Of a stretch of DNA of 64,000 bases, positions 1-64,000 are shown piece after piece. The stretch is taken from assembly GCA_028285305.1 (NCBI GenBank), contig JANQPV010000056.1:62001-126000 (forward strand), written 5' to 3'. Numbering within the stretch: the stretch's first letter is position 1; the number at the start of each line of letters is the position of its first letter. Made by a program: the position numbers and the translations under genes. The stretch comes from Alphaproteobacteria bacterium. Lineage in GTDB: Bacteria > Pseudomonadota > Alphaproteobacteria > SMXP01. The notes under the pieces were generated by a model. That model had not been told where the DNA came from. It saw only the letters and a list, made by a program, of their open reading frames with translations, and made no database searches.

Positions 1-434
1 AGTCGTGCATTCGTAATGGTCATACCCCGATCAACGGCCTTTGCCATATCATAAACCGTCAGGGCACTCACGGTGGCAGCGGTGAGCGCCTCCATTTCAA
101 CACCGGTCTTGCCGTTGACTTTGGCTTCGGCGGTGATTTTGACGCAGCTGCGTGCCTTATCTAACACCAGATCAACTGAGACGGAGGTGAGCGCTAAAGG
201 GTGGCAAAGCGGGATGAGGTTGGACGCCTGCTTTGCGCCCATAATCCCGGCGAGGCGCGCGACCCCCAAGACGTCTCCCTTTTTGAGGTTGCCCTCTTCG
301 ATGAGTTTCAGCGTGCCCGGTTCCATATGGACTTCTGCCTCGGCAATGGCACGCCGTTGGCTATCGTCTTTGTTCCCGACATCGACCATACGAGCCGCGC
401 CTTCGTCATCAAGATGCGTCAGTTTTGCACCCAT
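1..434 (-). CDS. moaC: Cyclic pyranopterin monophosphate synthase MoaC (3' end cut by window)
   Basis: MoaC converts the cyclised GTP intermediate made by MoaA into cyclic pyranopterin monophosphate, a step of molybdenum cofactor synthesis in the cytoplasm. Reading the minus strand from 434 gives [20 protein letters not shown] near the start, then the family motif with [10 protein letters not shown] at about residues 73-82. About 144 of roughly 160 expected residues are present; the C-terminus lies before base 1. The ATG follows directly after the TAG of trpC with no gap, so the gene is probably translated with the trp cluster. The linkage trpG-trpD-trpC-moaC is common in alphaproteobacteria (known pattern). 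Confidence 0.95.
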
Positions 435-1238
435 CTAGTTTGTATCTCCCGTCATCAGAGCTTTTGTCGCCTTTCGGACATCGGTTTGACGCATGAGGCT
501 CTCGCCGATCAAAAAGGAGTTCACACCACATTCCGCAAGCTGATCAAGATCGCTCCGCGTCGAAAGGCCACTTTCGGCAACCAAGTGATGTGTGTTGGGG
601 ACCTGGCCGCTGAGTGTCTGTGTAACCTCAAGGCTGGTATGAAAAGTATTGAGGTCGCGGTTGTTGATACCAATCAGTGTCGAAGAAAGCGCCAAGGCGC
701 GCCCCAGTTCTGTTTGATTGTGGACTTCCACCAACACATCAAGGCCCCATTGGCGGGCCGCAGCTTCGAGATCCTTTGCTTGGACATCTGAAACGGCCGC
801 CATGATGATCAGAATACAGTCCGCATTCAAAGATCGGGCTTCAACGACCTGGTAGGGATCGAAAAAGAAGTCTTTCCGAATGACCGGGAGCTGAACGACG
901 GCGCGCGCGTCCGAGAGGTAGTGGTCAGCCCCCTGAAAACTGGGTGCGTCCGTCAACACCGAAAGGCAAGTGGCACCGCCGTCCTCGTAGGCCTTGGCAA
1001 GGAGCGGAGGGTCGAAATCTTCTCGGATCAGGCCTTTGGAAGGACTGGCTTTCTTTATCTCACAGATAAGGCCATAGCGGCCGGCCTGTGCCGACTTCTC
1101 AAGTGCAGATTTGAACCCGCGCACGGGTGATGCCGCGCGCGCCTCGTCCTCAAGGGCACTGAGAGGCACTGCACGCTTGCGCTCAGCAATTTCGCGCAGT
1201 TTGTATTCCTTGATCTGCTCAAGAATGGTCGCTGCCAC
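435..1238 (-). CDS. trpC: Indole-3-glycerol phosphate synthase
   Basis: TrpC closes the indole ring of carboxyphenylamino-deoxyribulose phosphate to give indole-3-glycerol phosphate, the fourth step of tryptophan synthesis. At 267 residues it is a normal monofunctional TrpC (TIM barrel) with no fused TrpF domain. The phosphate and substrate-site motifs are visible: EIKKASPSKG at about 60-69, IRKDFFFDPYQV at about 120-131, GINNRDLNTF at about 190-199 and VAESGLSTRSD near 220. It lies 6 bp after trpD and abuts moaC, so these genes are very probably one transcript. Confidence 0.97.
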   Translation of the reverse strand: MAATILEQIKEYKLREIAERKRAVPLSALEDEARAASPVRGFKSALEKSAQAGRYGLICEIKKASPSKGLIREDFDPPLLAKAYEDGGATCLSVLTDAPSFQGADHYLSDARAVVQLPVIRKDFFFDPYQVVEARSLNADCILIIMAAVSDVQAKDLEAAARQWGLDVLVEVHNQTELGRALALSSTLIGINNRDLNTFHTSLEVTQTLSGQVPNTHHLVAESGLSTRSDLDQLAECGVNSFLIGESLMRQTDVRKATKALMTGDTN

Positions 1239-1244
1239 CGGGCT

Positions 1245-2258
1245 TCATCCTTCGTTCGAGACAGAAACGAGCTTTTCAAGAGCCAACTTGGCTTTGCCTG
1301 ACTCAATAGCGCTGGCCGCCAGCTCCGCGCCGCTCTTCAGAGTGGAGGCCTTGTCCGCAATCATCAGCGCCGCCGCCGCATTCAGAAGCACAATATCCCG
1401 GTAGGGACCGACTTCTCCTTCAAGAAGGTTCGAGAGCTTTTCGGCATTGTGGGCCGGATCTCCACCTACGAGTTGCTCCAATTGACACGTTGCCAGGCCA
1501 GCGTCGGCGGGTGTGATCTCACGGACGCTGATCGATCCGCCACGAAGCTCCGCAACTTTCGTCGGCCCGGTCAGAGCGATCTCATCCAACCCATCTGAGC
1601 CATGAACAACCCAAACGGTTTCAGACCCCAAGGACTTAAGAACTTGAGCGAGGGGCTCCACCCACGCCTTGCTAAAGACCCCGACAAGCTGCCGCTTTGC
1701 GCCTGCGGGATTAGAGAGAGGACCCATGAGGTTAAAGATCGTTCGCGTACCTAGTTCTTGGCGAACCGGCCCCACATGCTTCATCGCAGAATGGTGAAAC
1801 GGCGCCATCATGAATCCGATGCCGGCGTCTTTGATGCACTTTGAAATCTGCTCCGGGGACGCCGAGAGCTTTACACCCAGATGTTCAAGAACCTCTGCCG
1901 ATCCTGATTTGGAAGACAGGGCTTTGTTGCCGTGCTTGGCAACCGGCACACCGCACGCGGCAACCACGAAGGCAACCGCGGTTGAGATGTTGTACGTCCC
2001 CTTCGCATCGCCGCCCGTACCGCATGTGTCGATCGCGTCCACAGGTGCCACAACGGGCAGGGCCTTTGCCCGCATAGTGCGCACGCCGCCAACAATCTCG
2101 TCAACCGTCTCTCCGCGAACGCGCAAGCCCATTAGGAAGGCTCCAATTTGACCCGGTGTCGCGTCACCGGACATGAGGTGTTCAAAAGCCGTTTCGGACT
2201 CATCAGCTGACAAAGTGTCGCCGGAGGCAATGCGATCAAGCGTGTGTTTGATATCCAT
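1245..2258 (-). CDS. trpD: Anthranilate phosphoribosyltransferase
   Basis: TrpD transfers phosphoribose from PRPP to anthranilate, the second step of tryptophan synthesis. The protein has 337 residues, the family length. The PRPP-binding glycine loop [17 protein letters not shown] is at about residues 77-93 and [18 protein letters not shown] follows at about 107-124, both diagnostic. The start codon is an ATG, 8 bp after the trpG stop. It is a stand-alone TrpD and not a TrpGD fusion. Confidence 0.97.
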
Positions 2259-2266
2259 GGAAACGC

Positions 2267-2848
2267 CTAGCTCGATCGCCCCTGGGTTAAAGAGAGAAAG
2301 TTCTTAAGAAGGGCGTGCCCGTGTTCCGAGGCGATGCTCTCCGGATGAAACTGTACGCCGTGAATGTTCATCTCTTTGTGCTGAACACCCATTATGGTTC
2401 CATCCTCCGTCGTCGCTGTTACTTCCAAGCAGTCGGGAAGGGTGCCCGGATCAACAACGAGAGAATGATATCTTGTCGCTTGGAACGGGCTCTCTAACCC
2501 CTTAAAGACGCTGCGGCCCGTGTGCGAAATCGTGCTGAGTTTGCCGTGCATCAGCGTGTCTGCCCGCACGATCTTGCCTCCGAACGCCTGACCGATGCTC
2601 TGGTGACCCAAGCAAACACCTAAGAGGGGGAACCGGCCCGCCGCGCGGTTCACCAAGTCCACGCAAATACCAGCTTCATTTGGTGTGCATGGGCCGGGGG
2701 ACAACACGATTGCATCAGGCTCACGCGCAAGAGCGTCATCCACCGAAATCTGATCGTTGCGGACCACCTCGGACTCCGCCCCAAGCTCGCCCATGAAATG
2801 GACAAGATTGTAGGTAAAACTATCGTAGTTATCGATCAGCAAAATCAT
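2267..2848 (-). CDS. trpG: Anthranilate synthase glutamine amidotransferase component
   Basis: TrpG is the class I glutamine amidotransferase subunit that supplies ammonia to TrpE. The start chosen is the ATG giving [14 protein letters not shown], the conserved N-terminus; a GTG 18 bp upstream (2866) would add six residues. The nucleophile Cys lies in [12 protein letters not shown] (about residues 75-86) and the His/Glu pair is in [13 protein letters not shown] near the C-terminus. It heads trpG-trpD-trpC-moaC. Its partner trpE is separated from it by an opposite-strand gene, so this cluster needs its own promoter, probably in the 126 bp between the trpG start and the divergent gene. Confidence 0.96.
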
Positions 2849-2974
2849 TTCGGTTTTCAGACCCACTCGCGGCGAAAACTGTCATCTCGACTTTTCCCCA
2901 TGCAAATCAAGGTCTAATAGCATATCTCCGGCGGAATCAATGAATTGCGCGGCCGACTCACCTATAAAGCGCCA

Positions 2975-4045
2975 ATGATTCTGCACCAACTGATAAGCGG
3001 GCTGAGGCGGCATTGGAGATTCCTCCCAAAGGCCGTGCCATTGGCCCCGGTCTTGTTTGCAGCGATGACGGTTTGGAGCCACGCACAGCCCCCCATCGAC
3101 GGAGTGCCGGCGCCGTTCGCTCTGAGACCCGCACACCTTCCAAGCGCCAACGACGCCATCAAGGTGGACCCATCCCAACGACTCGATCGTTTAGCGGGCG
3201 CGATAGCCGGCCCCCTGAATTTGCGACCGTCGGTGGGAAAACAATCTGTCAATGGGGAAGGGCATCGGTCACCCCCAAAGATCGCGCTTATCATTGACGA
3301 TTTAGGTTTGAGTGCCGTTCTGACCGGACAGGCAATCGAAATTGATGCCGCCATCACGCTGTCATTCTTGCCCTATGGTTTGCATACACAGGAGCTTGCG
3401 CGCGAAGCGCGGCGCCGGGGCAAAGACGTGATGGTCCACCTGCCGATGGAACCCCTTGGGGTTTCCAATCCTGGCCCAAACGCACTTTTTGTCGCGGATA
3501 CCAGCCTTGAGCTGAGAAAGAAATTAGCCTGGTCCTTGTCCCGATTTGACGGCTTCGTCGGCGTCAACAACCATATGGGAAGTAAGTTTTCGACCTTCGC
3601 GGGGGGCATGTCCCTTGTTTTACAAGAGCTCTCCAAGCGAAACCTGATCTATGTCGACTCGCGCACAGGGCCCAAAGCGACAGCTCAAAATGGCAAAATA
3701 GTCGGCTACGATGTATTGGTCAGAGACGTCTTTCTCGATCACTCGATCGATGAAAAAGAAATTCGTGCGCAAATCAATAAGACAGAGCAGATTGCTGAAG
3801 AACGAGGGTACGCGATTGCCATCGGTCACCCCCACAAACTAACGCTCGACCTCATTGCCGAGTGGTGCGTCTCAGCCGAAAGTCGCGGGTTTCAGTTTGT
3901 CACGGTGTCCCATTTGGCGGAACAGGTACTCGAACCAGCATCCGAACAAGACACGGAGATGGCCAAAACTACTGTCCGTAGCGGGAAGAATGCGCAAATC
4001 GAACCGCTTCTTCTGCCGCGTGCACTAGCGCTTTCGCTTTATTGA
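2975..4045 (+). CDS. Divergent polysaccharide deacetylase family protein (YibQ/DUF610-like)
   Basis: This belongs to the divergent polysaccharide deacetylase family (YibQ-type NodB-like fold), exported proteins of uncertain substrate. The signature is ALIIDDLGLSAVLTGQAIE, then TLSFLPYG, VMVHLPMEPLG, GVNNHMGSKFS and YVDSRTG in order, which are the diverged NodB metal-site motifs. Residues about 14-36 form a hydrophobic signal or anchor segment, so the product probably acts in the periplasm. I chose the ATG at 2975; an in-frame TTG exists at 2945. The gene sits antisense between trpE and trpG, and its last 77 bases overlap the 3' end of trpE. Confidence 0.85.
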   Translation: MILHQLISGLRRHWRFLPKAVPLAPVLFAAMTVWSHAQPPIDGVPAPFALRPAHLPSANDAIKVDPSQRLDRLAGAIAGPLNLRPSVGKQSVNGEGHRSPPKIALIIDDLGLSAVLTGQAIEIDAAITLSFLPYGLHTQELAREARRRGKDVMVHLPMEPLGVSNPGPNALFVADTSLELRKKLAWSLSRFDGFVGVNNHMGSKFSTFAGGMSLVLQELSKRNLIYVDSRTGPKATAQNGKIVGYDVLVRDVFLDHSIDEKEIRAQINKTEQIAEERGYAIAIGHPHKLTLDLIAEWCVSAESRGFQFVTVSHLAEQVLEPASEQDTEMAKTTVRSGKNAQIEPLLLPRALALSLY

Positions 4046-5489
4046 CCGTTTCCTCGTACTCCGCTAGGGGATCACTGTCAGCAACAACGCCGCCTCCGGC
4101 TTGGACGTAGAGTGTGCCGTCCTTCACAAGGGCGGTTCGAAGCACGATACAAGTATTCATATCGCCCTTGGCTGAAAAGTAACCCACGCACCCGGCATAC
4201 AGGCCGCGTTTTTCTTTCTCCAGCTCGTCGATGATTTCCATGGCCCGCACTTTCGGTGCTCCGCTGACGGTTCCAGCGGGAAAGCCCGCCATCAGCGCAG
4301 AAATTTCATCGAAGCGCTCGCGGTCCAGTTCGCCGATCACATTCGAAACGATGTGCATAACATGGCTATAATATTCGATCACGAACTGTTCCGTCACTTT
4401 GACCGACCCGATCTTGGAAACACGGCCTACATCGTTTCGGCCCAAATCGAGAAGCATCAGATGCTCGGCAAGTTCCTTGGGGTCCTCTAGGAGTTCACGC
4501 GAGAATGCCTGGTCCTTTTCCGGAGTCTGTCCCCGAGGCCGTGTCCCCGCGATGGGGCGAATCGTGACTTCCTCGTCTTGTACTTGAACAAGGATCTCCG
4601 GGCTCGATCCCACCACGGCAAAAGAACCGAAATTCAGATAATAGAGATAAGGGGACGGATTGATGCGGCGCAGAGCCCGGTAAAGCGCAAATGGAGGCAA
4701 AGAGAACGGCATTTCAAAGCGTTGGCTGGGGACCACCTGAAAGATGTCTCCCGCCGCGATATAGTCCTTGGCCTTTTCTACAATCGCGAAATACTCCTCT
4801 TTCGTCGTATTCGAAAGGGGAGCGGGTAAGTCTTCAAGCCCTTTTGGGACATCGAGATCCGTGGAGCCGCTTTGCTCCAGTCCATAGACGCACTCTTGGA
4901 GCCGCTCGCAAGCCTGCGTGTAGGCCGCGCGAGCCGATACGCCGTCTTTCGGGCGCGCGGGAGTGGACAAAATGATCTCATCCTTGACCGCATCAAACAC
5001 GGCCACGAGCGTGGGACGGATGAATAAGCCATCCGGAATGCCGATCGGATCAGGGTTTATGTTGGGTAGGTCTTCAATAAGCCGAACCGTATCGTACCCC
5101 AGATAGCCAAAAACTCCCGCCGACATCTTCGGAAGCGCGGGGTCGAAATCGATGCGCGACCCATCAAGAAACGATCTCAGCGACGTGAGCGTATCCTCTG
5201 CGCACGGCTCGAAGGCGTCTGGGTCCAAGAGCGCACGTCTGTTGATGTGCGCTTCGTTTCCGTGGGCACGCCAAATGACATCCGGTTTAAATCCGATGAT
5301 CGAATACCGACCACGAATCTCTCCTCCTTCGACGGACTCCAGAAGAAAGCTGTTTTCTTGTGTTTTGGCCAGCTTAAGCAGAACCGATACAGGTGTCTCC
5401 AAGTCAGCGATCAATCGCGTACAGACAAGTTGTGGCTCCGCCTTCTCATAGAGTGCTTCAAATTCTGAAAAGTCGGGAACGAAGGGCAT
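3969..5489 (-). CDS. trpE: Anthranilate synthase component I
   Basis: TrpE converts chorismate to anthranilate using ammonia from TrpG. The protein is about 506 residues with the chorismate-binding core in its C-terminal half: IRPIAGTRPRGQTPEKD, LMLLDLGRNDVGRVS, FPAGTVSGAPKVRAMEIID and QAGGGVVADSDP, all family motifs. The N-terminal half carries LLKLAKTQENSFLLESVEGG, which fits the tryptophan feedback site region. The ATG at 5489 is taken as start; a TTG at 5495 would begin directly after the ppiD stop. No leader peptide is visible because trpE directly follows ppiD. Its 3' end overlaps the convergent gene by 77 bases. Confidence 0.96.
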   Translation of the reverse strand: MPFVPDFSEFEALYEKAEPQLVCTRLIADLETPVSVLLKLAKTQENSFLLESVEGGEIRGRYSIIGFKPDVIWRAHGNEAHINRRALLDPDAFEPCAEDTLTSLRSFLDGSRIDFDPALPKMSAGVFGYLGYDTVRLIEDLPNINPDPIGIPDGLFIRPTLVAVFDAVKDEIILSTPARPKDGVSARAAYTQACERLQECVYGLEQSGSTDLDVPKGLEDLPAPLSNTTKEEYFAIVEKAKDYIAAGDIFQVVPSQRFEMPFSLPPFALYRALRRINPSPYLYYLNFGSFAVVGSSPEILVQVQDEEVTIRPIAGTRPRGQTPEKDQAFSRELLEDPKELAEHLMLLDLGRNDVGRVSKIGSVKVTEQFVIEYYSHVMHIVSNVIGELDRERFDEISALMAGFPAGTVSGAPKVRAMEIIDELEKEKRGLYAGCVGYFSAKGDMNTCIVLRTALVKDGTLYVQAGGGVVADSDPLAEYEETVNKAKALVHAAEEAVRFAHSSRYGQ

Positions 5490-5495
5490 GACCAA

Positions 5496-7400
5496 TTAGC
5501 TATCCGGGGTTACGCCCAAGAATTGATCGACGACATTTTGGTAGATCCTGACATCCAGCGTTTCGTTGAGGTGGGCGAGATATTGTTCAAGAATGTCGCT
5601 TTGAGCGCCTTGTTGAAGCATTTGCGTGTAAACGTCGACGCTTTCTCTCTCCTCTGTGGGCTGAATGATTTTGCGCGTCACGGCCACAACGAAAGACTCT
5701 CCAAAATTCGCGGGACCGTAAACGAACTCGCCCGTATTTTTGGTGAACAACTCTGCCACCAGGGGAGAGGAAAAAAGCTCGTCCGCAAAATCGCGTTGCA
5801 AGGGTTGATCTGCTTTGAGAACAGAGCGGTTAAACTCTCCCGCCAATTCAGAAAAATCTGTGCCCGAATTGCCTCGTTCCGCAACATCTGCGGCTAGTTC
5901 CGCGAGTCTTTCCCTTCGTTTTTGGGAGACGAAGGCGTCCTTGACCTCGGATCTGACTTCCTCAAGCGGTTTGATACGGCTTTCGATAACATCGTCGACG
6001 CGCACCATGGCATACCCATCCTCGCTGATCTCGAGCAGATCGGACTCAAGACCCACATCGGCCTCAAATGCCTCCCTCAAAAGAACTCTCAGGTCGGCAA
6101 CGGCCGACACGGTCTCGCCTTCCAGCGTTCTTCCCGTGTCATCGATCGGACCAGCCTTCTGGGCCTTCAGGCCAATTTGCTCTGCGGCCTGTTCAATGCT
6201 TCCGCCGGCTGCGATGGCGTCTTGGAAGTCGCCAAACGACTCATACACAAAGTCCGTCGCGCGTTTCCTTTTCTCTTCATCGAGGATGACCGCGCGCACA
6301 TCTTCAAACGGTTGCTCCGCCTTCGGTGTGATCGAGGTGACCTCTGCGATGGCCCAGCTGATATCACCGTTGATGGGTTCGCTCACACTACCTGTTTCAA
6401 GGCCGAATACAGTTTCTGCCACGGCGGCATCAAGCAAATCCGATTGCAGAGCATTGTTTTGTGTAATTTGATTTACGTCGAAGCCGTTCGCCTCAGCGAC
6501 CGAAGCAAAGGTCTCTCCCTGTTTCAGACTTTCGTGCGCCGCGCGCGCAGCCTCTTCGCTCGCAAATGTCATGATCCGAACGGTTCGTTTTTCAGGCGTG
6601 ACAAACCGGTTGCCCGCAAAATCGTAGACGCCCCGGAGTTCCTCTTCCGAGACGTCTATTCGATCGAAGAATTGATCCGGCTCGATAAGCACGTATGTGA
6701 AGGTGCGAAACTCGGGTGCTCTGTACTGATCGCTGTTCTGTTCATGAAACTCAACGATCTCTTCTTCTGTAGGTGCCGCAAGGTCTTTGGCGTTCTCTGG
6801 TGAAATGACGAGGTACTCCACCTCGCGTTTTTCTTCTCGAAAGAAATGAAGCGCCTTGGCAATCGATGTGGAGCCTTCGAGGCCTGAGATCAAAGAAACA
6901 ACCAATTGATGGCGCGTGAGATCCCGGCGAAGCCGCTCCTCATAAAGAGCAGGGGTCAAATTGTTAAGTCGTAAGAGCTCGTTGTAGTTTTGCGCCGAAA
7001 ACTCGCCCAAGACATTTTCAAACGCCTCGTCGGAACGAATCGAGTCCGCCAAGGTTGTGTCCGATACTGTGAGGCCCAAATTTTCTGTGGCCTGAGCGAG
7101 CACCGTTTGCTGCACCAGCTCATTTAGAACTTGTTGGTCGAGCCCAAATTGACGGGCCTGAATTGTGTCAAGTGGCTGTCCGGTTTGGGCTGAAATCTGG
7201 TCGATGCGCCGCCGAAATTCGTGGTCGAACGCGTCTTGAGAGATCTTGGCTTCGCCAACTCGGGCCACGTCCGTGTTGACGGTGCCAGTAAAGATGTCGT
7301 TGATCCCCCAAACGGCAAAGCTGAGGCACAAAAGTCCGATAAATATACCTGCAACCCAAGTTTTGGCCGCATTCCGCAATTGCTCGAGCATGACGTTCAC
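5496..7400 (-). CDS. ppiD: Periplasmic folding chaperone PpiD (SurA_N / rotamase)
   Basis: PpiD-type proteins are anchored in the inner membrane and help outer-membrane and periplasmic proteins fold. One N-terminal membrane segment (about residues 14-34, WVAGIFIGLLCLSFAVWGI) is followed by a SurA-like N-terminal chaperone domain and a parvulin-like region around residues 255-370 that looks degenerate, then a C-terminal chaperone part. Length (634) matches the family. The first codon is a GTG at 7400 with an AAGG just upstream; an ATG at 7391 is the alternative. It immediately precedes trpE and probably shares its transcript, which ties trpE expression to an envelope gene. Confidence 0.9.
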   Translation of the reverse strand: MNVMLEQLRNAAKTWVAGIFIGLLCLSFAVWGINDIFTGTVNTDVARVGEAKISQDAFDHEFRRRIDQISAQTGQPLDTIQARQFGLDQQVLNELVQQTVLAQATENLGLTVSDTTLADSIRSDEAFENVLGEFSAQNYNELLRLNNLTPALYEERLRRDLTRHQLVVSLISGLEGSTSIAKALHFFREEKREVEYLVISPENAKDLAAPTEEEIVEFHEQNSDQYRAPEFRTFTYVLIEPDQFFDRIDVSEEELRGVYDFAGNRFVTPEKRTVRIMTFASEEAARAAHESLKQGETFASVAEANGFDVNQITQNNALQSDLLDAAVAETVFGLETGSVSEPINGDISWAIAEVTSITPKAEQPFEDVRAVILDEEKRKRATDFVYESFGDFQDAIAAGGSIEQAAEQIGLKAQKAGPIDDTGRTLEGETVSAVADLRVLLREAFEADVGLESDLLEISEDGYAMVRVDDVIESRIKPLEEVRSEVKDAFVSQKRRERLAELAADVAERGNSGTDFSELAGEFNRSVLKADQPLQRDFADELFSSPLVAELFTKNTGEFVYGPANFGESFVVAVTRKIIQPTEERESVDVYTQMLQQGAQSDILEQYLAHLNETLDVRIYQNVVDQFLGVTPDS

Positions 7401-7522
7401 TTTACCTTATGTGAAAGCAAGCGTTTCTAGGACGTAACTTTGCCTACCGCAAGATGGCGCCTTGGCCTTGCTCGCTTACTATGGGTAGATAGGGATCCTT
7501 TCAAACAATAACACCGGGGAAG

Positions 7523-8278
7523 ATGATGGCGCCACGGCCTTTAATCGCAGGTAATTGGAAAATGAACGGGTTGCTCGCATCCGAGCAAGAGCTACAAAAG
7601 CTCATTGGGGGCGTGGCTGCATCGGACGGCAGTCAGCGAGAGGTTCTTGTTTGCCCGCCTTTCACACTTTTACAGGCGTTCGCGAAACGGGCAGCCGGGT
7701 CCGCGGTCGGAATCGGCGCTCAAGACTGTCATCCCAACCTTTCCGGTGCACATACGGGAGACATCAGCGCACAGATGATAAAAGATGTTGGCGGCACCTC
7801 AATTATCGTTGGCCACTCTGAAAGGCGCACAGATCACGGCGAGTCCAGCGACTTGGTAAAGCAAAAGGCAAAAGCCGCTCAGGACGAAGGATTGACCGCT
7901 ATTATATGTGTTGGGGAAACCGAAGCCGAGCGTGATGCTGGCCAAGCCTGGTCAGTGGTTTCCGACCAAGTATCGAAATCATTGCCCTCAGGCTCAACAG
8001 CCTCCAACACAGTCATTGCGTACGAGCCGGTTTGGGCGATCGGCACCGGAAGAACGCCGACAATCGATGATATTGCCGCAATGCACGATGACTTGCGAAC
8101 GGCGATGGTTGGGCATCTCGGGGACGACGGAAACAGTGTTCGCCTTCTTTATGGAGGCTCCATGAAACCGGGTAATGCCACAGAGATCCTCGCAGTTACC
8201 AACGTGAACGGCGGATTGGTCGGAGGCGCGAGCCTGAAAGCCGAGGACTTTCTGGCGATTATATCCGCTGCCTCATAG
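7523..8278 (+). CDS. tpiA: Triose-phosphate isomerase
   Basis: TpiA interconverts dihydroxyacetone phosphate and glyceraldehyde 3-phosphate in glycolysis. The 251-residue protein has all core motifs: AGNWKMNG (substrate Asn and Lys, about 9-16), IIVGHSERR (catalytic His, about 93-101), [15 protein letters not shown] (catalytic Glu and the flexible loop 6, about 165-179) and [19 protein letters not shown] lies just upstream of two adjacent ATG codons, and either could start. It is divergent from ppiD, and the 122-bp gap should hold both promoters. Confidence 0.98.
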
Positions 8279-8366
8279 CCCCCGCGATACGCGGTCTTGC
8301 CTCATTTTCGTTCTCATTCGAGCCTCACAATGCTAATTTGAGATCTACAAAGCGGTGGAGGGAATG

Positions 8367-8639
8367 ATGCGTATCGGTTCTTTGGTTTTTTTGGGTGCAC
8401 TGGCAGCCGGCGGGTATTACGGCGCGGTCAATCCGAAAGTCGGAGTATTTGTCGAGGAAACAGCCAGGCTTGAGGCAAGTTTTGTGAACAAATCGGCGTT
8501 AACGTGCAAATATCAGTCGGTTGACGGTGAGAAGACGAAGATGGTCGTTGCGGACAAAAACAGTTCCAATGTCGTGCAGCGATTTCTCGGCACCGGATGC
8601 CCTCTTTACGTCACGCTGAACGATGGCGATTTGAAATAG
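8367..8639 (+). CDS. Small exported or membrane-anchored protein, function unknown
   Basis: I do not recognise this protein of about 90 residues. The strong Shine-Dalgarno GGAGGG at 8357-8362 fits the ATG at 8367. The N-terminus (MRIGSLVFLGALAAGGYYGA) is a short hydrophobic signal or anchor. The remainder, about 65 residues, is polar and has two cysteines (in LTCKY and TGCPLY) that could form a disulfide in the periplasm. It lies between tpiA and secG on the same strand with about 90 bp before and 195 bp after it. The good ribosome-binding site and clear signal segment argue that it is real. Confidence 0.6.
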   Translation: MRIGSLVFLGALAAGGYYGAVNPKVGVFVEETARLEASFVNKSALTCKYQSVDGEKTKMVVADKNSSNVVQRFLGTGCPLYVTLNDGDLK

Positions 8640-8676
8640 CGCTCGTTCGTCACCACCTAACGAATTGCCAAGAGAG

Positions 8677-8695
8677 GCCTCCTGTTGTAGGAGGC
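8677..8695. repeat. Perfect 7-bp inverted repeat between a small ORF and secG
   Basis: GCCTCCT (8677-8683), a 5-base loop and AGGAGGC (8689-8695) form a GC-rich hairpin 37 bases after the small ORF. There is no T-run after it, so it is not a classic rho-independent terminator. It might protect the 3' end or attenuate read-through into secG. Confidence 0.45.
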
Positions 8696-8834
8696 GCCTT
8701 CGGGTGCTCGGCGGGTGGTAAGACAAGCCGAACTCGTCGATGATGCTGGCACGAAGCACGAGAACCGCGCCCCAACAGGACAGGACCTCATACCGCTGAT
8801 GTCAACTGACCGCAGAGCATAAGGCGAACATTCC

Positions 8835-9188
8835 ATGGAAGAAATCATCCTCATTATCCACCTCCTGCTGGCTTTGGTTATGGTCGGTGTGATTTTGCTT
8901 CAACGGTCCGAAGGTGGAGCATTGGGCATCGGTGGAGGCGGCGGTGGAGGAATGAGCGGGTTTATGTCTGGGCGCGGCGCTGCCAATGCGCTGACCCGTA
9001 CAACGGTCATTATCGCAGCTGCATTTTTCGTCACCAGCATAACGCTGACAATTTTGGCGCGTTCCGGCAACGAAGGTGCCGGGTCGGTGATTACGGATAC
9101 CCAAGACTCGGATGGCGGCTCGGTCATTCCGATCCCCGAATCGGCACCCGAAGAACCGGCCGGACCAGCCGTGCCGATTCCTGAGTAA
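8835..9188 (+). CDS. secG: Preprotein translocase subunit SecG
   Basis: SecG is the small, non-essential subunit of the SecYEG channel in the inner membrane. Residues about 3-24 (ILIIHLLLALVMVGVILLQR) are the first membrane helix with the family motif LLQRSEGG. A glycine-rich cytoplasmic loop (GIGGGGGGGMSGFMSGRG) follows, and a second helix is at about 56-77. The Pro/Glu-rich C-terminal tail (PIPESAPEEPAGPAVP) is typical of alphaproteobacterial SecG. It precedes pyrG, and both belong to the tpiA-secG-pyrG-kdsA-eno neighbourhood. Confidence 0.95.
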   Translation: MEEIILIIHLLLALVMVGVILLQRSEGGALGIGGGGGGGMSGFMSGRGAANALTRTTVIIAAAFFVTSITLTILARSGNEGAGSVITDTQDSDGGSVIPIPESAPEEPAGPAVPIPE

Positions 9189-9270
9189 GATCGGCTCAAA
9201 CCCAGGAATTTGGGCGGAAATAGCCGCGTCGTAATGTAGCCCTTTGGAATTTTTTGAAATTGGGTTATGA

Positions 9271-10908
<1,638 letters not shown>

Positions 10909-10935
10909 GTTTTGACAGGGACAGGCGGACCTGAA

Positions 10936-11796
10936 ATGACAGGCCATATGCAGCCCAATGCCAAGATAACCCTGGGTGACGTCGCCTTTTCGAACACCCT
11001 GCCGCTTTCGCTCATTGCGGGACCGTGTGCCATGGAAAGCCGCGATCACGCTCTCGAAATGGCTGGCGCCATCCGTGAAATCACATCGCGTCTCGGGATC
11101 GGCTTCGTCTATAAAACGTCGTTTGACAAAGCGAACCGTACGAGCCTTTCCAGCAAGCGCGGCATCGGCCTGGAGCAGGCCCTGCCCATATTTGCAGAGA
11201 TCAAAGAATCCCTCGGCATTCCCGTCTTGACGGACGTGCACACGGCCGAGCAATGCGCCCCCGTTTCCCAGGTCGTGGATATTCTCCAGATCCCGGCGTT
11301 TTTGTGCCGCCAGACCGATTTGCTTTTGGCGGCGGCCGCAACCGGAGCGGTGGTGAACGTGAAAAAGGGGCAATTCTTGGCGCCCTGGGACATGCAAAAC
11401 GTTGTGTCCAAAGTGACGGAGAGCGGTAATCTCAATGTCCTGCTTACGGAGCGCGGGGCCAGTTTTGGCTACAACGCTTTGGTGTCGGATATGCGCGGAA
11501 TTCCGGTTCTAAAGGACACAGGCGCACCTGTCATCTTCGATGCCACCCACTCGGTGCAGCAGCCAGGCGGCCAAGGTGGCACTAGCGGGGGACAACGGGA
11601 ATTCGTTCCTGTCCTGGCTCGGGCTGCTGTGGCCGTGGGCGTGGCCGGCGTCTTCATCGAAACCCATCAAGATCCGGACAAGGCCCCATCCGACGGGCCT
11701 AACATGGTTCCCCTGGCCAAGCTAGAACCCATGCTCACCGATCTCCTTGCCTTTGATCGGGTAACCAAGAGCGATTTGCGAATCGACCGCCTTTAG
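10936..11796 (+). CDS. kdsA: 3-deoxy-8-phosphooctulonate synthase
   Basis: KdsA condenses phosphoenolpyruvate with arabinose 5-phosphate to give Kdo 8-phosphate, the precursor of the lipopolysaccharide inner core. The family motifs [54 protein letters not shown] and [11 protein letters not shown] occur in order. The ATG at 10936 has AGGCGGA upstream; a TTG at 10912 and an ATG at 10948 are alternatives. The product is about 286 residues. It shows that the organism makes a Kdo-containing LPS. Confidence 0.97.
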
Positions 11797-11913
11797 ATCG
11801 TCCGGCCCGCGCAACAGCTCCCCGAATTTGGTTGTCGCGCAGGCGAAACTGCGCTAACACCCCGTCTCAAATTTCATCGAAAACAATATTGAATTTCGGA
11901 GTGGAAGGACGTC

Positions 11914-12093
11914 ATGGCTGTCCCCAAACGAAAAGTGACCCGATCAAAGCGAAACATGCGTCGCTCTCATGACGCATTGAAGAATCCGGCCTACATTGAA
12001 GACCAGGAATCGGGCGAACTTCGCCGTCCGCACCATATTGACCTGTCATCTGGGAAGTATCGCGGCCGCCAGATTCTGGAACCGAAGGAATAG
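11914..12093 (+). CDS. rpmF: 50S ribosomal protein L32
   Basis: A 59-residue basic protein starts [20 protein letters not shown] and ends GRQILEPKE, the classic alphaproteobacterial L32. It is a small component of the large ribosomal subunit. GTGGAAGGA lies just upstream of the ATG. It lacks the usual paired cysteines of the zinc-binding L32 form, so it is the zinc-independent form. In many bacteria rpmF sits beside plsX; here it stands alone between kdsA and eno. Confidence 0.95.
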
Positions 12094-12167
12094 GCAGCCG
12101 GCCGATTGCGCGTCCTGGAAATAGCGTTCCGACGTTGTCCGCCCGCCAGCGGCAAGGCACGGTTTAA

Positions 12168-13484
<1,317 letters not shown>

Positions 13485-13566
13485 AGACGCTGAGCATTAA
13501 CCATCGCGGTGACAGTTTATCCTGCACTTGATACGCTTTAGGCGTGAGTCGAACTCTGGCTGTGCG

Positions 13567-13908
13567 ATGCTCTTATCTCAGATCAAGTCGAACCTGCTTG
13601 CTCTTTTGATGCCCTTTTTGGGTTGTCTGTTTGTCGTCTATCTTGGATATCATGGCCTCTATGGCGATAACGGCCTGCTGCGATATTTTCAGTTGAAACA
13701 GCAAATGGAGCGCTATGAGTATGAGCTCGCGTTGCTTAAGCAAGAACGCGAACTGCTTATTCACCGCACGCAAGGGTTGGAAAGGACAAGTTTGGATCTT
13801 GACCTTGTCGAGGAACGGGCTCGTGAAGTCCTAGGCTATGCCCATCCGAATGATTATGTCATCTTCTACCCCCTGGAAACGCCGCCTGCGACGGAAGTCC
13901 TGCCTTAG
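13567..13908 (+). CDS. ftsB: FtsB/DivIC-type septum formation initiator
   Basis: This is a small bitopic division protein of the FtsB/DivIC family, which forms a complex with FtsL and FtsQ at the septum. From the ATG at 13567 it has 113 residues: a short cytoplasmic tail, one membrane helix (about 9-31), the motif GYHGLYGDNGLLRYFQLKQQ, and a coiled coil up to about residue 85. It ends with AREVLGYAHPNDYVIFYP, typical for the family. A TTG at 13528 would add 13 residues without helping the membrane topology. Its place between eno and pdhA supports the call. Confidence 0.9.
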   Translation: MLLSQIKSNLLALLMPFLGCLFVVYLGYHGLYGDNGLLRYFQLKQQMERYEYELALLKQERELLIHRTQGLERTSLDLDLVEERAREVLGYAHPNDYVIFYPLETPPATEVLP

Positions 13909-14148
13909 GGGCGGAGCTTGCAGACGTCGTGGTGCGCTCCCGACATTATTGATTTGACGGCAGGGACAGGTCCGCCTTAACCGTGGGGAGCGTTTTCTCG
14001 GCGGTTGCTCGCGGACCAAGGCGCGTGCGAACATGCCCGGCCCGAAGAGGAGACAGCGATTGCGTGAATTTGCACCGGACGCAGCGTTATTATTTGTTTA
14101 TGGATCACCCCTATCTTCTTAACCACGTCCAACGAGCGGCCAAAAAAA

Positions 14149-15153
14149 GTGACTGACACGCTTCAAAATGCAACCGAAATTGATACTGCGCGCCCCAGCG
14201 CAGACCAATTGGAAAAGTTCTACCGGGACATGCTGCTTATCCGCCGGTTTGAAGAAAAGGCCGGCCAGCTTTATGGAATGGGCCTTATCGGCGGATTCTG
14301 CCACCTCTATATTGGGCAAGAAGCGGTCGTCGTCGGCATGCAAGCCTGCATAAAGGACGGCGACCAAGTTATCACCAGCTACCGGGATCATGGACACATG
14401 CTTGCTGTGGGACTAGATCCAGCAGGCGTGATGGCAGAGTTGACCGGCCGGAGCGGCGGGCTCTCCCGCGGCAAAGGCGGCTCGATGCACATGTTCAGCA
14501 AAGAGAAGAATTTCTTTGGCGGTCACGGGATCGTTGGGGCCTCGTCTTCGATCGGAACCGGGCTCGCCTTTGCAAACAAGTACCGGGAAAATGACCACGT
14601 TTGCCTTTGTTATTTTGGCGATGGCGCGGCCAATCAGGGGCAAGTCTATGAGAGTTTTAACATGGCCTCGCTTTGGGACCTGCCGGTGGTTTACGTCATT
14701 GAGAACAATCAGTACGCAATGGGGACAAGTGTGAAGCGCTCTTCGTCGGAGACTCACTTGTACCGGCGCGGATCAGGCTTCCGCATACCCGGCGAAGAAG
14801 TCGACGGCATGGATGTGGTGGCGGTCAAAGAGGCGGGAGAAAAAGCAGTTGCCCATTGTCGTTCGGGAGAGGGACCCATTATCCTGGAAATGAAGACCTA
14901 TCGCTATCGGGGCCATTCCATGTCCGATCCGGCCAAATACAGAACCAAAGAGGAAGTCCAAGATTTTCGAGAGCACCATGACCCGATCGACAATGCCAAG
15001 GCCCGATTGCTGAAAGAGGGAACGCTTTCGGAAAGTGATCTCAAGCAAATCGATAAGGAAGTAAAAGCGATTGTCGCTGAAGCGGTTGACTTTGCCAAAG
15101 AAAGCCCTGAACCCGATCCCGGTGAGCTGTATACGGACGTCTATGTATCTTGA
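14149..15153 (+). CDS. pdhA: Pyruvate dehydrogenase E1 component, alpha subunit
   Basis: PdhA and PdhB form the thiamine-dependent E1 that decarboxylates pyruvate and loads the lipoyl group of E2. The 334-residue protein has RRFEEKAGQLYGMGLIGGF near the N-terminus, SYRDHGHMLA and RGKGGSMHMFS, and the thiamine diphosphate motif GDGAANQGQVYESFNMASLW with ENNQYAMGTS. The two-loop phosphorylation-region signature YRGHSMSDPAKYRTKEE is also present. The start is a GTG at 14149 without a strong ribosome-binding site. The 240-bp gap upstream is the likely promoter region of the PDH cluster. Confidence 0.97.
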   Translation: MTDTLQNATEIDTARPSADQLEKFYRDMLLIRRFEEKAGQLYGMGLIGGFCHLYIGQEAVVVGMQACIKDGDQVITSYRDHGHMLAVGLDPAGVMAELTGRSGGLSRGKGGSMHMFSKEKNFFGGHGIVGASSSIGTGLAFANKYRENDHVCLCYFGDGAANQGQVYESFNMASLWDLPVVYVIENNQYAMGTSVKRSSSETHLYRRGSGFRIPGEEVDGMDVVAVKEAGEKAVAHCRSGEGPIILEMKTYRYRGHSMSDPAKYRTKEEVQDFREHHDPIDNAKARLLKEGTLSESDLKQIDKEVKAIVAEAVDFAKESPEPDPGELYTDVYVS

Positions 15154-15163
15154 GAAGACAGGG

Positions 15164-15499
15164 ATGACGGTTGGCAAGATGTGCCTGTACTTAGGAATCG
15201 GTGTGTCACTGTCCGGCTGCGAATCCATTTTGGAAGACACGTTCCCCGCCATATTCTCCGATGTAATAGCCAGAGAGCGCGCTTTTGGAGGGTGGGAGCT
15301 GGAGCTCGAAGCGCCGCTCGAAGAGGGAGGAGGTCGTTCTTACAAGGTTGAACGCCAGATGGAGACAAGGGCGGAAGAGCTGTGCCAAGGCGGCTACCAT
15401 AAGATATTCGAGTCTGTTGACCCGTTACCCTTTGATCCTCCTTCGGATCGTGTCATTTGGGAAATCCAATGCCACGATCAAACGGTGGGCAAGAAGTAA
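15164..15499 (+). CDS. Small predicted lipoprotein inside the PDH operon, function unknown
   Basis: I do not recognise a family. From the ATG at 15164 the product has 111 residues beginning MTVGKMCLYLGIGVSLSGC. That is a lipoprotein signal with lipobox LSGC, so Cys19 would be lipidated and the protein membrane-bound on the periplasmic side. The rest is acidic and mixed, with two further cysteines (ELCQGG and IQCHDQ). An earlier in-frame ATG at 15143 would overlap the end of pdhA. It is only 12 bases before pdhB and is surely cotranscribed. An envelope lipoprotein between E1-alpha and E1-beta is unusual. Confidence 0.7.
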   Translation: MTVGKMCLYLGIGVSLSGCESILEDTFPAIFSDVIARERAFGGWELELEAPLEEGGGRSYKVERQMETRAEELCQGGYHKIFESVDPLPFDPPSDRVIWEIQCHDQTVGKK

Positions 15500-15511
15500 G
15501 GATCCTCAAGA

Positions 15512-16909
15512 ATGGCACATCTCGTTCTCATGCCCGCTTTGTCGCCAACCATGGAGGAGGGCACCCTCGCCAAATGGTATGTCTCTGAGGGAGACACGAT
15601 CGAGTCAGGCGACGTGATCGCCGAAATCGAAACCGACAAAGCCACGATGGAAGTAGAGGCAGTCGACGAAGGCAAGTTGGGACGGATACTTGTTGCGGAG
15701 GGGACCGAAGGGGTCAAGGTCAACGAAACCATAGCCGTCATTTTGGAAGACGGAGAGAATCCGGATGATGCAGAGAAGGCTCTAAACGGAACGAGTGTGA
15801 ACGAGCAACCGCAAAAAGAATCTAAGGACGCGCAGACACCACAGCCACAGCAAGAGGCCCCTCATAAAGAGCCTCCAACTCAAGCAAGCGCGGCGGAGGC
15901 CGATCTTGAGGGTCTAGATACCAAAGAGACAACGGTGCGTGAGGCTCTGCGCGACGCCATGGCCGAAGAAATGCGCCGGGACGAGAACGTCTTCCTCATG
16001 GGCGAAGAAGTGGCCGAGTACCAGGGCGCCTATAAGGTAAGCCAGGGACTACTGGATGAGTTCGGGTCAAGGCGGGTTGTTGATACACCGATCACGGAAC
16101 ATGGGTTCACAGGGCTGGGCGTCGGCGCGGCGTTTGCGGGACTGCGTCCCATCGTCGAGTTCATGACGTTTAATTTCGCCATGCAGGCCATTGATCATAT
16201 CATCAACTCGGCGGCGAAGACCCTCTATATGTCCGGCGGACAAATGGGCTGTCCCATCGTCTTCCGGGGCCCCAACGCAGCCGCCGCGCGCGTCGCCGCG
16301 CAACACAGTCAAGACTTTGCCTCTTGGTACGCCCACGTGCCGGGATTGAAGGTAGTTGCGCCTTATAGCGGCGCAGACGCAAAAGGCCTTCTCAAATCCG
16401 CCATTCGCGATCCAAATCCTGTGGTGGTCCTTGAGCACGAACTTCTCTATGGGAACAAGTTCGAGGTGCCCACCGGCGACGATTACCTCGTTCCCATCGG
16501 CAAGGCCAAGGTCGTCCGTCCTGGAACGGATGTCACATTGATCGCCTATAGCCGGTCCGTCCTTTTTGCACTGGAAGCTGCCGAAACATTGGCAAACGAA
16601 GGGATTGACGCGGAAATCGTCGACCTGAGGTCGCTGAGGCCTATGGATACCGAAACCCTGATCAACTCTGTCAAGAAGACAAACCGGGCGGTGACCATCG
16701 AAGAAGGATGGGGCCCCTGCGGCATTGGTGCCGAAATTTCGGCAACGCTCATGACGGACGCCTTTGACTATTTGGACGCCCCCGTTGTCCGCGTGCACCA
16801 GGAGGATGTGCCCTTGCCATACGCCGCCAATCTTGAAGCGCTCAGCCTGCCGAACGCTGAGAAAATAGTGCAGGCCGCCAAGCGTGTGAGCTATCGGGAG
16901 ACCAAATAA
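15512..16909 (+). CDS. pdhB: Pyruvate dehydrogenase E1 component, beta subunit with N-terminal lipoyl domain
   Basis: This is the E1-beta partner of PdhA. Residues 1-80 are a biotinyl/lipoyl domain ([17 protein letters not shown], with the lipoylated Lys43 in [17 protein letters not shown]). A linker rich in Gln, Pro and Glu follows (about 85-130), then the transketolase-like beta domain ([20 protein letters not shown] to the end, with [17 protein letters not shown] and [17 protein letters not shown]). The lipoyl fusion on E1-beta is typical of alphaproteobacteria. Its stop overlaps the pdhC ATG by one base. Its lipoyl DNA is strikingly similar to that of pdhC. Confidence 0.97.
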
Positions 16910-18204
16910 TGCCGATCCCCATTCTCATGCCCGCTCTGTCGCCGACGATGGAAGAGGGTACACTGGCGAAGTGGTTGGTCAAAGAAGGTGACAGTGTGGA
17001 GGCAGGCGATGTCATCGCCGAAATCGAAACCGACAAGGCCACCATGGAAGTAGAGGCGGTAGACGAGGGCACGCTGGCGCGCATTCTCGTCCAAGACGGA
17101 ACCGACGAAGTCGCCGTCAATGCCCCCATTGCGCTGTTGCTGGAGGAGGGAGAGGATGCCTCGGCTCTCGAAGGGTTCAGCGTTAAGCCGTTAAACGGAA
17201 GTCAGGCGCCGGCGGAATCAGACCAATCTGCACCCGAACAAATCTCAGCGTCACCGGCTCCAGAACCGGAGCCCGTTCTTTGCACCGCTCCAATGCCTCC
17301 GATGGGGGAGCGCATATTCGCCAGCCCTTTGGCGCGGCGATTGGCCGGGGAAAAAGGGATCGATCTCACCTCCGTTGCCGGAACAGGTCCCCACGGCCGC
17401 ATTATCAAGCGCGACATCGAAAGCCACCAACCCAAATCAGCTCCTGCGGCACGACCCTCAGAGCCCCCCAAAGACGCAAAAGCGCCGCCCGCGGGCCTGT
17501 TCGTTGAAGGGCGCTACGAAACGATAAAGCTGGACGGCATGCGCAAAACCATCGCTGCCCGCATGACCGAGTCCAAGCGCGACATTCCGCACTATTACCT
17601 AACGATCGATTGCGAAATCGATGCGCTTCTCAAGACGCGCAAGGAACTGAACGCCAAATCTCCCGAAGGGGAGGGGAGCTTCAAGATCTCTGTCAATGAT
17701 TTCGTTGTTCGCGCCTGCGCTCTTTCGCTGATGAAGGTCCCCGAAGCCAACCGCTCGTTCACGGAAGACGCCATCATCCAGCACAAACACGCAGATGTCG
17801 CGATCGCGGTTGCGATCGACGGCGGCTTGATTACGCCCATCGTTTTTGACGCCGAAGCTAAAGGACTCTCGGTCATTGCCAAAGAAGTCCAAGACTTGGC
17901 CGCACGGGCCCGTGATCGCAAACTTATGCCCGAGGAATATCAAGGCGGAACCTTCTCGATCTCCAATCTTGGCATGTTCGGTGTGAAGCACTTTACCGCG
18001 GTTATCAATTCGCCTCATGCATGTATTCTCGCCGTCGGTGCAGGCGAAAAACGGCCGATAATCAAAGATGGCGCAGTCTCCTCGGCCACGATCATGACCT
18101 GCACCATGTCCTGCGACCACAGAGTGGTTGACGGCGCGGTTGGCGCCCAGTTTCTTCAGGCCTTTAAGGGATATATTGAAGATCCTCTGACGATGCTCTT
18201 ATAG
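16909..18204 (+). CDS. pdhC: Dihydrolipoamide acetyltransferase, E2 of the PDH complex
   Basis: E2 moves the acetyl group from its lipoyl arm to CoA and forms the core of the PDH complex. Domain order in 431 residues: lipoyl domain 1-80 with Lys43, a Pro/Ala-rich linker, a peripheral-subunit binding domain at about 138-175 (ASPLARRLAGEKGIDLTSV, then GPHGRIIKRDIE), a second linker, and the catalytic domain from about 205. The active-site His404 is in CDHRVVDGAVG. It has a single lipoyl domain. The ATG overlaps the last base of pdhB, so translation is coupled. Confidence 0.97.
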   Translation: MPIPILMPALSPTMEEGTLAKWLVKEGDSVEAGDVIAEIETDKATMEVEAVDEGTLARILVQDGTDEVAVNAPIALLLEEGEDASALEGFSVKPLNGSQAPAESDQSAPEQISASPAPEPEPVLCTAPMPPMGERIFASPLARRLAGEKGIDLTSVAGTGPHGRIIKRDIESHQPKSAPAARPSEPPKDAKAPPAGLFVEGRYETIKLDGMRKTIAARMTESKRDIPHYYLTIDCEIDALLKTRKELNAKSPEGEGSFKISVNDFVVRACALSLMKVPEANRSFTEDAIIQHKHADVAIAVAIDGGLITPIVFDAEAKGLSVIAKEVQDLAARARDRKLMPEEYQGGTFSISNLGMFGVKHFTAVINSPHACILAVGAGEKRPIIKDGAVSSATIMTCTMSCDHRVVDGAVGAQFLQAFKGYIEDPLTMLL

Positions 18205-18235
18205 TCTCGTTCTCTGAGATTCGAGGAGGAGCCCC

Positions 18236-18844
18236 ATGCAACTTTACAGTAGCCAATTGGGATCCAACCCAAAACGTGTGCGGATGTTTCTTGCCGAAAA
18301 GGACGTGCAGCTGCCGACAACCGACCTGGACTTTATGAAAGACGAACATCGGGCGCCGGATTTCTTGGCGATCAATTCTCTTGGGAAAGCGCCGGCCCTG
18401 ATCATGGATGATGGCACGGTGATCACAGAGAGTGTGGCCATTTGCCGGTTTGTCGAAGAGTTCCATCCCGAACCGCCTCTGTTCGGCACCGATGCCAAGT
18501 CACGGGCCCTGATCGAAATGTGGATCCGCCGGGCGGAGCTGGAACTGGTTCGACCGTGTTCAGATGTCGTTCAGCACACGGCGGAGTTCTTTGCGGACAA
18601 AGTGGACCAAAACGCCGAATTCGCAGCTTCACAGCGGGAATTGGCTGGAAAGAAATTTGCATGGCTGGATGGGGAAATCGGCGGCCGCGATTTTCTCGCC
18701 GGCAACGCCTTTTCCATGGCGGACATCGTCGCCATTTCGGCCTGTGATCTTGCGCGAATGATGAAGATCGATATTCCTGAAGACCTTGAGAATGTCCACG
18801 CCTGGATCGGCAGGGTGACGTCGCGGCCCAGCTATTCGGCGTAA
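18236..18844 (+). CDS. Glutathione S-transferase family protein
   Basis: A 202-residue soluble protein with the two-domain GST layout. A thioredoxin-like N-terminal domain (MQLYSSQLGSNPKRVRMFLA, with APDFLAINSLGKAPALIMDD and the TESVAICRFVEE glutathione-site motif) precedes an alpha-helical C-terminal domain with the N-capping motif FSMADIVAISACDLAR. The likely substrate-activating residue is Ser5 or Ser6, or Asn10. The substrate cannot be read from sequence. It lies between pdhC and lpdA with GAGGAGGAG upstream of the ATG, so it may be read with the PDH genes, perhaps serving redox or detoxification needs. Confidence 0.85.
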   Translation: MQLYSSQLGSNPKRVRMFLAEKDVQLPTTDLDFMKDEHRAPDFLAINSLGKAPALIMDDGTVITESVAICRFVEEFHPEPPLFGTDAKSRALIEMWIRRAELELVRPCSDVVQHTAEFFADKVDQNAEFAASQRELAGKKFAWLDGEIGGRDFLAGNAFSMADIVAISACDLARMMKIDIPEDLENVHAWIGRVTSRPSYSA

Positions 18845-18943
18845 GTCCTGACGCCTCCCGCTCATGCTACGAAAACCACGGCGCTGGACGGTACGCCCAA
18901 GAGCGCCTAAAACGCCGATGATAAAGTCCTCGGAGAAGTAAGC

Positions 18944-20332
18944 ATGACGGAAAAGAACTATGACCTTGTGGTGATCGGCTCGGGCCCGGGCGGGTATGTG
19001 GCTGCCATCAGAGCCGCCCAACTGGGCATGAAGACCGCCATTGTCGAGCGCGAACACTTGGGCGGCATCTGCTTGAACTGGGGCTGCATTCCCACCAAGG
19101 CCTTGCTGCGTTCGTCGGAGATCTATCATCTCATGCATAGGCTCGATGAATTCGGCTTCTCGGCGGACAACATTTCTTTTGATCCGGCAAAAATCGTGAA
19201 GCGTTCGAGGGACGTGGCCAGTCGTTTGTCGAATGGCGTGAAGTTCCTCATGAAGAAACACAAAATCGACGTCATTGAAGGCCACGGCAAGCTCGTCGCC
19301 TCCGGCAAGATTTCCGTGGAAGGCACTGAAGTCAGCACCAAGAACATTATCCTCGCCACTGGTGCCCGCGCCCGCAGCCTGCCGGGTCTCGAGCCCGACG
19401 GCAAACTCATTTGGACCTACAAGGAGGCAATGGTACCCGAGGCCATGCCGAAGTCGCTTCTGGTCATCGGCTCCGGCGCAATCGGCATCGAGTTTGCGAG
19501 CTTTTACAATACGCTCGGGGTGGATACGACGGTCGTTGAGATCTTGGACCGCGTTCTGCCGGTGGAAGACGAAGAGATTTCTCAGATGGCGGAGAAAGCC
19601 TTCAAGAAACAGGGCATGAAGATCCATACCCAGACGGAAGTAAAAAGCCTCAAGAAATCGGCGAACTCCGTCACTGCCGAGCTTCAGACAGCCGACGGCA
19701 AAACGGAGTCCCTGACAGTTGATCGGGTCATTTTGGCCGTCGGTATTGTCGGCAACGTGGAGGACATCGGGCTTGAAGAGCTGGGCATCGACGTCGACCG
19801 CGCCCACGTGAAAATCGACCAATGGTGCAAGACCAACGTCGACGGCATCTACGCCATCGGCGATGTGGTGGGCGCGCCGTGGCTTGCTCACAAAGCGATG
19901 CACGAAGGCGTTCTGTGCGTTGAACATATCGCCGGCGAATCGGGCGTTGAGCCGCTTCACACGGAGAATGTGCCGGGCTGCACCTATTGTTTCCCACAGG
20001 TGGCAAGCGTCGGCCTAACAGAGGCAGCGGCAAAAGCTGCCGGCCATTCGGTGCGCGTGGGTCGGTTTCCCTTCCAAGGCAACGGCAAGGCCATCGCTTT
20101 GGGTGAGGATCAGGGCCTCATCAAAACCGTCTTTGATGCGGAAACAGGCGAGCTTTTGGGCGCTCATATGATCGGAGCGGAAGTCACGGAGCTTATCCAC
20201 GGATATTCGATCGCCAAGACACTCGAGACGACGGAAGCGGAACTGATGCACACCATCTTCCCTCATCCGACCTTGAGCGAGATGCTGCATGAGTCCGTTC
20301 TCGACGCGTACGACCAGGCGCTGCATATTTAG
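18944..20332 (+). CDS. lpdA: Dihydrolipoyl dehydrogenase (E3)
   Basis: LpdA reoxidises dihydrolipoamide on E2 and passes the electrons to NAD+ through FAD. The 462-residue protein has the FAD-binding Rossmann motif IGSGPGGYVAAIRAAQLG (about 11-28), the redox disulfide Cys43/Cys48 in LGGICLNWGCIPTKALL, the NAD-binding motif VIGSGAIGIEFASFY (about 175-189), AIGDVVGAPWLAHKA, and the C-terminal catalytic dyad in FPHPTLSEMLHE. The start ATG has GGAGAAG upstream. It lies with pdhABC and just before lipA, so enzyme and cofactor synthesis are linked. Confidence 0.97.
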   Translation: MTEKNYDLVVIGSGPGGYVAAIRAAQLGMKTAIVEREHLGGICLNWGCIPTKALLRSSEIYHLMHRLDEFGFSADNISFDPAKIVKRSRDVASRLSNGVKFLMKKHKIDVIEGHGKLVASGKISVEGTEVSTKNIILATGARARSLPGLEPDGKLIWTYKEAMVPEAMPKSLLVIGSGAIGIEFASFYNTLGVDTTVVEILDRVLPVEDEEISQMAEKAFKKQGMKIHTQTEVKSLKKSANSVTAELQTADGKTESLTVDRVILAVGIVGNVEDIGLEELGIDVDRAHVKIDQWCKTNVDGIYAIGDVVGAPWLAHKAMHEGVLCVEHIAGESGVEPLHTENVPGCTYCFPQVASVGLTEAAAKAAGHSVRVGRFPFQGNGKAIALGEDQGLIKTVFDAETGELLGAHMIGAEVTELIHGYSIAKTLETTEAELMHTIFPHPTLSEMLHESVLDAYDQALHI

Positions 20333-20566
20333 CATTTGCGGTGATGTCGTGCCTGCCGCCTCAGAGTGTGTGAACCAAGGCATGACGATGTGGGCTAAGC
20401 AGTCTTCGCAACGACAAACAAATACGCGGCGACGTTTGCGCAAATGACAGTTGCGGGCCCAAGTTGAGAACCGCTGCGCCACTTGCACACATTTGACGTT
20501 AAGCTTTCCGCCTCATACATAAGACATATTGGAGTCGGGCTATGTGCCCAAAACGGTCGGAATTCA

Positions 20567-21541
20567 ATGGTTACAGTCGTCGACACAAAGAGCCAAAACA
20601 CAAAGACCCAAAAAGCCGCCCGCCATCCGGAAAAACAGAAAAATCCGGATACCCCTGTGCTGCGCAAACCCTCCTGGATCCGAGTGAAAGCGCCGGGATC
20701 GCCTGTCTATAAAGAGACTCACCAGATTATGCGGGACAACAATCTCGTCACGGTCTGTGAAGAAGCGGCATGTCCAAATATTGGCGAGTGCTGGTCCAAG
20801 CGTCATGCCACAATGATGATCATGGGAGACACCTGCACCCGCGCGTGCGCTTTTTGCAATGTGCGCACTGGGCTCCCGGACGCTCTCGACCGTAACGAGC
20901 CCGCCCGCGTTGCTGATGCTGTCGCCAAGCTCAAACTGAAGCATGTGGTGATCACGAGCGTTGACAGGGACGATTTGGAAGATGGGGGCGCCCGGCACTT
21001 TGCAGACGTCATCGCGGCTATCAAGGACAAGTCGCCGGAGACCACCATTGAAGTCCTAACGCCGGACTTTCTCCGTAAGGGAAATGTCCACGAAATCGTC
21101 ATTGACGCCAAACCCGATGTCTTCAATCACAATTTGGAAACCGTGCCGCGTCTTTACCCCTCGATCCGGCCGGGCGCCCGCTACTATCATTCGCTGCGGC
21201 TCTTGGAGAAAGTCAAAGAGAAGGATCCCTCTCAGTTTACCAAGTCGGGTCTGATGGTGGGCCTTGGGGAATCAAAGGAAGAAGTCATGCAGGTCATGGA
21301 CGATATGCGGTCCGCCGATATCGACTTCCTGACCATAGGGCAATATCTTCAGCCCACGCGCAAACATGCGGCCATCGACCGATTTGTAACCCCGGATGAA
21401 TTTGAAGCCTTGCAAAAGATTGCCTACAGCAAGGGCTTTCTCATGGTGTCGGCAACGCCGCTGACGCGCTCGTCCTACCACGCCGATGAAGATTTTGAGC
21501 GCCTGCGCCAGGCGCGGGCGGAACAGCAACGGTCCAAGTGA
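20567..21541 (+). CDS. lipA: Lipoyl synthase
   Basis: LipA is a radical SAM enzyme that inserts two sulfurs into protein-bound octanoyl groups to make lipoyl groups, here needed by PdhB and PdhC. Two cluster motifs are present: [13 protein letters not shown] for the auxiliary cluster and CTRACAFC for the SAM cluster. TLPXP-like lysine-rich N-terminal residues and RSSYHADE near the C-terminus (the RSSY serine ligand) are also family marks. I chose the ATG at 20567 (MVTVVDTKS); an upstream extension to 20483 is not conserved-looking. The stop overlaps the next gene start. Confidence 0.96.
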
Positions 21542-21996
21542 CGGTCCACAAACAAAAGAAATGGGTTCGCCACTCGCCGGAGCAAATGTTCCGGCTGGTG
21601 GCAGATGTGGAGAGGTACCCAGAGTTTTTACCCTGGTGTGTAGCCTCCAGAATCCACTCCCATGAGCAAGACGAGGCGTCCCACACAACTGTGGCGGACT
21701 TAATGGTTTCGTTTAAGGGAATCCGCGAAAGCTTCCGCAGTGAGGTCAACGGAAATTCGATCAGCAACCGGATCGATGTGCGGTACTTACGAGGGCCGTT
21801 TGAACGCTTAGAAAATCTCTGGCTGTTCAATCGCAATATCGATGGCACCTGCACCGTTGATTTTCATATCGATTTCACCTTTCGAAGTCGGGTGTTGCAG
21901 ATGCTGATAGGCACCATGTTCGAACATGTGGTGGAAACCATGGTGGATGCCTTTGAGGAGCGGGCTGACGCGCTCTATTCGGGCTTCAAATCCTAA
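21538..21996 (+). CDS. COQ10/RatA-like ubiquinone-binding START-domain protein
   Basis: A 152-residue SRPBCC (START-like) protein of the COQ10/RatA family, thought to bind coenzyme Q or related lipids. Family marks are [23 protein letters not shown] near the N-terminus, and the C-terminal helix [20 protein letters not shown]. The start is a GTG overlapping the lipA stop by four bases, so the two are translationally coupled. Linkage of lipA with this gene is widespread in alphaproteobacteria. It ends 12 bp before the convergent transporter gene. Confidence 0.88.
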
Positions 21997-22008
21997 TCCG
22001 CTCCACTC

Positions 22009-23481
22009 TCAGAAAACGCGCGGCGCCAGCCATATAGCGGCCGTGGACACGATCACGATCCCAACCAAATTGAGCGCGAACCCCGCGCGCATCATTTGCG
22101 GAATGCGCAGGAGCCCCGAGCCGAACACAATGGCATTGGGCGGTGTGGCGACAGGGAGCATGAAGGCGCAACTCGCCGCAAAGGTGACGGGAACCGTTAA
22201 CACGATCGGATCGATGCCAGCTTCGAGAGCGACAGCTGCAACGACGGGCAAGAACGTGGCCGTTGTCGCGATATTGCTGGTGAGTTCAGTTAAGAAAATG
22301 ATCATCGCCGCCGCAACAGCGACCAAGACGATGAGCGGAAGCGTGCCGAGGGCGTTAAGGCTGGTCCCGATCCACTGGGCAAGACCCGTGTTTGAGACGG
22401 CGGCAGCCAGGGTCAAACCGCCCCCGAACAAGAGCAGGATGCCCCAGGGGAGCTTTTCCAGATCCGACCATTCTAGGAGGGCATCGCCCTTGGCCGACCC
22501 GGCGGGAACCACAAACAAGGCAATGGCGCCGGCGATGGCAATCGTGGAGTCATTGAGCGCGCTCAAGCCCTCTATGTTTGTGAGAAGAGGGCGGGTGATC
22601 CACGCCAGAGCGACCACCAGAAAGATCAGAGCGACCCGTTGTTCTGGCACGGTGATCTTGCCCATGGCAAGCCGCATTTCTTGAAGCTTACTTTTGCCTT
22701 GATCCGACGTCTGAAAGTTCAGCGGAAACACGACGCGCGTCAGCGTAAACCAAGCAAGCGGCAGCATGATGAGGGACAAGGGCAGGCCGACCATCAGCCA
22801 GCGGGCAAAATCGATCTCCACTTGATAGTTTTCCGCCATGAAGGCCGCCATCATGGCATTGGGGGCGGTTCCCACCAAGGTTGCCATTCCGCCGATGGAG
22901 GCGGCGTAGGCGATGCCGAGCAAAAGGGCGCACTGAAAATTAAGCTTGTCCTCGTCCGTCAGGCCCTCCACGTTTGCGTGGATAACCGAAATGATGGAGA
23001 CGCCGATGGGCAAAAGCATCATGGTCGTTGACGTGTTCATGACCCACATGCTGAGAAGGCCGCTGGCGAGCATAAAGCCGCCCACAAGAGAGCGGCCATC
23101 GCCGCCAACAAAACGGAGAATATTGAGCGCGATCCGGCGATGCAGATCCCATCTCTGCATACCGAAGGCGATCACGAATCCGCCCAGAAACAAATAAATG
23201 TTTTTGTTGGCGAACGGGGCAGCTGTTTCGGAAATGTTCGCAATTCCGAGCAGTGGGAAAAAGACGAGCGGCAGGAGGGCCGTAACGGCAATTGGCACCG
23301 CTTCAGTCGCCCACCAGATAGCCATCAACACACCCATGGCTGCCGTCCGCCACGCTTCGGGCGACAATCCGTCAGGCGGCGGGCTGAGTAAAATCGTCAG
23401 CGCCAATGCGGGACCTAAGAACAGGCCGATCAGTTGGTGACGCTCACGAACGTATTTTCTGGGCGTATCCTCAGAACTCAT
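22009..23481 (-). CDS. SLC13/DASS family sodium:dicarboxylate or anion symporter
   Basis: An inner-membrane transporter of about 490 residues in the divalent anion:Na+ symporter family. It has many hydrophobic helices and the family motifs AIWWATEAVPIAVTALLPLV, WVMNTSTTMMLLPIG (the SNT-like N-terminal substrate/Na+ motif, here MNTSTTM) and LTELTSNIATTATFLPV (the SNT motif in the second repeat). Substrates in the family include succinate, citrate and sulfate; sequence alone does not choose among them. I use the ATG at 23481; a TTG at 23517 would overlap the upstream cinA gene. It sits between lipA/COQ10 and cinA. Confidence 0.9.
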   Translation of the reverse strand: MSSEDTPRKYVRERHQLIGLFLGPALALTILLSPPPDGLSPEAWRTAAMGVLMAIWWATEAVPIAVTALLPLVFFPLLGIANISETAAPFANKNIYLFLGGFVIAFGMQRWDLHRRIALNILRFVGGDGRSLVGGFMLASGLLSMWVMNTSTTMMLLPIGVSIISVIHANVEGLTDEDKLNFQCALLLGIAYAASIGGMATLVGTAPNAMMAAFMAENYQVEIDFARWLMVGLPLSLIMLPLAWFTLTRVVFPLNFQTSDQGKSKLQEMRLAMGKITVPEQRVALIFLVVALAWITRPLLTNIEGLSALNDSTIAIAGAIALFVVPAGSAKGDALLEWSDLEKLPWGILLLFGGGLTLAAAVSNTGLAQWIGTSLNALGTLPLIVLVAVAAAMIIFLTELTSNIATTATFLPVVAAVALEAGIDPIVLTVPVTFAASCAFMLPVATPPNAIVFGSGLLRIPQMMRAGFALNLVGIVIVSTAAIWLAPRVF

Positions 23482-23509
23482 TTTCAGCTTTCGATCGAAA
23501 TCTAGAGTG

Positions 23510-24001
23510 TCATTCAAGGTGAGTTCTCATGAGCGCAAGCGCGGCCTCAACTGTGTCCCATCTTACCTCCGCACGGCCGAGATCACCGAACTGACAGAGA
23601 CGGTGAACCGTTTCGCCGTCCCGGCAGGCACTCGCCATATGGACCGTCCCGACGGGCTTGTCCGGAGAACCGCCGGTCGGTCCCGCGATGCCTGTGACAG
23701 CGACGGACAAATCCACAGGCGTTTGCGCGAGCACGCCCTCTGCCATCGCACGGGCTGCCGCCTCGCTCACGGCCCCTTCGCGGACAAGGATCTCCCTCGA
23801 GACGCCGAGAACATCGCGCTTCGCCCCATTCGAGTACGTCACAAAGCCCCGGTCGAAGACGTCGGACGATCCGGGAACTTCGGTAAAGCAAGCTGAGATC
23901 AGGCCGCCGGTGCACGACTCGGCCGTCCCTATGGTCCAGCCGCGCGATCGAGCCGCCGCCATGATATCCGCCGCCATATCGATGTACTTCTTCGGGATCA
24001 T
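23510..24001 (-). CDS. CinA family protein (nicotinamide-nucleotide amidase domain)
   Basis: A stand-alone C-terminal CinA domain of 163 residues, which in studied members deamidates NMN to recycle the pyridine ring. The core motif GTAESCTGGLISACFTEVPG (about 23-42) and VAVTGIAGPTGGSPDKPVG are clear. The N-terminal COG1058 domain of full CinA is absent, as is common in proteobacteria. The ATG overlaps the ispDF stop as ATGA, so the two are coupled. A longer reading frame upstream lies inside ispDF and is not a real extension. Confidence 0.93.
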   Translation of the reverse strand: MIPKKYIDMAADIMAAARSRGWTIGTAESCTGGLISACFTEVPGSSDVFDRGFVTYSNGAKRDVLGVSREILVREGAVSEAAARAMAEGVLAQTPVDLSVAVTGIAGPTGGSPDKPVGTVHMASACRDGETVHRLCQFGDLGRAEVRWDTVEAALALMRTHLE

Positions 24002-25191
24002 GGCAGCCTCACAGTTGCTACGGCCTGGGCGGCCAGCCCTTCTTGCCGCCCGGTAAAGCCAAGTTTCTCCGTCGTCGTCGCTTTTACGCTCACCGAACCA
24101 ATTTCCAACTCTAGAGTTTCGGCAATTGATTGCCGCATCGCTTCGCGGTGCGGTTTGATCTTGGGACGCTCGCAAATCAAGGTCAAATCAACATGCACGA
24201 TGGCACCCCCTTTTTCGGTCACGAGATCACGGGCCCGTTCCAAAAAGAGCGACGAAGGGGCATCCTTCCATTGATCATCGGTAGGGGGAAAGTGGTCGCC
24301 AATATCGCCTTCACCGATTGCCCCCAGGATGGCGTCTGTAATCGCATGCAGACCCGCGTCCGCATCGGAGTGTCCTTTGAGTTTTTGCTCAAATGGGATC
24401 GGTACCCCGCACAAAATAATCTCCGAGCCGGGCTCAAACTGATGGACGTCGAACCCAAATCCCACTCGTGTCATAGCTGTTCCATGATCGGAAGAACGTC
24501 CCTCTAAGTCCGCCAAGAGCCGCTTGGCTTCTTCAAAGTCCTCAGGGGTGGTCAATTTGATGTTTCGAGCATCGCCGTCGATAACTTTTATCTTGAGCCC
24601 CGAGGCCTCCGCAACGGCGACATCGTCCGTCAGAGCGCGGCCTTCGGCCGCTCTATGGGCGGCTAAGATTTGGGCGAACTTAAAAGTTTGAGGTGTTTGC
24701 GCTCGCCAAATGTTCGTTCGATCAACTGTCGTTTCGACTTGTCTGTCAGCGCCAGCTTTTTTTAATGTATCGACAACCGGAAGGCCCGGCAGGCAACCAT
24801 CCCAGTCTTCACGCTCCGCTTCGTGTCTGAGTTTCGAAAGCAATTGAGAAGTCACGAAGGGCCGCGCCGCATCGTGAATAAAAACAATCGATGGATCGAG
24901 GTCCACGAGACTCTCCAATCCCAAACGGACCGAGTCTTGGCGCTCGGCGCCGCCATAGACGGGAGGTAGTAATTTCGATAGTTTTTTCCAATCAGATAGT
25001 GCGTTTTTGTACAAGTCCTCGTCGTCGCGATGGATAACGACACGGCAATAGTCCACATCCTGCGAGCCGATCGCATGGTCAAGCGTCAGCGATAGCACGG
25101 TCCGTGAATCCAAGCGCCGATATTGTTTGGGAGTGCCGCCGCCGGCGCGATGGCCCCTACCAGCGGCCACAATAAGCATTATGTTGGTCAC
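23998..25191 (-). CDS. ispDF: Bifunctional IspD/IspF isoprenoid biosynthesis enzyme
   Basis: A fusion of MEP cytidylyltransferase (IspD) and MEcPP synthase (IspF), two steps of the non-mevalonate isoprenoid pathway. IspD occupies about residues 1-225: AAGRGHRAGGGTPKQYRRLD (CTP loop) and VFIHDAARPFVT. IspF begins at about 240 with VGFGFDVHQFEPG and contains GHSDADAGLHAITDAILGA, GDIGDHFPPTD and VDLTLICERPKI. The fusion is typical of alphaproteobacteria. It precedes cinA and is divergent from dusB across 184 bp. Confidence 0.97.
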   Translation of the reverse strand: MTNIMLIVAAGRGHRAGGGTPKQYRRLDSRTVLSLTLDHAIGSQDVDYCRVVIHRDDEDLYKNALSDWKKLSKLLPPVYGGAERQDSVRLGLESLVDLDPSIVFIHDAARPFVTSQLLSKLRHEAEREDWDGCLPGLPVVDTLKKAGADRQVETTVDRTNIWRAQTPQTFKFAQILAAHRAAEGRALTDDVAVAEASGLKIKVIDGDARNIKLTTPEDFEEAKRLLADLEGRSSDHGTAMTRVGFGFDVHQFEPGSEIILCGVPIPFEQKLKGHSDADAGLHAITDAILGAIGEGDIGDHFPPTDDQWKDAPSSLFLERARDLVTEKGGAIVHVDLTLICERPKIKPHREAMRQSIAETLELEIGSVSVKATTTEKLGFTGRQEGLAAQAVATVRLP

Positions 25192-25375
25192 AGGAGCCCC
25201 GTACGATCAGATTATTGGCTCCCAGCGTTAGCACCGCAATCCAGCAGTTTAAAGCGCTTTTGTTCGCGTCGTGTAACAGAATGAGGTTGGTCGAAGGGCC
25301 TCTTGCGCGCCGCAGTGAGTTTATGTAGTGTGAACAAATTGTAGGCACAAGAAAAAAGTGATTAAAAACTAGACA

Positions 25376-26395
25376 ATGCGCATTGGCGAGGTAGAGTTGA
25401 GCAGCCAAATTGTGCTGGCTCCTATGGCCGGCATTACGGATTTGCCGTTCCGGCGTCAGGTCAGGCGCTTCGGACCTCAGCTCATGTTTTCGGAAATGAT
25501 CGCGAGCCGCGATCTTGCGAACGGCGGCAAGGGGATGTTCTTCCGGTCACGCATGGATGCGGGAGCCGAGCCGATTGGTGTCCAGATCGCCGGCTGTGAA
25601 CCCCACTGGATGAGCGAAGCCGCAAGAATTGCAGAAGGAGCAGGCGCGCAGCTCATAGATATCAATATGGGATGTCCTGCGAAAAGGGTGGCCGGCGGTT
25701 TTTCTGGGTCCGCGCTTATGAAAGATTTAGGCCGCGCAGCAGCGCTCATACGAGCCACAGTGGAAGCAGTCTCTGTTCCCGTCACCCTCAAAATGCGCAC
25801 CGGCTGGGACGACCACTCCCGAAACGCGCCTGAATTAGCGAAGATCGCCGAGGACTTAGGCATTCAACTTATTTCAGTGCACGGCCGAACACGAAATCAG
25901 TTTTATAAGGGAAAAGCAGATTGGAAGTTCATACGCGAAGTGAAGGACGCGGTTTCTCTTCCGATCCTGGCAAACGGTGATGTCCGTACTCCTCAAGATG
26001 CCAAACACATCTTGGAGATTTCCGGGGCGGACGGTGTCATGGTTGGCCGGGCATCGCAAGGCAAGCCCTGGTTGTTGTCCCAAATGCATGGCTTTCTTCA
26101 ATCAGAAGGGAGCCCCCGTTCTCCGAGCAGCGATGAACAGTTCACCAGCCTCCTGGAACTCTATGAGGACTATCTATCCTTTTATGGCGCCGAGATGGGA
26201 AGTCGGGTGGCGCGCAAACATGTCGGATGGTTTTTGAACGCCGCGGCAGAGACGGGTGTCTTAAGTGAGAGCCGGCGCCGTCAAGCCTGGAATGACGTGC
26301 GTGAAGAAGACGATGAGAAACGGGTTGTTGAGACACTGGCCCGCGCCTATGCGCGTGAGCCCGAAACATTTGGCTGTTCGGCGAGAGCCGCTTAG
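25376..26395 (+). CDS. dusB: tRNA-dihydrouridine synthase B (NifR3-like)
   Basis: A flavin enzyme that reduces uridine to dihydrouridine in tRNA. The 339-residue TIM-barrel protein has LAPMAGITDLPFRRQVRRFG, the NMGCPAKRVAGGFSGSALM active-site stretch with the catalytic Cys (about 100-118), MRTGWDDHSRNAPELA and ANGDVRTPQDAKHIL. The end of the family-typical C-terminal helical domain is present. It begins with the ATG at 25376 and is followed 12 bp later by ntrB; in alphaproteobacteria this gene was first named nifR3 for that linkage. Confidence 0.96.
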   Translation: MRIGEVELSSQIVLAPMAGITDLPFRRQVRRFGPQLMFSEMIASRDLANGGKGMFFRSRMDAGAEPIGVQIAGCEPHWMSEAARIAEGAGAQLIDINMGCPAKRVAGGFSGSALMKDLGRAAALIRATVEAVSVPVTLKMRTGWDDHSRNAPELAKIAEDLGIQLISVHGRTRNQFYKGKADWKFIREVKDAVSLPILANGDVRTPQDAKHILEISGADGVMVGRASQGKPWLLSQMHGFLQSEGSPRSPSSDEQFTSLLELYEDYLSFYGAEMGSRVARKHVGWFLNAAAETGVLSESRRRQAWNDVREEDDEKRVVETLARAYAREPETFGCSARAA

Positions 26396-26407
26396 GAGTG
26401 TTGGCAC

Positions 26408-27520
26408 GTGCGGCCTCAGAGAGTTGAAAACAAAGCAGACCTGTTCGGAGGCAATGAACTCTTGAACGCGCTTCCTCAGGCGACGATCGTGATCGATCGA
26501 AGCGATCACATTTGCTTCGCCAATCACGCTGCGGAGACGTTCTTTGAGCAGAGTACGTCCTTCTTGGTGAAACTCAAGCTTGATGAACTCGTCCCTTTTG
26601 ACAGTCCACTGATTTCGTTGGTCGCTCAGGCGCGAGATCGTCAATCGTCTATTAACGAGTACGATGTCGAGATCAGCACCCGAAAGACTAAGGCGCGCCC
26701 AGTAGATGCTCTTGTTACGCCTGTGCCTGACAATCCCAGCTACACGATGTTGCAATTCCAGGATCGGGGCATGGCCGATCGGATCACCCGCCAAATCACC
26801 CACCGGGATGCAACACGGTCCGTGGTCGGCATGGCGATGGTATTGGCCCACGAAATCAAGAATCCGCTTGCCGGTATTCGTGGTGCCGCTCAGCTTCTTG
26901 AGCAAAGTCTTCCCGCAGATGAAATCAACTTGACGGCTCTGATTCGCGACGAGGCGGATCGGATTTGCGATCTCGTCGATCGCATGGAAGTCTTCGCAGA
27001 TAGGCAGCCCATCGATTATGAACCGGTGAACATTCACGCCATATTGGATCACGTGGTGGATGTTGCCCAAATGGGCTTTGGCGCCGATATCGAAATCTTG
27101 AAGGACTATGACCCATCGCTCCCTGAGATTGGGGGAGACAGGAACCAACTCATTCAAGTGTTTATGAATCTTCTCAGCAATGCTGCGCACGCCGTCGAAC
27201 AATCGGAACGACCCAGCATTCGACTGACCACAGCTTATCGGCCGGGAGTGAAGTTGTCTTTGCCGGGCAGCGGCTCGCGCGTAAACCTGCCCTTGGAAGT
27301 GCAAGTGATCGATAACGGTCCAGGTATTCCGGAAGAACTAATGCCCAGTCTTTTCGATCCGTTCGTGACCACCAAACGTAGTGGTAAGGGATTGGGTCTG
27401 GCGTTGGTCTCCAAGATTGTTCGCGACCACGGTGGTGTCGTTGAATGCGAGAATCACCCAAAAGGCGCCCTTTTTCGTATTCTTTTGCCCCTGGGCACAC
27501 CCCGAACCCAAAGCGAATAG
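26408..27520 (+). CDS. ntrB: Nitrogen regulation sensor kinase NtrB
   Basis: NtrB phosphorylates or dephosphorylates NtrC according to nitrogen status, controlled by PII. It is a soluble 370-residue kinase: a PAS domain at about 18-125, a dimerisation and phosphoacceptor domain with His148 in LAHEIKNPLAGIRGAAQLLE, and a HATPase domain with NLLSNAAHAV (N box), DNGPGIPEELMPSLFDPFVT (G1/F) and GKGLGLALV (G2). The start is a GTG with AGGAG upstream. It lies between dusB and ntrC and is surely in one operon with them. Confidence 0.96.
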   Translation: MRPQRVENKADLFGGNELLNALPQATIVIDRSDHICFANHAAETFFEQSTSFLVKLKLDELVPFDSPLISLVAQARDRQSSINEYDVEISTRKTKARPVDALVTPVPDNPSYTMLQFQDRGMADRITRQITHRDATRSVVGMAMVLAHEIKNPLAGIRGAAQLLEQSLPADEINLTALIRDEADRICDLVDRMEVFADRQPIDYEPVNIHAILDHVVDVAQMGFGADIEILKDYDPSLPEIGGDRNQLIQVFMNLLSNAAHAVEQSERPSIRLTTAYRPGVKLSLPGSGSRVNLPLEVQVIDNGPGIPEELMPSLFDPFVTTKRSGKGLGLALVSKIVRDHGGVVECENHPKGALFRILLPLGTPRTQSE

Positions 27521-27541
27521 GCTTCGTGAAAGACGGTTGAG

Positions 27542-28993
27542 ATGACCCCAGCTACAGTACTTCTTGCGGACGACGACAACTCATTGCGGACGGTGTTGAA
27601 CAAAGCCCTCGCAATGCAGGGTTACAAAGTTCGCGCGACCAGCAATGCGACCACATTGTGGAAGTGGATTTCAGAAGGCGAGGGGGACATCGTGGTCACC
27701 GATGTCGTTATGCCGGACGAAAACGCGTTTGAGCTGCTGCCTCGTATTAAAACGGAACGGCCCGAATTGCCCGTCATTGTGATGAGTGCGCAAAACACGG
27801 TTCTAACAGCGATCACCGCCCAAGAGCGCGGCGCCTACGAGTATCTGCCGAAACCGTTCGATTTGAATGAGCTGACGAACTTGGTTCAGCGGGCACTGTC
27901 ACCGGCAAAAGAGTCCGAAAAAGTCCGCGTCCGTTTGGAGACCACACGGTCCGGAGAAAACTTGCCTTTGATCGGCCGCTCGCAGCCCATGCAAGAGGTC
28001 TACCGTATCATCGCGCGCCTCACGGCCACCGACTTAACCGTTATGTTAACCGGTGAATCTGGAACCGGAAAAGAGCTCGTAGCGCGCGCGCTTCATGATT
28101 ACGGGCGCCGCCGCGGAAAGTCGTTCGTTGCTATCAACATGGCCGCCATTCCACGCGAACTGATCGAGGCTGAGTTATTCGGACAGCAAGGAGAGGCGAG
28201 CCCCGCGCCCGGAAGGAAAATTGGCCGTTTCGAGCAAGCCCATCATGGGACCCTTTTTCTCGACGAAATCGGGGATATGCCCATGGAGGCACAGACAAGG
28301 TTGCTCAGGGTGCTGCAAGATGGTGAGTATACGTCTGTGGGCGGAGATAATACCGTCAAAACGGACGTTCGCATAATCGCCGCCACAAACAAAGATCTTC
28401 AGCGCCAGATCGAGAATGGGCAATTCCGGGAAGACCTCTTCTTTAGACTGAATGTGGTGCCATTGAGATTGCCGCCTTTGCGTGAGCGGTTGGAAGACAT
28501 TCCCGATCTCGTGCGCCATTTCCTCGTCCGTGCGGAGATGGAAAACTTACCGGCCAAAACGATTAATCAAGACGCGCTCGATCGTTTGATGCTCCACGAC
28601 TGGCCTGGCAATGTGCGTGAGCTGGAAAACCTTATCCGCCGGATTTGCGCAATCCATTCGGGCGATGTAATCACGGCGGAGATTGTGACGACTGAGCTGA
28701 CAGCCCATCTGCATTCGGACAGCGACTCGGAAGAAGAGCTGGAGACACTTTCAACCTCAATTGCCAAGCATCTGGACGACTATTTCCTGCCGAGCGGCGA
28801 AGGTGAGCCACCTGTCGACATCTACGATAAGGTTCTCAAGGAACTAGAGCGCCCTCTCATTGAAAGATGTTTGCGCGTAACCCATGGCAACCAACTCAAG
28901 GCCGCGGCCATGCTGGGCCTGAATCGCAATACGCTGCGTAAGAAAATCAGAGACCTAGACATAAATGTCGTTCGCGGTCAGAATCTGATGTAA
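27542..28993 (+). CDS. ntrC: Nitrogen regulator NtrC lacking the GAFTGA sigma-54 loop
   Basis: A 483-residue response regulator and AAA+ activator. The receiver domain has phosphoacceptor Asp54 ([12 protein letters not shown]) and Lys104. The AAA+ domain has Walker A GESGTGKE at 171-178, Walker [12 protein letters not shown] (about 237-247) and the arginine-finger region [20 protein letters not shown]. The C-terminal Fis-type HTH has [20 protein letters not shown]. After ELFG (211-214), where family members have GAFTGA, the sequence reads [19 protein letters not shown]. The loop that touches sigma-54 is therefore missing, as reported for Rhodobacter capsulatus NtrC, which works with the housekeeping sigma factor. 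Confidence 0.95.
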
Positions 28994-29149
28994 CTTGGCA
29001 ACGATTGAATTGGTCTAAGCCCTAAATTGTTGTAGAACAGCCTCAGTGTGGTGGCGCCCGACGAACGCGGAAGGTTCGTATAAGAGCGAACGGGCGCAAG
29101 TTCAGACTGAAGGCCCAAGTTAAGACAGAATTGTGGGTAATGGGATCGC

Positions 29150-31522
29150 ATGGCGGAAACTGCTGATGAGCCATTCTCGACGCCGGAACAGTCTGGTCCT
29201 GAATTGTTGAAGCAAACGGCCACCGTCGTTTCGGCAGCGTCGTCTCTTGGCGCGCGCCGTGCAGAGCAACGTAAGAGAAATCTCTCTTGGTTCAGCGTCG
29301 CCCTCGTCATTGCGAGTTTGAGCTCAATCGCGCTCATCTACTTCACCTTGCGCGAGATAACGGGCGAGACCCCCAATCGTCAGGCCGTATCCAACTTGTT
29401 GGTCTTGAACGGCGTGGTCGCAGTGACCCTCATCGTCGCCATTCTGTGGCAGCTCATTACCGTATGGCGCACAGGCAAATCCGTTTTCGGAGCGGCCAGA
29501 CTTCATAAGCGTCTGGTTATCCTCTTTAGCTTTATTGCGATCGTTCCTGCGGTTGCTGTCGCGATACTGGCCATTCTTACACTGACATTCAGTTTTGATA
29601 GTTTGTTCGGCGAAGACGAACCGTTCCCAACGGCGATGGGAAACCTGCGGGTCATCGTTAATGGTTTTGTTCAAGATCAGATTGATTCTCTGCGCGTGGA
29701 TGCCAGGACGCTTGCGCCGGTTGTCGATTCGCGCCAACAGCTTATGGCGGAAAGCCCTATTCGATTTCGTCAGTTTCTGGCAGTTCAAAGCGCTTTGCGC
29801 AAACTCGAGTCCGCTTACATTGTCGACGGTCAGGGTCGGCGCCTGTCGAGCGCGAGCCTTTCGGGTGCGCCGCCTTTTACTTTGCCGTCCACTGAAGTGT
29901 TCAACACCGCTCGCCAAGGAAAACTCGCGATCTTTTCGGACGTCGCTAACAACCAGTTCCGCGGCATCATAAAGCTTCAGGCATTCGACGACGCCTACCT
30001 GCTCATTGGCCGGAGGATCAATCCGCTCGTTCTCGATCAAATGGATCAAACCCGAACAATCATCCACGAGTTTAACTTCTTTCAGTCCAATCAAGAGTAT
30101 GTTGTTGGTGTCTTTTCCCTGGCCTATTTGATCGTTGCGCTCATTGTCCTATTAGCCGCCATACGGACGGGATTGCGGCAAGCGGACGACTTAGCATCCC
30201 CGATAGACCGGTTGGTGCAAGCCGCCGAGAAAGTAAGCCGAGGAGACTTAAGTGCCCGGGTCCATGTTGATCAAGACACAGACGAAGTGGACCGGCTTAG
30301 TCACACATTCAACAGAATGACCGATGAACTGCAGTCGCAAACAGAGGAGTTGGTCGAAGCAAACGAACAGATGGATGCCCGCAGACGCTTCACCGAGGCC
30401 GTATTGGCAGGTGTAAGTGCCGGTGTCATTGGTTTGGACAATGATCTGAAGATCACAATTGCGAACCGGTCAGCCATCACTTTACTTGCCACGCCGCGAG
30501 ACGCGTTGATCGGCCGAACGCTGCTGGACGTCATACCGGAGCTGACAGAATTGCTGGCCAAGCTTCGCACCAACCGCGATGTGTTTGTCGAAGACCACAT
30601 TGAGATTTCAAGAAATTCGGAGATTCGTCATTTGAATGTCCAAATTTCCGGAGACCATGGCGACCCGCAATCCGAAGGCTATGTCGTGACGTTTGATGAT
30701 ATCACAAAATTGGTTTCCGCTCAGCGGACGGCCGCCTGGGCGGACGTGGCGCGAAGGATCGCGCATGAGATCAAAAATCCGCTCACGCCAATTCAACTCA
30801 GTGCCGAACGGCTCCGTCGCAAATACCTTGACGATATCTCCGGGGATACCGACGTTTTTGAACAGTGTACAGACACGATTGTCAGACAAGTAAAAGACAT
30901 CGGGCGCATGGTTGATGAGTTTTCGTCCTTTGCGAGAATGCCTGTACCTGTAATGAAACCGGCAGACTTAACCGATTTGGTGAAACAAGTCGTGTTTTCT
31001 CAGCGCGTCGCCAACCCCGAAATTGATTATCAAATTACGATTGGAGACGAGCCGCTGGAAATTGAGTGCGACAGCCGCTTGATCGGGCAAGCCCTCACCA
31101 ACATTTTAAAGAATGCAGCTGAAGGTATTGCAACGCGATTGTCAGCGGCGCGCGACCTGGGCGATGACCGCGTGGAGTCCGACGAGCTTCCAGGCCGCAT
31201 TGACGTTGAACTCCTTGTCGGAGAACCCAACATTGAAATCATCGTGAAGGACAACGGCTGCGGGCTGCCGGAGCAGCATAGAAACAGGTTGACCGAGCCC
31301 TACATGACCACGCGCGAAAAAGGGACGGGATTAGGCTTAGCCATCGTGAAAAAGGTGATGGAAGACCATGGCGGTGAGCTTGTCTTGGCAAACCGCAAAG
31401 ACATTAAAGGAGCCGACATACGGTTAAGGCTGCCCTGTTCTGGTAGCAATCTTGCAACACTCCAAACGCCTACGGCTGAGGAAAAGGAAGCAAATCTGCG
31501 ACTGGAAACAGTTGGATCTTGA
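29150..31522 (+). CDS. ntrY: Membrane sensor histidine kinase NtrY
   Basis: NtrY is the membrane partner kinase of NtrX, involved in nitrogen or redox signalling in alphaproteobacteria. In 790 residues it has several N-terminal membrane helices (about 43-67, 82-104, 124-150), a periplasmic sensing region, another helix at about 318-343, a HAMP domain around 350-405, a PAS domain at about 415-520, the phosphoacceptor His539 in RRIAHEIKNPLTPIQLSAER, and a HATPase domain (KNAAEGIA, VKDNGCGLPEQHRNRLTEPY, GTGLGLAIVKKV). It follows ntrC after 156 bp, so it may have its own promoter, and precedes ntrX by 12 bp. Confidence 0.96.
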   Translation: MAETADEPFSTPEQSGPELLKQTATVVSAASSLGARRAEQRKRNLSWFSVALVIASLSSIALIYFTLREITGETPNRQAVSNLLVLNGVVAVTLIVAILWQLITVWRTGKSVFGAARLHKRLVILFSFIAIVPAVAVAILAILTLTFSFDSLFGEDEPFPTAMGNLRVIVNGFVQDQIDSLRVDARTLAPVVDSRQQLMAESPIRFRQFLAVQSALRKLESAYIVDGQGRRLSSASLSGAPPFTLPSTEVFNTARQGKLAIFSDVANNQFRGIIKLQAFDDAYLLIGRRINPLVLDQMDQTRTIIHEFNFFQSNQEYVVGVFSLAYLIVALIVLLAAIRTGLRQADDLASPIDRLVQAAEKVSRGDLSARVHVDQDTDEVDRLSHTFNRMTDELQSQTEELVEANEQMDARRRFTEAVLAGVSAGVIGLDNDLKITIANRSAITLLATPRDALIGRTLLDVIPELTELLAKLRTNRDVFVEDHIEISRNSEIRHLNVQISGDHGDPQSEGYVVTFDDITKLVSAQRTAAWADVARRIAHEIKNPLTPIQLSAERLRRKYLDDISGDTDVFEQCTDTIVRQVKDIGRMVDEFSSFARMPVPVMKPADLTDLVKQVVFSQRVANPEIDYQITIGDEPLEIECDSRLIGQALTNILKNAAEGIATRLSAARDLGDDRVESDELPGRIDVELLVGEPNIEIIVKDNGCGLPEQHRNRLTEPYMTTREKGTGLGLAIVKKVMEDHGGELVLANRKDIKGADIRLRLPCSGSNLATLQTPTAEEKEANLRLETVGS

Positions 31523-31534
31523 CGGAGAAATTGA

Positions 31535-32986
31535 ATGAATACAGCTCAGCGGTCAAAGCGGAAAGTTACGGCGGATCGCGGATGTGATGTCCTGATCGTC
31601 GACGACGAAGCCGATATTCGCGAGTTAATTGCCGGGATCTTGGAAGACGAGGGCTTCGAAACACGAACGGCGGGCGACAGCGACAGCGCGCTAAAAGAGG
31701 TTGAAGTGCGCTGTCCCACACTTGTTGTGCTCGACATTTGGCTGCAAGGCAGCCGTCTCGACGGCCTCGAGATCCTAAGCAAGCTCAGGGCGGATCATGA
31801 GGCACTGCCCGTCATCATGATCAGCGGCCATGGCAATATCGAAACCGCCGTCTCCGCTATGAAGATGGGAGCCCACGATTTTATTGAGAAGCCCTTCAAG
31901 GCAGACAATCTCATTTTGACGGTCGAGCGGGCCATCGAAGTGTCTCGGCTGCGCCGAGAAAATTCCGAACTTAAGAGCCTGTTGGGCGGCGGCCAACAAT
32001 TGATGGGTTCGTCCGCCGCAATCACTCAGCTTCGCCAATATATCGACCGAGTTTCTCCCACCGGCAGCCGCATCCTCATAACCGGGCCCTCGGGCTCTGG
32101 CAAAGAACTGGTCGCCCGTACGATCCATGAAAAATCTGGCAGGGCTAACAACCTGTTCGTCGCGATAAATGCTGCATCTATGGCGCCGGAGCGCTTCGAG
32201 CGGGAGTTGTTTGGAATTGAGGCCGCAGCCGGTCAGCCGCGCAAGATTGGGTTATTTGAACAAGCCCATGGTGGGACACTCTATATCGATGAAATCGTTG
32301 ACATGCCCATCGAGACCCAAAGCAAGATCTTGCGGGTATTGGTGGAGCAACGTTTTGAAAGGGAAGGCGGTGGACAGCCCGTTCAAGTCGATGTGCGGGT
32401 CATTTCATCTTCCAGTAAAGATCTCCAATCGGCGATCGACTCAGGCAAGCTTCGCGAAGATCTGTATCACCGGCTGAATGTCGTCCCGATTTCTGTGCCC
32501 CCGCTTTCTCATCGCCGTGAGGATATCCCCGAATTGATCGAAGTGTTTATCGATCAAATCTCCGGTTCCGCCGGTCTTCCAAAACGAAAGATTGGCGATG
32601 ATGCCATGGCGGCGCTGCAAGCGCACAATTGGCCAGGAAACGTGCGTGAACTCCGCAATAATGTCGAGCGACTGCTGATTCTGGCCACGGAAGACGACCA
32701 GGAAGTCATTTCTGCTGATCGCTTGCCACCGGAAATCGGCTCATCCACTCCCTCGATCCCCGGCCATAGCACCACCGACCGAGTGATTGCACTTCCGTTA
32801 CGCGAAGCAAGGGAAATGTTCGAACGGGAATACCTGGTCGCTCAGATCAATCGCTTTAGCGGAAACATCTCGCGCACCGCCGCTTTCATTGGCATGGAAC
32901 GCTCCGCTCTCCACCGGAAATTAAAGTCTTTAGGTGTGACCGCAAACAGTAGAACCGCAGAAATTGCCCAAGCCAGCAACGGTTAA
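31535..32986 (+). CDS. ntrX: Response regulator NtrX (no GAFTGA loop)
   Basis: NtrX has 483 residues: a receiver domain with phosphoacceptor Asp67 (LVVLDIWLQG) and Lys119, an AAA+ domain with Walker A GPSGSGKE at 184-191 and Walker B TLYIDEIVDMP at about 248-258, and a C-terminal Fis-like HTH (FSGNISRTAAFIGMERSALH). After ELFG (224-227) the sequence is IEAAAGQPRKIGLFEQA, so there is no GAFTGA motif. Alphaproteobacterial NtrX commonly lacks it (known). It is therefore expected to act without sigma-54. It is cotranscribed with ntrY. Confidence 0.95.
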   Translation: MNTAQRSKRKVTADRGCDVLIVDDEADIRELIAGILEDEGFETRTAGDSDSALKEVEVRCPTLVVLDIWLQGSRLDGLEILSKLRADHEALPVIMISGHGNIETAVSAMKMGAHDFIEKPFKADNLILTVERAIEVSRLRRENSELKSLLGGGQQLMGSSAAITQLRQYIDRVSPTGSRILITGPSGSGKELVARTIHEKSGRANNLFVAINAASMAPERFERELFGIEAAAGQPRKIGLFEQAHGGTLYIDEIVDMPIETQSKILRVLVEQRFEREGGGQPVQVDVRVISSSSKDLQSAIDSGKLREDLYHRLNVVPISVPPLSHRREDIPELIEVFIDQISGSAGLPKRKIGDDAMAALQAHNWPGNVRELRNNVERLLILATEDDQEVISADRLPPEIGSSTPSIPGHSTTDRVIALPLREAREMFEREYLVAQINRFSGNISRTAAFIGMERSALHRKLKSLGVTANSRTAEIAQASNG

Positions 32987-33020
32987 TGCCTCATTTAGCG
33001 TTAGAGAATAGCGTGACGGC

Positions 33021-34394
33021 ATGAAGGTCATCATCTGCGGCGCGGGCCAAGTCGGCTACGGCATCGCCAAACGGCTCGTAGAAGAGAACAATTCCGTAAC
33101 CGTCATAGAGCGGTCCCCTGAACTCATCCAAAGAATAACCGAGACTTTGGACGTTAAGGCGATCCTTGGTCACGGCTCCCATCCGGAAATTCTGGATCGG
33201 GCAGGGGCCAAGGACGCAGATATGTTGATCTCCGTGACGTTCGCGGACGAAGTGAACATGGTTGCGGCCCAGATTGCCCATTCCATTTTCAATGTACCCA
33301 TGAAGATCGCTCGGGTCCGCTCCCAAAGCTATTTGAACCCGATTTGGCAGGACTTGTTCAGCCGGGATAACATGCCCATCGACGTAATCATTTCTCCTGA
33401 GCTTGAGGTTGGTGATACGGTCCTGGCCCGTTTGAGCAATCCCGGAGCTGCCGAGACGGCGTCTTTTGCCCAGGACAAGGTAAAGCTCATCGGTGTGCGG
33501 CTTGCGGAAAACTGTCCGGTCGTGAATACACCTCTCAGTCAGCTCACAGAGCTGTTTCCCGACATCAAGGCGACGGTCGTGGGGATTGTACGCGATGCGC
33601 GGTTTTTTGTTCCCGCCAAAGGGGACCAGATGCTCATTGGCGACTATGTCTATGTAGTCACAGACTCCGAAATGCTCGCCCGCACGATTGCGATCTTTGG
33701 ACATGAGGAACGTGAAGCCAAAAAAGTCTTGATTATCGGAGGTGGAAACATCGGTTTCTATGTTGCTCAGGCGCTTGAGAACCAAAGCCACTTGAATGTA
33801 AAGATCATCGAAAGTAACAAGGAGCGTGCCGTCCAAATTGCCGACCAACTCAAACGAACCGTTGTTCTCCTTGGCGATGGTCTGGATCAAGACATTCTTA
33901 GAGAGGCAGGAATTGGTGGTGTAGAAACAGTGGTCTCGCTCACCAATAGCGATGAAGTGAATATCCTTGCCTCCGTTATCGCCAAGCAGAACGGTGCGTC
34001 TCAGACTATGTGCCTGATTAACGATAGCGATTACAGTGCGCTGACGACTTCATTGGGTATTGACGCGTTTATCGATCCCAAAGCAATTACTGTTTCGCGC
34101 ATTCTGCAACATGTCAGGCGCGGACGTATTCGGGCTCTGTATTCCATTGCCCAAGGCCGCGCAGAGGTTATTGAGGCCGAAGCCCTAGAAACGTCGCCGC
34201 TCGTCGGAACGCCGCTCAAAGAAGCGCGACTACCCGATGAGATTGCCATCGGTGCAATCATCAGAGGCGACGAGTTCATTCGCCCACGCGGAGACACCCG
34301 CATTGAAAAGGGGGACACCGTTGTCCTCTTAGCGGAAAGGGGGATGACCGAAAAGGTTGAAAAAGTATTCCGGGTCAGCCTCGAATACTTCTAG
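33021..34394 (+). CDS. trkA: Trk potassium uptake regulatory subunit TrkA
   Basis: TrkA is the cytoplasmic NAD-binding regulator of TrkH channels. In 457 residues there are two tandem RCK units: the first Rossmann motif ICGAGQVGYGIAKRL at residues 4-18 followed by a TrkA_C domain, and a second IIGGGNIGFYVAQALENQ at about 238-255 with another TrkA_C domain ending near ERGMTEKVEKVF. The ATG at 33021 lies 34 bp after ntrX. TrkA next to NtrX is a frequent alphaproteobacterial arrangement. Confidence 0.96.
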   Translation: MKVIICGAGQVGYGIAKRLVEENNSVTVIERSPELIQRITETLDVKAILGHGSHPEILDRAGAKDADMLISVTFADEVNMVAAQIAHSIFNVPMKIARVRSQSYLNPIWQDLFSRDNMPIDVIISPELEVGDTVLARLSNPGAAETASFAQDKVKLIGVRLAENCPVVNTPLSQLTELFPDIKATVVGIVRDARFFVPAKGDQMLIGDYVYVVTDSEMLARTIAIFGHEEREAKKVLIIGGGNIGFYVAQALENQSHLNVKIIESNKERAVQIADQLKRTVVLLGDGLDQDILREAGIGGVETVVSLTNSDEVNILASVIAKQNGASQTMCLINDSDYSALTTSLGIDAFIDPKAITVSRILQHVRRGRIRALYSIAQGRAEVIEAEALETSPLVGTPLKEARLPDEIAIGAIIRGDEFIRPRGDTRIEKGDTVVLLAERGMTEKVEKVFRVSLEYF

Positions 34395-34430
34395 AATGTT
34401 GACCCAGAGCGCCGTCAGAGAACACGTTCC

Positions 34431-35876
34431 ATGCCTGTGACCGGTGTCCCATATCTTGTCGGCTTGTCGCTGGCCGCTTTCGTTGTCAACATGGCGATCG
34501 CATCGTTGGTTGCTCTTGCCCACGAAGACGTCGCCTCAGCCAATCTTTTCTTTTTGATGGCGTGCTTTACCGCTTTTGGGGCGATGCTTCTTGTTCTAAG
34601 CTTTCGCAGTCACCGGTCGCGCTATTCCGTTCGCACGGCAACAATCCTTATCCTTATCTTAACGCTCCTGTTACCCATACCTGCTGCCGCTCCTTTTTAC
34701 TTGCTGGGCGCGTCAGAAACCCGGCTTGATGCTTTATTTGAGGCCGTTTCGTCGATCACGACCACGGGTTTTTCGTTTTTGCTGCCGGCCGAGTCCTTAA
34801 GCGAGGCTTTGCTCTATTGGAGAAGCAGTCTGCAATGGCTGGGCGGATATTTCACGCTCATTGTTATGGTCGCGGTCCTGAGCAACATCACATTGAGCGC
34901 ATTGCCGCTAAGCCGCCCCAACTTAGAGCTGATTGATGAGTCGTCCTTAGTCGAACGCATTGAAAAGACCGCCATCCGTCTCCTTCCAATATACAGCGTT
35001 CTAACTGTTTTTTGCTATGTGCTGTTGGTCATGAGCGGTGTTGACGTGTTCCATGCCCTTTGTGTTTCTCTCGCCACCGTCTCAACCGGAGGCGCGGCGC
35101 CCATCGACGACACCGTTGATGCTCTAGGAGGAAGTCTCGTTCAGATCGTCATTCTGGTTTTCATGTTCATCGGAGCCATGAATGTCGCCACTCAAACCGA
35201 ACTGGCGCGCGGCCGGACACGAGCGTTTTTGGCCGACGGGGAACTGCTCTATCTTCTGGTCATGGTCGCGGTGCTGACGGGCTTTCAACTTATCTCGGAG
35301 ATGATGGAGAATATCGCCGTTATCCCTATTCTTTCAAGCCTGTTCAACGCCGTGTCCGTTGTTACAACAACCGGGTTTGCCGCCGGAGGCTCTCAGCCGT
35401 TCGACGCCATGCCTTTGCCCCTTCTGCTGCTTGGTATGTTTCTGGGGGGTGCGGCACTGTCGACCGCTGGCGGTCTTAAGGGAATTCGTGCACTCATTTT
35501 TTTTCGGCACAGCATGAGTGACATGCGGGGCCTCACTCACCCGCGTCGAATAAAGAATCTCAAGTTCAACAACTTGGCGATTTCCCAACAAAGCTTGAGC
35601 TTCGTTTGGCTATATTTCTTCCTACTGATTATTGTGATTGCTCTATTGGCGATGTGCCTCGCTGGTTCTGGACTTGCGTTTGAATTGGCGTTTTCTCTAT
35701 CCCTTATGTCGGTAAGCAATTGCGGCGCTCTCGCCCATTTCTTATGGCCGGCAGATCTGCTCAAACCAGAAGTAGACACCATGGGCAAGATCGCGATGAT
35801 GATCGGCATGATTTTGGGCAGGTTGGAAATAATCCTGCTCCTGCTGCCCTTCCAGAGACGTTTTTGGCAGGCTTAA
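34431..35876 (+). CDS. trkH: Trk potassium uptake channel subunit TrkH
   Basis: TrkH is the potassium-conducting membrane subunit. The 481-residue protein is highly hydrophobic with about ten helices. The four pore-loop repeats are represented by AVSSITTTGFSFLLP, SLATVSTGGAAPID, VVTTTGFAAGGSQPF and SVSNCGALAHF; each keeps a T/S-G or N-C-G filter motif. LQWLGGYFTLIVMVAVL resembles the family's RSxxxWxGG motif. The ATG at 34431 lies 36 bp after trkA, and the two form a complete Trk system. Confidence 0.94.
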   Translation: MPVTGVPYLVGLSLAAFVVNMAIASLVALAHEDVASANLFFLMACFTAFGAMLLVLSFRSHRSRYSVRTATILILILTLLLPIPAAAPFYLLGASETRLDALFEAVSSITTTGFSFLLPAESLSEALLYWRSSLQWLGGYFTLIVMVAVLSNITLSALPLSRPNLELIDESSLVERIEKTAIRLLPIYSVLTVFCYVLLVMSGVDVFHALCVSLATVSTGGAAPIDDTVDALGGSLVQIVILVFMFIGAMNVATQTELARGRTRAFLADGELLYLLVMVAVLTGFQLISEMMENIAVIPILSSLFNAVSVVTTTGFAAGGSQPFDAMPLPLLLLGMFLGGAALSTAGGLKGIRALIFFRHSMSDMRGLTHPRRIKNLKFNNLAISQQSLSFVWLYFFLLIIVIALLAMCLAGSGLAFELAFSLSLMSVSNCGALAHFLWPADLLKPEVDTMGKIAMMIGMILGRLEIILLLLPFQRRFWQA

Positions 35877-36115
35877 TCGCATTTGGAGCGGCTGAAGAAG
35901 AGACTCAGCCTAGAATTTCACTCTCTTAGTCCCTAAATTCACCTGGGGCCGTTTGACCGGATCTAGTTTGTTTCGCGGTTGCAATGTGGTACGAAACGAA
36001 CCGCAAACGTCCCGGGTTGGAAGGTTTCTTAAATGCACCTTTGCTAAAACACGTGACAGAAAATACGAAGACCGCGAATTGGCGAAATACTGAGAGAACC
36101 AATAAGGATCCTATT

Positions 36116-36361
36116 GTGTCAAACGAGAAGAAACAAAATCTACAAGACACTTTCTTAAACACAGTTCGAAAGTCGAAGACGACGGTGACCATTTACTTGG
36201 TGAATGGTGTTAAACTGACCGGCATTATTACTTGGTTTGACAACTTTTGCGTCTTATTGCGGCGCGATGGGCAGTCCCAACTTGTGTACAAACATGCCAT
36301 TTCCACCATTATGCCCGGGTCAAATATCCAGCTGTTTGACGCCGAGACGGAAGAAAACTGA
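36116..36361 (+). CDS. hfq: RNA chaperone Hfq
   Basis: Hfq is an Sm-fold hexamer that pairs small RNAs with mRNAs. The product has 81 residues. It starts with a GTG at 36116 preceded by AAGGAT; reading on upstream gives a non-conserved tail. Family motifs [18 protein letters not shown] (distal and rim residues), [18 protein letters not shown] and [13 protein letters not shown] are clear, the last containing the proximal-face YKHA. The C-terminal tail is very short, as usual in alphaproteobacteria. It is followed 44 bp later by hflX. The 239 bp before it hold no other gene and should carry its promoter. Confidence 0.96.
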
Positions 36362-36405
36362 TCCGTCAGCTTGTCTTTTCGGCCCATAAGTAGTTTTTTT
36401 AGTCT

Positions 36406-37764
36406 ATGGATATGATAGACACGCGGGCCCGCAAAACCCGTTGCATGGTCGTAAATCCCATCGTCAAACCGGGCGGCATGAATGGTTCCGATGCAGATGA
36501 TGGGATTGCTTTTTCGATTGATAGGCAACTCGCCGAGGTTTGTGGGTTGGCAGAGGCCATCGGCGTTGAATTGGTCCACACGTGCCATGCGGCCGTCCCT
36601 GAAGTCAAACCGGCAACGTTTGTTTCGGTGGAGCGCCTGGAGCGCCTCGGTTCAATCATTCGCGAGCAAAAGATTGATCTGGTCGTTGTCAATCATAGTC
36701 TCACGCCGCGCCAACAGTTCAACTTGGAGCGGGCTTGGAACGCAAAAGTCCTTGATCGCTCGGGCTTGATTCTTGAGATCTTCGGCGAGAGAGCCCAGAC
36801 GCGCGAAGGACGCCTCCAGGTTGAGTTGGCTCATCTGTCGTACCAACGCACGCGTCTCGTGCGGTCCTGGACACACCTTGAGCGTCAACGCGGCGGCACC
36901 GGCTTCCTTGGTGGGCCAGGGGAAACACAGTTGGAATCTGACCGTCGTCAACTTGCCGAACAAATCGCCCGCCTCAAGAAACAAATTGAAAACGTCAAAC
37001 GGACCCGTGGCTTGCATCGGGCGGCGCGGGCGAGGGTCCCTTACCCGGTAATGGCGCTGGTCGGCTACACCAACGCCGGTAAATCGACGCTATTCAACCG
37101 GCTCACCCAGGCGAACGTCTTAGCCCGGGACCAATTGTTTGCGACGTTGGACCCGACGATGCGGCTGGTGAAACTGGCCGACGGCGAGCCGATTATCTTG
37201 TCCGACACAGTCGGGTTTATTTCCGACCTGCCGCACGAGCTCGTCGCCGCATTCCGGGCAACTCTGGAAGAAGTCCTGTCGGCCGACTATATCGTGCACG
37301 TTCAAGACATTTCCGATCCTGAGCATGAAGTTCAGCAAGCAGAGGTTTTAAACATTCTGAATGAGCTGGGCGTTGGAACGGAGGTCCACCCCCATCTCGT
37401 AAACGTCTACAATAAAATTGACCTCATCCCGCCGGAACGCCGAGCCGAAGTGTCCGAATCAGTTCTTGTTAACGCGGGAGACAGCAAGGCTGTCCCCAGC
37501 TTCTTCGTCTCCGCAGAAACGGGAGAGAGCATTCCTGATCTGATTTCGGGTCTGCAGCAATTGGTTAAAGCCTCTCACACGGTGGTTGAGTTCGAGCTTC
37601 CTTATACGGACGGCAAAGCCCTGTCCTGGCTCCATGGCCACGGCGATGTCATGGAACAGTCTTGCAACGATGAAGGACAAACGAGATTGGTGGTTCGGTT
37701 GTCTCCCATCAACCTGGGCAAATTCTCAAAACAATTCGATCGAACGCCGATTCGCCACCTATGA
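36406..37764 (+). CDS. hflX: Ribosome-associated GTPase HflX
   Basis: HflX is a GTPase that splits stalled 70S ribosomes under stress. The 452-residue protein has the N-terminal HflX domain with NHSLTPRQQFNLERAW, the hallmark GPGETQLESDRRQL at about 172-185, a coiled coil, then the G domain from about 218: G1 GYTNAGKST, G3 DTVGFISDLPHELVAAFRAT and G4 NKID. The C-terminus completes the fold. It follows hfq, and its last six bases overlap the convergent mazG gene. Confidence 0.95.
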   Translation: MDMIDTRARKTRCMVVNPIVKPGGMNGSDADDGIAFSIDRQLAEVCGLAEAIGVELVHTCHAAVPEVKPATFVSVERLERLGSIIREQKIDLVVVNHSLTPRQQFNLERAWNAKVLDRSGLILEIFGERAQTREGRLQVELAHLSYQRTRLVRSWTHLERQRGGTGFLGGPGETQLESDRRQLAEQIARLKKQIENVKRTRGLHRAARARVPYPVMALVGYTNAGKSTLFNRLTQANVLARDQLFATLDPTMRLVKLADGEPIILSDTVGFISDLPHELVAAFRATLEEVLSADYIVHVQDISDPEHEVQQAEVLNILNELGVGTEVHPHLVNVYNKIDLIPPERRAEVSESVLVNAGDSKAVPSFFVSAETGESIPDLISGLQQLVKASHTVVEFELPYTDGKALSWLHGHGDVMEQSCNDEGQTRLVVRLSPINLGKFSKQFDRTPIRHL

Positions 37765-38580
37765 CGAAGTCTTGGTTTTCGCTTCTTGCCACCAAGCTTC
37801 CATCTGATCGAGGCCGACGTCCTCAAGAGTCAACCCGTTTGCCTGTGCTTGGTGCTCAATGTACTGAAAACGCGCTCTGAACTTCTCATTGCAACGCCGC
37901 AAGGCCGCATCCGGATCGATGTGAAGCTTTCGTGCCAGATTGGTGACAACGAAAAGAACATCGCCCATTTCATCTTCAATGCGGTCATCGCTCATGGGCT
38001 CTTTCCCTACTTCCTCTTGAAGTTCTCTTAACTCCTCATCGAGCTTGTCAAAAATTTCGCCTGTGGACGGCCAATCAAAGCCAACCTTTGCCGCCCGCTT
38101 TTGCAACTTCACAGCGCGCAAGAGGCTGGGCAGGTTCACAGGCACATCCGCCAAAAGGCTCACGGGTCCATCCGCTTTTCGATGTCGTTCCTTATCCTTT
38201 TCGCGTTCCCAAATGTTGGAGACGTCATCGGAACGACTTGCATCCTCGTTCCCGAACACATGAGGATGTCTTCGGATCATTTTTTCACAAATGGACTTAA
38301 CCACGTCGTCAAAGGAGAACAGATTTTCCTCCGATGCCATTTGAGCATGAAAGACCACCTGAAGCAGTAAATCTCCCAGCTCTTCTTTCAGATCTGTGAA
38401 ATTTTTACGTTCAATCGCATCCGCAACTTCATACGCTTCTTCGATTGTATACGGAGCAATCGTTCCGAAAGTCTGCTGCGTATCCCACGGACATCCATCA
38501 ACCGGATCACGAAGCCGCTTCATAATGTCCAGCAAATCTTCTATGGCTTCTCGAGATCGCGTCTCGGGTGTGTTTGTCAT
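37759..38580 (-). CDS. mazG: Nucleoside triphosphate pyrophosphohydrolase MazG
   Basis: MazG hydrolyses NTPs and dNTPs to monophosphates, cleaning the pool and modulating stress. The protein has 273 residues from the ATG at 38580. It has two MazG repeats: RLRDPVDGCPWDTQQTFG, then TIEEAYEVADAIERKN and LKEELGDLLLQVVFHA (the EExxE/ExxD metal motif), and a second, LREL-QEE/DRIEDEMGDVLFVVTN repeat. An upstream in-frame start at 38658 is not supported by conservation. The 3' end overlaps hflX by 6 bp. Confidence 0.95.
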   Translation of the reverse strand: MTNTPETRSREAIEDLLDIMKRLRDPVDGCPWDTQQTFGTIAPYTIEEAYEVADAIERKNFTDLKEELGDLLLQVVFHAQMASEENLFSFDDVVKSICEKMIRRHPHVFGNEDASRSDDVSNIWEREKDKERHRKADGPVSLLADVPVNLPSLLRAVKLQKRAAKVGFDWPSTGEIFDKLDEELRELQEEVGKEPMSDDRIEDEMGDVLFVVTNLARKLHIDPDAALRRCNEKFRARFQYIEHQAQANGLTLEDVGLDQMEAWWQEAKTKTSS

Positions 38581-38998
38581 GGAGTACACTCGATGTTGAA
38601 AGGAATAATCTATTGCAAGCAAAAGCGGCCGCAGACGGAGAACGATATCACGCGTCATAACGGGAATGTGCCAGGCTTAAACGCATCAATTCACAAGCTT
38701 TTGCTTATGTCGACGAGAATCCGCAGATCTCTAGCCATTGCTGGATTGCACAACTGCCACACTAAGCCACTTCCACATTGTCGCCACACACGCGAAATGT
38801 TTTTGCCACATCGCGATGTGATAAGGTTAAGGCACTTGATTGGGGAAGGGAGCGTTGATCACATGGTTGGTATACCTCCTCAAAGGGTGACAAGTTATCG
38901 TCATTCGTATCAAGAGCGGCTGTATGCTCTCCTCGCCGCACAGTCCACCCCAATAGGCGGGGGGAGCATCGGTCCAAAGAAGTACCTCTATTGAGGCT
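38581..38998. other. 418-bp non-coding stretch between mazG and the P450 gene
   Basis: I see no supported gene here. One plus-strand reading frame (38593-38994) is open but shows no ribosome-binding site, no family resemblance and no natural protein-like composition. The stretch lies upstream of mazG and downstream of the minus-strand P450 gene. It contains a perfect 14-bp palindrome at 38807-38820 and a short tandem GCTCTAA near 38996, and may hold the mazG promoter. Confidence 0.5.
38807..38820. repeat. Perfect 14-bp palindrome, possible operator
   Basis: CACATCGCGATGTG reads the same on both strands. It lies 227 bp upstream of the mazG start in otherwise empty sequence. It has no loop, so it suits a dimeric DNA-binding protein better than an RNA hairpin. 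The binder is unknown. Confidence 0.4.
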
Positions 38999-40414
38999 CT
39001 AAGCTCTAAGCTCCACTTTCATAGGTAGAGGATTGTCCGGGAATGTCGTGATGCGCATATTCGGCGTGGGCGGCCTCTCCGCGGCATAGGAAAATCGGAA
39101 GCGTTGAGTCAGCTTCACCAGAGAAATAAGCGCCTCCTGCATGGCGAAGCGAGCGCCGATACATACCCGTGGTCCAAATCCGAATGGAACGTAAGCGTAT
39201 TTGTGGATGGCGTGACCTTCCAAGAAACGGTTCGGATCAAAGACATCGGGATCGCGCCACAGCTTACGATGGCGGTGAAGCAACCATGGCGAGACGTAGA
39301 CGCTTGTATTCTCCTCAACGTCCAGCCCAGGGACCGAATGAGATGCAATGGCCTTGCGAGAGATCATGGCCACGGGCGGATAGAGCCTCATACTTTCTTT
39401 GAGCACCGCTTCTGCAAAGGGAAGGGCCTGCACCCACTCTTGAGGGGGTAGGGCGTCTAAGTCGGCGGCTGCGATTTCAGCTTCCAGGCGATCTCTGACT
39501 TCAGACGCTTGGGACAGGAGATAAAACGTCCATCCCAGAGACCGGGCCGTGGTCTCATGACCCGCAGCAATGAACGTGATCAGATTATCGACGATCTCTT
39601 CATCACTCAGATGTTCACCGTCTTCATCGGTAGCACTGAGGAGAAGAGTATGCAGATTATTCGCCTCCCGTTTTCCCTTAGCAAGCTCGGCCCGCTTTAG
39701 TTCGGTCAGCTGAGTAAGCCTTGCTCGCAAATCGTTCATAATGCGGTGCGCGCGCCCCCGGCCGATCCGCGGCACCGAAAGGGGCAGGCGGGCGAGATCG
39801 AAAATGTGCGGCCGGCCGCCAATAGCCATCAGCTCTTCGACGCTCGCAGCCAGCATGTCCGGATCGAGATGCATCTCTCCACCAAAAAGCGTGGCCGCCA
39901 GATGGGCGAGGGTGAGCTGTACCATTTCATCGCTCATCGAAACGACCTGAAGTGAACGGGCGGCGAGACGGTCTGCAAACTCATCGCAAACCTGGGCCAT
40001 GGGCATGGCAAACGCATTGACATGACGGGGCGAAAAGAGCGGCGCGGTAAGCTTGCGGACCCGTTTCCAGGGCTCCCCCTCGTTGGTGAGCAGTCCCTCC
40101 CTTAAAAACGGTTTCAAGACAGCCTGACGGACAAAGTCCATGGCGTATTTGTCCTCATTTTGCACCAAGCAGTGATGGATCGTGTCCGGATCATTGAGGA
40201 TGAGCATCCGGCGTCCCATGATCTCGGCCTTAATAATGGGTTCCTCGTAATGGCGCTCAGCCCAAACCGCCAGCGGATTACGCGCGAGTGTCCGCATGGT
40301 CCGCAAAAGAGTGAAAAAGTCCGGCTTCGATGCGAACGCATTGGCCTGCGGCGTCGGCGCATGGGGCACGAAGGGGGCGGTGCGCCTTTGTGCGAATGTC
40401 TGCTCGCTTACCAT
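38999..40414 (-). CDS. Cytochrome P450
   Basis: A soluble bacterial P450 of 471 residues with the full signature: I-helix AGHETTARSL, the K-helix ExxR in LKESMRLYPP, and heme loop FGFGPRVCIGARFAM with the axial Cys418. The N-terminus has no membrane anchor. The substrate cannot be named from sequence; the layout resembles bacterial fatty-acid or hydrocarbon oxidisers of the CYP102/CYP4-like type, a tentative view. No ferredoxin or reductase gene is nearby. The start overlaps the stop of the upstream membrane-protein gene by 7 bases. Confidence 0.93.
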   Translation of the reverse strand: MVSEQTFAQRRTAPFVPHAPTPQANAFASKPDFFTLLRTMRTLARNPLAVWAERHYEEPIIKAEIMGRRMLILNDPDTIHHCLVQNEDKYAMDFVRQAVLKPFLREGLLTNEGEPWKRVRKLTAPLFSPRHVNAFAMPMAQVCDEFADRLAARSLQVVSMSDEMVQLTLAHLAATLFGGEMHLDPDMLAASVEELMAIGGRPHIFDLARLPLSVPRIGRGRAHRIMNDLRARLTQLTELKRAELAKGKREANNLHTLLLSATDEDGEHLSDEEIVDNLITFIAAGHETTARSLGWTFYLLSQASEVRDRLEAEIAAADLDALPPQEWVQALPFAEAVLKESMRLYPPVAMISRKAIASHSVPGLDVEENTSVYVSPWLLHRHRKLWRDPDVFDPNRFLEGHAIHKYAYVPFGFGPRVCIGARFAMQEALISLVKLTQRFRFSYAAERPPTPNMRITTFPDNPLPMKVELRA

Positions 40415-41040
40415 GGGGAAACCCCACCTCTAGAGACCAGTTCAACAGGACCCTGGGCATACTCCAGATTGAGGTCGAGCCGCGGCGCGTCCTCTGGATC
40501 CTCGCCCGGCACCAGTGCCGGCTTGGCGCGAAAGGCCTCAAGGTAGGGCTCATAGCGCTCGCCGTTATGATCGAACACCACAAACTTCATGCACCACAAG
40601 CCGGCTAGGACAGATAAGTCCGGTTCTTCATCGTTGCGAGTATTAAGATCCGGCAAGGCAAATTCAAAAGAGAGTGTCTGAATGGAATCCGGCGAGTAAA
40701 TCTCCGGCTGATCGATGCGCTTGAGTGGGAAGGCCGACGGCGCGTCCTTGCCGGCACTGCACGTCTCTTGGCTCTCGGATTTCACCAGCGAAACACGTGT
40801 GAACACCATGGACTTGGTGCCTTGATTAGAAGCGATGATGACCGGTGTCACATAAGGTGCACGGCGCGTCTCGCGAACATTCTCGATAGAAGAGGAATAA
40901 GAAGATGTCTGCACCGATGAGCCGATGGAGGCCATAGCCACCGTGAGCGTGTAGCGGTCGTCAAAGAAAGTCATATAGGTGGTCCAGGTGGACAAGATGA
41001 TGGCACCCACCGACATAAACCCGCTCATCACTCCGTTCAT
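40408..41040 (-). CDS. Predicted membrane-anchored protein of unknown function, coupled to P450
   Basis: I do not recognise this 210-residue protein. One hydrophobic N-terminal segment (about 5-25, GFMSVGAIILSTWTTYMTFF) suggests an anchor with the remainder outside the cytoplasm. The body has two cysteines (ETCSAG and LWCMKF) and no clear enzyme motif. The Shine-Dalgarno GAGGAG lies just before the ATG. Its last codons overlap the P450 start, so the two are probably translated together and may act together. Confidence 0.75.
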   Translation of the reverse strand: MNGVMSGFMSVGAIILSTWTTYMTFFDDRYTLTVAMASIGSSVQTSSYSSSIENVRETRRAPYVTPVIIASNQGTKSMVFTRVSLVKSESQETCSAGKDAPSAFPLKRIDQPEIYSPDSIQTLSFEFALPDLNTRNDEEPDLSVLAGLWCMKFVVFDHNGERYEPYLEAFRAKPALVPGEDPEDAPRLDLNLEYAQGPVELVSRGGVSPW

Positions 41041-41417
41041 TTCATGCTCCTCAATCTCAGCAGATATGGGGAGAACCTAGCGTGTTTCCATGACGGCAGG
41101 GATTCAAAATGAGGGCACTGCGCAAGCGAGTTATAAGAAACGCCTGGCCGTGAACCCACACCCATTTGTCGCATAATATATATTATGGAAAATAAAGACC
41201 ATGGTCGGAGAGGGCGCCTGTTCGCTATTTGCGTGGAGCCAACACCCCGAAACTGCCGACTTGGCGCATGTACTCGCCCTCCAATCTCGCGTCTGACCAA
41301 CCAATCATCACCCGCCCAAAAAACCGATCACATTTCTCGTGAAGTGGTTTAAGGGCACGCGCCAAAACGATACTTGAAATTGGCCATACGACAAAAGTTC
41401 ACATTGGAGAACACGAC
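41041..41417. other. 377-bp divergent intergenic region
   Basis: This region separates the minus-strand unknown/P450 pair from plus-strand bdhA, so it should hold two promoters. An 87-codon minus-strand frame (41037-41300) is open but has no ribosome-binding site and a low-complexity basic composition, so I do not call it. The most visible element is an AT-only-core palindrome at 41172-41187. Confidence 0.5.
41172..41187. promoter_or_regulatory. 16-bp AT-rich perfect palindrome, possible operator or promoter core
   Basis: CATAATATATATTATG is perfectly self-complementary and lies in the middle of the divergent region between P450 and bdhA. It contains TATAAT-like -10 elements on both strands. 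It could be an overlapping divergent promoter or a dimeric repressor site. I see no clear -35 at 17 bp. Confidence 0.4.
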
Positions 41418-42200
41418 ATGCTCAACGGCAAGAATGCGGTCGTCACCGGCTCAACCAGCGGCATTGGGCTCGGCCTTGCGGAGGCGCTCGCCAAGGCCGG
41501 TGCGAACATCGCTCTCAACGGCTTCGGCGATCCGGCGGAGATCGAAAAGAGCCGCGCACGGCTGGAAAACGATTTCGGCGTTCAAGTCATCTATAACGGC
41601 GCCGATATGACAAAGCCCCACGAAATCGAGGCGTTGGTTGATGAGGCCGTCGCCAAGCTGGGGTCCTTAGACATTGTCGTCAACAATGCGGGCATTCAAA
41701 ACGTTGATCCGATTGAAGAGTTTCCGGTGGAGAAGTGGGACGCCATTCTGGCGATCAATCTGTCGAGTGCCTTTCACATGATCCGTACCACGGTAGGTCC
41801 GATGAAACAGCGCAAATGGGGCCGCATCATCAACCTGGCCTCTGCTCACGGATTGGTCGCCTCCCCCTTTAAATCAGCCTACGTCGCAGCAAAACACGGG
41901 ATGGTGGGATTAACGAAGACCGTCGCCTTAGAGACGGCGGAGTTCGGCATTACCTGTAACGCGATTTGCCCCGGTTACGTGATGACTCCCCTCGTGGAAA
42001 AACAAATCCCCGCCACGGCGGAAGCACGAGGTCTCACGGAAGTCGAAGTGGTCCGCGATGTCTTGCTCGACGCTCAATCCACAAAGCAATTTGTGACCCT
42101 GGAACAATTAGGTGCTCTGGCCACGTTCCTCTGCAGCGACGAAGCGGCTCAAATCACCGGCGCGGCCCTGCCCGTCGATGGCGGATGGACAGCGCACTAA
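41418..42200 (+). CDS. bdhA: 3-hydroxybutyrate dehydrogenase
   Basis: A short-chain dehydrogenase of 260 residues that interconverts (R)-3-hydroxybutyrate and acetoacetate with NAD, used in polyhydroxybutyrate turnover. The Rossmann motif TGSTSGIGLGLAEALAKAG (about 9-27), NNAGIQNVDPIEEFP, the catalytic Ser in NLASAHGLVASP and the YVAAK motif (Tyr/Lys) are present. AFNGFGD-like NGFGDPAEIEK and the C-terminal PVDGGWTAH are typical of BdhA as opposed to generic SDRs. The patatin gene follows 63 bp later, a pairing known in PHB-metabolising alphaproteobacteria. Confidence 0.93.
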   Translation: MLNGKNAVVTGSTSGIGLGLAEALAKAGANIALNGFGDPAEIEKSRARLENDFGVQVIYNGADMTKPHEIEALVDEAVAKLGSLDIVVNNAGIQNVDPIEEFPVEKWDAILAINLSSAFHMIRTTVGPMKQRKWGRIINLASAHGLVASPFKSAYVAAKHGMVGLTKTVALETAEFGITCNAICPGYVMTPLVEKQIPATAEARGLTEVEVVRDVLLDAQSTKQFVTLEQLGALATFLCSDEAAQITGAALPVDGGWTAH

Positions 42201-42263
42201 TCATTGCCCTTAATATGATGTAAACACAGAGCAACCACTCCTCAGACACCGGTCAAAATCATT

Positions 42264-43427
42264 ATGTCAAAATCCCAAAATGGATCGAAAGCGCGCCTGG
42301 CAGCGCAAGTCTGCAAAGAGGCCGGCCAGCTCGTGCTGGTCTTTCAGGGCGGCGGCGCCCTCGGCGCGTTTCAAGCAGGCGTCTACCAGGCCGTCCACGA
42401 GTTCGGTCTTGAACCCGACTGGGTCATCGGTACCTCCATCGGGGCGGTCAATGCGAGCCTCATTGCTGGGAACGCCCCGGAAAACCGATTGGAGGCTCTG
42501 ACGTCATTCTGGGATCAAGTTACCCATCACAAGCCCTGGCACTGGTTCCCGACATATCGGCCGTTTGAGCAAAGCCTGTCGTACTTGTCGATCATGACCG
42601 GCGGATTGGACCGGTTCTTTCAGCCCAACTCCCTCGCCTTTGCGAATCCCAGGCTCAGGCTTGGCGCCGAAAAGGCCGGCTACTATTCGACCGGACCATT
42701 GGAAAAGACGCTCAGTGAGGCCATCGATTTTGGCCAGCTCAACGCCAACGCCCCCCGCGTTTCCTTCGGCGCCGCGAATGTAAGCACGAGCGAAATGCGC
42801 TACTTCGATTCGCGAGATGAAACCTTAGACGTGCGCCATATCATGGCGTCCGGCGCCCTCCCGCCCGCCTTTCCTGCCGTCCGCGTCGATGAGGAGCTGT
42901 ATTGGGACGGAGGAATTCTCTCAAACACGCCGACGGAAATCGTTTTCGATGATTATCCGCGCCGAGACTCACTGATCTTTGCTGTGCAACTTTGGAATCC
43001 TAAAGGCAAAGAGCCCCAGTCCATTTGGGACGTTCTCAATCGGCAGAAAGATATACAATTTTCAAGCCGCGTGACCGAACACATTAAGCGCTATCAAGTG
43101 AACCACCGTTTGCGTCATATCATCCAGGAACTTGCCGATCTGGTGCCGGAGGAACATCAGAACACCCCTGATTTCGATGAAATGGTGAGTTGGGGCTGTT
43201 TGACCCGCATGCACGTCGTCGGGCTTCTCGCACCCGCGATCGCCCACGAAGATCAGACCAAGGATGTCGACTTCAGCGCCAGCGGGATCCGCAAGAGATG
43301 GAAAGCCGGGTATGAGCAAACCAAACACGCCATTGAGACAGCGCCGTGGCGCGGTGACTTCGACCACCTGGAGGGGGTCATCTGGCATGAGCAGCCGTTT
43401 GGGGAAGGTCAAGTGTCCGCTGCTTAA
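42264..43427 (+). CDS. Patatin-like phospholipase family protein
   Basis: A 387-residue serine lipase or esterase of the patatin fold with a C-terminal DUF3734-like extension. The oxyanion loop FQGGGALGAFQAGV (28-41), the nucleophile elbow GTSIG with Ser58, and the catalytic Asp215 in YWDGGILSNTP form the Ser-Asp dyad. The remainder (about 250-387) is helical. It follows bdhA and could act on PHB-related or membrane lipids, which is inference from context. Its stop overlaps the convergent MBL gene by four bases. Confidence 0.92.
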   Translation: MSKSQNGSKARLAAQVCKEAGQLVLVFQGGGALGAFQAGVYQAVHEFGLEPDWVIGTSIGAVNASLIAGNAPENRLEALTSFWDQVTHHKPWHWFPTYRPFEQSLSYLSIMTGGLDRFFQPNSLAFANPRLRLGAEKAGYYSTGPLEKTLSEAIDFGQLNANAPRVSFGAANVSTSEMRYFDSRDETLDVRHIMASGALPPAFPAVRVDEELYWDGGILSNTPTEIVFDDYPRRDSLIFAVQLWNPKGKEPQSIWDVLNRQKDIQFSSRVTEHIKRYQVNHRLRHIIQELADLVPEEHQNTPDFDEMVSWGCLTRMHVVGLLAPAIAHEDQTKDVDFSASGIRKRWKAGYEQTKHAIETAPWRGDFDHLEGVIWHEQPFGEGQVSAA

Positions 43428-44227
43428 ACCTCTGCTTCGACCACCATCCCGTCATAGGCGGGCTCGACCCCAGCCGGAACCTGGCCCTTAAGGGTTTGGT
43501 AGTCCAAATCCACATGCAGGTTGGTAAGAATCCCGCGCGCCGGCTTGACACGCTCGAACCAAGACAGAGACGTTTCGAGATTGACATGGCTCGGATGCGC
43601 ATTGTAGCGCAAGCAATCAAGGATCCAGCAGTCAATTCCTTCCAGGGCCGCAAAGCTCTCTTCCGGCATATCGACAACGTCGCTGGAATAGGCAATCGGG
43701 CCAAAGCGAAACCCGAGGGAGTCGATTTCTCCGTGATACTGAAGGAACGGCAGCGCTTCGATGGGACCGCCGGGGCCGTCGACCACATGCACGCGGCCTG
43801 GCTCCAGATCCAAACGAAGATCGAGGATAGCGGGATAGGCACTACCCGGGGCCTGTTCAAAGCAATAGCTAAAGCGGCGCTTTAGGCGCTCTCCGGAGGC
43901 TTTGTCCGCATGCACATTAACCCGCGCGCGCATATTCATCGCAACCATGCGCAAATCGTCGATGCCGTGGGCTTGGTCCGCATGGTCGTGCGTATAAAGA
44001 ACGGCGTCCAGCTTTCCGGTCTTGGCATCGAGCAGCTGCTCGCGCATATCGGGCGATGTGTCCACGAGCACGGACGTCACGCCGCCCGGACCGATCCGTT
44101 GGACCAGGATTGAACAGCGCCTGCGCCTGTTGCGCGGCTCGTCCGGATCGCACGAGCCCCAGACGTCCCCGATGCGGGGCACCCCGCCGGAAGAGCCGCA
44201 ACCCAGAATCGTGACTCTCAACGTCAC
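43424..44227 (-). CDS. MBL-fold metallohydrolase (PhnP-like)
   Basis: A 267-residue metallo-beta-lactamase-fold hydrolase close to PhnP-like phosphodiesterases. TILGCGSSGGVPRIGD at the N-terminus is the group's hallmark. The zinc ligands appear in YTHDHADQAHGIDDLR (HxHxDH-like motif), SSDV (Asp), and LDCLRYNAHPSHVNLE plus LTNLHVDLDY near the C-terminus. The substrate is not known; no phn genes are nearby. It starts with an ATG overlapping the tatD stop as ATGA, so it is cotranslated with tatD. Confidence 0.9.
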   Translation of the reverse strand: MTLRVTILGCGSSGGVPRIGDVWGSCDPDEPRNRRRRCSILVQRIGPGGVTSVLVDTSPDMREQLLDAKTGKLDAVLYTHDHADQAHGIDDLRMVAMNMRARVNVHADKASGERLKRRFSYCFEQAPGSAYPAILDLRLDLEPGRVHVVDGPGGPIEALPFLQYHGEIDSLGFRFGPIAYSSDVVDMPEESFAALEGIDCWILDCLRYNAHPSHVNLETSLSWFERVKPARGILTNLHVDLDYQTLKGQVPAGVEPAYDGMVVEAEV

Positions 44228-45030
44228 CCCTGCCCCCTTTGTGCTTTGTTGAACAACCGAAAAAAGTTCTCCGTCGTCACCGTAAAAAGCTCGTCTTGCG
44301 GCATCTCTTTAAGCTCGGCGAGACGCTCTGCCGTATACCGAACGAAGGCCGGCTCGTTTTGTTTCCCGCGCTTTGGAACGGGGGCAAGATAAGGAGCATC
44401 GGTTTCAACGAGAAGCCTGTCCAGCGGAACACGACGGGCCGTCTCGCGCAGATCCTCGGCATTCTTGAACGTCAGGATGCCGGCAAACGATACATAAAAG
44501 CCAAGCTCCAACGCCGCATCGGCCAGGTACCCTTCCGAGCTAAAGCAATGCAGCACGCCGGGAAAAGGCCCTGCCCTAAACTCATCCTGCAAGACCCGGA
44601 TGGTCGCGTCTTCGGCCGATCGGCTATGCACGATAAGCGGAAGCCCCGTCTCCCGGGAAACCGCAATATGTTTGCGAAAACTTTCCTCCTGAGCCGCTGC
44701 CGGGGAATAATTGTAGTGGAAGTCAAGGCCGGTTTCGCCGATCCCCACCACTTTCGGCCCAGCGCTAAGCCGCAGGAGGTCTTCAACCGAGTAGTCTGGA
44801 TCCCCAGCTACATTGTGTGGGTGCAAACCAACGGAACAAAAGACGTTGTCGAACCGTTCCGCAACATCCTTGATTTGATCAAATTCACTGATCTTTGTAC
44901 AAATGGTCACCATATGACCAATGCCGTTAAGGCTGGCCCGTTCCACGACGTTGTCCACGTCCTCAATCAAACCATCGAAATCAAGATGGCAGTGACTGTC
45001 GACCAGTTTGGGAATGTTTTGATCTGTCAA
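44224..45030 (-). CDS. tatD: TatD family metal-dependent hydrolase
   Basis: TatD-type enzymes are metal-dependent nucleases of the amidohydrolase fold that act on 3'-ends of DNA. The protein has 268 residues from a TTG at 45030, placed 7 bp after AGAAGG; upstream in-frame codons run into holB and are not conserved. Motifs: LVDSHCHLDFD (metal His pair), GLHPHN, GIGETGLDFHYN (Glu), LIVHSRSAED, GVLHCFSS and ETDAPYLAPVP. The length matches the family. It is part of the tmk-holB-tatD-MBL cluster. Confidence 0.92.
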   Translation of the reverse strand: MTDQNIPKLVDSHCHLDFDGLIEDVDNVVERASLNGIGHMVTICTKISEFDQIKDVAERFDNVFCSVGLHPHNVAGDPDYSVEDLLRLSAGPKVVGIGETGLDFHYNYSPAAAQEESFRKHIAVSRETGLPLIVHSRSAEDATIRVLQDEFRAGPFPGVLHCFSSEGYLADAALELGFYVSFAGILTFKNAEDLRETARRVPLDRLLVETDAPYLAPVPKRGKQNEPAFVRYTAERLAELKEMPQDELFTVTTENFFRLFNKAQRGQG

Positions 45031-45061
45031 AATGCGGCCTTCTCTTACGCGGTCCCAAGTA

Positions 45062-46135
45062 TTACGCAGTCCCAAGGCGACGATAAAATTCGGCGATCGT
45101 CTGCTTTTGGTCGAGATTGAGTGCGCGGCAGGCCGTGTGTAAACGCTGAGCCTCGCTCCAGGCAGCACTCAAACCCTGGGGGCCATACGCCCTGTCCAAC
45201 GTGCTATAAACTGCTTTCTCATCCGTTGACAATGGCTGCGCCTCCCCAGCGCCCAGCGAGGCAGCCCGCTCCAAAATCAAGGCAATAAAATCGAACGTGA
45301 GGTCGAAGAGATCTTCCCCTTGTGTTTTTGAAACGTGTTCCGCAAAAGCGGTTACGGCGCTGGTATCGATATTCGGAGCCCGGGAAAAGAGCGAAAGAAC
45401 CCGGCCAAAATTGGCAATGCCATCGTTTTGGAGGAGCTGCAGCACCCGGCCCGCACTACCGCCGGCAATTTGGCTCAACGTTTCGAGATCGCTTGCGGAT
45501 ACGTCCATGCCCGCTTCGGCGATGATCGCCGCCAAAGCGTCTTGGCTAAGACTTTTGAGAGGAAGGTGCCGGCACCTTGACCGGATTGTCGCAAGCAGCG
45601 ATCCAGGCCGATGAGAAACCAAGAGGAGGAGAGAGCGCGGCGGAGGTTCCTCCAAACGCTTTAAGAGCGCGTTGCACGCCGCCCGGTTCATATCATCCGC
45701 CGAATCGATAATGCACACGCGCCATCCGTCATCCGTCGAGGACAGTCCAAAAAAGTCGGAGAGCTTTCGCACTTCCTGCACGGACAATACGGTTTGAAAG
45801 CGTTTTTTGCCAGGCTCCCACACGCGCCTGAGCGCGAGCAGGCCGGGATGGCTTTCACTTTCAATGAACCGGCTTGACCTCTCGTCCGGCGCCACAAAGA
45901 GTGAGGAGCGGATCTCGCGACTCCCGTGTTCCAGCACATATCGAGCAAAGCGGTAAGCCAGTGTGGCCTTGCCGATGCCCGGTGATCCGGAAATAAGCCA
46001 CGCATGAGGCAATCGCCCCGATTTCAGTGAGCTGATGATTTGTTGTTCCGCCTCATCGTGCCCATAGAGGGAATAGGTTTCGCGAGGATGTGCGCACCCC
46101 TGAACGCGGTCGATTTCTGGAGAGTCCGTGGCCAA
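45062..46135 (-). CDS. holB: DNA polymerase III subunit delta'
   Basis: HolB is the delta-prime subunit of the clamp loader. The 357-residue AAA+ protein has a Walker A-like SGSPGIGKATLAYRFARYV at about 49-67, a Walker B-equivalent RVCIIDSADDMNRAACNALL and LLEEPP-like ALLKRLEEPPPRSLLLLVSH, then the RSRCRHLPL sensor region. The start is a TTG at 46135 with AAGAGA upstream; no ATG gives a complete N-terminus. It lies between tmk and tatD. In many alphaproteobacteria metG separates holB and tatD; here only 31 bp do. Confidence 0.92.
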   Translation of the reverse strand: MATDSPEIDRVQGCAHPRETYSLYGHDEAEQQIISSLKSGRLPHAWLISGSPGIGKATLAYRFARYVLEHGSREIRSSLFVAPDERSSRFIESESHPGLLALRRVWEPGKKRFQTVLSVQEVRKLSDFFGLSSTDDGWRVCIIDSADDMNRAACNALLKRLEEPPPRSLLLLVSHRPGSLLATIRSRCRHLPLKSLSQDALAAIIAEAGMDVSASDLETLSQIAGGSAGRVLQLLQNDGIANFGRVLSLFSRAPNIDTSAVTAFAEHVSKTQGEDLFDLTFDFIALILERAASLGAGEAQPLSTDEKAVYSTLDRAYGPQGLSAAWSEAQRLHTACRALNLDQKQTIAEFYRRLGTA

Positions 46136-46217
46136 TTTGGTTTCTCTTCAAGGTTCAATCTGAATGATCATAACGCCTGAGGGCCCAGAACGCACGCGCG
46201 GCGGGGGTAACCCACAC

Positions 46218-46865
46218 TTATGCGAGTTCGTCAAATCGCGCGACTACGGCAGACCAAATCTGTTCGGCCACCTTGTCTTTCGGTGCATCCGAGGCAACGA
46301 CAACAACATGGCCTTCTTTTTCTTTGGCTGCTTTGAGGAATCCCTCTCTCAGCTTTACGTGAAACGCCAGATTCTTATCCTCAAATCGGGTCTCTTCGGC
46401 TCCAGCGCCCGTTCGGCCGCGCGCCCGGGACACGCCGGTCGATGGATCGACATCCAACAACACCGTTAGGTCTGGTTGTGTTTTGCCCACAATTTCGGCG
46501 TCCAGAGCCCCAAGAAAATAAGAGGACACGCCCCCGACATGGCCTTGATAGACTTTCGTGGAAAGCGAGAACCGATCGCAGATCACCCACCTGCCCGCCG
46601 CAAGAGAGGGCCGGATGAGGCGCTCCAGGTGCTCTTGCCGGGCGGCATACGCAATGAGAGCCTCCGCAAGGGCCGACCAGCGATCACTTTCTCCCCGGAC
46701 AAAGAGAGCCCTCAAGTCTTCCCCTTGGGGTGTACCCCCGGGCTCGCGCGTTGTGATACAGGCAATTCCCACGGACATCAGGCGTTCGGCGAGAAAGCTG
46801 ATTTGAGTGGACTTGCCCGCCCCTTCACCACCTTCGAAAACAATGAAACGCGCGGGGGCGGACAT
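46218..46865 (-). CDS. tmk: Thymidylate kinase
   Basis: Tmk phosphorylates dTMP to dTDP. The 215-residue protein has the P-loop FEGGEGAGKSTQISFLAERL at about 9-28, the DRFSLST motif (family DRY/H-like, with Arg for dTMP), and LTVLLDVDP followed by the lid region. The ATG shares a base with the stop of the upstream carboxypeptidase gene, so the genes are coupled. It belongs to the same minus-strand cluster as holB. Confidence 0.96.
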   Translation of the reverse strand: MSAPARFIVFEGGEGAGKSTQISFLAERLMSVGIACITTREPGGTPQGEDLRALFVRGESDRWSALAEALIAYAARQEHLERLIRPSLAAGRWVICDRFSLSTKVYQGHVGGVSSYFLGALDAEIVGKTQPDLTVLLDVDPSTGVSRARGRTGAGAEETRFEDKNLAFHVKLREGFLKAAKEKEGHVVVVASDAPKDKVAEQIWSAVVARFDELA

Positions 46866-48043
46866 CAGCCTGCATTGGCGGCTGCGCCCTCTTCCGCAGG
46901 GCTAAGACTATTGGTGATCATGTGCATCAACGTGGCGCCCATCCTGCCGACAAGACCCAGTTCGCCGACGGCCTCGCTGGCGTAAAGGTCTCGGACCAAC
47001 GTCGGCGAATTGGGCGCGCGCACATGAAGCTCGGCCACTTTGTCTCCAGCTGATATGGGAGCAGGAATTGGGCCTGTATACTCGACCGAGACTTCCATTT
47101 CTTCGCGGTCTTCCGGACGCAGAATCGCGATCAAGTCTTCCTGGACGGTTACAGGCACGGTCTTGCTCTGTCCCATCCAGACGTTCGCCTCGCCAACCGG
47201 ATCACCTGCTTTGAACAGCTCATAGCGCTCGAAGTCGCGAAACGCTTTGCGCACAAGCCGTTGAGATTCAGTCGCCCGCTCGGACTCTGAAGCAAGCCCA
47301 TTCACGACGACGATCATCCGATAACCGCGCTGAACGGCAGAGGCCGTTAGACCATAGCCAGATTCTTGCGTGTGACCCGTTTTTAATCCATCCGAGCCGA
47401 TATTGGCATAGAGCAGCGGATTTCTGTTTGGCTGGGCATTCTTAACCTCTCCGTACTGAAATTCCTTCTCGGAGAAATATTCATAGAGGTCCGGATAATT
47501 GTCGATAATGAACTTGGCGAGAATGGCCAAGTCTTCCGCCGTCATCCAGGTATCGGGATGAGGCATGCCGTGCGAGTTGCCAAATGTGGATTTCTTCAAA
47601 CCGACCGTTTTGCGGCCGAACTCGGTCATAAGATAAGAGAACTCGTCTTCCGTCCCGGAGATGCCTTCGGCAACCACGATGCACGCGTCATTGCCTGACG
47701 CGACAACGATTCCCCGAATGAGATCTTCGATCGTAACTTCCGTGTTCACACGAACGAACATGGAGCTTCCCTCGCGCTCGCGCCACGCTTTCTCGCTGAC
47801 AGGAAACGTATCTTCCAAAGTCAGCTTGCCGGTCTTGATATGGTCGAAAAGGATGGCGATTGTCATCAGCTTCGTCATGGACGCCGGCTTCATGAGCTTC
47901 TCGCCGTTCTTACTGTAAAAGATCGTTCCTGTCTCGCCGTCCATGATGACTGCAAATTCAGCACGCGTATCAAAAGGCAAATCCGCACGGGCCGGCAGGA
48001 CCGATGCGGCAAGAAGGGCTAAAAAGCAACTAAGAATACGCAC
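46865..48043 (-). CDS. D-alanyl-D-alanine carboxypeptidase (DacA/C type PBP5-like)
   Basis: A low-molecular-mass penicillin-binding protein that trims the terminal D-Ala from peptidoglycan stem peptides. Residues 1-20 are a cleavable signal (MRILSCFLALLAASVLPARA). The active-site motifs are SMTK (in MKPASMTKLMTIA, about residue 56), SGNDA (SxN equivalent) and KTGHTQESGYGLTASA (KTG). A C-terminal PBP5-associated domain and a hydrophobic/amphipathic tail follow. The start is a GTG with GGAG upstream. It is the third gene of a rlpA-dac-tmk-holB order. Confidence 0.94.
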   Translation of the reverse strand: MRILSCFLALLAASVLPARADLPFDTRAEFAVIMDGETGTIFYSKNGEKLMKPASMTKLMTIAILFDHIKTGKLTLEDTFPVSEKAWREREGSSMFVRVNTEVTIEDLIRGIVVASGNDACIVVAEGISGTEDEFSYLMTEFGRKTVGLKKSTFGNSHGMPHPDTWMTAEDLAILAKFIIDNYPDLYEYFSEKEFQYGEVKNAQPNRNPLLYANIGSDGLKTGHTQESGYGLTASAVQRGYRMIVVVNGLASESERATESQRLVRKAFRDFERYELFKAGDPVGEANVWMGQSKTVPVTVQEDLIAILRPEDREEMEVSVEYTGPIPAPISAGDKVAELHVRAPNSPTLVRDLYASEAVGELGLVGRMGATLMHMITNSLSPAEEGAAANAG

Positions 48044-48058
48044 GAGATACTCCTATTC

Positions 48059-48937
48059 CTAAAAACTCTCACTTTGATCGAATGTGATTATGGCGTCGTG
48101 ATGACCGCCGTCGCGCACAGCTTGTAGGTGATCCAGTGCCTCGCGCTCAGATGTTATCGGCCCGATCCGCACTTTGTAGTAGTCGGTCCGTGCCTCCGTC
48201 TGCAACGGAATGATCATGGTGCCGGAGTAGGTCGCCCCGAACTCTTGCCGCAACAATTCGGCTTCCAGGGGGTCCGTGACCGATGACGAGATATAGTAAT
48301 TCTTCCGGTCCGGCACGATGGGATGAGCCGCCTGGGCCGCAGCAATAACCTTTGCTTGAGGACGCTCCTCGATTGGTTGCGCGGCAGGTGCCGCAGGTGC
48401 CCTAGGCGCCTGTGCAATCATGGTCGATGGAGCTTGGCTTGGCAGGACATTGGGCGCCGATGGATTGAGGGACGCAAGCGCCAGATACTCGACCCGCACC
48501 TTTGTGGTGCCTTGGCCTTGAAATCCAAGTTTTTGAGACGCTGCTCTTGAGACATCGATAATCCGTCCCCGCGCAAATGGTCCTCTGTCATTGACACGCA
48601 GGATCTCCGATCGGCCATTGCTCAAATTCGTCACCCGTACGAGGGATGGCAGCGGCAGTGTGGGGTGAGCCGCCGTCATGGCGTTCATATTGTAGATTTC
48701 GCCGTTGGCCGTCTTACGGCCGTGAAACTTCCGGCCGTACCAAGAGGCAACGCCCACTTGATTATAGTCCGGCTCAACTCGAGGCACATACCTCTTGCCG
48801 TTGATCATATAGGGGTTACCGACTTTGTACTGGCCGGGCACGCTGGACGTTGACGACGGGATGGAACCGCAAGCGCTCAACACGGCGCCCGCAAAAACCA
48901 AGACGGACAGGTTGCGAAAGAAAACAGAGACGTTCAT
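48059..48937 (-). CDS. rlpA: Septal ring lytic transglycosylase RlpA (lipoprotein with SPOR domain)
   Basis: RlpA cleaves naked glycan strands at the septum. From the ATG at 48937 it has 292 residues: a lipoprotein signal ending VLSAC (Cys about 21), a double-psi beta-barrel (GVASWYGRKFHGRKTANGE, then AAHPTLPLPSLVRVTNLSN and VNDRGPFARGRIIDVS with the catalytic Asp/Glu pair), a Pro/Ala-rich linker and a C-terminal SPOR domain for denuded peptidoglycan. A longer upstream reading frame would destroy the signal peptide, so the 48937 start is preferred. Confidence 0.94.
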   Translation of the reverse strand: MNVSVFFRNLSVLVFAGAVLSACGSIPSSTSSVPGQYKVGNPYMINGKRYVPRVEPDYNQVGVASWYGRKFHGRKTANGEIYNMNAMTAAHPTLPLPSLVRVTNLSNGRSEILRVNDRGPFARGRIIDVSRAASQKLGFQGQGTTKVRVEYLALASLNPSAPNVLPSQAPSTMIAQAPRAPAAPAAQPIEERPQAKVIAAAQAAHPIVPDRKNYYISSSVTDPLEAELLRQEFGATYSGTMIIPLQTEARTDYYKVRIGPITSEREALDHLQAVRDGGHHDAIITFDQSESF

Positions 48938-49029
48938 TGAAAGATGGACACTCACGTTGGCTGCTAAGGGATTCGTATACCCTAGTTTGCCGACAATTCC
49001 TTTAAAAATGAATTGAGCGGTGAAGGCAG

Positions 49030-49059
49030 CCTTTGTTAGGAAGCAAGCCTTAACAAAGG
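49030..49059. repeat. 9-bp perfect inverted repeat upstream of rlpA
   Basis: CCTTTGTTA (49030-49038) and TAACAAAGG (49051-49059) are complementary with a 12-base gap; two further pairs extend it inside (one G·T). It lies between rlpA (minus) and the tRNA-Ser (plus). It could be a regulator site or RNA hairpin in the rlpA leader. No T-run follows. Confidence 0.4.
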
Positions 49060-49135
49060 GTAACGCCCGCCCGTTTCGACAACAGCCTTGCGCCTTGACG
49101 GTGCGAATGATAGCACCCAAATTCTCTTATCTCAC

Positions 49136-49223
49136 GGATGGGTGGCCGAGTGGTTGAAGGCACCGGTCTTGAAAACCGGCAAGGGGCAACTCTTCGTGGG
49201 TTCGAATCCCACCCCATCCGCCA
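49136..49223 (+). tRNA. tRNA-Ser (anticodon UGA)
   Basis: An 88-base class II tRNA with CCA encoded. The acceptor stem pairs GGATGGG (49136-49142) with CCCATCC (49213-49219), followed by G and CCA. The anticodon stem is CCGGT/ACCGG around loop CTTGAAA, so the anticodon is TGA. A long variable arm and a normal TPsiC arm with GTTCGAATCC follow, both expected for serine tRNA. It reads UCA and wobble codons. The integrase gene begins about 160 bases downstream on the same strand. Confidence 0.97.
49191..49223 (+). other. Probable attachment site (3' half of tRNA-Ser)
   Basis: The 3' portion of the tRNA gene, including the TPsiC arm and acceptor 3' strand, is the usual core used by tyrosine integrases of the P4 type. 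The integrase gene lies just downstream, so this would be attL, with the tRNA restored on integration. I see no second copy of this sequence inside the window; attR would lie beyond base 64000. Confidence 0.55.
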
Positions 49224-49384
49224 CCTCATGTTCCATCGTTTTCCACAGACCTCCGAATGCCCGCCCAAAGGGCTCAGAAAATTGGGAAAAACCGATTTGA
49301 TGTGTCCGTACTTTTCCACTTGCATCCATCACGAGCCACACTTACATCATGTGCAGAAGCATGGGCAGGATGTTGGAGGTGCGG

Positions 49385-50626
49385 ATGCCGAGACAACAAA
49401 ACAGGCTTACGGATCGAGCGATCAAGGCTATTCGTTCCCCTGGATATTACGCCGATGGCGGGAACCTGTACCTTCGACACAGCGAGTTCGATACTAAGAG
49501 CTGGGTGGTCCGGTTTGCGCTAAACAAGCGACGCCGTGAGATGGGCTTGGGGCCCTACCCCGACGTGACCCTAAAAGAAGCCCGCGAAGAAGCTTCACAA
49601 GCCAGAAAATTACTCCGTAAGGGAATTGACCCAATTGAAGAAAGGGTGCGTCTACGAGGTATTGCTGCTGCAAACGATGCCAAAGTCTTCACATTTCGCG
49701 AGGTTTCTGAGGAATACATCCGACTCAACGAACCTAGTTGGTCGAATAGAAAACACGCTGCGCAGTGGACAGCTACCTTAGAACGTTATGCGTTCCCCTT
49801 GATCGGTAACCTTCCGGTCGCCTTGATCGAAACACATCATGTGCAAAAAATCCTCTCGGAGATCTGGACCACGAAGAACGAAACGGCGAAGCGTGTTCGT
49901 GGTCGCATCGAAGCAGTTCTAGATGCTGCAAAAGTACAAGGGCTTAGAAGCGGGGAGAACCCGGCTCGTTGGAAAGGACACCTGGACAAAATATTTCCAA
50001 AGCCATCGAAGGTCCAGAAAGTAGAGCATCACGCTGCCTTACCTTATTTGGAAGTCGGCTCATTCGTTGAAGAGCTGCGATCGCGCGAAGGTGTATCTGC
50101 GCGCGCCTTCGAATTACTCATTCTAACGGCAACTCGCACGTCGGAGGTCATCGGTGCAAGGCACGACGAGTTTGATCTGACCTCCAAGACCTGGACTATT
50201 CCGGCGTTGCGGATGAAGTCACGTAAATCACATCGCGTGCCCTTGAGTGATCGCGCTGTTGAGATAATCGAGCAAATGCTTGCGTATGGTGAAGGCAAAT
50301 ATGTCTTTCCAGGACAAAGAGCCGGGAGTGGCTTGTCGAATATGGCCTTTCTAACCCTACTACGGCGAATTGGACGCACAGACATTACCGCTCATGGCTT
50401 TAGAAGCACATTCAGAGATTGGGCAGCCGAGCAGACTTCTTACCCTTCAGACCTCTTGGAGATGGCGTTGGCTCATGCCGTAGGGAACGATGTTGAGCGA
50501 GCATATCGGCGCACCGACCTTTTTGAGAAAAGACGTAAGCTGATGAATGAATGGGCAGAGTATTGTTGCAATTCAACTGCTTCGACAATAGCGAACGTAG
50601 TTTTCTTGCGGGAAACGGCACGATGA
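49385..50626 (+). CDS. Tyrosine recombinase, P4-type integrase
   Basis: The 413-residue integrase starts with a DUF4102-like arm-binding domain (RLTDRAIKAIRSPGYYADGG, then LGLGPYPDVTLKEAREEASQ, family hallmark). A core-binding domain follows at about 100-200, then a catalytic domain with Arg251 (TATRTSEV), His337/Arg340 (HGFRST), His364 (LAHAVGN) and nucleophile Tyr374 (ERAYRRTD). All catalytic residues are intact, so it should be active. The ATG at 49385 has GGAGGT 5 bases upstream; earlier in-frame ATGs at 49349, 49364 and 49370 are less likely. Confidence 0.96.
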   Translation: MPRQQNRLTDRAIKAIRSPGYYADGGNLYLRHSEFDTKSWVVRFALNKRRREMGLGPYPDVTLKEAREEASQARKLLRKGIDPIEERVRLRGIAAANDAKVFTFREVSEEYIRLNEPSWSNRKHAAQWTATLERYAFPLIGNLPVALIETHHVQKILSEIWTTKNETAKRVRGRIEAVLDAAKVQGLRSGENPARWKGHLDKIFPKPSKVQKVEHHAALPYLEVGSFVEELRSREGVSARAFELLILTATRTSEVIGARHDEFDLTSKTWTIPALRMKSRKSHRVPLSDRAVEIIEQMLAYGEGKYVFPGQRAGSGLSNMAFLTLLRRIGRTDITAHGFRSTFRDWAAEQTSYPSDLLEMALAHAVGNDVERAYRRTDLFEKRRKLMNEWAEYCCNSTASTIANVVFLRETAR

Positions 50627-51333
50627 ATCGCGAAAAAGCCCACTCTGAGCTGGACGAGTTGCTCGACCTCATAGAGGCCACTCGACAAACAAATGAAGAG
50701 CAAGCTGAAGCCCCTGAATGGACGCGTGATGCCGCCCAATCGGCTCTTGGTTTCATCGGGCGTGTCGCGGGCCCCGAACTCCTATTTTGGCTTATGGATG
50801 CTGGTCACGCAGCAATTCCCGGAAGAGAAAGTTCCCAAACGGCTAAATCGCCGGGAAAGCATGACCCGGATTACATCAAACGTGCTCTTGCTCGCTTGGT
50901 TCTCGACATGGAACCAGTGTTGGAACGAGCGCTGATGTGTCCTCAGGTGGTTGCTCGAGATTTGATCGAGATGAGTTTGGCTGACGGTTCATCGCCAAAA
51001 ATACTGAGCCCGCATCGGAGAACACGCGGGCATAAAGACAACCGCGATTTAAGAGCAGCCGCTCGCGTTCGTTTCTCCACGCTCATATTTATGGAAAGTG
51101 GTTTCAGATCTGAAGCGCCGGTAAAGGTGTTCTTTGACGTGCTTTCTTTCGAGTTCGATCCTGATGCGGACTATTACCATTCGAGAAAGAGATCTTGGCA
51201 ACGGATAAGCCGATCGTGCAGTGAAGCCGAAGTCGAGGGGGCAATCGAAAAAGGAAAGTCACTCGAGTACTCCATCATTGAGAACGAAGGCATCAATATG
51301 CCCGAACTCTACTCGATAGCGAATATGCAATGA
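50623..51333 (+). CDS. Unknown island protein coupled to the integrase
   Basis: I do not recognise a family for this 236-residue protein. Its ATG overlaps the integrase stop as ATGA, so it is translated with it. The N-terminus is acidic and helical (HSELDELLDLIEATRQTNEE), the middle contains ALARLVLDMEPVLERAL, and the C-terminal third is basic with RRTRGHKDNRDLRAAARVR and FFDVLSFEFDPD. No membrane segment or zinc motif is seen. It could be a regulator, a directionality factor or a cargo effector; sequence does not decide. Confidence 0.7.
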   Translation: MNREKAHSELDELLDLIEATRQTNEEQAEAPEWTRDAAQSALGFIGRVAGPELLFWLMDAGHAAIPGRESSQTAKSPGKHDPDYIKRALARLVLDMEPVLERALMCPQVVARDLIEMSLADGSSPKILSPHRRTRGHKDNRDLRAAARVRFSTLIFMESGFRSEAPVKVFFDVLSFEFDPDADYYHSRKRSWQRISRSCSEAEVEGAIEKGKSLEYSIIENEGINMPELYSIANMQ

Positions 51334-51430
51334 CCCGCGGGACTGCAAATAACGATTTGCAGTCCGTGACTCGACCTCGAATGCGTGATTGATTTTCCTC
51401 AGTGGTCCACTCAGAACCGTTGAGGAACGA

Positions 51431-51781
51431 ATGTCAGCAACAGAATCTCTACCGTCGTCGAAAGACTTGTCCTGGTACCGGAAGTTTGGCGAAGAGGCGG
51501 AAAAGGCTTGCGCGATGATCGAAAAGATCAGAGCGCAGCAACAACTTCAGGAACTATTGATTGGCGTTGAAGAAATAAGAATGGCAAACGGTGGTGTATC
51601 ACCGCTGGTCGCCCTACCTGTAGTTTCTTACATTTCCGGACTCCAAAAGTCAGCCATCTACAAAAGAATTGCAGATGGGAACTTTCCTGCACCTGTGAAA
51701 ATTGGCAACGCCAATCGTTGGCCAATGGATGAAATCCTCGAGTGGCGAAATAACGTCGTTGCCGAGCGTCAAGCACCTTAA
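51431..51781 (+). CDS. AlpA-like helix-turn-helix regulator/excisionase
   Basis: A 116-residue protein with a C-terminal AlpA/MerR-like winged HTH: YISGLQKSAIYKRIADGNFP, then APVKIGNANRWPMDEILEWR, the classic AlpA motif. AlpA-type proteins activate integrase genes or act as excisionases in P4-like elements. The N-terminal 50 residues are helical and unassigned. The ATG at 51431 follows GAGGA. It lies between the integrase-linked gene and the replication genes, where such regulators are expected. Confidence 0.88.
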   Translation: MSATESLPSSKDLSWYRKFGEEAEKACAMIEKIRAQQQLQELLIGVEEIRMANGGVSPLVALPVVSYISGLQKSAIYKRIADGNFPAPVKIGNANRWPMDEILEWRNNVVAERQAP

Positions 51782-51851
51782 GTACCAAACTAACACAAAG
51801 CGGCGCACCAGTGGTTTCGAAGCAATAGGCGCGCCGCCAAGAAAGAACGCT

Positions 51852-52319
51852 ATGCCTATATCACCATCAAACAGATATGACAATTCCGATCGCTCCCACA
51901 ATGACGCCGGTAGTCCGCCCTCAAACGACTGCAGGGAGCTGCTGGCTCAATTGATCGAAGACCCCGGCGCGAGCGATCGCCCCAAACCATTTGGACGCAG
52001 ACGAAGTAGTTATACCATTACCGCCAGGGTGCGAGGGAGGATGCGAAATCCGTTAGTCACCATTACGCGAAAGACCGCGAGGGTACTGGAGGCGCTGGAA
52101 AAAGCAGGTGATGCGGGACTCACCGCACTTGAGTTCTGCGGCACTCACTCATTTAAGATTGCCAATTACGTATTTCGCCTAAGGCATATGTACGGATTAA
52201 GCATAGAAATGATCCGGGAGAACCACGATGATGAGGATGGTGGAGGATGGCATGGCAGATACTTTTTAAGATCGGAAGTTGACATCCTCTCCCGTTCGAG
52301 AGGTGTCCGCCATGCCTAA
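51852..52319 (+). CDS. Small winged-helix-like island protein
   Basis: A 155-residue protein, start taken at the ATG 51852 (MPISPSNRYDN). The first half is polar and probably disordered. The C-terminal half (ITRKTARVLEALEKAGDAGL, then IANYVFRLRHMYGLSIEMI and HGRYFLRSEVDIL) reads like a winged-helix domain of the type found next to phage primases. It is likely DNA-binding. Its end overlaps the next gene by 8 bases. Precise role unknown. Confidence 0.7.
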   Translation: MPISPSNRYDNSDRSHNDAGSPPSNDCRELLAQLIEDPGASDRPKPFGRRRSSYTITARVRGRMRNPLVTITRKTARVLEALEKAGDAGLTALEFCGTHSFKIANYVFRLRHMYGLSIEMIRENHDDEDGGGWHGRYFLRSEVDILSRSRGVRHA

Positions 52320-53178
52320 CGAAGACGACATGCTGGTATCTGCTCTCAATTATGGGGAGCGCGGATGGTCAGTCTTTCCACTCTATGGGATTGCTGAAAG
52401 AGATGGTGTCCGGAGGTGTTCTTGTGGGCGATCGACATGCGACCACCAGGGAAAACATCCGGCCATTTCAGGGGGCTTTACTAGCGCGACAACTGATCAA
52501 AAAAAAATACGCAGATGGTTCTCACTACCAGGTCGAAACCTGGGCATAGCGACCGGCTGCGTATCGGGAATTTCGATCATTGATATCGATCCGAAAAATG
52601 GCGGCGACGAAAGTCTGGAAGGTTTGGAAAACGAGTTTGGTCTTCTACCAGAGACGCCGCGAGTGCTCACTGGCGGGGGCGGTGAGCATATCTTTTTTGC
52701 CTGCCCGACTAAGCCGCTTGCTTGCAGTGTCGGTAAGATAGCAATCGGTATCGATGTAAGATCCGACGGCGGTTATATTGTTGCCCCACCCTCCCTTCAC
52801 ATCGACGGTCCCGCCTATCGCTGGCTTGAAGGTTATCATCCCGACCTGTTGCCGTTTGCCGAAATGCCAGATTGGCTACTGAAACTAGCATCTTATGGCA
52901 AACTCGAACCTCGCAAGATCCAGCCAAATCGATTTGAGCCAACGAACTATATCAATGGAGACCGCATAAGAGAAGGCACCAGAAACAACACTCTAACCCG
53001 CCTGTCGGGCCACCTCATCGCGAATAGAATTGATCTTTTCACTGTCAGAGACCTCGTTTTCGCGGTTAATCAAGCTTACTGCGAGCCGCCATTGGAAAGA
53101 AGAGAAGTCGAAGGTTTGGTGTCGAGCATCGCGTGGCGCGAAGTTCAAAAACGGAAGGTTGGACATGACAATGGATGA
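52312..53178 (+). CDS. Bifunctional DNA primase/polymerase (prim-pol) domain protein
   Basis: An archaeo-eukaryotic-type primase/polymerase of 288 residues. An N-terminal Zn-like segment (CSCGRSTCDHQGKHP, about 36-50) precedes FTSATTDQKKIRRWF and LGIATGCVSGISIIDIDPKNGG. Asp91 and Asp93 of IDID are the metal-binding acids. GGGGEHIFFACP and the DVRSDGGYIVAPPSLH stretch are the remaining prim-pol motifs. A small C-terminal domain (about 220-288) follows. It lies just upstream of the SF3 helicase, so together they form an element's replication initiation unit. Confidence 0.92.
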   Translation: MPNEDDMLVSALNYGERGWSVFPLYGIAERDGVRRCSCGRSTCDHQGKHPAISGGFTSATTDQKKIRRWFSLPGRNLGIATGCVSGISIIDIDPKNGGDESLEGLENEFGLLPETPRVLTGGGGEHIFFACPTKPLACSVGKIAIGIDVRSDGGYIVAPPSLHIDGPAYRWLEGYHPDLLPFAEMPDWLLKLASYGKLEPRKIQPNRFEPTNYINGDRIREGTRNNTLTRLSGHLIANRIDLFTVRDLVFAVNQAYCEPPLERREVEGLVSSIAWREVQKRKVGHDNG

Positions 53179-54547
53179 CGGTGCTTTTTCCGAACTCGCC
53201 CGCGAACTCCGCGAAGTGAGGCCCCCGACTCGTAGCGAAGAAGAACTGGTAAGACGATTTGCCGCCGAAAATCACGGTCGCGTGATTTATGTAAATGAAT
53301 GGGGTAAATGGTTCATCTATGACGGTACTCGTTGGGTGGAAGACAAGACCGCTAGTGTAAAGTTCGCCATACGTTTGCTGTGCGCCGGGGAAGCGACAAA
53401 GGCGATGAGATCAACAAATAACGGAGCAGGCAGGTCTCTTGCTATGAGCAAGACCGTCAATGCGGTCGAGAATCTAGCAAAATGCGATCCGAAGTTCGCA
53501 ACCAAAGCTGACGATCTCGACCGTGATGATTGGGCACTCAACACGCCGGATGGAACCATAAATCTTCGGACCGGTAAAATAAAATCCCACGACCCCGCCG
53601 ACCTAATCACCAAAACTACGACGGTGGGACCGGAGGGCGGTTGTCCCGTCTGGCTTGAGTTCCTAGATTGCATCATGCGAGGCAACGTCGAGCTGATCCG
53701 GTATTTGCAGCGTGCTTGCGGCTACGCGTTGACCGGCTCAACCGACGAGCAATGCATTTTCTTTTTTTACGGCACGGGTGCGAACGGAAAGTCGACTTTC
53801 ACCCGAATCCTGCAACGTATCGCCGGCGATTACGCGCGCACCGCTCCGGCGGAAATGTTCACTATACGGAAGCACCAAGCTCATCTGACAGAGTTAGCCC
53901 GTTTGGCAGGTGCGCGAATAGTGGGCGCTAGCGAATTGAATAGTGGCGAGAAATGGAACGAACAGCGTATTAAATCGGTGACTGGAGGAGAACCAATCGT
54001 CGCAAACTTCATGCGGCAAGACCACTTTGAATATATTCCTAAGTTCAAACTCATCTTCAGTGCCAATGATAAACCAACCCTAAACGACTTTAATGAAGCC
54101 ATGAAAAGGCGCATACATCTTGTTCCGTTTGAAGTCACGATACCGGAAAACGAACGAGACCCTGCCTTGTTCGAAAAGCTCAAAGCCGAGGCCCCTGGTA
54201 TTTTGACATGGATGCTGGATGGGTTAGTTGATTGGCGGGAGAATGGATTGGCTGTTCCTGAGATCGTTGCTAATGCGACGGCGGACTACTTCGAAGAGGA
54301 AGACGTGGTCGGCAGATGGTTGAAAGCCAACTGCACCGAAGGTGATTTCGTGTATTGCAGCGAATTGATTAGTGATTTTCGGACATTCGAAGATTCGGCA
54401 ACGACCTGGGGCTGGTCGCAACGTCGGTTGACGAAAGAAATCGAAAGACGCGGGTACCAGAAACATAAGCGAAAAGACGGAGTTGGTTTTCTGGGGCTGC
54501 GTTTGGCCACCGCCGCGCGAAATCCTGTCAATGAGATGACGGAATGA
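53165..54547 (+). CDS. D5-N/SF3 helicase (phage/plasmid primase, P4 family)
   Basis: A 460-residue protein with a D5_N domain (residues about 20-190: RFAAENHGRVIYVNEWGKWF, then DDWALNTPDGTINLRTGKI) and an SF3 helicase: Walker A GTGANGKST at 203-211, then SELNSGEKWNEQRIKSVTGG (Walker B region and TGG) and FKLIFSANDKPTLNDFNEA (motif C, with KRRIHLVPF as arginine finger). A C-terminal winged helix follows. It overlaps the prim-pol gene by 14 bases. In phage P4 primase, helicase and origin binding are one protein; here they are split. Confidence 0.93.
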   Translation: MTMDDGAFSELARELREVRPPTRSEEELVRRFAAENHGRVIYVNEWGKWFIYDGTRWVEDKTASVKFAIRLLCAGEATKAMRSTNNGAGRSLAMSKTVNAVENLAKCDPKFATKADDLDRDDWALNTPDGTINLRTGKIKSHDPADLITKTTTVGPEGGCPVWLEFLDCIMRGNVELIRYLQRACGYALTGSTDEQCIFFFYGTGANGKSTFTRILQRIAGDYARTAPAEMFTIRKHQAHLTELARLAGARIVGASELNSGEKWNEQRIKSVTGGEPIVANFMRQDHFEYIPKFKLIFSANDKPTLNDFNEAMKRRIHLVPFEVTIPENERDPALFEKLKAEAPGILTWMLDGLVDWRENGLAVPEIVANATADYFEEEDVVGRWLKANCTEGDFVYCSELISDFRTFEDSATTWGWSQRRLTKEIERRGYQKHKRKDGVGFLGLRLATAARNPVNEMTE

Positions 54548-55116
54548 CGGTTGGTGAAGTAATATTCCCTTACTCCCTATGGACCCCCCTAAGAGGTTTT
54601 CCATAGGGCCGGAACGGACAATTCCGTCACCAATCATCATTTCTTCACCGCTGCGGCCACCCGCTACTCCGATAACGGAGCGAGACGAACCTTAATCCAA
54701 TGGATTGATCTGCTCTGAATGACCCGTCGGACTTTTGCAGTCAGCGCAAAAATACTAAGTGCTGACGGATTCCGCTAAAGCGTGGACTTGGTCGAACCAT
54801 GGTCCGACTGAGGCCTTATGGACCGGTATCGCGATTGTATTGTTAAACTCGTATCACTATTTGATCAACAGTCGTGCACGGAGGGTTCAGTGCTAGCGCA
54901 CTTAAGTTACTTCAACAAATCGGAGCGAAAGCCGGTTGGGCACAAGTCTGAAGAGTTTAAATGACTAACGTTCATTAAAGCCGGTCGCGTCAAGTGTAGC
55001 AAGCGGAAAACCTAGCGAAAATAACTGACCAAAGGTCAGTTGCGCCGTAAAGTCCCAACTCGATGTTAAATGCATTCATTCAACCGTCAAATTCACCTAT
55101 TTCCTGCCGCTCAACC
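54548..55116. other. 569-bp convergent non-coding gap in the island
   Basis: No open frame of useful size and no recognisable RNA gene is seen. The gap separates the plus-strand replication genes from the minus-strand defence operon. It contains hairpins at 54740-54766 (GTCAGC/GCTGAC, 15-base gap) and 55023-55041. It may be an origin region or the border between two modules, but nothing in it proves either. Confidence 0.5.
55023..55041. repeat. Perfect 8-bp hairpin with 3-base loop
   Basis: AACTGACC (55023-55030), AAA, GGTCAGTT (55034-55041). It lies about 76 bases beyond the stop of the minus-strand DUF262 gene, so it could act as a terminator for that operon on the minus strand, although the GC content is modest and no T-run is obvious. 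Confidence 0.4.
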
Positions 55117-56853
55117 TCAAACATCTAATAGACTGGTGAACTCGTCGACCAACAACTTCTTCCTTTCCGTTATGAACTCCTCGAAGTTGTCTATAGACAG
55201 CTTTATACCTTGAGGTATGTAGTGTTTTCCCAGGTATTCAGATTTTCGCTGCGGGTCCGTGTACGTTTCTTCAAGCCACTGCTCAAACGGTTTGCCACTC
55301 TTTTCCTGATTTTCTATTCCCTCTAGGAGCTGAAGGTTCGCAAGCGAATTATATTGCTCAAAATAGTAATCGAATCTGGGCTCCGGAATGCCGTGCTTTC
55401 GAAGCTTCGCACGAGTAAAAAGTCGAACCGGAAAAATGTGGTCTTGGTGAAACTTGTTTTTGAAGTCCAGGGTCGGATAAAGTATGGCCAGAGACGAAAA
55501 CGTGTAGGGTTTTCCATACTGTAGGGTTGTGAGATTCTCGATTTCATCTGTTGTGAAGTCGATTGGTTTCGTGCTCCCCTTTTGCGCCTCAACAATCTGC
55601 TTCAACGGAAAGCCCGTCTGATAGTGATTGCGGATTTCTGTTCGCATGGGACGCAGTACGTTATCAGGCTGTCCACCGAATGTTCGCTTAAGGATAACCA
55701 TCAAGAGCCATTTGAAGATCTTCTCGCGATCCTCTCTGTGATTGCCAGCGGCAGCGAAGTTTGTGGGGCGCGCTTTCATCAGATAATACGCGATCGGGAT
55801 CAGCGCGTTTGCCGAAGTCAATGTGTCCCGGTGAAACCCAAAACTTGCCGCTAACACTACGGCCCCGCGAATGGCCTCAGAAATAGTGTCCCAATTCTCT
55901 TCTATCCGAAGCATGTTTTCGGTGTTAAAGTTGTCCACCTTGAACGCGATATCCGAAAAGTCGCTCAGCACAAGACATGATTTCAAAACAAAATCCTTGC
56001 TGAAATCAAAGCCGTTGCCAATTTGCTTGAGCGACTCCACGAATTCTATGATGACCTCCCTCGCGTCTCGTGTCTGCCACTGGGCGGTTGCGATCGAGAG
56101 AAGAAGATCTGAATGGCTGAGCTCAGTGCCACCGCTATTCACACGAATAAAAATATTCAGAACTTTGTCCAGAGACTCTCCTTCTTCAAGAAAGTAGTTA
56201 ATCGATCTGTCGTCGTGAATAACTTTCCGGAGTCTGAAGAGTGTTTTGCTAGCGAACCTTCCGCGCTCATTCGGTAGGTCGAGATCGAATACATAGTCAT
56301 TGATTTTGTCGTGTTCGTCCATCGACAAGATGTCGGCCACCGGGAACCAGCAGGCCGTGTCGCTTTGCTTTTCCGCCTCCGTTTCTGTGAGAAACCGAAA
56401 ATCGTAGTCGCGATCTTGCTCTGGGGGGCTGCCGAGTAAGTTTAAGTATAGCTTTCGTTTCGGAAACGCCGCGTCATTGTCCCACCTCTTTCGAGCTTCC
56501 TTGTACGTGTACGAACCATGTAGTCCAATGTACAATGACGTTAATCGCTGTTGACCGTCTAGCACGGCGGTGATTGCCTCGTTGCCTGATACGCTGGCCT
56601 TTTCGTTGTGTTTGTTGTCCCGTTGGTGGTAATCCCGCAGAAACTCATAGAACTGGAATTGGCCAACTTGTTCCTTTTCGACCCGCCAAAAAAGAAAAGA
56701 GCCGACCGGATACTCGCGCATAAGAGAATCAAAGAGAGCTTCAACTTGATCAGTATCCCAAACAAACTCGCGTTGGATAGCCGGTAGGAGATACTCCTTT
56801 CTGTGGATCCGTTCCACAACCTCTTTGATCGTTTTGGGGGTTTCGAATGCCAT
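55117..56853 (-). CDS. DUF262 family protein with HNH-like C-terminus (GmrSD-related), candidate defence nuclease
   Basis: The 578-residue protein begins with the DUF262 ParB-like domain: YLLPAIQREFVWDTDQVEAL, SLMREYPVGSFLFW and the hallmark DGQQRLTS at 99-106, which in GmrSD-type enzymes binds or hydrolyses nucleotides. Its C-terminus holds DHIFP at about 471-475 and NLQLLEGIENQEKSGKP near 506, a pattern like the HNH (DUF1524-type) nuclease with DHIFP and N...N. Such proteins are type IV-like modification-dependent nucleases or related effectors. It follows drmB after 96 bp on the same strand and takes the position where DrmC would be expected. Confidence 0.85.
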   Translation of the reverse strand: MAFETPKTIKEVVERIHRKEYLLPAIQREFVWDTDQVEALFDSLMREYPVGSFLFWRVEKEQVGQFQFYEFLRDYHQRDNKHNEKASVSGNEAITAVLDGQQRLTSLYIGLHGSYTYKEARKRWDNDAAFPKRKLYLNLLGSPPEQDRDYDFRFLTETEAEKQSDTACWFPVADILSMDEHDKINDYVFDLDLPNERGRFASKTLFRLRKVIHDDRSINYFLEEGESLDKVLNIFIRVNSGGTELSHSDLLLSIATAQWQTRDAREVIIEFVESLKQIGNGFDFSKDFVLKSCLVLSDFSDIAFKVDNFNTENMLRIEENWDTISEAIRGAVVLAASFGFHRDTLTSANALIPIAYYLMKARPTNFAAAGNHREDREKIFKWLLMVILKRTFGGQPDNVLRPMRTEIRNHYQTGFPLKQIVEAQKGSTKPIDFTTDEIENLTTLQYGKPYTFSSLAILYPTLDFKNKFHQDHIFPVRLFTRAKLRKHGIPEPRFDYYFEQYNSLANLQLLEGIENQEKSGKPFEQWLEETYTDPQRKSEYLGKHYIPQGIKLSIDNFEEFITERKKLLVDEFTSLLDV

Positions 56854-56949
56854 GTCTATTCCGATCGTTTCTGGGTCAGCAGCGTTCCGAGCCGAAGTTG
56901 GGTGCCGGGTTCCTATGGTCTTCGGCAGAGTGTCGTTTTGTTCTAACAG

Positions 56950-58776
56950 TCAGGTGAGCATCCGCAAAAGAGAGTTCCGATCAAGTAGCATATTCCGCTT
57001 TTCGCAGCTCGTTTCGGCCGTAAACAAACATCCGTGACATGCCGCGCCGAAGCCAGAGAAGTCGTCATTGGCGATCGGCGTTGGGGCCGTCGAGCATATG
57101 GGATCGTTCCCGCATATCGACATTCGCTCAAGCCCTCTCCCGAGCAGGCCTGTAAATCGAGACGCTTGTTGCAGCAATCCTCCAAGTGTGCCTTGAGAAC
57201 CGCTCCCCGCCGCATAAATCAGTATGCCAATTTTAGAAATGCGCGTCGAACCGGGACGCGACAGTGCATAAATGCGCTCGTTTAGCGAAGTTGCGGGATA
57301 TCCGGCTTCGAGAGCGATTTGTTCCAGCAACATGTGGGAGAGAGAATGAGCGAATAAGTAGGCATGTCCGGGATAAGGGCTACGGTTCGCCTGTTTCGAT
57401 TGCCAGATGTTATAGCGATTTTCTACTGTTCCAAATGCCTGTTGAATGGAGGTATCAGTCAGCTTTTCTTTGAACCAAGCGCTGTCGATTTGAACAAAGA
57501 AACCTTCTCCAAACTGTTCCATGGCCGGTAGCCAGCGTACCTTCTCGGCGAGCGGTTGGCCGCGCACTTCCAATGTAATTTCCTCGAAATTCTCATCGAA
57601 AGGAGATGGTGCCGGTTCGAGCCTCGTAAATCCGTAGAGGGCGGAAACAACGCACAACCTGCGAATTTCAACAATTCTTTTAATGCATTCGGCGTCGACG
57701 GAGCGATCATCCCACTCCTCCCGTTGCAAACGGCGCCCGGTTAGCCGAGCGTTCAGGGCTTCGCTGCCAATCTTTTCGGATGAAGTGAAGACCTCAAACT
57801 CCGCTTCTTTCGGATTGGGCGCACTATTGGCGTCTTGATCCTCAGCGCCCTCTCTGCGCCTTAGCTCCTGAATTGCTTCCCATATCTCATCTTCAGAATG
57901 CCCAGAGACGGCAGCTTTCACGTCGGCCTCGCTGAATTTCAGCGCTTGAGCTATTTCCTCTTTTGTCTCTATTTGTCGAAACACCGGGAACTGTGAAATC
58001 CTTTGCTGCAATTCATCTGGATCTTCGGGAAGCGCTATTAAACGCAGAATCTGACTATAGTAATTGTTGATGGCTCCGCGGGTCATCGGCTTGAGGGCTT
58101 CATCGCATTCTTGGGTACCCGCACGTCGAAGCCAAGGACGCCGCCCCTGACAAGGGCCAAGAACACGATCACTGGCATAGAGGTCTCTTAGCGGCCGCTT
58201 CGCGCCACATGCGCACACAACGTCGATATACTGCGGATCACTTCCGGAGCTGCGGTCCTCAATGAAGAGATCTTGCTGGCAGTTCTGTTCAGCGGCATTA
58301 ACGTGCACGAACCAACGCCAGTCGATATCTTGAATGTGCCCGTTCGCGCATGCGCCTACCCATCTTATGGGGGTTTTGGATTCGCGGCGCCGCTTTTGTT
58401 CGTTCGCGGTATATCTTTCCAGCTTTTGTCGGTTGCTTGTTCCCGCCCCTTCTTCGTTAAGGGGAGACGTGACCCATCGCGGGAATACCACCGCTGGAAC
58501 GGAAGGAGGATTCGGCCCTTGAAGAAGCTCCTCGTTCAACGGAGGCTCCCAGAGTTCCAGCTCAACATCATCTTCAAGCCAACTTTCTCCGCCTTCGGCG
58601 TTTCTCAACAGTTTGGTGAGGTAGAAAATGAGACGCCGCTCACGGATTTTTTTTGGCCGCCAGCTTGGCCAGTCACTCACGCCCCTGATTAGTACTGAAA
58701 CTTTGGGAAGGTCCACGATCGACCCGGGACCGAAAGTCTGAATGAGCTGAGACAGGCGGATTTCGTCTTTGGCCAT
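56950..58776 (-). CDS. drmB: DISARM protein DrmB (DUF1998)
   Basis: DrmB is a core DISARM protein with a DUF1998 domain. From the ATG at 58776 it has 608 residues starting MAKDEIRLSQLIQTFGPGSI. A cysteine pair in VVCACGAKRPLRDL could bind zinc. The DUF1998 end has YLFAHSLSHMLLEQIALEAG, GILIYAAGSGSQGTLGGL and the cysteine cluster CHGCLFTAETSCEKRN. It begins 5 bp after drmA, which precedes it in the operon. In studied DISARM systems DrmA and DrmB form a complex that restricts phage DNA. An in-frame GTG/ATG further upstream lies inside drmA. Confidence 0.93.
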   Translation of the reverse strand: MAKDEIRLSQLIQTFGPGSIVDLPKVSVLIRGVSDWPSWRPKKIRERRLIFYLTKLLRNAEGGESWLEDDVELELWEPPLNEELLQGPNPPSVPAVVFPRWVTSPLNEEGAGTSNRQKLERYTANEQKRRRESKTPIRWVGACANGHIQDIDWRWFVHVNAAEQNCQQDLFIEDRSSGSDPQYIDVVCACGAKRPLRDLYASDRVLGPCQGRRPWLRRAGTQECDEALKPMTRGAINNYYSQILRLIALPEDPDELQQRISQFPVFRQIETKEEIAQALKFSEADVKAAVSGHSEDEIWEAIQELRRREGAEDQDANSAPNPKEAEFEVFTSSEKIGSEALNARLTGRRLQREEWDDRSVDAECIKRIVEIRRLCVVSALYGFTRLEPAPSPFDENFEEITLEVRGQPLAEKVRWLPAMEQFGEGFFVQIDSAWFKEKLTDTSIQQAFGTVENRYNIWQSKQANRSPYPGHAYLFAHSLSHMLLEQIALEAGYPATSLNERIYALSRPGSTRISKIGILIYAAGSGSQGTLGGLLQQASRFTGLLGRGLERMSICGNDPICSTAPTPIANDDFSGFGAACHGCLFTAETSCEKRNMLLDRNSLLRMLT

Positions 58777-58781
58777 ACCTG

Positions 58782-61700
58782 CTACCTCGTCTCGAGATAT
58801 TGTTCTATTTCGAGGGCGACGCCCGGCTGTACATCGCGCATCGACCACCCTGCTTCGAAAAGCCGAAACTCAGGCCGCAGTCCAGATAGATCCTGCAAGG
58901 GGGTGTGCATTAGGCCGCCATCGTCCGCCTGATGGGTATCCCACGACAGTCCCTCGCCCTGACGATCTGCGAGAATGGCAAGCCAGGCATCAATGAGCCG
59001 ATCCGCTTCGTCAGCACATTCAAACCGCTTCACGATAAAGTCTCGCGCTTCTGTTACAGCGGGTTCATCACGCTCGACCAATTGCGGTCCTCGTGAAGGC
59101 GTGAACTGAGGATCCAAATGCCGCACTAAGCCAGCGAAGACAGCGCCCAGAGCCCGGTCCAACGCCCCCGAGGCTGCGGGAGTAACACTGGTCGCTTCGA
59201 CTGCGCGGTAGAATGCCTGATGATAGGTCTCGAAATCTTCGTAGTGTGCACGGTCCCGAGCGCGGTGCATGTTCAAAATGACCACCACAAGGCCGGGCTT
59301 CTCGTCCTCTCGGCCCACGCGACTGGTGGCTTGAATATATTCTGCAGCGCTCTTGGGCTGATTTTGCACAATCATGAGCCCGAGCCTCGAAATATCTAGG
59401 CCCACGGAAATCATGTTGGTGGCGAGTGCGACGTCTAGCGGCTTAAGGGGTTGGTCCGGGTCTTGATCAAAAAAGCTCTGGCCGAGACGCTTCTTCGTCT
59501 CCGCGACTTTGTCTGTCGTATTGCGGGAAGTGAGTTCCTCCGGAGCCCCAATCGTACGATTCGCAAAGGGGCTCATTTCTGATTCTTGAAGCAGCCGCAA
59601 GCGGCGAGATTGAAAGTTGGCGAGATTGCCAGCGACCTCGTCCTCAACTATTCGTCTTGTGGCGCCCAGTTCGCGAAGCGCGTTAAAGTAACAGAGAGCC
59701 GTCATATACGGATCTGCGGGGTTGCCTTTTTCATGATCGACGATTGCATTTTCATAGGCGTGTTGCGCAGCCGCGAGCAAAGGCGCAACAGTTCGCAGGA
59801 AGACTTTTCGAGGCCCGATACCCAGCGCACTCACGCCAAGATACAGGCGCTGCCGATCGGGGACTTCGGCGACTTTGGCAAAATAGCTGTTGCGGCGATC
59901 AATTCCCGGCGGCGGAAAGATTGATGTCTTGTCGCGATCGAAAAGTTTCTTGATCTGGTCGTCAGCACGTCGAACGGTTGCAGTGGAGGCGACAATTTTT
60001 GGTCCGCGCAGCTTGCCATTTATGTTCCTGCTGGCGAGACGGTCTAATGCTGCTTCATAGAGACCGGCGATGGTCCCGAGCGGGCCTGAAATGAGGTGAA
60101 GTTCATCCTGAATGACAAGATCCGGTGGGGGCAGACATTGTCGTTGTGGATCGAGCAACGTGCCGATTCCGGGCGCATCGGCACCGAGAAACATCAACTG
60201 TTGTGTATTGTTTGCATTTTCGATGCGATCCACATGATTGAAAAAGCGACCGATTTCTCCTCGTCTTGGAATCGCTGCAAATTTATCCGCTGTGGCGACA
60301 ATAAAGGCGGGGAGGCGGTTATAGATCTCTTCATCTACGGCGAGCACCGGCAGGCCCCCTTTTGCCGCACTGAAATCACAATCAAGATTGTCGCAATTGA
60401 TCAGCATACGTAGACCGGTAATACGATAGGTGTCGCGATCAAATGGTGTACCGCACCATGGACACTCCGTTATGGGAGCAGGAGATGGCCCGCGCTTTTG
60501 CCGATACCACTCTACCTTCCCATAAGCATTGCGCGGGGGTGAATCATCCTGTTGGCCTCGCCCGCCAATTTTATTGGGCGTGGCGCCTGATCCCACCCAG
60601 AGGCCGATTTCGATGGGCGCCTGACCGAGAAGAGGCTGACCGTTTGCCTTCTTCCAGTCATCGGATCGTCGCAGCAACTCGAGAGCACAGATCATCGCCG
60701 CCGCGCGTCCCAATTGGTCGAGTGTGAGCAGTCGCAGGGTGTAGCGCATGATAACGCTGACGCCGCTGCCCAGCCAATCGGGATGACTCATCCGGCGAAG
60801 TGCGATCTGATAAGCGGCAAGTCCCAAATAGGCTTCGGTCTTACCACCGCCCGTTGGGAAAAACAGAAGATCCACGATTTCCCGGTCTTCGCTCAAATTG
60901 TTTGAAAGCCCCGGCAAATTAAGAAGGACGAAGGCCAGCTGAAACGGACGCCAGCTTGGATCGGGAATTTTCCTTGAGTTTTCAAGGTAGGACTTGATGG
61001 CTAGGTTCATTGCCTTGAAGGCGAGCCGCGCATCATGACTGGTCTTTAAAAGATCAACGCCAGCCGCCATGCGTTGGTACGCGGATCGTTGGTTGGTCAC
61101 CAATGTCTCCGCAATATCACGCCGGCGTTCTTCTGGAATATTGGCCACTTCGGCTGCCTGTTTTTCGATGAAGTCACTAAGATAAGCGGCCGGAAATTTT
61201 TCGAGAGTTTCAGCGAGACGTTCCGGCGACGTGCTGAGGTCCGCCAGACTGCCCATGTTGAACTCCGTGATGTCGTTGAGCGCCTTGTTCTGGTCAACTT
61301 TTTCTACATGTGCAGCGGGTAAATGGTCACTCCACACACGACCGGCCCGATTCCCATTAACCTTGTCATGGCCGGTACCAACATTCCGCCCCCCAACGAA
61401 GCGCAATATGTCGTTGTAGTGCAAGTCGTGCAGCCGCAGATCGAAATCTTCCGCCGCATACCCACTCATATCAGGATTGCCGATGAATCCTTTCGGCGTG
61501 GTAAGCGTCAGACCCACCTGAAAGATGTTGGATACATCTTTGAACCGGTTGGCGGCAGTTCGCTTGTTCACCACAAAGACGGTTACACTAATGCCCTCCG
61601 GCCATTCAGTGCGAGGAAGAGGACGCGGGAGCGGACATTTCTGCGCGATGATGTGCAGCACAATGTCCCCTCCGGGAAGGCTGGGGGCGGCTGAGTCCGC

Positions 61701-62267
61701 TAACAAGATCTCATACCCGCCGGGAGTCTCGAGGGCTCGCTTGATGTCTTTGGCTTCAATCGTTTGGGATATTGTTCGCGGATCTCGTCGCCAGCCTATT
61801 TCATCCGCGACTGATTTGGGAGCGCCCCGCAGGATATCCTCAGAGATGGGCGGTTCCGGAATGTAATTGGCGAAGCGAACCGTCGCGTCAATGGAGGCGC
61901 AGTCCGGATCGACAAAGACCGTGAGGCCGAGACTGGATGGTTGTAGGCGCCTTCGTTGAACATGCTCCCGGCCGCCGTCTTCATCGTCTTCATCCGGCGC
62001 ATTTGCATCGTCTTGCTCTTCTCCGATCAAGTCCCTTTCCAGTTGCTGTTCATCTGCAGGGCTTGGCATTTCCGTTTCATGGGCCGGAACGAGGAAGCCG
62101 AATAAATAAAAGGAAGAAGGGCGAATGCCGGGGCGCAAAGTCTCTGTATTCGCCATATGGGCTTCACCGGCGAAGTGCCGCGTGTCCGGACCAAAAATGT
62201 CTCCGCGAAGAGCAGATAGAAGATGGTCGCGCACCTCTGTTGATGTTTCGAACTCTGTCTCGCTCAT
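58782..62267 (-). CDS. drmA: DISARM helicase DrmA
   Basis: An 1161-residue helicase of the DISARM core. The SF2-like motor has Walker A PTGGGKT at 471-477, a cysteine-rich insert (CPWCG at 602-606 and CDNLDC at 625-630, zinc-like), Walker B-type DELH at 721-724 (DLVIQDELHLISGPLG), STAT at 761-764 as motif III, and motif V/VI stretches ATNMISVGLDISRLG and QATSRVGRE near 980-1020. The N-terminal 450 residues are DrmA-specific and acidic. The ATG overlaps the drmMI stop as ATGA. It threads and loads phage DNA in the DISARM model. Confidence 0.95.
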   Translation of the reverse strand: MSETEFETSTEVRDHLLSALRGDIFGPDTRHFAGEAHMANTETLRPGIRPSSFYLFGFLVPAHETEMPSPADEQQLERDLIGEEQDDANAPDEDDEDGGREHVQRRRLQPSSLGLTVFVDPDCASIDATVRFANYIPEPPISEDILRGAPKSVADEIGWRRDPRTISQTIEAKDIKRALETPGGYEILLADSAAPSLPGGDIVLHIIAQKCPLPRPLPRTEWPEGISVTVFVVNKRTAANRFKDVSNIFQVGLTLTTPKGFIGNPDMSGYAAEDFDLRLHDLHYNDILRFVGGRNVGTGHDKVNGNRAGRVWSDHLPAAHVEKVDQNKALNDITEFNMGSLADLSTSPERLAETLEKFPAAYLSDFIEKQAAEVANIPEERRRDIAETLVTNQRSAYQRMAAGVDLLKTSHDARLAFKAMNLAIKSYLENSRKIPDPSWRPFQLAFVLLNLPGLSNNLSEDREIVDLLFFPTGGGKTEAYLGLAAYQIALRRMSHPDWLGSGVSVIMRYTLRLLTLDQLGRAAAMICALELLRRSDDWKKANGQPLLGQAPIEIGLWVGSGATPNKIGGRGQQDDSPPRNAYGKVEWYRQKRGPSPAPITECPWCGTPFDRDTYRITGLRMLINCDNLDCDFSAAKGGLPVLAVDEEIYNRLPAFIVATADKFAAIPRRGEIGRFFNHVDRIENANNTQQLMFLGADAPGIGTLLDPQRQCLPPPDLVIQDELHLISGPLGTIAGLYEAALDRLASRNINGKLRGPKIVASTATVRRADDQIKKLFDRDKTSIFPPPGIDRRNSYFAKVAEVPDRQRLYLGVSALGIGPRKVFLRTVAPLLAAAQHAYENAIVDHEKGNPADPYMTALCYFNALRELGATRRIVEDEVAGNLANFQSRRLRLLQESEMSPFANRTIGAPEELTSRNTTDKVAETKKRLGQSFFDQDPDQPLKPLDVALATNMISVGLDISRLGLMIVQNQPKSAAEYIQATSRVGREDEKPGLVVVILNMHRARDRAHYEDFETYHQAFYRAVEATSVTPAASGALDRALGAVFAGLVRHLDPQFTPSRGPQLVERDEPAVTEARDFIVKRFECADEADRLIDAWLAILADRQGEGLSWDTHQADDGGLMHTPLQDLSGLRPEFRLFEAGWSMRDVQPGVALEIEQYLETR

Positions 62268-64000
62268 AGGAGGCTGCCCTGTTTCTCTGTTTGTCTTTTC
62301 TGTTGGCGAGTGGCCTTTTTCTTCTTGTCACCCTTACTCATCAACGCCTCGGCGGCCGCGCGCTCCTTATTCAGCGTAAGCAATCTCGCGATCACCTTGT
62401 CGCGAAACGATGCCGGCCAGAACAAGCGGTTTTGGTATGCGAATTCCGGCTCTTCTTCCTCGGTTAGAAACCGCGGTGCAAACTCTCCACCCCTCTCGCA
62501 ACGATCAGCCAGATCGTCCCAGCCATAGGCCCGCAGAACTGCATCATCCATTTCAGCATGAAGTTGCCTGAGACTCTGGATATCTTCATCCGCCTCAAGA
62601 GGATTATGAAACCGGTTGTACGTTTTGGTGAGGCCTTCATCGCGGATTTTCATCATCGCCGCGCGATGAGTGAAATAGCGTTGGGTGGTAGTTGTAACTA
62701 ACGTATCTTCTCGAAAACTTTGGGCCAGAGGAAAAGTATCGAAACAATCTTCCACGTTATACCGACCATCGTCTTTCATTGTCGCACCCATCGTTCGAGC
62801 CCAGACTTCGTGAGTACTCGAGCAGAGAACTCCAGTGATACAGTGTCCCTCTTCCGCCCACACAACCAAAGTTTGATCAAGAACAGCCGCATTTTCCAAA
62901 CATGTGAAAGTTGGAAAATTTGTACTTGTAAGTGACCTAACGGTAATGCGATTCTTTCCCAAAATTCTCTCGTACAAAGCAGGACGATTTCTCAAATACC
63001 GCCACCATATTTGTTGACCTATTTTGTCCTTTTGCCTTTTGCGTTCGGGCTTCACCAGTCTATCAACAATCTCAAGCAGGTCAGGCCAATCCGCTGCGAC
63101 CGGAGAATTATAATCGCCAGGAACGATTCCCTCACGAAGCATGTCTTTTCTCTGCTGTTCGGTTGTTTCACTCCACAAAATGAGATCATGGTCTCGTTTG
63201 AGTGGAAAGTTCTCAAAGTCGATGACGAAGCGATGATGCCGGTGTTCCGGGTCTGTATTGACTTCCTCTCCTCCCAGATAAGGCTTGATGCGTTCAGCGT
63301 TGCGAGGGTCCCTGTCGATAAGATCGTACATTTTGGCGAGAGGTTCACATTTACCTTTAGCTGCATTTACGTCATCAAATGTGAAGCCCATACCTAGTAC
63401 GTAGGAACCGATGAATGCGATACCGGCGTTCTCTTCGAGTACGGATGGTGTTTCATCTTGTCCGCCCTCCCTCAGAAACGCAGAGATGCGACTAACGGGC
63501 CTCGAATCCAGTTCCGGGTTTGGCCAGTCCTGTTTGCCTTTGCCGACGTGGACCGTGGACACAACGACCGCTGCTGCACCTGGCCATTTCACGCGTCGCT
63601 CGGCCCGGTAAATGGTTCCGCTTGCGTCCACTAGCAGGTGTCGTAGTCCACTTTCTCTTGTGTCGCCTTGCCCGATCGTATTCGTCGCTATGAGACCAAA
63701 TGTGCCGCCTTCACGAATCAGGTTGTAGGCGCGCCGGAAAAAGTGAGAGACTAAATCTGCATTGCCGTGCGACCCGGGACTGATGATTTTGAGCCAGTCG
63801 GGGTAATAATCGCGCTGTCCATTTGCGATGGTATTCTTGCCAGCAAATGGTGGATTGCCGACGATGGCATCGAAACCGGGTGCGGATCCGGCGAAGACCT
63901 CCGGAAACTCGATCTCCCAATGAAAAGGTCGAATGGGATGGTCTCCGTACTTTAGACTGTCTGCATACTGCTTTGCACTGGTCCAGCCATCATCGCCCCC
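62264..64000 (-). CDS. drmMI: DISARM adenine methyltransferase DrmMI (N-terminus beyond window)
   Basis: An Eco57I-like class I DNA adenine methylase. Reading in from the window edge, the frame is open for about 579 codons and contains VGNPPFAGKNT, the NPPF catalytic motif IV, near codon 46. The C-terminal half (target-recognition region) has LILWSETTEQQRKDMLR, WWRYLRNRPALYERIL and VEDCFDTFPLAQSFRE, patterns of DrmMI/Eco57I methylases. In the window the N-terminal SAM-binding motif I is cut off. DrmMI marks host DNA so that DISARM spares it. The Lys-rich tail is KGDKKKKATRQQKRQTEK. Confidence 0.9.
   Translation of the reverse strand, partial: GGDDGWTSAKQYADSLKYGDHPIRPFHWEIEFPEVFAGSAPGFDAIVGNPPFAGKNTIANGQRDYYPDWLKIISPGSHGNADLVSHFFRRAYNLIREGGTFGLIATNTIGQGDTRESGLRHLLVDASGTIYRAERRVKWPGAAAVVVSTVHVGKGKQDWPNPELDSRPVSRISAFLREGGQDETPSVLEENAGIAFIGSYVLGMGFTFDDVNAAKGKCEPLAKMYDLIDRDPRNAERIKPYLGGEEVNTDPEHRHHRFVIDFENFPLKRDHDLILWSETTEQQRKDMLREGIVPGDYNSPVAADWPDLLEIVDRLVKPERKRQKDKIGQQIWWRYLRNRPALYERILGKNRITVRSLTSTNFPTFTCLENAAVLDQTLVVWAEEGHCITGVLCSSTHEVWARTMGATMKDDGRYNVEDCFDTFPLAQSFREDTLVTTTTQRYFTHRAAMMKIRDEGLTKTYNRFHNPLEADEDIQSLRQLHAEMDDAVLRAYGWDDLADRCERGGEFAPRFLTEEEEPEFAYQNRLFWPASFRDKVIARLLTLNKERAAAEALMSKGDKKKKATRQQKRQTEKQGSLL

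Follow-up and report, generated by a model that had tools for sequence, protein, structure and literature searches.

An alphaproteobacterial pyruvate dehydrogenase (PDH) operon carries a small open reading frame, with the features of a lipoprotein gene, between pdhA and pdhB. The gene probably encodes a lineage-restricted outer-membrane lipoprotein that is carried by the operon as a passenger, most likely without a role in PDH. The open reading frame, its lipobox and its position are evident, the gene is absent from the relatives examined, and different passengers are found at the same junction elsewhere. The product would be lipidated and placed in the outer membrane, and its gene would be co-transcribed with those for PDH.

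The lipoprotein gene and its neighbours

The window, which is the whole 64,000 nucleotide stretch of DNA analysed, contains an intact block in the order ftsB-pdhA-[lipoprotein gene]-pdhB-pdhC-GST-lpd-lipA (Table 1). The flanks of this block, an ftsB-like DivIC gene and lipA, were identified using Pfam, and farther upstream are two genes that we take to be eno and kdsA. The lipoprotein gene runs from ATG to TAA, with 111 codons for 111 amino acids. It begins 10 nt after the pdhA stop codon (15151-15153) and ends 12 nt before the ATG of pdhB at 15512. The frame and these gaps bear out the initial annotation, which had described a 111-residue protein with an LSGC lipobox at this site, and the profile matches of the two neighbours confirm that the insertion is between the genes for E1-alpha and E1-beta. 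An alternative in-frame ATG at 15143 overlaps the 3' end of pdhA. The start at 15164 is favoured because the sequence GAGAAG, recognized by eye, is 6 nt upstream of it.

The operon has a second extra gene, which is GST-like. Its match to the FtsZ-binding FzlA is far under the cut-off (57.7 versus 300 bits) and it is missing from the pdhC-lpd position in the relative G001.

Table 1. Features of the PDH block in the window, and groups of genes inserted at the pdhA-pdhB junction elsewhere.
Feature	Position or locus	Strand	Basis
pdhA, pyruvate dehydrogenase E1-alpha	14149..15153	+	TIGR03182, 520 bits
Likely ribosome-binding site GAGAAG of the lipoprotein gene, overlapping the pdhA stop codon	15152..15157	+	By eye
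Orphan small lipoprotein open reading frame, 111 aa	15164..15499	+	Open frame, lipobox rule, codon score, GC3
Predicted signal peptide and lipobox LSGC, lipidated Cys19 (codon 15218-15220)	15164..15220	+	Sequence, lipoprotein rule
Likely ribosome-binding site AAGGA of pdhB, overlapping the lipoprotein gene stop codon	15498..15502	+	By eye
pdhB, E1-beta with N-terminal lipoyl domain	15512..16909	+	NF008854 (807 bits), PF00364
pdhC, E2 acetyltransferase	16909..18204	+	TIGR01349
GST-like gene between pdhC and lpd, second extra gene of the operon	18236..18844	+	PF02798, PF00043
lpd, E3 dihydrolipoyl dehydrogenase	18944..20332	+	TIGR01350
MAPEG-like inserts	L046, L047, L049, L052, L053, L114 and one of two genes in G007		BLASTP group
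VOC/glyoxalase-like inserts	L058, L059, G026		BLASTP group
SnoaL-like inserts	Maricaulis loci L048, L073		BLASTP group
DUF3291 insert	G007		BLASTP group
Unclassified 127-aa insert	G067		BLASTP group
345-aa insert, likely signal peptide by eye	L107		BLASTP group

Features of the predicted protein

Bacterial lipoproteins begin with a charged n-region, followed by an uncharged stretch and a lipobox with its cysteine at about residue 15 to 35. The N-terminus of this protein, MTVGKMCLYLGIGVSLSGC-E, fits the rule, with Lys5, an uncharged stretch up to the lipobox LSGC, and Cys19. Whole-protein residue shuffles retained the rule in 36 out of 20,000 cases, and 6 of the window's 311 open reading frames with 60 aa or more satisfy it from some start. 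Lipoproteins sorted to the outer membrane by the Lol system are without Asp at the +2 position after the lipidated cysteine, a rule that comes mainly from E. coli. Here residue 20, at +2 after Cys19, is Glu. The protein is therefore a predicted small outer-membrane lipoprotein, its lipidation and location being read from the N-terminal sequence.

The initial annotation gave the protein three cysteines and a possible disulfide. The precursor in fact has four (Cys7, Cys19, Cys74, and Cys103), of which the mature protein keeps three. Since Cys19 would be lipidated, Cys74-Cys103 is the sole possible disulfide.

Under the passenger explanation, the gene would have landed in the pdhA-pdhB junction singly, in the same orientation as its neighbours and between intact cistrons. 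The intergenic distances, 10 and 12 nt, point to co-transcription with PDH; the gene is thus predicted to be expressed from the PDH transcript, and its translation would begin from a ribosome-binding site of its own, located at the pdhA stop. Export by Sec, lipidation of Cys19 and cleavage by signal peptidase II would follow, and Glu rather than Asp at +2 would direct sorting to the outer membrane. The resulting acidic periplasmic domain of approximately 10.6 kDa may hold the Cys74-Cys103 disulfide. The operon would merely supply its passenger, which may have some envelope role, with steady expression.

Search for homologues

By sequence comparison the lipoprotein looks like an orphan, with no family match, one genomic copy and no credible relative elsewhere. 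Pfam returned no family above cut-off; the sole match, to DUF7666 (PF24703, E 0.12), was rejected because it reaches 13.3 bits against a gathering cut-off of 27. The lipoprotein has no match in NCBIfam, solved structures or PHROGs, nor in viral contigs, plasmids and phages. In Pfam, NCBIfam and solved structures, nothing above cut-off resembled a known subunit or regulator of PDH. There is a single copy of the gene in its own genome (E ≤0.001). A set of 96 genomes, drawn from the window's family and, at roughly one genome apiece, from many families of the class, gave one match, which is the window's own genome. This is also the one genome representing the genus among those searched, and so the lipoprotein family may occur in unsampled members of the genus.

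A search of 385 genomes of the class at E ≤0.05 found the lipoprotein itself and three weak short matches (E 0.01-0.03). These were judged to be chance, one being antisense to a longer open reading frame, with stops, and two being 15-bit stretches of longer frames; alignments were examined for two of the three and L133 was judged by its 15.1 bits alone. A pattern scan of genome_contigs (84,980 species), which reaches close relatives only, identified 15 stretches with the pattern, of which none was confirmed. The search sets may omit records very near the window. The structure predicted from the single sequence gave no useful information (mean pLDDT 42.7), so remote homologues may exist. No report of a lipoprotein gene in a PDH operon was found in the portion of the literature that was covered.

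The same site in relatives of the family

In three of the four other genomes of the family (G001, G003, and G004), pdhA and pdhB are side by side without the lipoprotein gene, with estimated gaps of 9, 30, and 29 nt, respectively; the G001 gap is 12 nt by its actual open reading frames. The fourth, G002, is 77% complete and has no pdhA or pdhB match at the thresholds used. Flanking genes that are adjacent without the gene in G001, G003, and G004 are as expected for an operon passenger, and the conserved association expected of a PDH component is absent from the same three. The initial annotation had proposed looking at the same place in related genomes and had counted absence from all relatives against its reading. 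The gene is indeed absent from this junction in the relatives examined, which argues against a conserved role in PDH, not against the gene itself.

The order ftsB-pdhA-pdhB-pdhC-lpd-lipA is kept in G001 without the lipoprotein gene and without the GST, and this genome has open reading frames of 251 codons between eno and ftsB and of 126 codons between lpd and lipA, the names of these genes being assigned partly by eye. In G003, an open reading frame of 307 codons lies between pdhB and pdhC (L005 2956-3879, +). The PDH block gains and loses small genes.

Two other arrangements of E1 genes were seen. Genome G000 contains four further E1-beta-like genes, on contigs C4 (two places), C60, and C73, each beside an E1-alpha-like match. 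At G054:C127:15465-17438 (-) the pdhA and pdhB matches overlap and share a common 661-codon open frame, thus E1-alpha and E1-beta may be fused there.

The pdhA-pdhB junction in other bacteria

Two samples of the junction were measured. The named pdhA loci are the best 80 matches of a longer list, and not an even sample; two of these (L062 and L118) end before pdhB, leaving 78. The median pdhA-pdhB gap in these 78 is 15 nt, and the junction is at least 150 nt in 11, all of which carry an insert. For the relatives, pdhA was matched in 73 genomes and coordinates were taken from 69 of them, leaving out G030, G031, and G053, which have distant paralogues only, and G034, where pdhA is split. G091 has no neighbouring pdhB because its contig ends there (L039). 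This gave 68 pdhA-pdhB pairs including the window, and therefore 67 relatives. The pdhB alignment reaches the N-terminus in 49 of the pairs. From the 19 others, the three with a raw distance of more than 150 nt (G084, G090, and G074) were opened and found to have no insert, and in the remaining ones the raw distance does not exceed 117 nt. An insert of at least 150 nt is present in 3 of the 67 relatives measured by coordinates (G007, G026, and G067). The two counts were not summed because the samples overlap, L045 probably being G004.

The inserted genes form six groups in an all-against-all BLASTP comparison (E ≤0.001; Table 1), and the lipoprotein joins none of these at the same threshold. 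Pfam, applied to nine of the inserts, identified three as MAPEG, two as glyoxalase, one as DUF3291 and one as SnoaL_2 under the cut-off, with no match for two. The pdhA-pdhB junction is not a slot for lipoproteins; inserts are a recurrent minority, and they belong to unrelated kinds. The conclusion that position at the junction does not imply a role in PDH rests chiefly on this observation. Together with absence from the site in three family members, it supports the suggestion in the initial annotation that the gene simply hitchhikes.

A MAPEG-like membrane protein gene is present at seven loci (L046, L047, L049, L052, L053, L114, and L027), several of them labelled Hyphomonas or Hyphomonadaceae, and this recurring association may merit separate study. 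Three loci have a small gene of the VOC/glyoxalase type at the junction (L028 1100-1519 (-), L058, and L059). The 345-aa insert of L107, from an alphaproteobacterial MAG, is proline-rich, apparently secreted, and has no Pfam match.

Insertion scars and RNA structure

There are no direct repeats in 15050-15600. An imperfect inverted pair, 75% complementary, brackets the gene at 15177-15196 and 15503-15522, with the start codon of pdhB inside its 3' arm. The best-scoring inverted pair near the gene is a different one, whose better score was reached by 16 of 60 shuffles. The bracketing pair was for this reason rejected as a mobile-element end, being no stronger than chance allows. A weak terminator-like match is present inside the open reading frame at 15433-15450 (+), and is counted against the passenger explanation; there are four terminator-like sites on both strands compared to 1.9 in shuffles.

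Alternative explanations

It is possible to ask whether the open reading frame is a gene at all. Its codon score is 0.17 in frame, versus -0.23 and -0.35 in the other forward frames and no more than 0.02 on the reverse strand, and its GC3 of 0.60 is close to the mean of 0.61 for other genes of the window. Among in-frame chunks from those genes this score ranks at the 21st percentile, but 30% of best-wrong-frame chunks also attain it, so codon usage alone is no proof of coding. This, and the lack of a homologue in any search made, would suit either no genuine gene or a very young one arising from non-coding sequence, with an accidental lipobox. Against this, the open reading frame fills the junction to within 10 and 12 nt, is preceded by a plausible ribosome-binding site, scores well above its other five frames, and has a lipobox arrangement that few shuffles retained. 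We regard either possibility as unlikely. The open reading frame might instead be chiefly a translated spacer, in which finishing ribosomes open the pdhB start and set the PdhA:PdhB ratio, the protein itself being unimportant. Each of the two ribosome-binding sites overlaps the stop codon before it, that of pdhB lying on the stop of this open reading frame, and therefore coupled translation is possible, which also counts against the passenger explanation. In a 350-nt upstream context the predicted accessibility of the pdhB start is 0.285, compared with a mean of 0.48 (sd 0.08) for base-shuffled upstream sequence, with 1 of 40 shuffles lower. However, in a 200-nt context it is 0.49, with no reduction, and the RNA fold of the region is ordinary (z -0.13). 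A spacer would have no need of a lipobox, and the relatives examined manage without the open reading frame. A spacer function accordingly seems quite improbable.

A functional link would make the lipoprotein either an envelope factor tied to PDH, such that envelope growth tracks acetyl-CoA, or a reporter of envelope state to metabolism. The short gaps, the shared orientation within the operon and a composition resembling that of native genes are all compatible with it. However, the gene is absent from three family members, no homologue was found at the 78 junctions measured among the best 80 named loci, and a periplasmic domain would be unable to touch a cytoplasmic complex directly. The proposal in the initial annotation that the gene ties envelope state to pyruvate flux thus finds no support, since the gene shows no conservation alongside PDH in the relatives examined, the searches yielded no homologue and the protein has no recognisable domain, and we consider a link of this kind very unlikely. 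A more elaborate version, in which the junction is a favoured alphaproteobacterial landing place selected for growth-linked expression and the lipoprotein is a lineage-specific envelope factor matching envelope growth to acetyl-CoA, is highly improbable. The passenger explanation is preferred over these.

Comparison with known systems

The gene is of a known kind, a small lipoprotein, in a known situation, that of a gene inserted in an operon, and is an orphan member. It offers a clear case of an orphan gene set between two subunits of one core enzyme. It also cautions against inferring what a gene does from its place in an operon, since several unrelated genes occupy this junction in other bacteria. 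Should the gene be conserved under selection in its genus, it would be a candidate envelope factor expressed with central metabolism.

Its predicted product shares with small Gram-negative outer-membrane lipoproteins the signal peptide, the LSGC lipobox, the lack of Asp at +2 and a small acidic mature domain, but differs in that it fits no assignable sequence family and is found in only one of the genomes searched. The MAPEG or glyoxalase/VOC genes share its junction, similar size and orientation, but encode other protein classes with no sequence similarity to it. Insertions into conserved operons are known from a study of the rpoBC-str-S10 cluster, where 77 of 115 events were traced to gene insertions (PMC8046335). 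As there, an unrelated gene is present within a conserved block and relatives are without it; the difference is that the inserted gene here comes between two subunits of a single enzyme, at a junction where a number of unrelated inserts are found.

Follow-up and report, generated by a model that had tools for sequence, protein, structure and literature searches.

A class 1 DISARM operon without drmC and its downstream BrxU-type DUF262 gene in an alphaproteobacterium

Class 1 DISARM has the gene order drmD-drmMI-drmA-drmB-drmC. Its last product, DrmC, is dispensable and often missing, and Bravo et al. proposed that DrmAB may recruit alternative nucleases (PMC9142583); the published statements on DrmC used in this study rest on that paper and on PMC12458937. 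A second system of relevance is BrxU (PDB 7p9k, 7p9m), the single-chain type IV enzyme of DUF262-DUF1524 architecture encoded in the BREX island of Escherichia fergusonii pEFER. BrxU cuts DNA carrying 5mC, 5hmC or glucosylated 5hmC and spares plain dC DNA, and experiments showed that BREX and BrxU provide complementary protection (PMC8565348). In the same work, phage resistance was lost in the single mutants S42A/D, Q101A, R102A, D474A and H475A, and retained in Q35A, R38A and N485A (PMC8565348). Also of relevance is the protein family HEC-05 (Hma-embedded candidate 05), which, as cited in PMC12988326, was derived through guilt-by-embedding by Payne et al. 2024. Our search of the full-text literature found no description of DISARM accompanied by a DUF262 protein or BrxU; the preprint defining HEC-05 lay outside the scope of this search.

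The analyzed window is a stretch of 64,000 nucleotides (C75:62001-126000) from a 5.4-Mb alphaproteobacterial genome assembled in 77 contigs. The first-pass annotation had placed four ORFs of a class 1 DISARM locus on its minus strand, and the ORF list, PADLOC and Pfam agree on all four. The gene drmMI begins beyond the window; its 3′ part (62264..64000, minus strand; PADLOC DrmMI, 4.5e-157) encodes an adenine methyltransferase with the NPPF motif and an Eco57I/MmeI domain (Pfam), and the whole gene, read further along the contig, specifies 1322 aa (L002:4264-8232, minus strand; PADLOC DrmMI, E=0). From the profile and the motif, DrmMI is predicted to methylate adenine. It is followed by drmA (58782..62267, minus strand), encoding an SF2 helicase of the YprA family (1161 aa; PADLOC DrmA, 9.8e-228, and alignment), and by drmB (56950..58776, minus strand), encoding a DUF1998/MZB protein (PADLOC DrmB, 1.7e-77; Pfam MZB). 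The listed start of drmB is a GTG at 58848 (632 aa); on inspection an ATG at 58776, just past the drmA stop codon, appeared likelier (608 aa). The fourth gene (55117..56853, minus strand) encodes a DUF262 protein of 578 aa (PADLOC HEC-05, 3.1e-236; Pfam GmrSD_N; PDB 7p9k).

Reading the contig past position 64000 revealed drmD, the gene that had been expected there, outside the window and directly upstream of drmMI, which it overlaps by 4 bp (L002:8229-11231, minus strand; 1000 aa, SNF2-like helicase; PADLOC DrmD, 7.2e-239). The transcribed order is therefore drmD-drmMI-drmA-drmB-DUF262. In PADLOC the proteins of the operon match their families over the full length, at a strength that chance does not explain, and the profiles identify adjacent drmA and drmB, DrmMI, and DrmD upstream, as in class 1. 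The proposed assignment thus holds: the locus is an ordinary class 1 DISARM of the alphaproteobacterial kind. The four drm genes are of full length and share the order and strand of the described system, from which the locus differs in the lack of drmC (as do all scorable members of its own clade) and in the added BrxU homologue.

The product of the fifth gene had been described as GmrSD-like, probably a modification-sensing nuclease that could add an effector, and its homology to BrxU bears this out. GmrSD_N matches the protein with 3.6e-33 in Pfam, which gave no separate match for the C-terminal domain; the PADLOC HEC-05 model (3.1e-236) spans the whole protein, and the sole structure family matched in the PDB was BrxU (7p9k/7p9m, E=4e-147, residues 5-571). 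The best-known relative, in pEFER, lies between brxC and pglX and is the published BrxU (PMC8565348), with which the protein shares 42% identity over its full length. Like the NPPF motif of DrmMI, the DGQQR and DHIFP motifs were both confirmed. Alignment to BrxU located the conserved serine of the (R)LFDS motif at S43, DGQQR at residues 99-103 and DHIFP (DHIYP-type, DUF1524 HNH) at residues 471-475, with D471/H472 opposite D474/H475 of BrxU. All five essential BrxU residues (S42, Q101, R102, D474 and H475) are conserved, as S43, Q102, R103, D471 and H472, and R38 and N485, which tolerate substitution in BrxU, are not, so that the protein is likely to be an active NTP-dependent nuclease. Both proteins have the single-chain DUF262-DUF1524 type IV architecture and are encoded in or beside a methylation-based defence operon, with the same division of labour expected between unmodified and modified phages. 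They differ in that the pEFER gene is inserted within BREX, whereas the present one stands at the 3′ end of a DISARM operon and its substrates are predicted. The protein is also a member of HEC-05, a family that, as far as it is described in the citing paper, was defined by genes embedded in other defence systems; its host system was Hma, and here it is DISARM.

By analogy with BrxU the enzyme would recognize cytosine-modified DNA. No C5-cytosine methylase was detected in the window's genome, and a nuclease cutting 5mC-containing DNA would therefore spare the DNA of its own host. In contrast, C5-cytosine methylases are encoded in all six carrier genomes of close DUF262 homologues (6/6), and hence the substrate range may differ somewhat from that of pEFER BrxU. 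Incompatibility with C5-methylases as a rule of the family was rejected, since the window's genome fits it and the other carriers do not.

We consider it quite probable that the locus consists of a drmC-less class 1 DISARM core and an acquired downstream BrxU-type gene, the latter being an independent plug-in, and that the whole probably resides on a tRNA-Ser element. In such an arrangement DrmMI would mark host DNA with N6-methyladenine, and DrmAB and DrmD would load on and block DNA that does not carry this mark. Phages escaping by cytosine modification (5mC, 5hmC or glucosyl-5hmC) would be cut by the DUF262 enzyme, which would bind and hydrolyse NTP through S43 and DGQQR and cleave with its DHIFP HNH domain. 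As in BREX with BrxU, the two would form complementary layers that need no physical contact, and their protection would be additive. All parts of the system have been described before, the lack of drmC has an older cause, and the pairing is a sensible one; it would extend the BREX-BrxU logic of unmodified versus modified phages to DISARM, in a host lacking C5-cytosine methylases.

The setting of the operon is that of a probable integrative element. Its left part comprises (i) a tRNA-Ser(TGA) gene, the probable integration site (49136..49223, plus strand), (ii) a gene for a tyrosine integrase with Arm-DNA-bind_3, Phage_int_M and Phage_integrase domains (49349..50626, plus strand), (iii) an AlpA-like regulator recognized by eye (51389-51781), and (iv) a Prim-Pol/PriCT primase and a D5_N/DUF5906 helicase (52279..54547, plus strand). 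The 3′-terminal 14 bases of the tRNA gene (49210-49223) recur at L002:12864 (window-equivalent 70864), a candidate right attachment site that would give an element of approx. 21.7 kb with the entire operon inside it. This right end is tentative, given an unrelated, chance-like 15-bp match nearby. To the right of the candidate end (L002:13111-17535) we observed genes whose products are a protein of 507 aa, a Trypsin_2 protein hit by a PADLOC 'nacht' model, and a patatin-like phospholipase that models of CBASS effectors recognize; this region is possibly another defence locus.

The first-pass annotation had also raised the possibility of a general DISARM variant defined by the DUF262 gene. DUF262 genes do recur with DISARM, and this part of the proposal stands; the generality does not, as they occur in a minority of loci, in varied positions and orientations, and belong to different DUF262 lineages. 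HEC-05-type genes were found near six DISARM loci including the window. In L062, the only other case with an alphaproteobacterial DISARM neighbour, the gene (41% identity) directly follows drmB on the opposite strand; in L128 a broken copy lies between drmMI and drmA; in L097 and L075 it follows drmC; and in L110 it is upstream. Matches of our local HEC-05 profile in L093 and L098 turned out to be Orf5/HEC-06-type DUF262 proteins rather than BrxU and were left uncounted. At the strict cut-off, three strong HEC-05-like matches near DISARM were observed versus 0.02 expected from the genome background, an excess that does not single out DISARM, since any defence-island gene would show it.

Within the window's own DISARM clade, a DUF262 gene adjoins drmB in 2 of the 25 scorable loci (the window and L062), in opposite orientations. 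The closest DUF262 relatives (L154, 58%; a Kurthia plasmid, where the gene is solo, 55%; L155, 49%) do not adjoin DISARM at all. In the DUF262 tree the window's protein pairs with that of L154 (support 94/93) and the DISARM-linked members do not group together. Nor are the two systems co-inherited: among 399 genomes of the phylum, 7 contained the DUF262 gene and 11 DrmA, and both were present only in the window's genome. Relatives of the gene were detected, in addition, on 370 plasmids and in 4 phages. A conserved core DISARM component was rejected on the clade count and the tree. The varied placement near DISARM and the non-DISARM settings of the nearest relatives indicate an independently acquired plug-in, and the gene looks like shared mobile defence cargo, not a new type of DISARM. 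The neighbourhood in L154 is an observation in its own right: the DUF262 gene (L154:9026-10771) is located directly downstream of a type IIG-like methylase gene and the gene of a helicase of PLD+SNF2 type (C3a139/HKD+Snf2-like; the two at L154:11344-18106). These two genes apparently form a modification system, with which the BrxU-type enzyme is paired.

The gene could also be a chance neighbour, i.e. a solo BrxU-type gene with its own regulation that is functionally unrelated to the adjacent DISARM. In unbiased genome samples the DUF262 gene was indeed solo in most cases (one copy, in L158, lay within BREX and another, in L154, next to SNF2/methylase genes), and its G+C content differs slightly from that of the drm genes (47.8% versus 52.5-55.2%). 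However, at third codon positions its G+C content is the same as in the drm genes, and recurrence beside DISARM, BREX, SIR2 and SNF2/methylase loci argues for selected co-carriage. The sequence between drmB and the DUF262 gene (56854..56949, minus strand; 96 bp) bears on the same question, since independent transcription from a promoter in this gap had been named as a possible refutation. No promoter-like or minus-strand terminator-like signal above chance was detected there (the few signals did not exceed the shuffled expectation), which is compatible with co-transcription, and the two co-directional genes may be co-transcribed. Mere chance adjacency therefore appears unlikely, and the co-directional arrangement, the 96-bp gap and the undetected promoter or terminator make a tighter functional tie possible.

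Such a tie could take the form of a DISARM nuclease effector, if DrmAB recruits the DUF262/HNH protein instead of DrmC. The gene occupies the usual drmC slot after drmB, on the same strand and across a short gap, and the recruitment of alternative nucleases by DrmAB has been proposed (PMC9142583). Moreover, drmC is indeed missing. A DrmC profile built from 23 PLD proteins encoded directly 3′ of drmB in related loci gave no match in the window's genome and recovered DrmC in all four control genomes (4/4), which rules out a drmC hidden elsewhere in the genome; a relaxed search of the locus yielded no DrmC or HKD protein either. Thus a homologue elsewhere, the finding that could have overturned the reading, was encountered neither in the locus nor in the genome. 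A PLD-like protein (HPK...GSGN) encoded between drmMI and drmA in the DISARM of Methylocystis, a member of the window's clade (L139:6728-7861), did not match the DrmC profile and is possibly an unrelated PLD nuclease within a DISARM operon.

The absence of drmC is, however, a rule of the clade. A genome scan yielded 80 DISARM loci, and in the DrmA tree (FastTree) the window's own alphaproteobacterial clade received a support of 100; the placement of two long rows outside this clade (L021 and L022) is unsure. drmC was absent in all 25 scorable loci of the clade, nearly all of which also lack a DUF262 gene. By contrast, DrmC follows drmB in 36 of the 43 scorable loci of the sister group, and most non-alphaproteobacterial loci have it. 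The nearest DrmA found (61-62%) is that of Sulfitobacter sp. SK025 plasmid NZ_CP025812, whose operon shares drmD-drmMI-drmA-drmB; after its drmB there are approx. 860 bp in which no gene is annotated, and beyond them lies an IS66 element, with neither drmC nor DUF262. The same core, again with neither gene, is present on Acidibrevibacterium, Methylocystis, Sphingomonas, Paracoccus and Sinorhizobium plasmids. A comparison of the nearest taxa was uninformative, as the window's order is represented by only 5 genomes in the collection.

Since the clade and its relatives lack drmC irrespective of DUF262, the absence of drmC is older than the arrival of the DUF262 gene and independent of it. Furthermore, L075, L097 and L128 contain both drmC and a HEC-05-like gene, and the DISARM-linked DUF262 proteins come from different lineages. 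Together with the dispensability of DrmC (PMC9142583), this makes replacement of DrmC by the DUF262 protein, as originally suggested, very unlikely. That a whole alphaproteobacterial class 1 DISARM clade dispenses with drmC means that the nuclease requirement of DISARM, if there is one, can be tested directly.

A variant of the effector idea is that the BrxU homologue is coupled, physically or in function, to DrmAB as its nuclease and as one occupant of an exchangeable slot after drmB, taken elsewhere by SIR2- or Argonaute-type proteins. It would mean that the DISARM effector slot is filled differently in different bacteria, and we judge it highly improbable. As regards the slot itself, the post-drmB position of the clade holds varied defence genes, with SIR2-HerA in L067, a SIR2-APAZ-type Argonaute-associated protein in L125 and a LmuB-like protein in L055.

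Finally, although the DUF262 proteins include such different types as SspE and the Dnd-linked Orf5, and Orf5-type ones occur near other DISARM loci, an enzyme of another type, for instance a phosphorothioate sensor like SspE that responds to a mark the operon itself makes, can practically be discarded given the full-length HEC-05/BrxU match (3e-236 versus 5e-05 for SspE in PADLOC), a PDB search that returned BrxU only, and the failure to see dnd or ssp genes among the ORFs read at the locus.

Other genes are embedded in the DISARM operons of the clade. Far commoner than the DUF262 gene in alphaproteobacterial class 1 DISARM is a pair located between drmMI and drmA, which encodes an XRE/Peptidase_M78 regulator (approx. 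370 aa, RmrA/CapP-like) and a protein of 167-172 aa. The pair is carried by L055, L056, L057, L058, L062, L064, L138, L139, L165 and L166, and in part by L107 and L179. The smaller protein starts with '..PVLVDTNVILE..' and is PIN-like by eye, with no Pfam or PADLOC match; the pair may constitute a regulator/toxin module of the clade. Type I-E cas genes are annotated around the Sphingomonas DISARM in L140, and L054 and L060 look similar. The clade operons thus contain two sites that accumulate other defence genes, one between drmMI and drmA and the other after drmB.
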